From Nitrospira sp. (GTDB lineage: Bacteria; Nitrospirota; Nitrospiria; Nitrospirales; Nitrospiraceae), in assembly GCA_005116885.1 (NCBI GenBank), contig SWDP01000002.1, forward strand, positions 492,315 to 525,582: a stretch of 33,268 bases of DNA, in the 5' to 3' direction. Both the position numbers and the translations under genes were made by a program. The notes under the pieces were generated by a model. The model worked only from the letters and a program-made list of their open reading frames with translations. It was not told where the DNA came from and searched no databases. Below, piece after piece: positions 1-33,268 of the stretch; the first letter of the stretch is position 1, and every line of letters starts with the position of its first letter.

Positions 1-26
1 CCGAAGCCTTGGCGAAGGAGGACACG

Positions 27-47
27 CTTCGGCGGGTTCCGCCGAAG
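27..47. repeat. Perfect 9-bp palindrome next to the two-component operon end
   Basis: CTTCGGCGG (27-35) and CCGCCGAAG (39-47) are exact reverse complements around a 3-nt GTT loop. It lies past the end of the minus-strand regulator gene (stop at 130). It could be a REP-like dispersed palindrome or help end transcription. No coding sequence is visible in 1-129. Confidence 0.6.
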
Positions 48-59
48 ACACAAAAGGGA

Positions 60-79
60 CCACGGCTGTAAAGCCGTGG
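60..79 (-). terminator. Hairpin, candidate terminator of the two-component operon
   Basis: CCACGGCT (60-67) and AGCCGTGG (72-79) form a perfect 8-bp stem with a GTAA loop, about 50 nt past the stop of the minus-strand response regulator. Read on the minus strand it is followed by only a short T-rich stretch (TCCCTTTTG), so it is a weak intrinsic terminator. It could equally be a REP-type palindrome. Confidence 0.5.
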
Positions 80-129
80 GGCTCCACCTTTTGGGTCTCG
101 TGCCAGAATAGGTTGAGCCACGATCGGAG

Positions 130-1482
130 TCAGTTTTTGCCGTATAGACGGAGCTTACGGAAGAGCGTTTTGCGGTGGATCCCAAGGATATCAGCTGCCG
201 CGCCGTGGTCCTGATGATGGGCCTCCAGCACCCGCAGAATATAATTCTTTTCCATATCGTGAAGAGTCTCCCATCCACGAGCCCGCGCTTGGATGTGAGC
301 AGGCGCTGTCCGAATCGTTTCAGGAAGATCTTCCGGCGTAATGATGGGATAGGGGGTCAAGGCAATAGCTCGCTCAATCACGTGTTCGAGTTCACGGACA
401 TTGCCGGGCCATGCGTAGCGTGTCAGCAAAGGAATGGTGTCCGGCGAGAGACCGGTTACCGGTCTCTCTTTGGTTCGCCCGAATTTATCGACGAAGTACC
501 GGCTTAAAAGTGGAATATCTTCAATCCGATCTCGCAAGGGAGGAAGGACAATGGTGATCACTTCCAGTCGATAAAAAAGATCCTCTCGAAAGGTCCCGGC
601 TTCGACGAGTGGCTTCAATGCTTTTTTCGTTGCGGCGATGATTCTGACATCAATGGCGCGAGGCGTTTCGCTTCCGACGCGTCGGATTTCGCGCTCCTGT
701 ATTGCACGGAGCAACTTGCTCTGCATCATGGGAGAGAGGTCTGCGATCTCGTCCAGAAAACAGGTGCCGAGATTCGCCTGTTCCAGCAACCCTTTTTTTG
801 TTGCGATGGCTCCGGTAAACGCACCACGTTCGTGGCCAAAGAGTTCAGACTCAAGGAGCGTCTCGGCCAACGAGCCCGTGTCGATCGCGACGAACGGCCC
901 GCCGCTTCTACCGCTGTTGGCATGAATGGCGCGGGCGATCAACTCCTTTCCGGTCCCACTCTCTCCCTGGATGAGCACGGTGCTGTCCGTCTCCGCGACT
1001 CGGGCAATCATTTTATAGACTTCGACCATTCCGCCACTACTGCCCACGAGGTTGTCGAATCGGTATCGATCGCGTAATTGGCCCCGTAAAGAACGATTTT
1101 CCCGTACGAGCTTGGTATGTTCGAGCGCGCGCCGGACCACTAACCGAATGTCCTCGACGACAAACGGCTTGCTGAGATAATCGAATGCTCCGGCCTTAAT
1201 GGCGTCCACAGCAGTCTTGAGCGATCCGTAAGCGGTCAACAAGACTACTGGAATATCCGGTTCTTTCTCGCGCACGGCGGCAAGTAATGCCAGCCCGTCC
1301 ATACCTGGCATATGAATGTCGGTGATGACGAGTTCAGGTTGCCATTGCTCGAGTCGCCTGAGCGCGGTCTCCGCGTCCTCGGCGGTTTCGACCTCGAATC
1401 CCTCTTTGGCCACGATCTCGTGCATCAAGGCCAACGTCTCGGCGTCGTCGTCCACGACCATGACACGGGATGGTCGCAGCAT
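130..1482 (-). CDS. Sigma-54-dependent response regulator, NtrC family
   Basis: This 450-residue protein has the full NtrC architecture. The receiver domain spans about 1-120, with acidic pocket DDD at 11-13, phosphoacceptor Asp55 in VITDIHMPG, Thr83 and Lys105. The AAA+ domain spans about 145-380, with Walker A GESGTGKE at 173-180, the sigma-54 contact loop GAFTGA at 220-225 and Walker B around FLDEIADL at 242-249. A Fis-type helix-turn-helix covers about 410-448. Phosphorylation by the partner kinase should drive oligomerisation and ATP-dependent opening of sigma-54 promoters. Its ATG shares one base with the stop of the upstream kinase gene, so the two are translationally coupled. All catalytic motifs are intact. 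The effector signal cannot be read from sequence. Paired dyads upstream of the kinase gene and at 10957-10985 are candidate binding sites. Confidence 0.95.
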   Translation of the reverse strand: MLRPSRVMVVDDDAETLALMHEIVAKEGFEVETAEDAETALRRLEQWQPELVITDIHMPGMDGLALLAAVREKEPDIPVVLLTAYGSLKTAVDAIKAGAFDYLSKPFVVEDIRLVVRRALEHTKLVRENRSLRGQLRDRYRFDNLVGSSGGMVEVYKMIARVAETDSTVLIQGESGTGKELIARAIHANSGRSGGPFVAIDTGSLAETLLESELFGHERGAFTGAIATKKGLLEQANLGTCFLDEIADLSPMMQSKLLRAIQEREIRRVGSETPRAIDVRIIAATKKALKPLVEAGTFREDLFYRLEVITIVLPPLRDRIEDIPLLSRYFVDKFGRTKERPVTGLSPDTIPLLTRYAWPGNVRELEHVIERAIALTPYPIITPEDLPETIRTAPAHIQARARGWETLHDMEKNYILRVLEAHHQDHGAAADILGIHRKTLFRKLRLYGKN

Positions 1483-3110
1483 CAGCGCGCTCCTCCGTCG
1501 GCTGGAAGCTCAATCGTGAATCGTGAACCTTTTTGCAACTCGCTCTCTACTTTGATATCTCCGCCGTGCGCCCGTACGGTTTCCAGTGCGCTCGCCAGCC
1601 CCAATCCCGTGCCACGCCCGGCTCGCTTTGTGGTAAAGAATGGCTGAAAGATTTGTACAAGCTGCGCCGCGCTCATCCCGCAGCCTGTATCGATAAGTTC
1701 CACCGCGACCCATGGGCGATGAGCCGGCTGACCGAGCGCAGCGTGGGGAGAGACTCGCACGACCAGTGTCCCTCCGTCAGGCATCGCGTCGAGTGCGTTT
1801 TCGATCAAACTGTGGAACACCTCATGGAGCTGCTGGGAATCGGCCTCAACTTTCTCGATCTGCTGGCTCCATTCTGTCGCCAGTGTAATCTTCTGGCGGT
1901 CGAATTCAGGCTGGAAGAGTGCGAGACATTCCGCGACACAGGCATTGAGATCGATGGGAGATCGCACCGGATCCGGTCTCCGGGCATACAACAGGAGGTC
2001 TTGAATGATTTTTGACGTTCGTTCGATCTGAGCCTCCACGGTCTGTAACCGTCGTCGAGACGCTGTACTCAGAGTCTGGTCCTCAGCCAGGAGTTGAATA
2101 TGGCCCGACAGCGCGGTCAAGGGTGTGCCGATTTTATGTGCCACGGTCGCAGCGACCTGCCCAATAGCCGAGAGGCGTTGCGCGCGCGCAGCATCGCGCT
2201 GTGCCGCCGAAAGCAATTCGTTCGTCTGGGCCAACGCCCGATTTTTCTCCAGCACTTCAGTGGTCGCCTCGATGACTTTCTGCTGAAGGCCGTCATTCAT
2301 CTCGCGCAGGGATTCCGTCAATTGTGCATTGTCTTGAGTCGCTTCACGGATCTTCCTCACCATGTCATTGAACGTACCGGCCAGTTCTCCGAGTTCATCC
2401 TGTTCCTCAACAGGGACGACCGAGGTCATGGTTCCCTGAGACACCGATTCAATGGCAGTGAGCAGTCGTTTTACAGGACGATGTACCTTAAAGTACAGAA
2501 ACAGATTGATGGCGACGACGATCGCCAGTCCCGTCTGCAACCGTCTCGTTCTGGAGGCTTGCAGGATGGACTCTAAGGCTTCATCCATTTGCCTGGTAGA
2601 GAACTCGGCATAGGTCGCTCCTACCACGACATCCTTCAAGACGATCGGGGCAGCCAGGAAGACGCGATGGGTATTTTTCCTGTCCGCATAATCGATCAGC
2701 GGCCGCTGTTCCTCGCGTACTCGCTTGATAAGGTCAAACGCCCTCTCTTGCCTCGGGTGCGAGAGAAGTAGCAATTCTGTGGGGCCCGCGCTGGTGATCG
2801 GGATAGGATTTTCTCCCGGTTCCGCTGGAAATTCGTACATCACGATGTTGAGGAGATCCGGCAGATTGGCAAAGATCTTCTCCAATTCTTTGGTTCGCGC
2901 CTCCCGGTTTGCTAGCTGAGCACGACTGGTGACGTTCTGGTCGACGGAATATCCGACAGCCAGAGCCGCCGCACGGACATTGTCTTCCACGATGTGCTGG
3001 ATCGAGCGGGCCTCGAGCCAGTCCGTCGCTCCTGCGGAGACGCCGACGATGAAAATGACGATCAGCGTCACCTTGATCTGAAGGCTGAGTCGGTGCCACC
3101 AGTTCAGCAT
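1482..3110 (-). CDS. Membrane-bound sensor histidine kinase
   Basis: The 542-residue protein has a first membrane segment at about 12-30, a periplasmic sensor region at about 31-190 and a second membrane segment at about 193-208. A HAMP linker follows at about 209-262, then a coiled coil at about 262-312. HisKA has His325 in AHKIGTPL. The HATPase domain carries the N-box around Asn438, the G1 box DTGCGM (474-479) and the G2 box GRGTGLGLA (498-506). It should autophosphorylate and pass phosphate to the sigma-54 activator encoded directly downstream. The residue after the phosphoacceptor His is Lys, where most HisKA kinases have Glu or Asp; Thr329 at His+4, linked to phosphatase activity, is kept. 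The sensor region has no family I can name, so the signal is unknown. The gene diverges from the receiver-protein gene at 3358. Confidence 0.93.
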   Translation of the reverse strand: MLNWWHRLSLQIKVTLIVIFIVGVSAGATDWLEARSIQHIVEDNVRAAALAVGYSVDQNVTSRAQLANREARTKELEKIFANLPDLLNIVMYEFPAEPGENPIPITSAGPTELLLLSHPRQERAFDLIKRVREEQRPLIDYADRKNTHRVFLAAPIVLKDVVVGATYAEFSTRQMDEALESILQASRTRRLQTGLAIVVAINLFLYFKVHRPVKRLLTAIESVSQGTMTSVVPVEEQDELGELAGTFNDMVRKIREATQDNAQLTESLREMNDGLQQKVIEATTEVLEKNRALAQTNELLSAAQRDAARAQRLSAIGQVAATVAHKIGTPLTALSGHIQLLAEDQTLSTASRRRLQTVEAQIERTSKIIQDLLLYARRPDPVRSPIDLNACVAECLALFQPEFDRQKITLATEWSQQIEKVEADSQQLHEVFHSLIENALDAMPDGGTLVVRVSPHAALGQPAHRPWVAVELIDTGCGMSAAQLVQIFQPFFTTKRAGRGTGLGLASALETVRAHGGDIKVESELQKGSRFTIELPADGGAR

Positions 3111-3154
3111 GGGGCTATGCTAGTCCCTCGGGTTTTCTTGTTCAATCGAAATTC

Positions 3155-3189
3155 GAGACAAGATGTCTACAGTGGGACAAGTTGTCTCT
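3155..3189. promoter_or_regulatory. Paired dyad operator, candidate NtrC-type enhancer site
   Basis: Two near-palindromes lie in tandem: GACAAGATGTC (3157-3167) and the perfect GACAAGTTGTC (3176-3186). Their centres are 19 bp apart. They sit between the divergent kinase gene (start 3110) and the sigma-54-type promoter at 3297-3312, about 130-140 bp upstream of that promoter. This is the usual placement for an activator of this class. The same paired motif recurs at 10957-10985. Confidence 0.6.
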
Positions 3190-3296
3190 AGTTCTGGCGA
3201 GCAATCCAGGACGTGTCACATCGCCAGGCGTGATCACCAAGCGAAAACATTCGATTTTTCGATGTCTTGAGATGAGGGGTCGTGCTGAGTCTCTTG

Positions 3297-3312
3297 TGGC
3301 ATGAGGTTTGCT
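3297..3312 (+). promoter_or_regulatory. Sigma-54 (-24/-12) promoter for the receiver-protein gene
   Basis: TGGCATGAGGTTTGCT matches the sigma-54 consensus TGGCAC-N5-TTGCW at all but one position. It has the required GG (3298-3299), ten bases and GC (3310-3311). The transcription start would fall near 3323, about 35 nt before the GTG/ATG start at 3358/3361. Confidence 0.75.
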
Positions 3313-3357
3313 GAATTCATGGCAAGAGAATCTTTGGGGTATCAGGAGTAACGGATC

Positions 3358-3762
3358 GTGATGGAACAAGTTGTTGTGGTCGAGGCTGATGTTGTGTTGG
3401 GCGCTGTCCTTGCCGAAGTGCTACGGCACAGCGGGTATGAAGTGACGTTCGTCAGGACGTTGATAGGCGAAATCGAGCGCATTGATTCTGTGAGTGCGGT
3501 GATTCTAGATGTCGACACAACCGCTGCGGAACGAGAACTCGCCTGGCTCAACTTGTTGGAACCCTGCAGCGACTCGCTACCGATCGTTCTGATGGGGGTG
3601 CAAGTGCCCGAAGACCCGGTTCAACGTCTCAGGTCGCTGTCCCTTCCCTTGCAGAACAGGAATGTGGTCTGGGTGCAGAAGCCATTTCGGAATGAAGAAT
3701 TACTCGCCGCCGTTCGACAGGCGCAAGAGGGTTGTGTATCCGGACAAGTAACCGGAATATAA
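3358..3762 (+). CDS. Stand-alone degenerate receiver-domain protein
   Basis: About 133 residues with a CheY-like pattern and no output domain. Numbered from the ATG at 3361, VVVVEAD (4-10) stands for the first strand with only a partial acidic pocket. Asp50 in AVILDVD fits the phosphoacceptor and Lys107 in VQKPF fits the conserved Lys. Gly79 occupies the position where Thr or Ser normally sits, so phosphorylation-dependent switching is doubtful. AGGAG at 3344-3348 serves either the GTG at 3358 or the adjoining ATG at 3361. The gene is preceded by a sigma-54-type promoter and paired operators, and is transcribed away from a kinase/NtrC pair. It may act as a modulator or phosphate sink of that system, but this is inference. 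Confidence 0.85.
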   Translation: MMEQVVVVEADVVLGAVLAEVLRHSGYEVTFVRTLIGEIERIDSVSAVILDVDTTAAERELAWLNLLEPCSDSLPIVLMGVQVPEDPVQRLRSLSLPLQNRNVVWVQKPFRNEELLAAVRQAQEGCVSGQVTGI

Positions 3763-3814
3763 GTCACAGGCCTTGTGGGAAGTGCCCATGACGTCGAACG
3801 AGAGAGGAGGACCC

Positions 3815-4036
3815 ATGCGATGTGAACGGTGTGCTGGGCTGGTCGTGGCTGAACGTGCCAGTGTAGGTGGGACCTCCGTCGGATGCTGGGCCTTTGGTGA
3901 ATGGCGATGTGTCAATTGTGGTGCGATGGGTGTATCCGCGCCTGCAAGCGGGGGGCCTGCCGCTCACGGTATGGCAGGAAAAGAAAAAGTCGGTGTGCAA
4001 CGTCGGGCCTTGAACACAGAACCTCGTCGGTCGTAA
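3815..4036 (+). CDS. Small zinc-ribbon protein (CxxC/CxxC)
   Basis: The predicted protein has 73 residues. The ATG at 3815 is chosen because a strong Shine-Dalgarno, GAGAGGAGG, ends five bases upstream. Cys3-x2-Cys6 and Cys32-x2-Cys35 form a plausible zinc-binding treble, with a tryptophan-rich strand between them (WAFGEWRC). The C-terminal half is Gly/Ala/Arg-rich and probably disordered. Mini-proteins of this kind with a WRCxNCG motif are, from memory, frequent in Nitrospira, but I know no function for them. The gene begins 52 nt after the receiver-protein gene and probably shares its sigma-54-type promoter. Confidence 0.7.
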   Translation: MRCERCAGLVVAERASVGGTSVGCWAFGEWRCVNCGAMGVSAPASGGPAAHGMAGKEKVGVQRRALNTEPRRS

Positions 4037-4097
4037 TTGCCACAGGAACATATCAGGATAGTACGTCATGAATATGCATATGAAATGGGTTAAAGAA

Positions 4098-4126
4098 TTG
4101 TCACACTGCGATCTGCACACTACACC
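4098..4126 (+). promoter_or_regulatory. Weak sigma-70-like promoter before the glycan operon
   Basis: TTGTCA (4098-4103), a 17-bp spacer and TACACC (4121-4126) lie just upstream of the glycosyltransferase gene at 4148. The -10 is poor and the start would leave a very short leader, so this is only a candidate. Confidence 0.25.
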
Positions 4127-4147
4127 AAGGATGAAAGGAATTATCCG

Positions 4148-5239
4148 ATGAGAATTGCTCAGGTTGCCCCCTTATGGGAGAGTGTTCCACCAAAACTCTA
4201 TGGAGGAACGGAACGGGTCGTGTCGTATCTCACAGAAGAGCTTGTACGGCTCGGCCATGATGTGACCCTGTTCGCGAGCGGAGATTCGACCACGGCTGCG
4301 CGTCTAGAAGCGATCTGCAATCACGCGCTTCGTCTAAACGAAGGGATCTTTAACCGCGACGCACCGATGACGATGCTGATGGAGCAGGCGCTGGGAAAAA
4401 GCGGCGACTTCGACGTGATACATTCCCACCTCGATTTCCTAGGATTTCCTCTCGGGAGGCGGAATCCGATCCCGATGGTGACCACGTTCCATGGCCGACT
4501 CGACTTGCCTGAGCTGCAACCGGTGTTTCGTGAGTACGCGGAGATGCCGATGGTATCGATTTCAAATGCCCAACGAAAACCAGTCTCCTGGACGAATTGG
4601 CAGGCGACCATCTATCATGGGTTACCGAAGGATCTCTACAGCATGCACCCAAACTCTGGAGGCTATCTGGCATTTCTGGGACGTATCTCCCCAGAGAAGC
4701 GACCGGATCATGCGATTGAGATCGCCAAGCGAGTAGGGATTCCGTTGAAGATTGCGGCGAAAGTCGATCCAGCGGATCAGAAATACTTTCAAGCCGAAAT
4801 CGAGCCGTTGCTCTCTCATCCATTAATTGAGTTTGTCGGTGAAATTACAGACGCAGAAAAGAACGAATTTCTGGGGAATGCCATGGCGCTCGTCTGTCCC
4901 TACGACTGGCCAGAACCCTTTGGCCTGGTGCTGATTGAAGCGCTCGCCTGCGGAACGCCGGTGCTGGCCTATCGGCGTGGTTCCATACCTGAAATCATTG
5001 ATGATACTGAGACAGGATTCGTCTGCGAGGGGCTCGACGAGATGACTGCGGCCGTCCAAGGTATTCCCAAAATTGATCGTCGACGATGTCGTCTCGCGTT
5101 CGAGGAACGGTTCAGCGTTGAACGAATGGCACAGGACTATCTCCGGGTGTATGAACAGCTGGCGCTTGGTCGCACAGGTGAACGGGAGACAGAGGCCGCA
5201 AGTTTTGGATCATGGCCGACATTCTCCAGCAATGTGTAA
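4148..5239 (+). CDS. Glycosyltransferase family 4
   Basis: 363 residues with the GT-B fold layout of GT4 enzymes. The N-terminal half opens with the glycine-rich acceptor loop PPKLYGGTERVV. The C-terminal Rossmann half contains LGRISPEKRPDHAIEIAK, which contacts the sugar nucleotide, and the family E-x7-E element in WPEPFGLVLIEALACGTPV. Such retaining enzymes transfer a hexose from a nucleotide sugar in the cytoplasm; donor and acceptor cannot be read from sequence. It heads an apparent operon ending with a glycogen debranching enzyme, which favours a role in storage or protective glycan metabolism. AAAGGAA upstream of the ATG is the likely ribosome site. Confidence 0.9.
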   Translation: MRIAQVAPLWESVPPKLYGGTERVVSYLTEELVRLGHDVTLFASGDSTTAARLEAICNHALRLNEGIFNRDAPMTMLMEQALGKSGDFDVIHSHLDFLGFPLGRRNPIPMVTTFHGRLDLPELQPVFREYAEMPMVSISNAQRKPVSWTNWQATIYHGLPKDLYSMHPNSGGYLAFLGRISPEKRPDHAIEIAKRVGIPLKIAAKVDPADQKYFQAEIEPLLSHPLIEFVGEITDAEKNEFLGNAMALVCPYDWPEPFGLVLIEALACGTPVLAYRRGSIPEIIDDTETGFVCEGLDEMTAAVQGIPKIDRRRCRLAFEERFSVERMAQDYLRVYEQLALGRTGERETEAASFGSWPTFSSNV

Positions 5240-5295
5240 GCATGGCATGATAGGTTGAGTGGTTTAGGTTCAAAAGACATAGAGGAGATTTTAGT

Positions 5296-6579
5296 GTGGC
5301 TGACCACGATAAGGTGGTGAAAGATCGGGCAGGGTCCGGGTGGGATTTGTTGAGGACGAGGGATTTTGGCCTTCTGTTTTCTGGACAGGTCGTGTCTCAG
5401 ATTGGCGATGGCATGAACAAGGTGGCGCTGTTGTGGTTCGTGTATGAACTCACAGGGTCGGCCTTCAAGATGACATTGATCGGATTGCTCCAAACGATTC
5501 CCCCATTGATTTTTAGCCCGCTCATTGGGGTCTATCTTGATCGGATGAAGAAAAAGCCGGTGATGATCTGGGTGGATCTCATCCGAACTGGGTCGGTGAT
5601 GCTCATTCCCTTACTCTATGCCTTTGATGCCTTGACGCTTGAACGGCTCTACGTGCTCGTGTTCCTGACATCGATTGTCTCCACCATCTTTGGTCCTGCG
5701 TTGTCATCAGCTGTTCCACTTCTCGTTTCTCGCGCTCAGTTGACCGGCGCCAATGCGTTAATTCAAAGCACAACAAACATAGGCCTCCTGATTGGACCTG
5801 CCGTTAGTGGAGTGGGGATTGCCATGATAGGAGCCCAAAATGTGTTGTATCTCGATGCGGCCACGTTCTTGGTATCGGCGTTGTGCCTCATGCCGATTCG
5901 CCTGCGTGAGACGCTGCAATCGCAGGTGAGATCGGCCGATAGACCCACGGTCTTCCAAGATATGTTGGTCGGATTTCGATTTATTTTCGTCCAGCATCGA
6001 ACCGTACTGCTCCTCATGTTTACCGCTGCCCTTTACAGTTTGGGCGTGAGCGCGTTTATGCTTTTGCTGCCGGTGTTTGCCACGCAGCTATTCGATGCGA
6101 GTTCCGTCGAACTCGGGTGGCTGTGGTCATCGCTTGGGATAGGCATGCTGGCTGCGTCCGCCTGGCTGGGTTGGATCAATCAGGGCGATCTCCAAAACCG
6201 CCTACGGTTGGTTTCTGCAGCTTTGGCCGTTGGTGCCATCGCGGTGTGCACGCTGGGGATGTTCCAGGGGCCGATTATGGCTGCTGTTCTTATCATCATA
6301 TTCGGCGGCAGCACCGCCATCTTCACGCCGGTTGTGTGGGCGATGTTGCAAGAATTGACGCCTGAACCTCTCTTAGGTCGTGTTTTTACCACCTTCAGCG
6401 CCGGTGCTATGGCTGCCGCCATGGTCGGGATGGCTGGGTTCGGTTGGGTGGCAGATGCCATAGGACCTGCAACGAGTCTTGTGGGTATCGGGGTGCTGTT
6501 GTTGGGCACCGCGACCGTTGCAGCTGCGTTTAGTCGACGACGCCACGACACGACGGCTCCCGATCTTATTCCGGCGTGA
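5296..6579 (+). CDS. MFS transporter (first of two paralogues)
   Basis: 427 residues and about 12 hydrophobic segments, with the MFS motif A region GVYLDRMKKKPVM near 78-90 between segments 2 and 3. The sequence pattern (RDFGLLFSGQVVSQIGDGM, then GANALIQSTTNIG) matches the MFS_3 / enterobactin-exporter-like group rather than sugar symporters, which suggests efflux. The substrate is unknown. Translation starts at a GTG (5296) with AGAGGAG eight bases upstream. It begins 56 nt after the glycosyltransferase and overlaps the BON-domain gene by four bases. The paralogue at 7430 shares most of these motifs, including QVGDG, ANALIQSTT and GPAVSGVGIA, so a local duplication is likely. Confidence 0.9.
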   Translation: MADHDKVVKDRAGSGWDLLRTRDFGLLFSGQVVSQIGDGMNKVALLWFVYELTGSAFKMTLIGLLQTIPPLIFSPLIGVYLDRMKKKPVMIWVDLIRTGSVMLIPLLYAFDALTLERLYVLVFLTSIVSTIFGPALSSAVPLLVSRAQLTGANALIQSTTNIGLLIGPAVSGVGIAMIGAQNVLYLDAATFLVSALCLMPIRLRETLQSQVRSADRPTVFQDMLVGFRFIFVQHRTVLLLMFTAALYSLGVSAFMLLLPVFATQLFDASSVELGWLWSSLGIGMLAASAWLGWINQGDLQNRLRLVSAALAVGAIAVCTLGMFQGPIMAAVLIIIFGGSTAIFTPVVWAMLQELTPEPLLGRVFTTFSAGAMAAAMVGMAGFGWVADAIGPATSLVGIGVLLLGTATVAAAFSRRRHDTTAPDLIPA

Positions 6580-7433
6580 GTCGGTTCCATCGTGTTTCAT
6601 CACTTAGGCTGATTTCGATGGAAATGAACCTGAGAGATGTGAGATGGTCCCGGCTCATGCGCATCATATTGAGACAGGGGGTGGTGCTCCCGGCACTGTG
6701 CCTGTCGATCCTGCTCATCGCTCAGTTGACGAATCCGGTGCTTGCCCAGTGTGAGCAGCGGTCGATCCTATCAGCTCAATCGTCTACCGACCATAATAAA
6801 GGGTTGGACTCCAAGGCTCCTGCCAAGGGACAAAAGGAACTGTCTTCGACTGAGCCATCTACTCAGGACCCAAAACAGGTTCTGCCAAATACGCCGACAA
6901 TCAAGAGTGATGAGACAAAGACAAAGAAGGAGAGCGGAGAAGACGGGGGAGAGAAGGGCAAAGAGAACACCGGGAGAAAACCTGTTTCTTCGCTGATTCT
7001 CACGATCAAGCTCGCGTTGCTGGGAGATCCACGCCTCTTTCCCTATGAGATCGAAGTGGAGGCCGGATCGGATGAGGTGACGCTGACGGGGAAAGTGTCC
7101 ACCGAGGCGGAAAAGATCGCGGCGACGGAAATTGCGAGCACGGTCCCGACTGTGAAATCTGTATCGAATAAGCTGGAGGTCACCAAAGATCAGCTGGATC
7201 TGATCGCCCACAGACAAGACGACATCATTACCCGTCATGTCAAAGAACAATTTGCCAAAAGTGTCACCGTGACTGCGGCCAATTTTGATGTGAAGACGGA
7301 ACAGGGAGTGGTGTCACTCAGTGGCGCCGTACGATTCCAAGTCATTGTGCTGGAAGCCGTAGAGGCGACGAAGCAGGTTCCTGGGGTAAAAGCTGTGAAG
7401 ACGGATAAGGTCAAGATCGAGAGTGAGGGGTGA
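6576..7433 (+). CDS. Exported protein with two BON domains
   Basis: Up to 285 residues. The first possible start (GTG 6576) overlaps the preceding stop as GTGA; in-frame ATGs at 6618, 6624 and 6657 are alternatives. From any of them a hydrophobic signal peptide follows (VVLPALCLSILLIAQ, cleavage near VLAQ-C, about residue 58). A charged low-complexity linker covers about 65-135. Two BON domains lie at about 142-203 and 213-283, each with the G-x-V-x-L-x-G strand (DEVTLTGKV; GVVSLSGAV). BON domains usually bind membranes or other envelope components, so the product should be periplasmic. No canonical lipobox precedes the Cys. It is translationally coupled on both sides to MFS genes, suggesting an accessory role for them. 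Confidence 0.85.
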   Translation: MSRFHRVSSLRLISMEMNLRDVRWSRLMRIILRQGVVLPALCLSILLIAQLTNPVLAQCEQRSILSAQSSTDHNKGLDSKAPAKGQKELSSTEPSTQDPKQVLPNTPTIKSDETKTKKESGEDGGEKGKENTGRKPVSSLILTIKLALLGDPRLFPYEIEVEAGSDEVTLTGKVSTEAEKIAATEIASTVPTVKSVSNKLEVTKDQLDLIAHRQDDIITRHVKEQFAKSVTVTAANFDVKTEQGVVSLSGAVRFQVIVLEAVEATKQVPGVKAVKTDKVKIESEG

Positions 7434-8728
7434 AACCTTGGGCCATCCGCATACCGAACCGTACCTCTCAGCACAACGTCTCACAGGAAAAAGTCCCTGC
7501 CGTACCCCCCCGCCCTCTGCTCTTCACACGAGATTTTGGATTGATATGGCTCAGTCAGTTGGTGTCCCAAGTCGGCGACGGTGTCTCGAATCTTGCTCTC
7601 CTCTGGTTTGTGTATTCGATTACCGGCTCGCCGGTGAAAACGACCATCATCGGACTCATTCATACGATTCCGCCGATCGTGCTCGGTCCCTTCATCGGCG
7701 TGTATGTAGACCGGTTACCGAAAAAATTCTTCCTCATTGGATCGAACGTATTCCGGGCTGTGTTGATGGGCATCATTCCCTGCGCGGTGTCAACCGATAC
7801 CTTCACCGTCAATCTCTTGTATGGCCTTGTCTTCCTTGATGCAATGGCAATGGCGATGTTCAGCCCGGCGCTGACGTCGTCGGTGCCGATGATCGTTCCT
7901 CGCGCGCAATTTACCGCCGCGAATGCACTGATTCAGAGTACGACCAGTCTGGGAATCATTTTCGGTCCGGCAGTGAGCGGCGTAGGGATCGCGTTGTTCG
8001 GTTCGCAGGAAGTACTGTGTCTGAATGGGGCAACGTATTTCGTGGCCGCATTATGCCTTGGGATGGTGCGATTGGGAGCCGGCCAGCCATCTGCTGCAGA
8101 ACCAGAGACGACAGGTGGGTCAGCGTGGCAAGACTTCAAAGAGGGCTTGACCTTTGTTGCGACCAAGCAACGGGTTATTCTGCTGCTGATTTTGACTGCG
8201 GGATGTTATGGATTCGGCGCCAGCGCGCTTTCGACGTTGTTTCCTGTTTTCGCGAGAAAGCTGTTAGGACTGGGGCCGGTCGAGGTAGGCTACCTGTGGT
8301 CGTCCCTGGGAATCGGATTGCTCGTCATGTCGGTCGTGCTTCTGTGGTGTACGGAACGGACTCTCGCCGACCGAGTCAATATCATCTTTTGGGCGAGTGC
8401 GGTGAGTGGGCTGGCGATTGTGGCGCTCGTCTGGATGAAAGACATTTATGTCGTCAGCATTCTCATGATCATGATCGGAGCGGGGATGGGAGCCTTTACT
8501 CCCATCGCCTGGGGTGTCGTGCAAGAGCTGACGCCTCGCATGATGGTGGGGCGCGTTCTCGGGCTCTATGGTACAGGTGCGATGACAGCCGCCATCAGTG
8601 GAATCAGCGTGTTTGGGCAGATTACAGAGCGGTTTGGTGAATCGACGGGAATAGCAGGCATTGCTGTGACCTTTCTGCTGACAGCCTTCCTCGGAAGCTG
8701 GTTGAGCCGGTCAATCCGAAATCGATAA
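7430..8728 (+). CDS. MFS transporter (second paralogue)
   Basis: 432 residues, about 12 membrane segments, and an N-terminal cytoplasmic extension of about 30 residues. Motif A appears as GVYVDRLPKKF near 90-100. Shared stretches with the transporter at 5296 (SQVGDG, NALIQSTTSLG, GPAVSGVGIA, YLWSSLGIG) show common ancestry, while the C-terminal halves have diverged. The likely start is the GTG at 7430, overlapping the BON gene stop as GTGA, with GAGTGAGGGG just upstream acting as ribosome site. The substrate is unknown; the family resemblance is to MFS_3 exporters. The stop is nine bases before the debranching-enzyme gene. Confidence 0.9.
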   Translation: MKPWAIRIPNRTSQHNVSQEKVPAVPPRPLLFTRDFGLIWLSQLVSQVGDGVSNLALLWFVYSITGSPVKTTIIGLIHTIPPIVLGPFIGVYVDRLPKKFFLIGSNVFRAVLMGIIPCAVSTDTFTVNLLYGLVFLDAMAMAMFSPALTSSVPMIVPRAQFTAANALIQSTTSLGIIFGPAVSGVGIALFGSQEVLCLNGATYFVAALCLGMVRLGAGQPSAAEPETTGGSAWQDFKEGLTFVATKQRVILLLILTAGCYGFGASALSTLFPVFARKLLGLGPVEVGYLWSSLGIGLLVMSVVLLWCTERTLADRVNIIFWASAVSGLAIVALVWMKDIYVVSILMIMIGAGMGAFTPIAWGVVQELTPRMMVGRVLGLYGTGAMTAAISGISVFGQITERFGESTGIAGIAVTFLLTAFLGSWLSRSIRNR

Positions 8729-8737
8729 GAGGGCCTT

Positions 8738-10906
8738 ATGAAAAACGTGTATCGTCGGAACGATCAATGTAGCATTGTCATCACCTCCTCCTCATTGACC
8801 GATGACCACATTGAAGTTCTGAAGCAGGGCGATACGTTCGGTGTGTTCGACGGAAACGGCGACATCCATTCCATCAGAACAGGTTCGCAAGGCCTCTACC
8901 ACGGAGGCACTCGCTTTCTGTCGCGGTTCGAGTTGGCCATCAATGGAGAGCGGCCATTGCTGCTCAGCTCGACCGTCAAAGAAGAGGACGTCTTGCTGAG
9001 CGTTGATCTGACGAATCCCAACCTGACCCAGTCAGGGCAGGAAGAGATCGTGGGCGGTGTGCTCCACCTGTCTCGGACTCGGTTCTTGTGGCAAGGGCAT
9101 TGTTTCGAACGTCTTCGAGTCCACAACTATAGCCTCTGTTCCATTCCGGTTCGGATTTCTTTCTCAGTGGAGGCCGATTTTGCCGATCTGTTCGAAGTCC
9201 GCGGGACAAAGCGAAGTCGGCGAGGCCGACGTTTGGAAGCCATCACCTTTAAAGATGGTATGTCTCTCGGATATGAGGGGCTAGATCGTGTGGATCGATG
9301 GGTCACCATCCGCTGTGTACCGGCTCCGACTACGGTCCTCCCCGGTGAGATCCATTGTGACACGCTCTTACAAGCGGGAGAAGTCGCCCAGTGGGATCTC
9401 ACGATCTCTTGCGACATCGACAAACCACTCACCTGTGATCTCTCGTATGAAGGCACATTCGACATCGTAGAGCGCGCACGCCACGCCGCGAAAGCTGATG
9501 ATTGCCTGATCGTGACCTCGAATGAGCAATTCAACGCATGGCTGAGCCGCTCGTTTGCCGACCTCCACATGATGGTTGCCGACACGCCCGACGGCCCCTA
9601 TCCCTACGCCGGTGTCCCCTGGTTCAGCACCCCATTTGGGCGCGACGGCCTCATTACTGCATTTGAATTTCTCTGGGTCAATCCAAGCATCGCCCGTGGT
9701 GTGTTGGCCTATCTGGCGGCGACTCAGGCGAGGGAAGTGATTCCAGAGCAGGATGCAGAGATCGGAAAAATTTTGCATGAAACCCGCAAGGGAGAGATGG
9801 CGGCGCTCAACGAGATTCCGTACGGCCGCTACTACGGCAGCGTTGACGCGACACCGCTATTCGTCATGCTGGCTGGAGCGTATTATGAACGGACCGGCGA
9901 TCGGGCGTTCATCAGGCACATCTGGCCGAATATCGAACTGGCATTACAGTGGATTGATCGTGAAGGCGATCTCGATGGCGATGGGTTTGTGGAGTACAGC
10001 CGCCGGTCGAGGGGGGGGCTGATCCATCAAGGGTGGAAAGATTCACGGGATGCGGTGTTTCACGCAGATGGCAGCCCGGCGGAAGGACCCATTGCGCTCT
10101 GTGAAGTACAGGGGTATGTGTTTGCCGCCAAGCGGCGCGCAGCTGAATTAGCGTTGATGCTGGGCCATACGGACCAAGCCCGCCGTCTCCTCAAAGAGGC
10201 GGCCAGGCTCCGTGCTCAATTCGAGCGAATTTTCTGGTGCAACGATCTCTCGTCCTATGCCTTGGCCTTGGACGGGCTCAAGCAGCCCTGTCGAGTCAAG
10301 ACGTCGAATGCCGGCCACAGCCTCTGGACGGGGATCGCCACTCGACAGCATGGTATGAGAACGGCCAAGACCTTAATGACCGAGGCCTGTTTCAACGGAT
10401 GGGGTGTCCGAACCGTCGCCGCAACGGAGATCCGCTTCAATCCTATGTCGTACCACAACGGATCTGTCTGGCCGCACGATAATGCCATCATCGCTGCGGG
10501 CATGGCTTCCTACGGATTCAAACAAGGCGCCTTGAAGATTCTTTCCGGTCTCTTCGACTCCAGCCGATTTCTCGATTTACATCGGCTACCTGAACTGTTG
10601 TGCGGGTTCTCGCGCCGGCCCGGTGAGGGGCCCACGCTGTACCCGGTAGGCTGTAGTCCTCAGACGTGGTCTTCGGTTGCACTGTTCCTGCTGCTTCAAT
10701 CTTGTCTTGGTTTGCGAATTGACGCTCCGCTGGCCCGACTGTCGTTCTCGCAACCGGTCTTGCCGCCTTTCCTCAAGCACATTGAGATAAAAAATCTCAC
10801 GATTGGAGACGCCACAGTAGATCTCTCGCTTGAACGTCAGGCGGAAGGTGTTCGTGTGAATATAGTGAGGCGAGAAGGTCGAGTCGAAATCGTCACCACG
10901 AAGTAA
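8738..10906 (+). CDS. Amylo-alpha-1,6-glucosidase-type glycogen debranching enzyme
   Basis: 722 residues in two parts. The N-terminal beta-rich module (about 25-240, from QGDTFGVFDGNGDI) resembles the bacterial/archaeal glycogen-debranching N-terminal domain. The C-terminal (alpha/alpha)6 glucosidase module begins around 270 and carries the diagnostic PWFSTPFGRDG at 294-304. Further motifs include NEIPYGRYYGSVDATPLF and, near the end, YHNGSVWPHDNAII. Enzymes of this type hydrolyse alpha-1,6 branches of glycogen-like glucans in the cytoplasm. The ATG at 8738 has GAGGG upstream and follows the MFS stop by nine bases. It is the last gene of the operon. An exact substrate other than glycogen (for example another branched glucan) cannot be excluded. 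Confidence 0.9.
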   Translation: MKNVYRRNDQCSIVITSSSLTDDHIEVLKQGDTFGVFDGNGDIHSIRTGSQGLYHGGTRFLSRFELAINGERPLLLSSTVKEEDVLLSVDLTNPNLTQSGQEEIVGGVLHLSRTRFLWQGHCFERLRVHNYSLCSIPVRISFSVEADFADLFEVRGTKRSRRGRRLEAITFKDGMSLGYEGLDRVDRWVTIRCVPAPTTVLPGEIHCDTLLQAGEVAQWDLTISCDIDKPLTCDLSYEGTFDIVERARHAAKADDCLIVTSNEQFNAWLSRSFADLHMMVADTPDGPYPYAGVPWFSTPFGRDGLITAFEFLWVNPSIARGVLAYLAATQAREVIPEQDAEIGKILHETRKGEMAALNEIPYGRYYGSVDATPLFVMLAGAYYERTGDRAFIRHIWPNIELALQWIDREGDLDGDGFVEYSRRSRGGLIHQGWKDSRDAVFHADGSPAEGPIALCEVQGYVFAAKRRAAELALMLGHTDQARRLLKEAARLRAQFERIFWCNDLSSYALALDGLKQPCRVKTSNAGHSLWTGIATRQHGMRTAKTLMTEACFNGWGVRTVAATEIRFNPMSYHNGSVWPHDNAIIAAGMASYGFKQGALKILSGLFDSSRFLDLHRLPELLCGFSRRPGEGPTLYPVGCSPQTWSSVALFLLLQSCLGLRIDAPLARLSFSQPVLPPFLKHIEIKNLTIGDATVDLSLERQAEGVRVNIVRREGRVEIVTTK

Positions 10907-10956
10907 TAAATCGAACCCCCATCCAGCATTCGTTTAAAACATTCATCGTTCACTCA

Positions 10957-10985
10957 GACATGTTGTCCCTGATGGACAAGATGTT
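10957..10985. promoter_or_regulatory. Second paired dyad operator, candidate NtrC-type enhancer
   Basis: GACATGTTGTC (10957-10967) and GACAAGATGTT (10975-10985) repeat the motif seen at 3157-3186, again as a pair, here 18 bp between centres. They lie about 200 bp upstream of the sigma-54-type promoter at 11168-11183. The surrounding gene-free stretch 10907-11244 shows nothing else apart from that promoter. Confidence 0.55.
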
Positions 10986-11167
10986 CCTTCCACGCAGTTT
11001 CCTTGTATAGCGGGAACTTACGTATAGCCTGACCTCAGTTGCATTCAACTAGTCCTCCGGACGTCAATGCTTATAACCGAATACTGGACTGCGGTCATGA
11101 ATCTACATGCCTCTAGTCGTTGAAAGGGTTGAGTGTTATCCGATGCGAGAGTTTCGATGCAATAGAA

Positions 11168-11183
11168 CGGTCTGAGTCTTGCA
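11168..11183 (+). promoter_or_regulatory. Candidate sigma-54 (-24/-12) promoter
   Basis: CGGTCTGAGTCTTGCA has GG (11169-11170), ten bases and GC (11181-11182), with a perfect TTGCA -12 element but a poorer -24. The start would lie near 11194, giving a leader of about 50 nt to the ATG at 11245. The upstream operator pair raises its credibility. Confidence 0.55.
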
Positions 11184-11244
11184 TTTTTATACCATTATCA
11201 TATGAAGCGCCCATCAGACTGTGGTGCGCAGAAAGAGAGGAGTA

Positions 11245-11493
11245 ATGAAAGAGACTCATCGTGTCCCGTCATTGATGTTCCGCAATATCAAAAGACATCC
11301 GAACATTAAAAAAATGCCGGTATTGCGTGATGTACAAGGCCCTCGCTGTGCGTATTGTGGGAGTCTGCGTTATTTCCTCGTGTTTCGCGTGAGTGAAGAC
11401 GGCAGGAACGGAATACTTGTTGGCCAATGCAACAATTGCCGAACCCCTCGAGAGCTGACAGTGGGCGACATTAAATGGGGATGCCGTGCCTGA
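11245..11493 (+). CDS. Small basic zinc-ribbon protein
   Basis: 82 residues from the ATG at 11245, chosen because GAGAGGAG lies a few bases upstream. A GTG at 11221 would add eight residues but lacks such a site. The N-terminal third is basic (RNIKRHPNIKKM). Cys35-x2-Cys38 and Cys62-x2-Cys65 bracket a beta-hairpin-like stretch, giving a typical zinc ribbon. It might bind nucleic acid or act as a protein-interaction module; no family is recognised. It stands alone between the debranching-enzyme gene and the decayed otsA region. It is preceded by a sigma-54-type promoter and paired operators, as is the receiver gene at 3358. Confidence 0.75.
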   Translation: MKETHRVPSLMFRNIKRHPNIKKMPVLRDVQGPRCAYCGSLRYFLVFRVSEDGRNGILVGQCNNCRTPRELTVGDIKWGCRA

Positions 11494-11552
11494 ATCGGAG
11501 AGTGACAGACAGGAACAACGGGTAGAGGAGGGCCATCGCTCAGCACATACAA

Positions 11553-11655
11553 TGCACACTAGGGCAACCTCTAGGTAGGTAAGTTGCCATAGTGTGCAAG
11601 GATTGGCAAAGCCGTAACAGTTCTACGGTTTATCACTATGGCGGGATCCTCTGTA
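11553..11655 (+). ncRNA. Candidate structured RNA element, class uncertain
   Basis: A long hairpin is formed by TGCACACTA (11553-11561) with TAGTGTGCA (11590-11598). It continues inward as GGCAAC (11563-11568) with GTTGCC (11583-11588) after one mismatch. It is followed by GGCAAAGCCGTA and TACGGTT, which can pair (AGCCGTA/TACGGTT), inside an outer AGGAT/ATCCT clamp ending near 11655. The GCAAAGCC and ATGGCGGGATCC pieces loosely recall cyclic-di-GMP-I (GEMM) riboswitches, but the layout does not match well. It lies in the 434-bp gap before the otsA remnant, which otherwise shows no gene. Confidence 0.3.
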
Positions 11656-11927
11656 AAAAGCGAATGCGTAACCATACACTCTCTGTCTTCATGCGTGACA
11701 GCTATGGGTAGAAGAAAAGACGCGCAGAAGAATCTGACTTGCCGAGACGGAGTGCAAGTATTGGGAACGCAAGCCAATTTGGTTAAAGAACATTCTACGG
11801 ACTATTTAGGTGTGATGCAGAAGGATTGCGCATCGATGTTGCATCGATCCCTGAACCTCTTCATACTCGACATGAAGATGTATCGGTCATGCTCGACCGC
11901 ATGAGCGAGGGAAGAGGAGATCGAGTA

Positions 11928-12396
11928 ATGGATAGGCAACGACTGATCGTCGTATTAAACCGTCAGCCCTGCGAACATCGATGGGAGAGCGATCAACTTA
12001 TTTGTGCGTGGACCGATGGAGGGTTGACAGCGGCTCTGGATCTGGTGCTCCAACGGTACGGCGGCACCTGGGTTGCCTGGGGAAGCGGGTCGGCCGTCAA
12101 TGATGGAATGAACCTTGTGGCGAAGGAATATGTCGCGGCACAGGTCTGTGAACCCCGTGTGTTATTGGTCAGCCAAATGGCCGGGGCGTTAGAAGAGTTG
12201 CCAGGCGCGTGCGTGATCAACCCGTACGAAATCGAAGGCCTGGCCGAAACCATCAAAGGCGCTTTAGGGATGCCGCTTGATGGACGTCGGCGAAGAATGC
12301 GCCGGATGCGCTCCTATCTTGCCGCGCACGATATTCATGCATGAGTGGACGGATGTCTTCATGATGCGTTGGTGGGGATACAGACCTGAGTGCGTG
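11928..12396 (+). pseudogene. otsA: Trehalose-6-phosphate synthase remnant, internally deleted and frameshifted
   Basis: An ATG at 11928 with AGAGGAG upstream opens 138 codons, stopping at 12344. Residues 1-56 match the OtsA (GT20) N-terminus: RLIVVLNRQP, DGGLTAALDLVLQRYGGTWVAWGSG. From residue 59 the protein jumps straight to the C-terminal part, DGMNLVAKEYVAAQ, the Ser-x-x-AGA-like SQMAGALEEL and NPYEIEGLAETI. About 300 or more residues, including most of the donor and acceptor site, are missing at about 12090-12105, yet the join is in frame. A tandem CATG duplication near 12333-12341 then shifts the frame: the expected HDIHEWTDVF ending continues in another frame as HEWTDVFM. The product cannot be a working synthase. 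Residual expression of a small protein is possible. Confidence 0.8.
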
Positions 12397-12995
12397 ATTT
12401 ATGAGGAGTGGTTGCGAGAGAACGACGAAGCTGACAGCAGGTCATATGTGCTATTGGTTACAAGACGAGAACCTATCTCAACATTGAAAAGAATCACTTG
12501 ATCGGACAGCAAGTACGCGAGGCCTTGAGCCCTAACCTCGATATTTTCAAGGATGTTGCCATTTGATCGGGACAGCACCTGATAAAGCCGAGCTGCGCAG
12601 TTTTCGCAACTCGATGTTGAGATAGGTTCGAGAGTGTCAATAGTCGGGATTGGACGCAGCCGGGGTTACGGGCTTTTGCAGTCCATCGAGTTGGCATATG
12701 GATGAACGATCGGAGCGAAGGGGTTCTGCGATCGGGAGGTATGAAACTGTGTGCGCCTGTCAGGTCTTTTCTCAATGACCGACCGTCTTTGACTGACCCA
12801 ACGCTGTTCGGTCAGAAAGTGCACCGAAGCGTGCGTTCAATATTCAGGGTGCGCCCTTCGTCGTGATGAAGCTTCATGCGGCTATGAGCCCTATAGACGG
12901 GAAGGGTGTGTCAGGAGACGCTCGCTGGACGAGTGAAAACCTGTGGAATGGCTTTCTCACACTCTGGGTGGCGGAATGATTCCAGCTGATCACAC
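12397..12995. other. Gene-free decayed stretch
   Basis: Between the otsA remnant and the IS3 remnant I see no open frame with a protein-like composition, no RNA gene and no convincing promoter. Short open frames on both strands lack ribosome sites and recognisable motifs. It is probably degraded accessory DNA. Confidence 0.5.
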
Positions 12996-13815
12996 TAAGA
13001 AGTGGCTCCGGTTGGTTGGACAGCCTAGGCCATTCCTTAAGTGGCGCCTGGCGGGTTGCTGACGACGCGGCCTGCCGTGTCGTCAGATGGTCAGAGTACA
13101 CCTGGTCTGGCGTCTGGCCGTCAAGCGCCTGATGCGGTCTGGTCTGGTTCTAGAATGCCAGATACCGCTCCAACCCCTGGTGCGCAGCCCCAACGGTGTC
13201 GTAGGCGTGCAGATAGACCTCCTCGTATTTCACGGATTTCCACAGCCGCTCGACGAACACGTTGTCCCGCCAACACCCGTTTCCATCCATGCTGATCTGG
13301 ATGCCGTGATGCGTCAGGAGTCCCGTGAACTCCTGGCTGGTGAACTGGCAGCCTTGATCGGTGTTGAAGATGGTCGGGGTGCCATGTTGAGTGATCGCCT
13401 CCTGCACCGCCTCCAGGCAGAAGTCGGTGGTCAGCGTGGTAGACACCCGCCACGCCATCACCCGGCGACTGGCCCATCCCATCACCGCGAAGAGAGACAC
13501 AAAGCCCTGCGCCATCGGAAGGTACGTGATATCCGCCGCCCACACCTGGTTGGAGCGAGTGATCGCCAGATGGCGGAGCAGATACGGGTACACTCGATGC
13601 ACCGGATGTCGTTGACTGGTGTGGGGTTTGCGAAACAGCGCTTCGCTGCCCATACGGGTCATCATGGTACGCACCCGCTTGCGCCCGATCGTGTGGCCGT
13701 CTCTCCGCAAGAGGTCGCGTAACATTCGGGCGCCGGCAAACGGAGCGGCCAGATGGAACTCGTCGATCCGGCGCATCAGCGCGAGATCCGCTGACGACAC
13801 TGACGTCGGGTGCCA
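12996..13815 (-). mobile_element. IS3-family insertion sequence remnant
   Basis: The remnant holds most of an OrfB transposase on the minus strand; OrfA and the OrfB N-terminus are gone. The downstream end is placed tentatively at about 12996, where AAGAAGTGGCTCCGG resembles the end region of IS3-type elements following the LSNQPEP-type tail. The upstream end is cut at about 13813-13815, exactly at the foot of a dispersed hairpin repeat. A hairpin at 13060-13085 (TGACGAC/GTCGTCA with inner CGGC/GCCG) lies in its distal part. Confidence 0.7.
13002..13815 (-). pseudogene. IS3-family transposase OrfB, 5'-truncated with an amber stop
   Basis: The minus-strand frame encodes SSADLALMRRIDEFH, then the rve integrase core with Asp in VWAADITYLP, Asp in FNTDQGCQFTS and Glu in DNVFVERLWKSVKYE, so the DDE triad survives. 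A TAG at 13150-13152 replaces the Tyr of the usual YLAFYN. The frame continues behind it with NQTRPHQALDGQTPDQVY, showing a single nonsense change rather than a true end. The first roughly 50-70 residues of OrfB, and OrfA, are missing. The frame stays open leftward into unrelated repeat DNA but has no credible start. It is inactive unless complemented and suppressed. Confidence 0.88.
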
Positions 13816-13890
13816 AGGCTGCCCTTTACTGCGCGCATCGAACGAGCACATTCCTATCGTGCGCGTTCTGCGAGCAAGAAGGGCACCTGG
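13813..13890. repeat. Dispersed stem-loop repeat, copy A
   Basis: The core at 13828-13875 starts ACTGCGCGCATCGAACGAGC and contains two half-units 30 bp apart (TGCGCG at 13830 and 13860, each followed by an ACGAGCA or GCGAGCA end). It lies in the loop of a stem between 13813-13827 (CC-A-AGG-C-TGCCCTT) and 13878-13890 (AAGGGCA-CCT-GG), with two bulged bases. The stem foot coincides with the IS3 truncation point. Confidence 0.65.
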
Positions 13891-13904
13891 CCTTCTTGCT
13901 TTTT
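13874..13904 (+). terminator. Intrinsic terminator-like hairpin
   Basis: GCAAGAAGG (13874-13882) pairs perfectly with CCTTCTTGC (13891-13899) and is followed directly by TTTTT (13900-13904). It overlaps the right arm of repeat copy A, so the two folds are mutually exclusive. No plus-strand gene ends immediately upstream; it would stop read-through toward moaC. Confidence 0.6.
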
Positions 13905-13933
13905 CATCTTTTCTATTCCTTTTTTCCCTCTTA

Positions 13934-14030
13934 GCAGGGCGGCCTGTTTGTTCTCCCACTGCGCGTGTCGAACGAGCACCTTCCGAGCGTGCGCGTTCCA
14001 CGAGCACAGGAGGCCAACAGGCTGCCCTGC
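13934..14030. repeat. Dispersed stem-loop repeat, copy B
   Basis: The core at 13958-14007 (ACTGCGCGTGTCGAACGAGC and onward) has half-units at 13960 and 13990, again 30 bp apart. Copy A starts exactly 130 bp earlier. The arms GCAGGGCGGCCTGTT (13934-13948) and AACAGGCTGCCCTGC (14016-14030) pair over 15 positions with one G-T. The arm sequence is unrelated to those of copies A and C. The 13816-14110 gap holds these two copies, the terminator-like hairpin and the moa promoter. Confidence 0.7.
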
Positions 14031-14037
14031 CTCTCCC

Positions 14038-14067
14038 TTGACTGCCCTTTCCACCGGCTCCTATAAT
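14038..14067 (+). promoter_or_regulatory. Sigma-70 promoter of the moa operon
   Basis: TTGACT (14038-14043), an 18-bp spacer and a perfect TATAAT (14062-14067) lie 44 nt before the moaC ATG. The start would be near 14074. The -35 box begins eight bases after the end of repeat copy B. Confidence 0.75.
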
Positions 14068-14110
14068 CCCCTCAAGTTTCTCTCTGTAACCAACTGATTC
14101 AACTATAAAA

Positions 14111-14602
14111 ATGGCAGAATTTACGCACTTCAACGAGTCGGGGCGGGCGCGGATGGTGGATGTGAGCGCCAAGGACTCGACCGAACGGGCTGCGACGGCT
14201 CAGGCCACCGTGTTTCTCCAGCCGGAAACCCTCGAAAAGATTCAACGGGGCAAGATCGCCAAGGGCGATGTGTTGTCTGTTGCCCAGGTTGCCGGTGTGA
14301 TGGGAGCGAAGAAGACTCCTGACCTGATCCCTATGTGCCACCCGATCCTCCTCACCAGCGTCGATATCTCATTCAAAGAAGAGCCGCAGCCTGACCAGGA
14401 AGGCCGCTGCTCAATTACCATTCTGGCAACGGCTAAAACGACTGGGCCTACCGGGGTGGAGATGGAAGCGATGACCGCGGTTTCCGTCGCGGCCTTGACG
14501 ATCTATGATATGTGCAAAGCGATCGATCGAGAGATGAGCTTTGGCAACGTCTGCTTGCTCGCAAAGTCAGGTGGTAAGTCAGGAGTTTTTGCAAGACGTT
14601 AA
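14111..14602 (+). CDS. moaC: Cyclic pyranopterin monophosphate synthase MoaC
   Basis: 163 residues, the normal length for MoaC. It acts with MoaA in the first step of molybdenum cofactor synthesis, converting the 3',8-cyclo-GTP intermediate to cyclic pyranopterin monophosphate in the cytoplasm. Signatures are MVDVSAK near the start, MCHPI at 75-79, the long helix TGVEMEAMTAVSVAALTIYD and the terminal KSGGKSG. The ATG at 14111 has no clear Shine-Dalgarno, but the sequence lines up with the family from here and a good promoter precedes it. It is followed after 34 nt by the moaD-moaE fusion. Confidence 0.96.
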   Translation: MAEFTHFNESGRARMVDVSAKDSTERAATAQATVFLQPETLEKIQRGKIAKGDVLSVAQVAGVMGAKKTPDLIPMCHPILLTSVDISFKEEPQPDQEGRCSITILATAKTTGPTGVEMEAMTAVSVAALTIYDMCKAIDREMSFGNVCLLAKSGGKSGVFARR

Positions 14603-14636
14603 GTCAAGTACTTGAAGTAATTGATAAAGGTATTTC

Positions 14637-15335
14637 GTGGTCACGGTTCGCCTCTTTGGGATGACAAAAATGATGGCAGGAAATCAGGGAACATTGTCCC
14701 TGGATCTCGCCAATGGTAGTCGGGTAAGAGACCTTATTGGAGGGTTAGAAGCTGGGTACCCTGCCATCGGAGAACTGATTCAAAAGAAAAAAGTCCTCGT
14801 TTCAATCAATCAAGAAATTGCGCATGAAGACACAGTCATCAAAGACGGCGACGAGATTGCATTATTGCCACCGTTTGCAGGCGGGGCTCCTATGGATCAG
14901 GTGAGGGACGATACCCAGTTGGTCCGTGTGCAGCGGGAAGATTTTTCCGTGGATGCGGAGATCAATCGGGTGAGGACTCGTTCGAAGCGCATCGGCGGCG
15001 TTGCGACATTTCTTGGCATTGCCCGGGATCATTCCAAGGGACGTGAAATTGATAGCATGACCTTCGAACACTACGAAGGGATGGCCCAAGCGAAGTTGCG
15101 CGAAATCCGCGAGCGGGCGTTGAAGGACTTCGACATCATTGAGGTCGCGATCCTCCATCGGTATGGCGAGATCGGTATCGGTGACAACATTGTGTTGATT
15201 GTCGTGGGGGCTGAGCATCGGGCCGACGCGTTCCGTGCCTGCGAATGGGCAATCGCTGAACTGAAACGCATCACGCCGATTTGGAAACGTGAACACACAC
15301 CGGAAGGCGAAGTTTGGGTGGAGGAGCATCCCTAG
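14637..15335 (+). CDS. moaDE: MoaD-MoaE fusion, molybdopterin synthase
   Basis: 232 residues combining both subunits of molybdopterin synthase. Residues 1-83 are a ubiquitin-like MoaD ending LPPFAGG (Gly82-Gly83). Residues about 92-232 are MoaE, with His194-Arg195 and Lys210/Lys217 in ELKRITPIWKRE, matching the E. coli MoaE catalytic lysines. The enzyme adds two sulfurs to cyclic pyranopterin monophosphate. In separate MoaD the Gly-Gly must be the free C-terminus for adenylation and thiocarboxylation; here it is internal, followed by AP and Met86. Either proteolysis after the glycines, as known for the mycobacterial MoaX fusion, or internal initiation at Met86 would be needed. The GTG at 14637 has AAAGG upstream. 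Confidence 0.92.
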   Translation: MVTVRLFGMTKMMAGNQGTLSLDLANGSRVRDLIGGLEAGYPAIGELIQKKKVLVSINQEIAHEDTVIKDGDEIALLPPFAGGAPMDQVRDDTQLVRVQREDFSVDAEINRVRTRSKRIGGVATFLGIARDHSKGREIDSMTFEHYEGMAQAKLREIRERALKDFDIIEVAILHRYGEIGIGDNIVLIVVGAEHRADAFRACEWAIAELKRITPIWKREHTPEGEVWVEEHP

Positions 15336-15339
15336 GGAC

Positions 15340-15369
15340 GTGAGGGGTTAGGCGTAAGGGGTAAAGGGC
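15340..15369 (+). repeat. Short G-rich degenerate tandem stretch
   Basis: Between moaDE and moaA, GTGAGGGGTTAGGCGTAAGG and the following GGTAAAGGG form imperfect copies of a GTRAGGGGT-type unit. It may supply the moaA ribosome-binding purines. It looks like simple-sequence expansion. Confidence 0.4.
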
Positions 15370-15378
15370 AAACAAAGG

Positions 15379-16446
15379 ATGATGAGCGAATCACCGAAAG
15401 ATACAGTTCGAGCGGCTGTTGCTGATGTGTTTGGTCGTCCGCTCAAGAGCTTGCGTTTGTCTGTGACGGATCGATGCAATCTCCGCTGCAAATACTGCAT
15501 GCCGGAGCAGGACTATGTCTGGCTGCCGCGCGAGGATGTGCTGACCCTTGAAGAAATGGCGACGCTGACCGGCTATTTCACCGACCTCGGCGTGGATCGC
15601 GTGCGGCTGACCGGTGGAGAGCCGTTGCTTCGGCGCGATTTGCCCAGGTTGGTGCATCTGTTGCTGCAAAACCTGCGATTGACGGATATCGCGCTGACGA
15701 CGAACGGCGTTCTTCTGGCGGACCAGGCTGAGGAGCTGTATGAGGCAGGGCTGCACCGCATCACGGTCAGCCTCGATACGCTGAGACCGGAACGATTTCT
15801 ACAACTGACCCGCCGTGATGAGTTTGCACGTGTGATGGAAGGAATTGAATCGGTGGCTCGGGCAGGATTCACAGGGCTCAAGCTCGACACGGTGGCCATT
15901 CGTGGTTTTAATGACGATGAGTTGGTTGCGCTGATCGAATTCGGCCGGCAGGTACAGGCGGAGGTTCGGTTTATCGAATATATGGATGTCGGGGGGGCGA
16001 ACGAGTGGTCTCAAGACAAAGTGCTTTCGCAGGCAGCTATCCTTACGATCTTGAGCGAGCGTTATGGCATGATTGAACCGATGCCTGAGCGGGGTGCTGC
16101 GCCTGCACAGCGATTTCTATTGCGGGATGGGACGACCTTTGGGATTATTCCTTCGACGACCACACCATTCTGTGCGGCGTGTGATCGTAGCCGGGTCACC
16201 GCCGACGGTATGTGGTATCGCTGTCTGTACGCGACGTCGGGAACGGATCTGCGTCAGTCCCTTCGCGCAGGTGCCTCGGCTGACGAGATGCGGGCTTTGA
16301 TCCGGACCGGTTGGGAAGGCCGTCGAGACCGGGGCGCAGAAGAACGCAAGGCGCTTGAGCGAGACGGGTTGCGTGTCGGAGGGCTTATCGGTATTGAGAA
16401 GCTTCGCGAAGACCCCCATCTCGAAATGCACGCACGCGGAGGGTGA
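15379..16446 (+). CDS. moaA: GTP 3',8-cyclase MoaA
   Basis: 355 residues, a radical-SAM enzyme that cyclises GTP in the first step of molybdenum cofactor synthesis. The N-terminal cluster motif CNLRCKYC gives Cys33, Cys37 and Cys40. GGEP for SAM binding is at 79-82. The C-terminal substrate-binding cluster uses Cys265, Cys268 and Cys282. The protein ends in Gly-Gly (HARGG), the conserved MoaA tail required for activity. Two adjacent ATGs (15379, 15382) are possible, with AAAGGG about ten bases before the first. It is third in the moaC-moaDE-moaA operon. Nothing is missing compared with the family. Confidence 0.97.
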   Translation: MMSESPKDTVRAAVADVFGRPLKSLRLSVTDRCNLRCKYCMPEQDYVWLPREDVLTLEEMATLTGYFTDLGVDRVRLTGGEPLLRRDLPRLVHLLLQNLRLTDIALTTNGVLLADQAEELYEAGLHRITVSLDTLRPERFLQLTRRDEFARVMEGIESVARAGFTGLKLDTVAIRGFNDDELVALIEFGRQVQAEVRFIEYMDVGGANEWSQDKVLSQAAILTILSERYGMIEPMPERGAAPAQRFLLRDGTTFGIIPSTTTPFCAACDRSRVTADGMWYRCLYATSGTDLRQSLRAGASADEMRALIRTGWEGRRDRGAEERKALERDGLRVGGLIGIEKLREDPHLEMHARGG

Positions 16447-16502
16447 CGTTCCCGTTGTGCCGCTGACAGCGATGGCGCAGCATCGGTCCTTGTAGATCGC
16501 TC

Positions 16503-17210
16503 ATGCTGGATACGGAATTCCTCACCATATTAGGGCTCGGGTTGGTCTTGGGGCTTCGCCATGCCTTGGACACGGACCATTTGGCTGCCGTCTCCACGAT
16601 GCTGGCGCAACGGCCTTCGCTCCGGGCCTCCGGTATGATTGGCCTCAGTTGGGGGTTGGGCCACACCGTTGTCTTACTCTTGGCCGGGGCGGTGGTGTTG
16701 GTGCTGCGCGTGCCGATTCCTGAACCTATGGCGTTAGCGGCCGAGTTCGGTGTCGGTATGATGCTCGTGTTTCTGGGAGGAATGCTCGCAATTCGTTTGG
16801 TTCGGGAACGCTGGCATGTGCACGCACATGACCATGACGGCGCACAGCACATGCATTTGCATAGCCACGCGCTGGTCGAGGATCACGGGCATGGTCATTG
16901 GTGGCGCGATTCCATCCGGCCGTTCTGTGTCGGGATGGCCCACGGTCTCGCGGGGTCGGCGGCGTTGCTGTTGATTGTGCTGTCGTCTGCGCGGTCGGTG
17001 TCGGAGGGGCTGATGTACATTTCGGTGTTCGGGTTTGGCTCGATTGTGGGGATGGTGCTGGTTGGGATGGTCGTGAGTCTTCCGGTGTTGTGGTCGCTGA
17101 ATCTTGGGCGCCCGGTTTTTCTTGCGCTCCAGGGTTTGGCGAGTCTTGGGAGCGTGGTCGTCGGATTCACGATGATGTATCAGATCGCCTTCGGCGGCCA
17201 GCTTTTCTGA
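16503..17210 (+). CDS. NiCoT/UreH-like nickel or cobalt permease
   Basis: 235 residues and about six hydrophobic segments. The NiCoT-type signature appears at the start of the protein as RHALDTDHLAAVST (His20, Asp23, Asp25, His26), the metal-coordinating element of segment II in this superfamily. A central cytoplasmic loop (about 105-140) is very rich in His (HVHAHDHD, MHLHSHAL, HGHGH), typical of Ni/Co carriers. The length and six-segment layout fit the NicO/UreH transmembrane group. Uptake and efflux members look alike, so direction and metal are not settled. It follows moaA after 56 nt, possibly co-transcribed. No good Shine-Dalgarno is visible before the ATG. Confidence 0.8.
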   Translation: MLDTEFLTILGLGLVLGLRHALDTDHLAAVSTMLAQRPSLRASGMIGLSWGLGHTVVLLLAGAVVLVLRVPIPEPMALAAEFGVGMMLVFLGGMLAIRLVRERWHVHAHDHDGAQHMHLHSHALVEDHGHGHWWRDSIRPFCVGMAHGLAGSAALLLIVLSSARSVSEGLMYISVFGFGSIVGMVLVGMVVSLPVLWSLNLGRPVFLALQGLASLGSVVVGFTMMYQIAFGGQLF

Positions 17211-17253
17211 TGCGAGGTGTGACCTTCATCGAGGGGAAATCCACGTGCGTCAT

Positions 17254-17279
17254 GAGGGCGGCTATGGTATTCTGCCCTC
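17254..17279 (+). terminator. Possible terminator after the moa/permease operon
   Basis: GAGGGC (17254-17259) pairs with GCCCTC (17274-17279) plus one G-T, 43 nt past the permease stop. Only a mixed CTCTTTG follows, so it is weak as an intrinsic terminator. Confidence 0.3.
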
Positions 17280-17429
17280 CTCTTTGTCCATACGTCGTTC
17301 GTCTTTCGTCAGAAAAAAGCGTATAGCTGGTGGCTGATAGCAGGATCGTAGAGCAGGGAATAGAATCGTTTGTGTTTGCACGATACGTTTCACGCAGCAC
17401 GCGTCACAGGTTCTTAGGAGGGGCGCCCC

Positions 17430-18266
17430 ATGGCCTGGTTTAAAAAACAGAAAACAACAGAGACTGAAGCTCCAAAACGATCCAAGGTATCGGAGGGGAT
17501 GTGGCTCAAGTGCAACAACTGTCGGGAAATCGTCTTTCGCAAAGAAGTCGAGCGCAATAACAAGGTGTGCCCGAAGTGCGACTACCACTTCCCGATCTCT
17601 GTCCTGGAGCGCATTACACTCTTGGTGGACCTTGGCACGTTCAAAGAGTGGGATGCGGAGCTTGGCCCCCAAGACCCGCTGAATTTTCAGGATACAAAAT
17701 CGTATAAGGATCGTGTGAAGGCGCATCAGGAGAAGACTGGCCGCAAAGATGCCATGGTCATCGGTGAAGGGATGATGAACGGCCGCCGCGTGGTGCTCTG
17801 CGTATTCGACTTCAGTTTTATGGGCGGCAGCATGGGGTCGGTGGTCGGGGAAAAGATCTGTCGGGCGATCGATCGCGCCCTGGCGTTTAAATTGCCGGTC
17901 ATTTTGGTGACGACGTCCGGAGGGGCCCGGATGCAAGAGGGGATTCTCTCTTTGATGCAGATGGCCAAAACGTCTGCGGCGGTGGCCAAGCTGGGCGAGG
18001 CGAGACTCCCGTTTATTTGTCTATTGGCCGACCCCACATTCGGGGGCGTCACCGCCAGCGTCGCCATGTTGGGCGATGTGATCTTGGCCGAGCCGAAAGC
18101 GCTGATCGGTTTTGCCGGGCCCCGCGTGATCGAGCAGACCATTAAACAACAGCTGCCCGACCAGTTTCAGCGTGCGGAGTTTCTGTTGGAGCACGGTATG
18201 ATCGATATGATCGTGGAACGCAGACAGCTGAAAGAAACCCTCAGCACTCTCGTCTCGCATTTTTGA
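17430..18266 (+). CDS. accD: Acetyl-CoA carboxylase carboxyltransferase subunit beta
   Basis: 278 residues. AccD pairs with AccA to transfer the carboxyl group from biotin carboxyl carrier protein to acetyl-CoA, making malonyl-CoA for fatty acid synthesis. The N-terminal zinc finger has Cys28, Cys31, Cys47 and Cys50. The crotonase-like carboxyltransferase core contains the oxyanion-hole glycines in [11 protein letters not shown] and [12 protein letters not shown], and the [18 protein letters not shown] stretch. GGAGGGG precedes the ATG. It is followed by folC, an accD-folC order common in bacteria. Confidence 0.97.
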
Positions 18267-18319
18267 GTCCGGACCCTTCATGAAGAATCTTGGTTAGCCT
18301 TCCTCCTGCCGGTTACACG

Positions 18320-19615
18320 ATGACCTATTCCTCCGCTGTCGCCTATCTGTATCGTCTGCAAAAGCATGGCATTAAATTGGGTCTTGAGACGATGACGGCG
18401 TTGACGGCGCGCCTCGGCATGCCGCAGAACAGGTATCGGACCGTGCACATCGCCGGCACGAATGGAAAGGGCTCCACTGCGGCCACGGCGGCGGCGATAT
18501 TGCAGGCGGCAGGGTATCGCGTGGGGCTCTATACTTCGCCGCATCTTGTCGATTTTCGAGAACGGATACGGGTGAATGGCGAGATGATTCCTGAGTCGCG
18601 GGTGGCGCAGTTGACCAACCAGCTTCAGGCTCTCTCCCAACCGGAGCTGTCGCCGACTTTCTTCGAATATACGACGGCTATGGCCTTCCAGCATTTTGCC
18701 GATACCGCAGTCGATGTGGCGGTGTTGGAGGTTGGATTAGGCGGTAGATTCGATGCGACGAATGTGGTGACGCCCATGGCCTGTGCCATCACCACGATTG
18801 CGCTGGATCATCAGGCGTACCTCGGGAGCACACTATCATCGATTGCATTCGAGAAGGCAGGGATCATCAAGCCGGGTGTGCCGGTGGTGCTGGGACGACT
18901 CGACGATGACGCGTGGCGGACAATTGAACAGGTGGCCAGGGAGCGGCAGGCTCCGGTGTTTCGGATAGGCGAGCACTTTCACACAGAGGGAGAGGAGCCA
19001 CAGCAATTTTCCTATGGCGGTGTGGGGACGCACTATGACGGGCTGACCTGTGTTCTGGCTGGCCGCCACCAACTCGATAACGCTGCTTGTGCCTTGGCGT
19101 TATTGGAAGCGGCGGCTCCGCAGGGGATTGTGATCACGTCTGAGGCGGCGCGAACGGGTTTGCAGGCGGTCAACTGGGCCGGGCGATTGGAAGTGGTTGA
19201 TCGCCGCCCGACCATTCTATTGGATGGTGCGCATAATCCTGCTGCGGCAACCGCCTTGGCCGACTTTCTTACAGACGCTGACCGATTGCATCCGTCCCGC
19301 CCTGTGATCCTGGTTCTTGGGATGATGCGCGACAAGGATCATCGAGGATCTGTCGAACCATTGAGAAACCTGGGGGATGAAGTGGTGCTGACGCAGGCGG
19401 ATCTTCCACGCTCCGCCACGGCACAAGAGCTTCAATCTTCGCTCGGAGATCTGCTGCCTCACCCGCATGTCGTGCCGTCGCTCAGCGACGCCATGGCGCT
19501 AGCCAGACAGCTGGCGACGCCGGACGGTCTGGTCTGTGTGACGGGGTCGCTCATGCTGGTGGGGGAGTGCAAAGCATGGCTCCATGGTCGTGTGTGTTCG
19601 CCGCTTCGGGGCTGA
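18320..19615 (+). CDS. folC: Folylpolyglutamate/dihydrofolate synthase
   Basis: About 431 residues from the ATG at 18320, where family alignment (MTYSSAVAYLYRLQ) naturally begins; an in-frame TTG at 18290 would add ten residues. It ligates glutamate to folates, using ATP. The P-loop GTNGKGS lies at 46-52. SPHLVDFRERIRVNG, the VGLGGRFDATNV Mur-ligase element and LLDGAHNPAA also support the call. No clear Shine-Dalgarno is visible. The TGA is separated by one base from the chosen lptD ATG, so translation of the two may be coupled. Confidence 0.95.
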   Translation: MTYSSAVAYLYRLQKHGIKLGLETMTALTARLGMPQNRYRTVHIAGTNGKGSTAATAAAILQAAGYRVGLYTSPHLVDFRERIRVNGEMIPESRVAQLTNQLQALSQPELSPTFFEYTTAMAFQHFADTAVDVAVLEVGLGGRFDATNVVTPMACAITTIALDHQAYLGSTLSSIAFEKAGIIKPGVPVVLGRLDDDAWRTIEQVARERQAPVFRIGEHFHTEGEEPQQFSYGGVGTHYDGLTCVLAGRHQLDNAACALALLEAAAPQGIVITSEAARTGLQAVNWAGRLEVVDRRPTILLDGAHNPAAATALADFLTDADRLHPSRPVILVLGMMRDKDHRGSVEPLRNLGDEVVLTQADLPRSATAQELQSSLGDLLPHPHVVPSLSDAMALARQLATPDGLVCVTGSLMLVGECKAWLHGRVCSPLRG

Positions 19616-19616
19616 T

Positions 19617-22061
19617 ATGGCAGGGATCGCGACGCGGCTGTGGATGGGCTTGGTTGGTTGGTTGATGTTGGGAGTCCTGTTTCCGCACGTCGGAGGTGCC
19701 GCTGGAACAACGATCTCTCCTGAAGGTCCCCCACTCGATATCACGGCAGAGCGCATCGAGTACCTCCAGGAATCAGAAACCTACGAAGCCGATGGTTCGG
19801 TGGTGGTCAATCAGGGCGCCCTGCGTCTGACGGCCGATCATATGACCATCCAGTCATTACCCGGCGTTTTGGTTGCCACGGGCCATGTCCGGCTTATCGA
19901 TCCCAAAGCCGACCTGGTGACTGAACGATTAGAGCTGAACGTGAACACTGAAGCGGGAGTGGTCACGCACGGACGGGTCCTTCTCAAATCCACGAATACA
20001 TCGGTGGAAGGGCGTCTGATACAACGGTTTTCAGAGGAGCATTATCGCGTCAAAGAGGGCCGATTTACGAACTGCGATGCGCAGAACGGTGAGACTCCGG
20101 CCTGGCGGTTCACGTTCAAGGATCTTGACCTCCATGCCGGTGACAACGTGGCGTTTACGGGCGGATGGTTTTGCGTGAACGATGTTCCGGTGGTTCCCCT
20201 TCCTACGTTGATGTACCCGCTTTCCAAACGACGCACTGGGTTCCTGATTCCCACGATCGGGTACGACAATCGTTTTGGCACGCATCTTCAAGAAAGCTTT
20301 TTTTGGGCGATTAATCCAAGCCAGGATCTCACGATCTCGCCTTCTTATTTCAGCAGCCTTGGCTATGGAGGGGATATAAAATATCGCTATGCTCTGGACC
20401 GGCAATCTCGTGGACAGTGGTTCGTCAGTGCCTTGCGGCAGACAGAGGCGCCGGACGTGTCCGGCGTCAGTCAGACAGGGCAAGATGCGCAGCAGACTCG
20501 GGCTGTGATCACCGGGACTCATACGCAGCAGTTCACGCAAGATTTGCTGCTTCGCGTCAATGCCAACTTGGTGACTGACCCGAATTACCTTCAACAGTTG
20601 AGTAACTCGGGCGTCCAGCGAGCTCTTCCTAGCAGCGAATCGAATCTCTTGGCGACCCACCGATTGCCGTATGGAAAGACGTACCTGCATGGTCAATATC
20701 TGCAGCCCTTGCAATCGGGCGGAGGGGATACATTTCAGCGCCTGCCGGAAATCGGGTACAGCCTGCCGAATCTTCCCTTGTTCAACTCGCCGATCTTGTT
20801 GGGGACGGAAATGAACTTTGTGAATTTTTATCGTGAACAAGGGTTCGCCCAGAATCGAATCGATGTGCTCCCGGGATTGTCGACCGACGTGCTCGATTTC
20901 GGCCATATCGTGGGTCTGACTCCCCAAGTGAAAATGCGGGAGACCTACTATACGCGGGGGGTGACTAACCCTGAAAGCCAGCATCGCGAGACGTTTTGGT
21001 TGGGGCTCGATGCGACGTCGAAGCTGAGCCGTCGTTTTGGAACGAGCGAAGGCTCGAGCGTGCTGCATACCGTTGAGCCCAGCATCATCTATGAATATGT
21101 TCCGCCCACGAATCAGTCTCAACTGACGCAGATCGATCAGGTGGACGATCTGCCGAAGAAAAACTTGCTGACCTATTCGATCCGTAGCCGGCTATTGGAG
21201 CAAGCGGGCGGCAGCAGCTTCAACTGGCTGGATTTCACGATGGCTCAAAGTTATCACGTGGGTGCCGTGCAAACGAGAGCACGGGATTTTACACCCGGCG
21301 TGTCCCCGTTGTTCGGGTCGATCACTCAGCCTCTGCAGCCGGCGACGGTGGCCATTGAGGGAAAGAAATTATCGGATCTGTGGATGCGGGTTGTGATCGG
21401 CAATACGACTCCTCAGTTCACGCAAGCGCAGTTAGCGGATACCGCGTTTGCTCAGGGTCTTGGGGCGTTGCTCACCCGGCAGCCTGCCACGAACCAGTAT
21501 CTGACCGTCGACGCGTTTTTCGATCCTTACCGATCCTCGGTCAGTCAATTTAACACCACTCTTCGGGTTCAACAGTCCAACTACTGGTATCTTGAACTGG
21601 GGCAGCGCTTCACGCACGACGGGAATCGTATACGCCGCGGAGACCTGTGGAACCCGATTTCGTTCAACGAGGTCTATGCTCCAACCCCTGAGATTCAATT
21701 TGTGACAGCGGGAGGGGCCTTTCGCACGCCGTGGGGCTGGACGGTTGGCGCGAAGGGTTACTACGATGTGAAGAACGGCAGGAGCCCGGAATATGATGTT
21801 GTGGCGCTGTACCAGAATCCCTGCAAGTGCTGGTCGCTGGGGCTCTTTTATTTACAATTCCCTGATCGTCAGCAGTATAACTTCATGTTGAGCCTGACCG
21901 GGATCGGCTGGACGGAGAGTTTTGGCACGGCAGTGGTTCGAAATATCCTCAGTCCATTGCTGATCGGGGAGAAAGGTCTGCCATGGGCGACGCCTGGAGG
22001 GCCGTATGGGAGGCCACAATCGGATATGCCCCAGCCTGAGATGGGCGGGTATGGACGATGA
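19617..22061 (+). CDS. lptD: LPS-assembly protein LptD
   Basis: 814 residues from the ATG at 19617, chosen over an earlier in-frame codon because it immediately precedes a clean signal peptide (MAGIATRLW, hydrophobic LVGWLMLGVLF, then HVGGAAG). An OstA/LptA-like beta-jellyroll covers about 40-150, and the outer-membrane beta-barrel follows to the C-terminus. LptD with LptE inserts lipopolysaccharide into the outer leaflet. N-terminal Cys153 and Cys186 and the C-terminal Cys736-Lys-Cys738 could form the inter-domain disulfides seen in E. coli LptD, where the C-terminal pair is adjacent rather than spaced by one residue. Its presence shows a diderm LPS envelope. Confidence 0.93.
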   Translation: MAGIATRLWMGLVGWLMLGVLFPHVGGAAGTTISPEGPPLDITAERIEYLQESETYEADGSVVVNQGALRLTADHMTIQSLPGVLVATGHVRLIDPKADLVTERLELNVNTEAGVVTHGRVLLKSTNTSVEGRLIQRFSEEHYRVKEGRFTNCDAQNGETPAWRFTFKDLDLHAGDNVAFTGGWFCVNDVPVVPLPTLMYPLSKRRTGFLIPTIGYDNRFGTHLQESFFWAINPSQDLTISPSYFSSLGYGGDIKYRYALDRQSRGQWFVSALRQTEAPDVSGVSQTGQDAQQTRAVITGTHTQQFTQDLLLRVNANLVTDPNYLQQLSNSGVQRALPSSESNLLATHRLPYGKTYLHGQYLQPLQSGGGDTFQRLPEIGYSLPNLPLFNSPILLGTEMNFVNFYREQGFAQNRIDVLPGLSTDVLDFGHIVGLTPQVKMRETYYTRGVTNPESQHRETFWLGLDATSKLSRRFGTSEGSSVLHTVEPSIIYEYVPPTNQSQLTQIDQVDDLPKKNLLTYSIRSRLLEQAGGSSFNWLDFTMAQSYHVGAVQTRARDFTPGVSPLFGSITQPLQPATVAIEGKKLSDLWMRVVIGNTTPQFTQAQLADTAFAQGLGALLTRQPATNQYLTVDAFFDPYRSSVSQFNTTLRVQQSNYWYLELGQRFTHDGNRIRRGDLWNPISFNEVYAPTPEIQFVTAGGAFRTPWGWTVGAKGYYDVKNGRSPEYDVVALYQNPCKCWSLGLFYLQFPDRQQYNFMLSLTGIGWTESFGTAVVRNILSPLLIGEKGLPWATPGGPYGRPQSDMPQPEMGGYGR

Positions 22062-22238
22062 ACAAATGGTCTGAAGTCACGCGTGCAGGTGAGGAGGCAG
22101 TGTGTCTTGGGTCTTTCCACCGTGCGCGGCTGAGCTCTGCGGCACCGATCAGACAGATTTGACTCCTCAAAGAAGGCTGGTATACGATGCCAGCAAGTTG
22201 TGATTTTTATGGTGTACTCAGCGAAGGAGGAATGTGAC

Positions 22239-22586
22239 GTGGCAGGCGATGCACTAAAAGTTGAAGATGCAACGTGGGATACAGAAGTCATCAAGTCTTC
22301 AGAGCTTGTGATGGTAGATTTTTGGGCGGTGTGGTGCGGTCCTTGCCAGATGGTCGCTCCAGTCATCGAGGAGTTGAGCAAAGAGTACGCAGGAAAGATG
22401 AAGGTACGTAAGCTCAATACGGATGAAAATCCTGAGGTCGCAGGTCGCTATCAGGTGATGAGTATCCCGACCATCCTATTTTTTAAGAATGGACAGGTTG
22501 TCGAGAAGCTTGTTGGGGCGAGACCGAAGCGACAGTTCAAGGAACTGATTGATACGTTGCTGGCACAACCAGCCGGTTCAGCCTAA
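22239..22586 (+). CDS. trxA: Thioredoxin
   Basis: 115 residues from the GTG at 22239, preferred because AAGGAGG ends eight bases upstream and the length then fits the family. Earlier in-frame ATGs (22200, 22209) lack such a site. The active-site Trp32-Cys-Gly-Pro-Cys36 is present in [14 protein letters not shown], with the cis-proline in MSIPTILFF and the terminal helix. It is a general cytoplasmic disulfide reductase. It lies between lptD and recN, 21 nt before recN, and probably has its own promoter in the 177-nt gap after lptD. Confidence 0.95.
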
Positions 22587-22607
22587 GGATTATCGTTACC
22601 TGCTGCA

Positions 22608-24299
22608 ATGCTCGTCGAGTTGCGCATTGTCAATTTCGCGCTCATTGAGCAACTGAGCCTTCAATTCCAGTCCGGGTTCACGGTCTTGACCGGGGAGACC
22701 GGGGCAGGTAAATCCCTCCTCATCGATGCCATTGCGTTATTGGTCGGTGGGCGAGCCTCGACCGACCAGATCCGTTCTGGAGAAGACGAAGCTCAGCTTG
22801 AAGCCGCCTTCTCTCTTCCCGATACCCATCCACTCCTCCAACGGCTGCGGTTACAGGACATCATCGGTCAGAACGAGTCTGAGCTGATTCTTCGGCGCGT
22901 GCTCTCCCGATCTGGCCGCCATCGAGTGTATGTCAATGGCAGCTTGTACCCCCTGCGAGTGCTTGAAGAGCTGGGGGGTACTCTCGTCGATATCCATGGT
23001 CAACATGAGCAGCAATCGCTACTGGCGACCACCAAACAATTAGAGGCGCTCGATGGATTTGGGCGTCTCACCGAGTTGCGCGAGCAGTATGAGCACACCT
23101 ACCAAGGGTGGAAGGAATTGCGTAGGGAGCTGGAGGCGTTGCAATTCGACATCGTTGACCGTGGAAAACGTGAGGATCTGTTGCGGTTTCAGGTTCAGGA
23201 GATTGAACAAGCCGGCCTGTTGCCCGATGAAGAAGAGCAGCTTCGTAGTGAGCGGCAGCGACTGATGCATGCGAACCGGCTCAGAGAATTGGCCCACGAA
23301 GCACATGCAGAATTGCAGGCGGATGAACAGGCTGTTCTCACCAGGCTGGGACGAGTTGGGCGAACTCTTACAGAGCTGGTTCAGATCGATCCGGCGATGG
23401 GTGATTGTGAACACATTGCGACAGAGTCAGCGATCCCGCTCAAAGAGCTTGCCGGACGGTTGCGTGACTACTCGCAACGGCTAGAGGCCGATCCTGCCAG
23501 ACAGGCTGTTGTGGAAGACCGGCTCGATCTGATCCAGCGTTTAAAGAAGAAGTATGGAGGATCAGCTGAGGCGGTTATCGCGACCGGTCAACGGGTGCAG
23601 GAGGAACTTCAATTATTAGACAACCATCAAGAGCGGACTGCTGAGTTGACCGTGCAGTTGGACGCAGAAGCCCATCGTCTCCGCACATTGGCACAACAGT
23701 TGTCAAAGAACCGAACCGATGCGGCCAAGCGAATGACGACATCGGTGGAAGCAGAGCTGGCCGCGCTGAAGATGGAGCAGGCGATTTTTCAGGTGATGGT
23801 CTCGAGTGATGAGTCGCCCGAGGGGATTGGACCGGCTGGGTGTGATCGGGTGGAGTTCCTTCTCTCGAGCAATCCAGGTGAACCGCCACGACCGTTAGGC
23901 CGGGTGGCATCCGGCGGGGAACTCTCGCGCATCATGTTGGCGCTCAAGACGGTATTAGCAGAGATGGATCAGGTTCCGATTCTAGTGTTCGATGAAATCG
24001 ATACGGGAGTCGGCGGGGCAGTGGCTGCAGCGATGGGAACAAAATTGCGCGAACTCGGATCGTTTCACCAAGTATTCTGTATCACGCATCTTCCTCAAGT
24101 CGCGTCGCAGGCGGAGCACCATTTGCTGGTGGAGAAGGGACTGGACGGTCAACGGACATCTACGTCGGTGAGAATGCTCAAGGGGGTGGGGCGAGAAGAA
24201 GAAATCGCCCGGATGTTGGGCGGGTCGATCATCACGAAAAAAGTGCGTGAAACGGCAGCAGAACTTATCGCGGGGGCGAAGGAGAAGCGGTCGAAATGA
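22608..24299 (+). CDS. recN: DNA repair protein RecN
   Basis: 563 residues, an SMC-like ATPase acting in recombinational repair of double-strand breaks. Walker A GETGAGKS lies at 29-36. A coiled-coil central region spans about 150-370. The ABC signature ASGGELSRIML is followed by Walker B VFDEIDTGVGG and the H-loop region FCITHLPQVA. The length is normal. The gene converges on the decarboxylase gene at 24326 with only 26 nt between stops and no evident intrinsic terminator. Confidence 0.97.
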   Translation: MLVELRIVNFALIEQLSLQFQSGFTVLTGETGAGKSLLIDAIALLVGGRASTDQIRSGEDEAQLEAAFSLPDTHPLLQRLRLQDIIGQNESELILRRVLSRSGRHRVYVNGSLYPLRVLEELGGTLVDIHGQHEQQSLLATTKQLEALDGFGRLTELREQYEHTYQGWKELRRELEALQFDIVDRGKREDLLRFQVQEIEQAGLLPDEEEQLRSERQRLMHANRLRELAHEAHAELQADEQAVLTRLGRVGRTLTELVQIDPAMGDCEHIATESAIPLKELAGRLRDYSQRLEADPARQAVVEDRLDLIQRLKKKYGGSAEAVIATGQRVQEELQLLDNHQERTAELTVQLDAEAHRLRTLAQQLSKNRTDAAKRMTTSVEAELAALKMEQAIFQVMVSSDESPEGIGPAGCDRVEFLLSSNPGEPPRPLGRVASGGELSRIMLALKTVLAEMDQVPILVFDEIDTGVGGAVAAAMGTKLRELGSFHQVFCITHLPQVASQAEHHLLVEKGLDGQRTSTSVRMLKGVGREEEIARMLGGSIITKKVRETAAELIAGAKEKRSK

Positions 24300-24325
24300 A
24301 CGTGCACATTTTGGAGTAACGCGGG

Positions 24326-25981
24326 CTACGGGCGATCGGTTGAGAGTCGTTTAGCGAGGCGATGGGCCAACCGGACCATGCCAGCTGAGCGATCGGCTGG
24401 ATCCAACAGCACATTCATGACATGTAGATGGCTGGAATCAGCCAAGGCGGCGGTGAGCCCTCGCTCGAACTCCCCTTGGGTTTCGATTCGTGTACCGACT
24501 CCGCCTCCGATCATGTCGCAGATCCGTTCATAGCTCCACTCGTGGACGTCGTTGAAGGGGCCTTCGAGAATCTCCCGTTCAGTGGAGTAGCCTCGATTGT
24601 TGAGCACGATCACGATCGGCGTCTGACCATACCGCACGGCGGTTGAGAGTTCCGTTCCCGTCATTTGAAATGCACCGTCACCGACCAGTACGATTGGTCT
24701 CAGCGAGGGGTCGGCAAACGAAGCGCCCACTGCTGCCGGGACGGCAAATCCCATCGAAGTGTAATAGGCGGGGGAGAGGAATTCGAATCGTCGATGGACG
24801 TGGAGGTCGGCTGCTGCAAAAAGCGATTCCCCGACGTCGGCGATCACGAGCGTGTGCTCGTTCAACAGACTATCGAGGTGGCGGAAGAGTCCATTCAAGG
24901 TTACGGGGGCATCCGTCGCAATGGTGCCTTGTGCCACGGGGAGCGGTGCCGGCAGCGGGCGAGAAGGAAATGAAGGGAGAGGGTTACTCACCAGTGCCTT
25001 CACGAAGTCTTGGAACCGGATGGCATCGTAGCGGTGGTGTTTGATGGCCACACGATCGGCTGTCGCATGAATGGTCCGGCCTTCCGATAGCAATGGTGAA
25101 TCGGCATTGAGATCTTCGACATCGGACAAGATCGATCCCAGGATGAGCAGGCAGTCTGAGGCATTGATGAATTGCTGAACCTCGTCACGCGCAATGAGGC
25201 CCCCGTATACTCCGGCGTAGAGCGGGTGGTCTTCACGGATGACAGATTTGCCCAGCAGGGTTGAGGCGATGGGGACATTGAGTCGTTCGACCAGGCGGGT
25301 GAGATCGTCTTGCAGTCCGAACCGCCCGATCTCTGCGCCGGCTAAGATCGCGGGCCGGCTGGCCATGGTCAACATAGCCCGGACTTCGGCGATGGCTTCA
25401 TCTAGCGCGGCGGTATCGCTTGGCTCATCGTCGAGGCACAAAGGCCGTAACGGGTGTGCCAGTGGTGTATGCACGAGATCGCGAGGGATTTCGATGTAGA
25501 TCGGGCGGCGATAGCGCAACAGCGCCGCAAAGGCCCGATCCATTTCTCGTTCGGCGGTTGAAGGGTCGTCCAGGGAGATGGCCGCGACCGTAATCTTTTC
25601 GAACACCTCACGTTGTGTAGAAAAATCACGCACCATGTGGTGCATGTAAGGCGTGCGAATACGCTCCGAGAGCCCAGGCGATCCGGTGAGCAATACGACG
25701 GGTGATCGTTCGGCATAGGCGCAGGCGATCGCATTCACGGTATTGAGTCCACCGACACAGTACGTCACACAGACTGCTCCGATGCCGTTAATACGCGCAT
25801 AGGCATCTGCGGCGAACCCTGCACAATCCTCGCGCGTGGTTCCGACATGCTGAATCGGTGAGGCCTCGATCAGCTGGTAGAGGCTGAGGACATAATCGCC
25901 GGGGATTCCGAAGATATGACGGACTCCCAACTGGTGGAGCCGATCGATCACGGCGGAACCAATGGTTGGTGTTCGATTCAT
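24326..25981 (-). CDS. Thiamine diphosphate-dependent 2-oxo acid decarboxylase (PDC/IPDC-like)
   Basis: 551 residues with the three domains of the pyruvate/indolepyruvate decarboxylase family. The N-terminal Pyr domain has Glu51 (TTREDCAGF) to activate the cofactor and His114-His115 (YMHHMV), typical of decarboxylases rather than acetolactate synthase. The middle domain spans about 195-330. The C-terminal PP domain carries GDGAFQMTGTE through VIVLNNRGY, the metal and diphosphate site. It should decarboxylate a 2-oxo acid to an aldehyde in the cytosol; substrate choice among pyruvate, indolepyruvate and branched oxo acids cannot be read. AGGAA lies eight bases before the ATG. It diverges from the methyltransferase gene across a 144-nt gap. 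Confidence 0.88.
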   Translation of the reverse strand: MNRTPTIGSAVIDRLHQLGVRHIFGIPGDYVLSLYQLIEASPIQHVGTTREDCAGFAADAYARINGIGAVCVTYCVGGLNTVNAIACAYAERSPVVLLTGSPGLSERIRTPYMHHMVRDFSTQREVFEKITVAAISLDDPSTAEREMDRAFAALLRYRRPIYIEIPRDLVHTPLAHPLRPLCLDDEPSDTAALDEAIAEVRAMLTMASRPAILAGAEIGRFGLQDDLTRLVERLNVPIASTLLGKSVIREDHPLYAGVYGGLIARDEVQQFINASDCLLILGSILSDVEDLNADSPLLSEGRTIHATADRVAIKHHRYDAIRFQDFVKALVSNPLPSFPSRPLPAPLPVAQGTIATDAPVTLNGLFRHLDSLLNEHTLVIADVGESLFAAADLHVHRRFEFLSPAYYTSMGFAVPAAVGASFADPSLRPIVLVGDGAFQMTGTELSTAVRYGQTPIVIVLNNRGYSTEREILEGPFNDVHEWSYERICDMIGGGVGTRIETQGEFERGLTAALADSSHLHVMNVLLDPADRSAGMVRLAHRLAKRLSTDRP

Positions 25982-26125
25982 CTTTGGATTTCCTGGTTAA
26001 TAGAGCGGAAAAGATTCCCTGTTTCATGCATAGGCGCAGCAAACCACAGCGCAAGTCAGCCGTCAAGTAATCGAAGGCATCGGGAAAGGCTTGACGTTCA
26101 GGTCGTGCCATTGGATAAGTACGCC

Positions 26126-27319
26126 ATGACATTTCATGATGACAGTCCCCGCGGACACATTCGCCTCTCTCGCACAGCTTCGACCGAGGCATGGGGGCAT
26201 CTCTGGATCTATGCCGGGTATGTCGAGGAGGTCAGCGGTAATCTGACTTCCGGCGATGTAGTCGATGTCATCGCGCCGAATGGACGATTCTATGCCAGAG
26301 GTCTCTATAATCCTGAGTCCAAGATCCGCGTGCGGATACTGACCTTTGACGACGAACCTATTACAGAACAGTTTTGGAGAGGACGGCTTGCGCAGGCTGT
26401 TAGGCTACGTCGGCGAATGGTGACCGGCACGAATGCCTATCGCCTTGTCTATGGAGAAGCGGATCGATTGCCGGGCTTGATTGTGGATCGATTCGACGAT
26501 GTCTTGGTCATGCAGACCCTATCCTCCGGTATGGACCATCGGAAAGACCAGTTGGCCGATCTCCTGTGTCAGGAATCTGGAGCGACGCGAGTGTATCTTC
26601 GCAACGATGCCAAAAGTCGCGCATTGGAGGGGCTGCCGCTCGAAAGAGGATTTCTCCGAGGGGGTGGTGCGACGATGGTCGAAATCCAGGAAGGGCCGGC
26701 TCGATTTCTTGTCGATATTGAGCGAGGGCAGAAAACCGGTTGGTTTTGTGATCAGCGCGAGAATCGTTTGGTGACGGCGGGGTTCGCAGCCGGTGCCGAG
26801 GTGTTAGAGGTGTTTGCTCATACTGGAGCGTTTGGGATTCATGCGGCGCTCGCGGGGGCGAAATCAGTGGAAGGACTGGATGTGAGTGAAGACGCCGTGG
26901 CGCTTGCGCGCAACCATGCGCAGCTCAATAAGGTGGAGGATCGTTGTGCCTATCGAACGGCAGATGCCTTCGATGAGATGCGAAAGCTGCAACGAGCCGG
27001 GCGCCGCTACGATCTGGTGCTGCTTGATCCGCCGGCCTTTGCCCGCAGTAAACAGGCTGTGCCCCGTGCGTTGGCTGGATACAAAGATGTGAATTTGCTT
27101 GGGATGCGGCTCACCAAGCCCGAGGGATTTCTCGCCACGAGTTCCTGCTCCCACCACGTGACCGAACAGGAATTATGGACTAGCATTCGGCTAGCAGCGC
27201 GAGATGCGAAACGGGAGGTCCGTCTGCTTGAACAGCGGGGGCAGTCCAGCGATCATCCCATCCTTGCCACCATGCCGGAAACGCGCTACTTGAAATGTTT
27301 CATCCTACAAGTATTGTGA
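26126..27319 (+). CDS. Class I SAM-dependent rRNA (cytosine-C5)-methyltransferase, RlmI-like
   Basis: 397 residues from the ATG at 26126, close to the 396 of E. coli RlmI. The N-terminal PUA domain (about 1-90) includes WGHLWIYAGYVEEV. An RlmI-like bridge follows (YRLVYGEADRLPGLIVDRF), then KTGWFCDQRENR and a Rossmann methyltransferase with the SAM site EVFAHTGAFGIHAA. The LLDPPAFARSK motif and the catalytic-type Cys in TSSCSHHV complete the set. This family methylates 23S rRNA cytosine (m5C1962 in E. coli). Upstream in-frame codons exist but the PUA domain starts here. The ribosome site is weak. Confidence 0.9.
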   Translation: MTFHDDSPRGHIRLSRTASTEAWGHLWIYAGYVEEVSGNLTSGDVVDVIAPNGRFYARGLYNPESKIRVRILTFDDEPITEQFWRGRLAQAVRLRRRMVTGTNAYRLVYGEADRLPGLIVDRFDDVLVMQTLSSGMDHRKDQLADLLCQESGATRVYLRNDAKSRALEGLPLERGFLRGGGATMVEIQEGPARFLVDIERGQKTGWFCDQRENRLVTAGFAAGAEVLEVFAHTGAFGIHAALAGAKSVEGLDVSEDAVALARNHAQLNKVEDRCAYRTADAFDEMRKLQRAGRRYDLVLLDPPAFARSKQAVPRALAGYKDVNLLGMRLTKPEGFLATSSCSHHVTEQELWTSIRLAARDAKREVRLLEQRGQSSDHPILATMPETRYLKCFILQVL

Positions 27320-27411
27320 GCGAGACAAGCGCGACGTGCGGGAGAGGCGCGACTCGTGAAGATGACACTTTCGATGCGTTGTGCTTTTCGCGCACGTGGC
27401 GCTTGTCTCGC
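27320..27411. repeat. 21-bp inverted repeat with a 50-nt loop
   Basis: GCGAGACAAGCGCGACGTGC plus G (27320-27340) and its reverse complement (27391-27411) match at 20 of 21 positions. The repeat begins one base after the methyltransferase stop and ends nine bases before the convergent XRE gene stop at 27420. It could end transcription on both strands or be a non-autonomous hairpin element. Confidence 0.75.
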
Positions 27412-27419
27412 ACGAATTA

Positions 27420-27881
27420 CTAGTCGCTGGGGGGTTCGAAGTGGCCCGATGGGCGATTCTGCCATGGGATTGTCGACTGTTTGGCCTGTTTGACGAGGCT
27501 ACGCAAATTCACTTCCGCTGCTCGGAGTAATTTTGGTTCGCCGCTTTGCACAATAGCAGTGAGCAGGACATACAGTGAGCGATCCATTTGTGACCCGGCG
27601 AGAATGCGTTCTGTGACAGGATCTGGGCCTGCAGGAATGGAACCGGCATCTTCCTCTGGATCGTCAAACAAGGTACGGAATGAGGTTGGATGGCTGAAGA
27701 GCCAGGCTGGAGGGATCTTGAGGGCTGCGGCAAGTGCTTCGAGTCGTGAGAGAGAGAGGTCAGTCTCTCCCGCCTCTATCTCCGCTATTACGTGGGGAAG
27801 GAGAGATAACTCGGTTGCCAAGTCGTCGACTGAACGGCCTCGTGAGATACGCCACGCTTGAATCTGCTCTCCCAGCGCCAT
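27420..27881 (-). CDS. XRE-family helix-turn-helix regulator
   Basis: 153 residues from the ATG at 27881. A longer frame from a TTG at 27917 would add 12 residues, but the AGAAGGAGG before it touches the codon directly, so neither start has an ideal ribosome site. Residues 1-65 form a Cro/C1-type HTH (LGEQIQAWRISRGRSVDDLA, then IAEIEAGETDLSLSRLEALA, then IPPAWLF). The rest, about 85-140, is helical and of unknown family. It probably represses or activates a local target, perhaps the divergent coiled-coil gene at 28052. The RES-domain gene lies 1.4 kb away with two genes between, so a Xre-Res pair is not supported. Confidence 0.8.
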   Translation of the reverse strand: MALGEQIQAWRISRGRSVDDLATELSLLPHVIAEIEAGETDLSLSRLEALAAALKIPPAWLFSHPTSFRTLFDDPEEDAGSIPAGPDPVTERILAGSQMDRSLYVLLTAIVQSGEPKLLRAAEVNLRSLVKQAKQSTIPWQNRPSGHFEPPSD

Positions 27882-28008
27882 GGCGCGATAGTACTGAAAA
27901 ATGAACTCGCTCCGCAACCTCCTTCTATGGGTCTGTGTTAGGATAGACCTTGAAACACAACAGTTTATGTGAAATTTAACTCACTGGAAGATGGGCGATC
28001 AAATCAGG

Positions 28009-28014
28009 TATAAT
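28009..28014 (+). promoter_or_regulatory. Candidate -10 box
   Basis: A perfect TATAAT lies 38 nt before the coiled-coil gene start, but the matching -35 region (around 27986) is poor. It could be an activator-dependent promoter, perhaps served by the divergent XRE protein. Confidence 0.35.
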
Positions 28015-28051
28015 GCGCAACAGTTTTACTGTCGATCCGGTGAGGAGGGGC

Positions 28052-28396
28052 ATGATGTTAGGAACAGATATTCGTGGAATTATTGCAGAAGAAGAAGAAG
28101 TTCAACGACGCAAAGATGCCTTGAAGTCGCTCCTAAGTATGCGTTCCAAGCAGTTGCGAGAGTCGTTGGAACAACGGATCAAGCGGGCTCGGACGTGTGG
28201 GGACTGGATCCAGCTTTCTCAGGAAGAATGTGCCACGCTTCACAAGCGGGAAAAGCTTCATCTCAAGTCTCAGTTCGATAAGCTTCAGCACGAGCAGGAT
28301 CGTACCAGAGGGAAGCTGACCGCACTGAAGCGAGCGAAGGCACGGGCTCAACGGATTCGGGCTGCCGAAGCCGCATCTGGGCGGAAGCGCCGCTGA
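28052..28396 (+). CDS. Small basic coiled-coil protein of unknown function
   Basis: About 114 residues from the ATG at 28052; the next ATG at 28055 is equally possible, with GAGGAGGGG just upstream. The chain is nearly all helical with heptad-like spacing (EEEEVQRRKDALKSLLSM, LRESLEQRIKRA, HLKSQFDKLQHEQDRTRG). The tail is strongly basic (LKRAKARAQRIRAAEAASGR). Single Cys residues (in RTCGDW and EECATL) form no metal site. There is no signal peptide or membrane segment. I do not recognise the family; a nucleic-acid or scaffold-binding coiled coil is possible. It is 29 nt before the TrmH-type methyltransferase and probably co-transcribed with it. Confidence 0.75.
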   Translation: MMLGTDIRGIIAEEEEVQRRKDALKSLLSMRSKQLRESLEQRIKRARTCGDWIQLSQEECATLHKREKLHLKSQFDKLQHEQDRTRGKLTALKRAKARAQRIRAAEAASGRKRR

Positions 28397-28425
28397 ACTG
28401 GTTCTGTCTGCCATGATGCGCTAGC

Positions 28426-29292
28426 GTGACTCCCTCACCCCCCCTCCTGACGCGGTCGCAACGGGATTACATTCGTGACCTCCTACTTGATAGGCACGTA
28501 CGCACACGAGAACGTGCCTTCGTGGTTGAAGGCGCCCATGCTGTTCGGGATCTCCTGACTCGGCATCCTGAACAGATTCTCACAATCGTCACCGCGTCAG
28601 GTTATCTGGAGAAAGAGAAGCGGAGCGACCGGCTACTTCGATTAACTGCCTCGACGCAACAATACTCCTGCCCAGACCTTCAGTTCTCAAAACTATCCGA
28701 CTTGGGCACCCCGCAGGGCGTCCTCGCTGTCGTGCGGCAGCCGACATGGGACGAAGGGGAGGTGCTTGGACAGCCGAGTGTACTGGGGATCTTTGGAGAG
28801 CAGCTACAAGATCCTGCCAATGTTGGGGCCATTATTCGAACAGCGGCAGCGCTCAATGTAAGTGCGCTGTGGCTCACACCGGAATCTGCCGATGTTTTTC
28901 ATCCCAAGGTGGTTCGTGCAACGAGCGGTGTGTTGCTCGCGCTGCCGATCTTTGCTGCGAAAGATGTGTCCGGGCTGATCAGGCAAGGCTGTCAGATTTT
29001 TGCTGCAGAAACCGCGGGGGAGGGGGTTGGTTCAATTGATGAGATTCACCAGGCGCCGAGAAAGTTGGTTCTTGCTTTTGGCAATGAAAGTTGTGGTTTA
29101 TCAGTTCAGACCATCGATCAGGCCACCAGTAGATTTACTATCCCTCTCAACCGCGGTGTAGAATCTCTTAATGTGGCGGCATCCGTAGCGATTGCCACAT
29201 TTTTCTTCTCTCGGCTTTCCACAGGGAGAATCTTCGCTGTGGATGAGCTGCGAGAGACCCATGGAGTTGGGAGTATTGTATATAGCAGGTAA
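28426..29292 (+). CDS. TrmH/SpoU-family RNA 2'-O-methyltransferase
   Basis: 288 residues. The N-terminal substrate-binding domain (about 1-105) opens with SQRDYIRDLL, RERAFVVEGAHAV. The C-terminal SPOUT knot has motif 1 QDPANVGAIIRTAAALN, motif 2 LAFGNESCGLS and motif 3 IPLNRGVESLNVAASVAIA. These form the trefoil knot that binds SAM and methylates ribose 2'-OH in rRNA or tRNA. Domain order resembles RlmB-type 23S rRNA guanosine methyltransferases, though the exact target cannot be stated. It starts with GTG at 28426. Confidence 0.9.
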   Translation: MTPSPPLLTRSQRDYIRDLLLDRHVRTRERAFVVEGAHAVRDLLTRHPEQILTIVTASGYLEKEKRSDRLLRLTASTQQYSCPDLQFSKLSDLGTPQGVLAVVRQPTWDEGEVLGQPSVLGIFGEQLQDPANVGAIIRTAAALNVSALWLTPESADVFHPKVVRATSGVLLALPIFAAKDVSGLIRQGCQIFAAETAGEGVGSIDEIHQAPRKLVLAFGNESCGLSVQTIDQATSRFTIPLNRGVESLNVAASVAIATFFFSRLSTGRIFAVDELRETHGVGSIVYSR

Positions 29293-29357
29293 TCACAAGG
29301 AGAATAAACAAAGACTCCCGACCCCTTATTGTTTCCAATACTTCGAAACTATATCCT

Positions 29358-30350
29358 TCATAGGTTCATGAACGGGGAGTTTGGCCCCTGTCCCTTTTTA
29401 ATCGTAAAAAGGGATGGCTCATTTACAGACGTTACATCTCCATCTTCGTACTGAAACAGGACCAGGTTATCTGAATAATGGTAAGGACTCCGGAAAATGA
29501 TTCCCTTGACCCCAACTCGCTTCAAGCAATCCGCGAGGAATCGAGGGACAAAATACTCCGGTTTCCAACCATCGGAACGTTCAACAGGACGCGCAAGTGC
29601 TTTGGTATAGCCAAGGCCAAACCGTAGTGCCGAGATGTCCTTGGGAGGCGTATTGATTAGTCCGCTACTCAGGTCCACTATGTCAGAAATTGTGCCGATC
29701 TTAAACTCTTGGACCCATGCCAGCCCGCCATCTTTACTAAGAACTTCCTGAGCCGCCCCCTCTTTGGTTTTAGAAAGATAGAATACGCACTGCCCGAAGT
29801 GGTTAAAGCGTCCTTCAGGGATGGCGACACGCTTAGGGTCTGGAGGGAACAGGTCCTTAGATTCCTGCATTGTATGGTTCTCTACTCGTCTGCCCCTGAA
29901 CCATGACGACTGTGGGATTGAATGTTTTGCAAGATGTTCAATGTCTTTGAAAATTTCTTTTCCCAAAGCGTGTGCCAGACCAAGATAAGGATACTTTTCT
30001 AGGTGTTCTGCAAATTCTTTGAATTTCCACTGATAGTTCTTAGACCAACTACTCCAGAGGTTATATTGTCGTCGTTCCTCCCGTCGTTCTTCGTTCGTTT
30101 TTGTGCCGACATCGCAGGTGATGTTAAGCGGAGTCCCACAACTGAAGCAGGTCAAAGAGCTCGCGACTCTTTCCCAATACTTCTTGGGAACACGTAACCT
30201 TTTAAGAACTTCTGGCATCTTGCGTTGAATCCTTAGAACCCCATCGGGTTCTCTTGATTCATATGTCTGGCAGGACGAACAATACATCTGCTCAGACATA
30301 GCAAGATCGATGAAGCCATCAATTGTCTTACTCTGATTTTTTGGAGCCAT
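29358..30350 (-). CDS. RES-domain protein with N-terminal zinc ribbon
   Basis: 330 residues. The N-terminal part has Cys24-x2-Cys27 and Cys68-x2-Cys71, a zinc ribbon, then a helical HEPN/RES-N-like region (about 90-145). The RES domain (about 148-310) shows WFRGR (Arg152), GRFNHFGQ (Arg181), VFYLS (Tyr191), Glu202 and IIFRSPYHYSDN (Ser288), the residues that define the family. RES toxins of Xre-Res systems degrade NAD+, so this protein may do so in stress or phage defence. No antitoxin gene adjoins it: 30351-30550 has no open frame of protein character. Base composition is clearly AT-richer than its neighbours, suggesting recent acquisition. The ATG at 30350 has only a weak ribosome site. Confidence 0.82.
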   Translation of the reverse strand: MAPKNQSKTIDGFIDLAMSEQMYCSSCQTYESREPDGVLRIQRKMPEVLKRLRVPKKYWERVASSLTCFSCGTPLNITCDVGTKTNEERREERRQYNLWSSWSKNYQWKFKEFAEHLEKYPYLGLAHALGKEIFKDIEHLAKHSIPQSSWFRGRRVENHTMQESKDLFPPDPKRVAIPEGRFNHFGQCVFYLSKTKEGAAQEVLSKDGGLAWVQEFKIGTISDIVDLSSGLINTPPKDISALRFGLGYTKALARPVERSDGWKPEYFVPRFLADCLKRVGVKGIIFRSPYHYSDNLVLFQYEDGDVTSVNEPSLFTIKKGQGPNSPFMNL

Positions 30351-30531
30351 ATACCAAATCCATTCTGAGAATTCGTTAGTACGATGACATAGCTATCCAC
30401 CCTTGGTCTAGCCTTGTGGCTTAACTGTGGCAGAACTGTCATGTTTGATCGCCTCTTCCCCTGCCTCTGACTCTTCTGTAAGTGATTGAGAACAAACCGA
30501 TGAGAAACGTCAGGTCTTATGTCTCTTCAGG

Positions 30532-30617
30532 GATGGGGGCTGATTGATCTTCTACTGCGCGCGTCCAACGAGGGGAGTCTGCGACCGCGCGGTGCGCGAG
30601 CACAGAAGATCATCAGC
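30532..30617. repeat. Dispersed stem-loop repeat, copy C
   Basis: The core at 30554-30603 (ACTGCGCGCGTCCAACGAG and onward to GCGAGCAC) carries half-units at 30556 and 30586, the same 30-bp period as copies A and B. The arms GCTGAT-T-GATCTTCT (30539-30553) and AGAAGATCATCAGC (30604-30617) pair over 14 positions with one bulged T. The rest of the 30351-30714 gap shows only weak promoter-like sequence for the RES and helicase genes. Confidence 0.7.
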
Positions 30618-30714
30618 ATCCGTCCCCCTTCTCTTTGAAAGGCTGGCGGAGAGTATGTTATACAGCGGTTCCCACGAATAACTGGACTGCCCAACATTTT
30701 CTTCGCGCATCTCC

Positions 30715-32736
30715 ATGGAACGAGAAACCAAAACGTATGTGCTGAAGCGACCGGTTGACGAGGCCGTTTCCCGGAAACTGTCCATCGATTATGCGGCGGC
30801 GTTGAATAGCCAGCAGCTTGCGGCGGTCACTGCGGGCGAAGGGCCATCACTGGTCATTGCCGGCGCTGGTAGCGGCAAGACACGCACCTTGGTGTACCGC
30901 GTGGCCTATTTGATCGACTCGGGGATCGATCCGTCGCACATACTATTGTTGACCTTTACCCGAAAATCTTCGCAGGAAATGCTTGATCGAGCCGGCGAAT
31001 TGATCGGCGTACGCAGCGAACGCGTCCGTGGCGGCACGTTTCATTCTGTGGCTAATATGTTACTCCGGCGTTATGGCCGGTCCATCGGTCTTGAACCGGG
31101 TTTCACGATTCTGGATCGGGGCGACGCGGAGGACTTGATTGCCTTGGTTCGCGCGCAACTGGGTTTAAACGAAAAAGACAAACGGTTTCCTCGCAAGGGG
31201 ACGATCGCGGAGATGTTCAGCAAGGCCGAGAATACATTGCGCCCGCTCGACGAGATCGTAGTCGAGGAGTTCGATCATTTTTCGGACCATCTGGAGGCAT
31301 TGGAGCAATTACAGCGAGGCTATCGGGCGTCGAAGCGGCAGCGTCAGCTGGTGGACTATGACGATCTATTGGTGTTGCTGCGGCAGCTCATGATGGAAGA
31401 TGAAGGAGTACGGCGGACGATTTCATCCCTCTTCCGATACATTTTGGTAGATGAGTATCAGGACACCAATCGCTTGCAGGCGGATATCGTTCAGCATCTC
31501 GCCTCCACCCATCAGAACGTGATGGTCGTGGGCGACGACGCGCAGTCGATTTATGCTTTCCGCGGCGCGACATTCAAGAACATTATGGAATTTCCCTCGC
31601 TTTTCCCCGGCACCATTATTTATAAGCTGGAGGAGAATTACCGTAGTACCCAACCGATCCTGAATCTCGCGAATACCATAATTGAAGCGGCGACGGAGAG
31701 GTACAGCAAGCATCTCTTTACGAGAAAGCTCGATGGGCCGTTGCCGGTCCTGGTGGAGGCGGCAGGGGAGAATGCCCAATCGCGCTTCATTGCGCAGAAG
31801 ATTTTGGAGTTGCGGGAGGAAGGGGTTCCGCTCAGCGAAATGGCCGTGCTCTTTCGATCGAGCTTTCACTCGTTCGATCTTGAAATTGAGCTCTCTCGTC
31901 ACGGACTGCCGTTTATCAAGCGTGGCGGGGTGAAATTTATCGAAACTGCCCATGTGAAGGATTTGCTGGCCCATATGCGTGTCGTGGCCAATCCCTTGGA
32001 TGCCGTGAGCTGGCATCGCGTGCTCATGCTCGTCGAGGGTGTGGGACCCAAGAAGGCGCAGGATGTCATGGCCGCATTGGTGAAATCGGACAAGCCGTAT
32101 CATGCCCTTCGTGAGATGCCGGGACGATCCGGGAAAGGACTCAAGGATTTGGCCCTGACGCTCGAAAGTCTCGCCGGATCTGGAGATCTTCGGCCGGCCG
32201 AGCAAGTGAACCATATTTTTGAGTACTACCTGCCGATTCTGAAGACCCAATACGACGACTATCCTAAGCGCATGCGGGATCTGGACCACTTGCAGACGAT
32301 TGCGGAGGGGTATCAGGAGGTCGAAACGTTTCTGTCTGATCTGGCGCTTGAGCCGCCCGATGGGAGTGCCGCCGGCGTGGAGGCAACCGATCGAGACGAC
32401 GAACGACTGGTATTGTCCACGATCCATTCTGCCAAGGGGCTTGAGTGGCAATGTGTATTTGTCATCTGGATTGTGGATGGAAGATTCCCGTCGGTCTATT
32501 CGTTTAGTGAAGATGAGGGGCTGGAAGAGGAACGCCGGTTATTCTATGTCTCTGTGACGAGAGCGAAACGGCATCTGTACCTGACCTACCCGATCAATGT
32601 GTTCGATAGGGGAAGCGGGATGATCCTGTCGAAGCCGTCCCGATTTTTGGACCCTGTGTCGCCGGGACAGCTGGATCAATTGGTCTTGATGGAGGAAGGT
32701 GGGCGGGCGGACTGGTATTCTCGGGACGATCATTGA
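30715..32736 (+). CDS. UvrD/PcrA-like superfamily 1 DNA helicase
   Basis: 673 residues, a 3'-5' ATP-dependent helicase of DNA repair and replication. SF1A motifs appear in order: Q-motif LNSQQLAAV at 30-38, Walker A GAGSGKT at 50-56, motif Ia TFTRKSSQEM, Walker B LVDEYQDTN, motif III GDDAQSIYAFRGA, motif IV LEENYRST, motif V TIHSAKGLEWQCVFV and motif VI YVSVTRAKRHLYL. The C-terminus is slightly shorter than PcrA/UvrD and lacks the usual basic tail. The ATG at 30715 has no strong Shine-Dalgarno. The stop is followed with no spacer by the 124-bp inverted-repeat element. Confidence 0.94.
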   Translation: MERETKTYVLKRPVDEAVSRKLSIDYAAALNSQQLAAVTAGEGPSLVIAGAGSGKTRTLVYRVAYLIDSGIDPSHILLLTFTRKSSQEMLDRAGELIGVRSERVRGGTFHSVANMLLRRYGRSIGLEPGFTILDRGDAEDLIALVRAQLGLNEKDKRFPRKGTIAEMFSKAENTLRPLDEIVVEEFDHFSDHLEALEQLQRGYRASKRQRQLVDYDDLLVLLRQLMMEDEGVRRTISSLFRYILVDEYQDTNRLQADIVQHLASTHQNVMVVGDDAQSIYAFRGATFKNIMEFPSLFPGTIIYKLEENYRSTQPILNLANTIIEAATERYSKHLFTRKLDGPLPVLVEAAGENAQSRFIAQKILELREEGVPLSEMAVLFRSSFHSFDLEIELSRHGLPFIKRGGVKFIETAHVKDLLAHMRVVANPLDAVSWHRVLMLVEGVGPKKAQDVMAALVKSDKPYHALREMPGRSGKGLKDLALTLESLAGSGDLRPAEQVNHIFEYYLPILKTQYDDYPKRMRDLDHLQTIAEGYQEVETFLSDLALEPPDGSAAGVEATDRDDERLVLSTIHSAKGLEWQCVFVIWIVDGRFPSVYSFSEDEGLEEERRLFYVSVTRAKRHLYLTYPINVFDRGSGMILSKPSRFLDPVSPGQLDQLVLMEEGGRADWYSRDDH

Positions 32737-32860
32737 CAGGATGCTGAAAAAGTCCGCCAGCGTCGTTCTCGGTTCATCAAAATCCTCAACGTACCCCGAG
32801 GGTACGCCTCCGGTTTCGATTCGCCTGCGGCCTTGCTGAACGGCCTTTTTGAGCATCCTG
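32737..32860. repeat. 124-bp inverted-repeat element
   Basis: The ends are inverted: CAGGATGCTGAAAAAG (32737 on) and CTTTTTGAGCATCCTG (to 32860), with a second complementary block CCAGC/GCTG further in. A central perfect palindrome has CGTACCC (32790-32796) and GGGTACG (32800-32806). It starts on the base after the helicase stop. The TTTTT next to the inner stem means it can end transcription. I recall near-identical copies in Nitrospira genomes, which would make it a dispersed MITE/REP-type element. Recollection only. Confidence 0.75.
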
Positions 32861-32890
32861 TATGGCCATGAGTAATGCGGACTAAGATCG

Positions 32891-33268
32891 ATGGTGCGAA
32901 CGTTGTCCAGAGCGGTCGCGACGGGATTCCTCATTGGCGGACTTTCCCTTGCCCCGAATGTGGGGATGTCGGAGGATCGTCTGCCCTCCACAGACCGGAT
33001 GTGGCATCAGTTACTCGGCGAGGCCAACGCGCTTGGCCTTCCCACGAAGTTCCTCAATGCAATCCCACCGAATTTCATTCAATTTGAGTTTGACGATTTG
33101 CACAGTTATGCGGCCGAATACCATCCTGGAGAGCATCGGATGGTGCTCAATCGTGCGCTCTCCTTTAATGGAGCCGGAGCGACGTTGCGTCCGCTCGGCC
33201 GACTCACCCATGTCCAGATGGAAACGCTCTACCACGAACTGTTCCATGCCTACATCGATTACCTGGTG
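32891..33268 (+). CDS. Exported HExxH-motif protein, partial (window end)
   Basis: 126 codons are open from the ATG at 32891 to the last base, so the 3' end is outside the window. The N-terminus looks like a signal peptide (MVRTLSRAVATGFLIGGLSL, then APNVGMSEDR). Near the cut is YHELFHAYIDY with His115-Glu116-x2-His119, the HExxH zinc-binding motif of gluzincin-type metallopeptidases. The segment between (FDDLHSYAAEYHPGEHRMVLN) matches no family I can name. It is likely a periplasmic metallopeptidase-like protein; the third ligand is not visible. It follows the 124-bp element and is probably transcribed independently of the helicase. Confidence 0.75.
   Translation, partial: MVRTLSRAVATGFLIGGLSLAPNVGMSEDRLPSTDRMWHQLLGEANALGLPTKFLNAIPPNFIQFEFDDLHSYAAEYHPGEHRMVLNRALSFNGAGATLRPLGRLTHVQMETLYHELFHAYIDYLV

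Follow-up and report, generated by a model that had tools for sequence, protein, structure and literature searches.

What keeps the two arms of a short repeat complementary when the arms of its different copies are unlike in sequence? The question is raised by three copies of such a repeat (A, B and C; Table 1) in a 33,268-nucleotide stretch of a Nitrospira genome (assembly GCA_005116885.1, contig SWDP01000002.1, positions 492,315 to 525,582), referred to here as the window. An earlier note, made from the sequence alone, had described three copies of a conserved core within unrelated but self-complementary stems. Three cores were found, each flanked by complementary arms, and the arms are of three distinct types: the GGGAGTGGCCAAGGCTGCCCTTT type in copy A, GCAGGGCGGCCTGTTTGTTCTCCC in copy B and GGGATGGGGGCTGATTGATCTTCT in copy C. 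The stem length of about 12–15 bp given in the note holds for copy A, in which loss of the outer arms has left about 15 bp, but complete copies have stems of about 22 bp. Fold z-scores against base shuffles were −4.4 for copy A and −6.6 for copy B, the two copies tested. The left arm of copy A is cut short by a transposase gene. This transposase fragment (rve, HTH_21), which we take to be IS3-like, occupies positions 13150–13812 on the minus strand, its edge truncating the 5' arm of copy A, and related copies with about 67–87% identity are present in many congeners.

Table 1. Positions of the repeat copies and of the adjoining promoters in the window
Feature	Position	Strand	Remarks
Copy A, 5' arm	13813–13827	+	Outer part missing beside transposase gene; arm type from comparison with other copies
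Copy A, core hairpin	13828–13876	+	GCAC/GTGC inner stem type; model match 13804–13904
Copy A, 3' arm (shortened)	13877–13892	+	From sequence and comparison with other copies
Copy B, 5' arm	13934–13957	+	From sequence and model match
Copy B, core	13958–14006	+	T-A pair at alignment columns 33–67 in place of the common C-G
Copy B, 3' arm	14007–14029	+	From sequence and model match
moaC sigma70-like promoter	14038–14067	+	TTGACT-18-TATAAT; adjoined by copy B
Copy C, 5' arm	30530–30553	+	From sequence and model match
Copy C, core	30554–30602	+	GGAGTC/GACC inner stem type; model match
Copy C, 3' arm	30603–30627	+	From sequence and model match
Promoter-like sequence of UvrD-family gene	30635–30664	+	TTGAAA-18-TATACA; adjoined by copy C

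The repeat is real, and the further copies that the note had expected from a genome search exist. In the host genome (3.19 Mb in 49 contigs, 84% complete), a 19-letter core pattern, ACTGCGCGNNTCNAACGAG, has 38 exact matches, compared with none for the reversed pattern as a control; with up to three mismatches allowed, the numbers are 130 and 32, respectively. The repeat is about 100 bases long, intergenic and present in many copies in Nitrospira and in bacteria closely related to it. Scanning of named genomes yielded at least 118 matching stretches, and 78 of the 80 listed are titled Nitrospira, Nitrospirae, Nitrospirota or Nitrospiraceae, the remaining two being titled Alphaproteobacteria and Nitrosospira. 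One viral contig also matched. With a covariance model, the family was detected in all 32 host-genus genomes searched (the host's own included), in all 5 genomes from other genera of the host family, and in 3 of 24 genomes from the rest of the order, with one match each. Of 148 genomes sampled across the phylum, 31 gave matches to the model, and every one of these belongs to the host family; among the genomes listed, one of the host family (G192) was without a match, and the 97 beyond the listing all lacked one. The copy numbers per genome are lower bounds, since no more than 66 candidates per genome were scored in the order-level search and no more than 27 in the phylum-wide search, with stricter filters applied in both. 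In the literature covered on Nitrospira repeats, REP, RAYT, MITE and structured RNA, to which most subscription journals do not belong, a description of this repeat was not found; a table row in PMC12306157 counts REP candidates in N. moscoviensis.

Other repeats occur nearby. A second dispersed repeat (CAGGATGCTGAAAAAG..CTTTTTGAGCATCCTG) at positions 32737–32865 of the window immediately follows the stop codon of the UvrD-family gene and has a terminator-like GGCC..GGCC-TTTTT end. Among the matches listed, its copies in seven relatives are 88–98% identical, and elsewhere it hosts copies of the hairpin element. A long imperfect palindrome (GTGAGCGAGACAAGCGCGACG..GCGCTTGTCTCGC) at 27307–27424 has similar sequence at another place (near 17.3 kb) in three relatives (L286, L289, L292) and therefore looks like another mobile palindrome family. 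Relatives L285, L289, L290, L294 and L296 carry intergenic, AT-rich palindromes of the TGGTTTGTTTTGTTTATCTGGTTC type where the window has other sequence.

For analysis of arm pairing, we gathered 177 full copies, 55 from the host genome and 122 from other genomes, a set that includes copies A and B and leaves out copy C. The collection pattern fixed TGCGCG and the CGAGCA-like end, so that invariance at these positions is partly built in, and copies that are related enter the counts repeatedly. The median arm pairing energy was −39.8 kcal/mol within copies, −21.5 kcal/mol when the arms of different copies were combined, and −16.3 kcal/mol with one arm shuffled. The earlier note had staked its reading on arms more complementary than shuffled flanks, and the two arms of one copy indeed pair far better than either control. 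The arms are not common to the family, given that they fall into 75 clusters, and 16 of the 177 copies have arms that match poorly. Neither this energy test nor the mismatch count described below involved selection on arm energy; an analysis of arm sets dropped copies with an arm score below 20.

To describe the core, we used a gap-free alignment of 51 copies, of which the 48 non-window rows represent one copy per arm cluster and were required to have an arm energy below −33 and a core length of 49 (142 of 177 copies passed). Given this selection on arm energy, arm pairing is favored by construction in the RNAalifold result and in the covariation count for this alignment. RNAalifold predicted that the core, which had been described as a loop, is mostly paired itself and thus forms a stem. 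The core covariation score was 0.375, compared with 0.082–0.153 for slid pairings, and none of 500 shuffles scored as high. Columns 34–66 contain 39 GC pairs, 11 AU pairs and 1 broken pair, and columns 37–65 contain 29 CG pairs, 21 GC pairs and 1 broken pair; two-sided changes were apparent at columns 33–67, 34–66, 37–65 and 39–63. Cores met later, judged by eye and uncounted, include replacements of T27-A73 by C27-G73 and of G32-C68 by A32-T68. From its base, the core hairpin consists of a TGC:GCA pairing, a G·A mismatch, 4 bp, a TC bulge, 5 bp, an A·G mismatch and an inner hairpin, of which the family has at least three types. The folded strand reads ACTGCGCG..CGAGCA, and the core hairpin is prolonged by arms of about 22 bp that are free in sequence and constrained in pairing. 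The exact 30-bp internal period that had been attributed to the core reduces to a recurrence of TGCGCG at 30 nt in copies A and B (the second TGCGCG being absent from copy C) and of CGAGCA at 28 nt, and we regard this recurrence as a side effect of hairpin structure. Five loci (L061, L092, L110, L128, L216) carry a variant core in which about 50 nt, holding an extra GGCACG..CGTGCC hairpin or a near variant of it, replace part of the 5' side.

The mismatches that interrupt the arms are distributed unequally between the two strands. With symmetric scoring of the 177 copies, the ACTGCGCG strand has 220 G·T and 38 A·C mismatches, and the ratios were 73:11, 42:4 and 30:3 in 45, 26 and 16 arm sets of falling similarity, respectively. 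The bias is present for either direction of neighboring genes, with ratios of 41:10 and 162:27 in the two gene orientations. Given that a G·T mismatch on one strand is an A·C mismatch on its complement, folding of one strand is indicated. With DNA parameters, the calculated fold of the ACTGCGCG strand is the more stable of the two strands in 165 of the 177 copies, against 12 in which the complement is the more stable; with RNA parameters, the corresponding numbers are 142 and 35. Among young changes in four arm types, 31 events created G·T and 20 created A·C, a weak bias with an excess that is mostly C>T. Part of the asymmetry could therefore be mutational, and mutational bias might even be the sole cause of the G·T excess, though this is less likely. 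Taken together, within-copy pairing, core covariation and the strand-specific wobble bias strongly support the proposal of the earlier note that selection acts on a folded molecule rather than on arm sequence.

The position of the copies relative to genes bears on the nature of that molecule. On the basis of gene calls made with a home-made hexamer scorer, an overlap with a gene exceeds 40 nt in only 1 of the 177 copies. Of the 137 copies with both neighbors called, 107 have an antisense gene at their 3' side (73 of them in same-direction gene pairs and 34 in convergent pairs), and of the remaining copies 19 are divergent and 11 sense; intergenic gaps of at least 120 nt in the window and named-genome loci, taken for comparison, comprise 208 same-direction, 70 divergent and 52 convergent cases. 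Within same-direction pairs, the genes run opposite to the ACTGCGCG strand in 73 of 84. Over the 125 copies whose 3'-side gene is antisense, a median of 17 nt separates the arm from the stop codon, and the stop codons within 60 nt of copies are TAG in 42 cases, TGA in 27 and TAA in 18, compared with 12, 13 and 13, respectively, for more distant ones. A sigma70 match (9 of 12) lies near 10 of the 39 copies that face a gene start and near 1 of the 137 other copies, and in 9 of these 39 the −35 box is located 30–37 nt past the end of the core, directly beyond the arm. By eye, copies B and C are placed likewise against their promoters. Because the element is mostly antisense and just past a stop codon, the wobble bias points to folding of a strand that is usually other than the mRNA strand. 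A hairpin in the 3' untranslated region of mRNA was disfavored, given that the sense strand would have A·C where G·T is observed, and single-stranded DNA fits better than mRNA because the favored strand mostly runs opposite to the gene beside it, although RNA made from an unmapped promoter is conceivable.

The main rival to a mobile DNA hairpin is that the same strand acts as a structured RNA or insulator, in which case the transcribed ACTGCGCG strand would fold and stop antisense transcription into the 3' end or the promoter of the next gene, thereby serving as a portable insulator. RNA folding of this strand would leave the same wobble signature, with G·U tolerated on one strand only, and the proximity of the 3' foot to opposing stop codons and, in sense-facing copies, to −35 boxes is as this explanation would have it. 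Strong and precise placement of this kind could mean function rather than tolerance. Runs of T follow the hairpin in 48 of 177 copies on the ACTGCGCG strand and in 4 of 177 on the other. However, 29 of the 48 runs are then followed by the motif of the second repeat that hosts copies, leaving 19 of 177, and an intrinsic terminator was rejected on this account. The 5' and 3' flanks are equally rich in pyrimidines, and the strand is antisense in most same-direction pairs as described above. In a search of Rfam, neither the window nor L302 or L311 had a match that reached the gathering score; three weak matches were at chance level. We regard the RNA or insulator explanation as doubtful, albeit the foremost of the alternatives.

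Comparison of orthologous loci with and without copies, which the earlier note had suggested, revealed filled and empty sites across relatives, often with different arms. Upstream of moaC, a recognizable gene start was present in 27 of the 30 loci retrieved (host included), and 20 of the 26 such loci from other genomes carry a model match. By eye, these matches stand against the same promoter and on the same strand, often with different arms; L198 has a different hairpin, and L214, L215 and L218–L220 have a similar promoter without the element. Copy C is common to the host and genome G027, the region being present without the element in G028, G025 and G026, and G019 has at this site just a 3' half with other arms and the same promoter. 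At one further orthologous site, the host has a copy, G028 has a copy with different arms, and G027 has none. In G026, a hairpin copy lies inside the second repeat, which is intact at that place in the window.

Copies are also arranged in tandem. Neighbors less than 400 nt apart were on the same strand in 12 of 12 pairs, with a spacing of 122–145 nt in 10 of the 12, and those 400–8000 nt apart were on the same strand in 17 pairs and on opposite strands in 4. A hybrid copy in L305 consists of the outer halves of two intact tandem copies in L310. Copies also nest within the loops of one another, and nested copies in L041, L092 and L128 have, by eye, CCTTC on both sides of the insert, possible target duplications of 5–6 nt; outside nested copies, no empty site with clean edges and a precise target duplication was found, and the empty site in L306 lacks a clean junction.

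Our preferred explanation, to which we assign a probability of roughly 50%, is that the repeat, about 100 nt long, is a mobile element that is lineage-specific and non-autonomous and that acts in the form of folded single-stranded DNA. It is REP-like or attC-like in behavior but, by the tests made, a member of neither class. An autonomous version was sought by pairing 5' halves with corresponding 3' halves no more than 3 kb away among the loci collected by then, which gave nine cases. The shorter candidates contain other elements or extra hairpins, and the three longest (L110, L229, L248), whose ends were read, are probably pairs of independent copies on either side of a putative gene; the L229 and L248 stretches contain frames of at least 80 amino acids. 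No mobilizing gene was found, and the presence of the element tracks neither Y1_Tnp nor integron integrase genes.

Spread by a REP-associated tyrosine transposase (Y1_Tnp) since lost from some genomes is unlikely. The element resembles REP/BIME and RAYT systems in its many copies, its intergenic palindromes in clusters near gene ends and its single-strand hairpin behavior (PMC2817692), and Y1_Tnp matches were detected in 33 of 61 genomes searched. It is, however, about 100 nt long with a conserved core and free arms, whereas REP is a short palindrome with a GTAG-like head (PMC2817692), and no conserved GTAG-like foot was found, the arm feet not being conserved across copies. Three genomes (G001, G008, G017), each 99% complete and with at least 66 copies, had no Y1_Tnp match, and the close neighbors on one strand do not alternate as in BIMEs, so that the REP-type transposase considered by the earlier note is not supported. 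A host Y1_Tnp (RAYT-like) gene (L041, 2099–2941) is bordered by inverted AAGATGTGACCCC sequences, apparently its own repeat. The hairpin element lies about 1.6 kb from this gene and differs, by eye, from the bordering inverted repeat; a second host Y1_Tnp gene runs off its contig.

The core boxes of integron attC sites are RYYYAAC and GTTRRRY. If the repeats were attC-like recombination sites, a tyrosine recombinase would drive array growth and core-to-core exchange, and the element does share with attC a bulged hairpin of one strand with AAC/GTT in the core, stem positions free in sequence, same-strand arrays and hybrid sites left by exchange. GTCCAAC in the core fits RYYYAAC, but GTTGCGC and GTTCYGC do not fit GTTRRRY, and the conserved part of the element is at the apex of the hairpin, not at its base. 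Integron integrase (TIGR02249) was above cut-off in just 3 of 41 genomes, including 2 of 25 of the host genus (matches below cut-off, which occur in all 14 control genomes as well, were discounted), and no gene cassettes were seen in the tandems read. The attC explanation is thus improbable to a similar degree. Least probable is a conventional MITE of double-stranded DNA bounded by terminal inverted repeats, in which gene conversion or template switching would keep the arms paired and strand-biased mutation would give the mismatch bias, for although a non-coding length under 200 nt, the possible target duplications in three nested copies and the prominence of C>T among young changes are compatible with it, arms in so many clusters are unlike ends for a transposase, arm correction equal on both strands predicts equal numbers of G·T and A·C, and the bias does not flip with the orientation of neighboring genes.

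BOX elements of pneumococcus are modular, stem-forming, mobile intergenic repeats. The present element is alike in these respects and is probably set apart by the order of its modules and by its covarying arms. YPAL, RU-2 and other small mobile repeats likewise are shorter than 200 nt, have internal inverted repeats and are not A+T-rich, and YPAL targets lie at or beside dyad symmetries, similar to the nesting of our elements in hairpin loops (PMC2229807). Here, by contrast, arms covary between copies and wobble is biased to one strand; the words covariation and compensatory do not appear in PMC2229807.

The step from the hairpin signature to a mobile mechanism is one that we infer, with a hypothetical mobilizer. 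For the mobile single-stranded hairpin, a protein may recognize the core hairpin on a single strand, for example during replication, and may cut and join at the hairpin feet. Insertion would occur at short pyrimidine sites such as CCTTC, which older copies carry in their inner loop and at their 3' foot, and would give rise to nested copies and growing tandems. Exchange between the cores of tandem copies would remove the intervening DNA and leave hybrid arms. The arms would drift through G·T intermediates, given that foldability alone is selected, and copies would persist where they are harmless, directly past stop codons or upstream of −35 boxes. A more specific and speculative version is a cassette-free hairpin recombination, in which a hypothetical Nitrospiraceae recombinase might read the folded strand, join core to core, and build, nest and prune same-strand arrays at gene ends and promoters while the arms drift and stay paired.

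The repeat offers, within one bacterial family, numerous natural replicates of a DNA element under structural constraint. The wobble bias tells which strand is folded and is applicable to other bacterial palindromes, in which it can separate selection on single-stranded DNA or RNA from plain inverted repeats. Nitrospira carries out nitrite oxidation and, in some members, complete nitrification. The elements lie at many of its gene boundaries, and whether they are moving, insulating or terminating bears on gene regulation in these bacteria.
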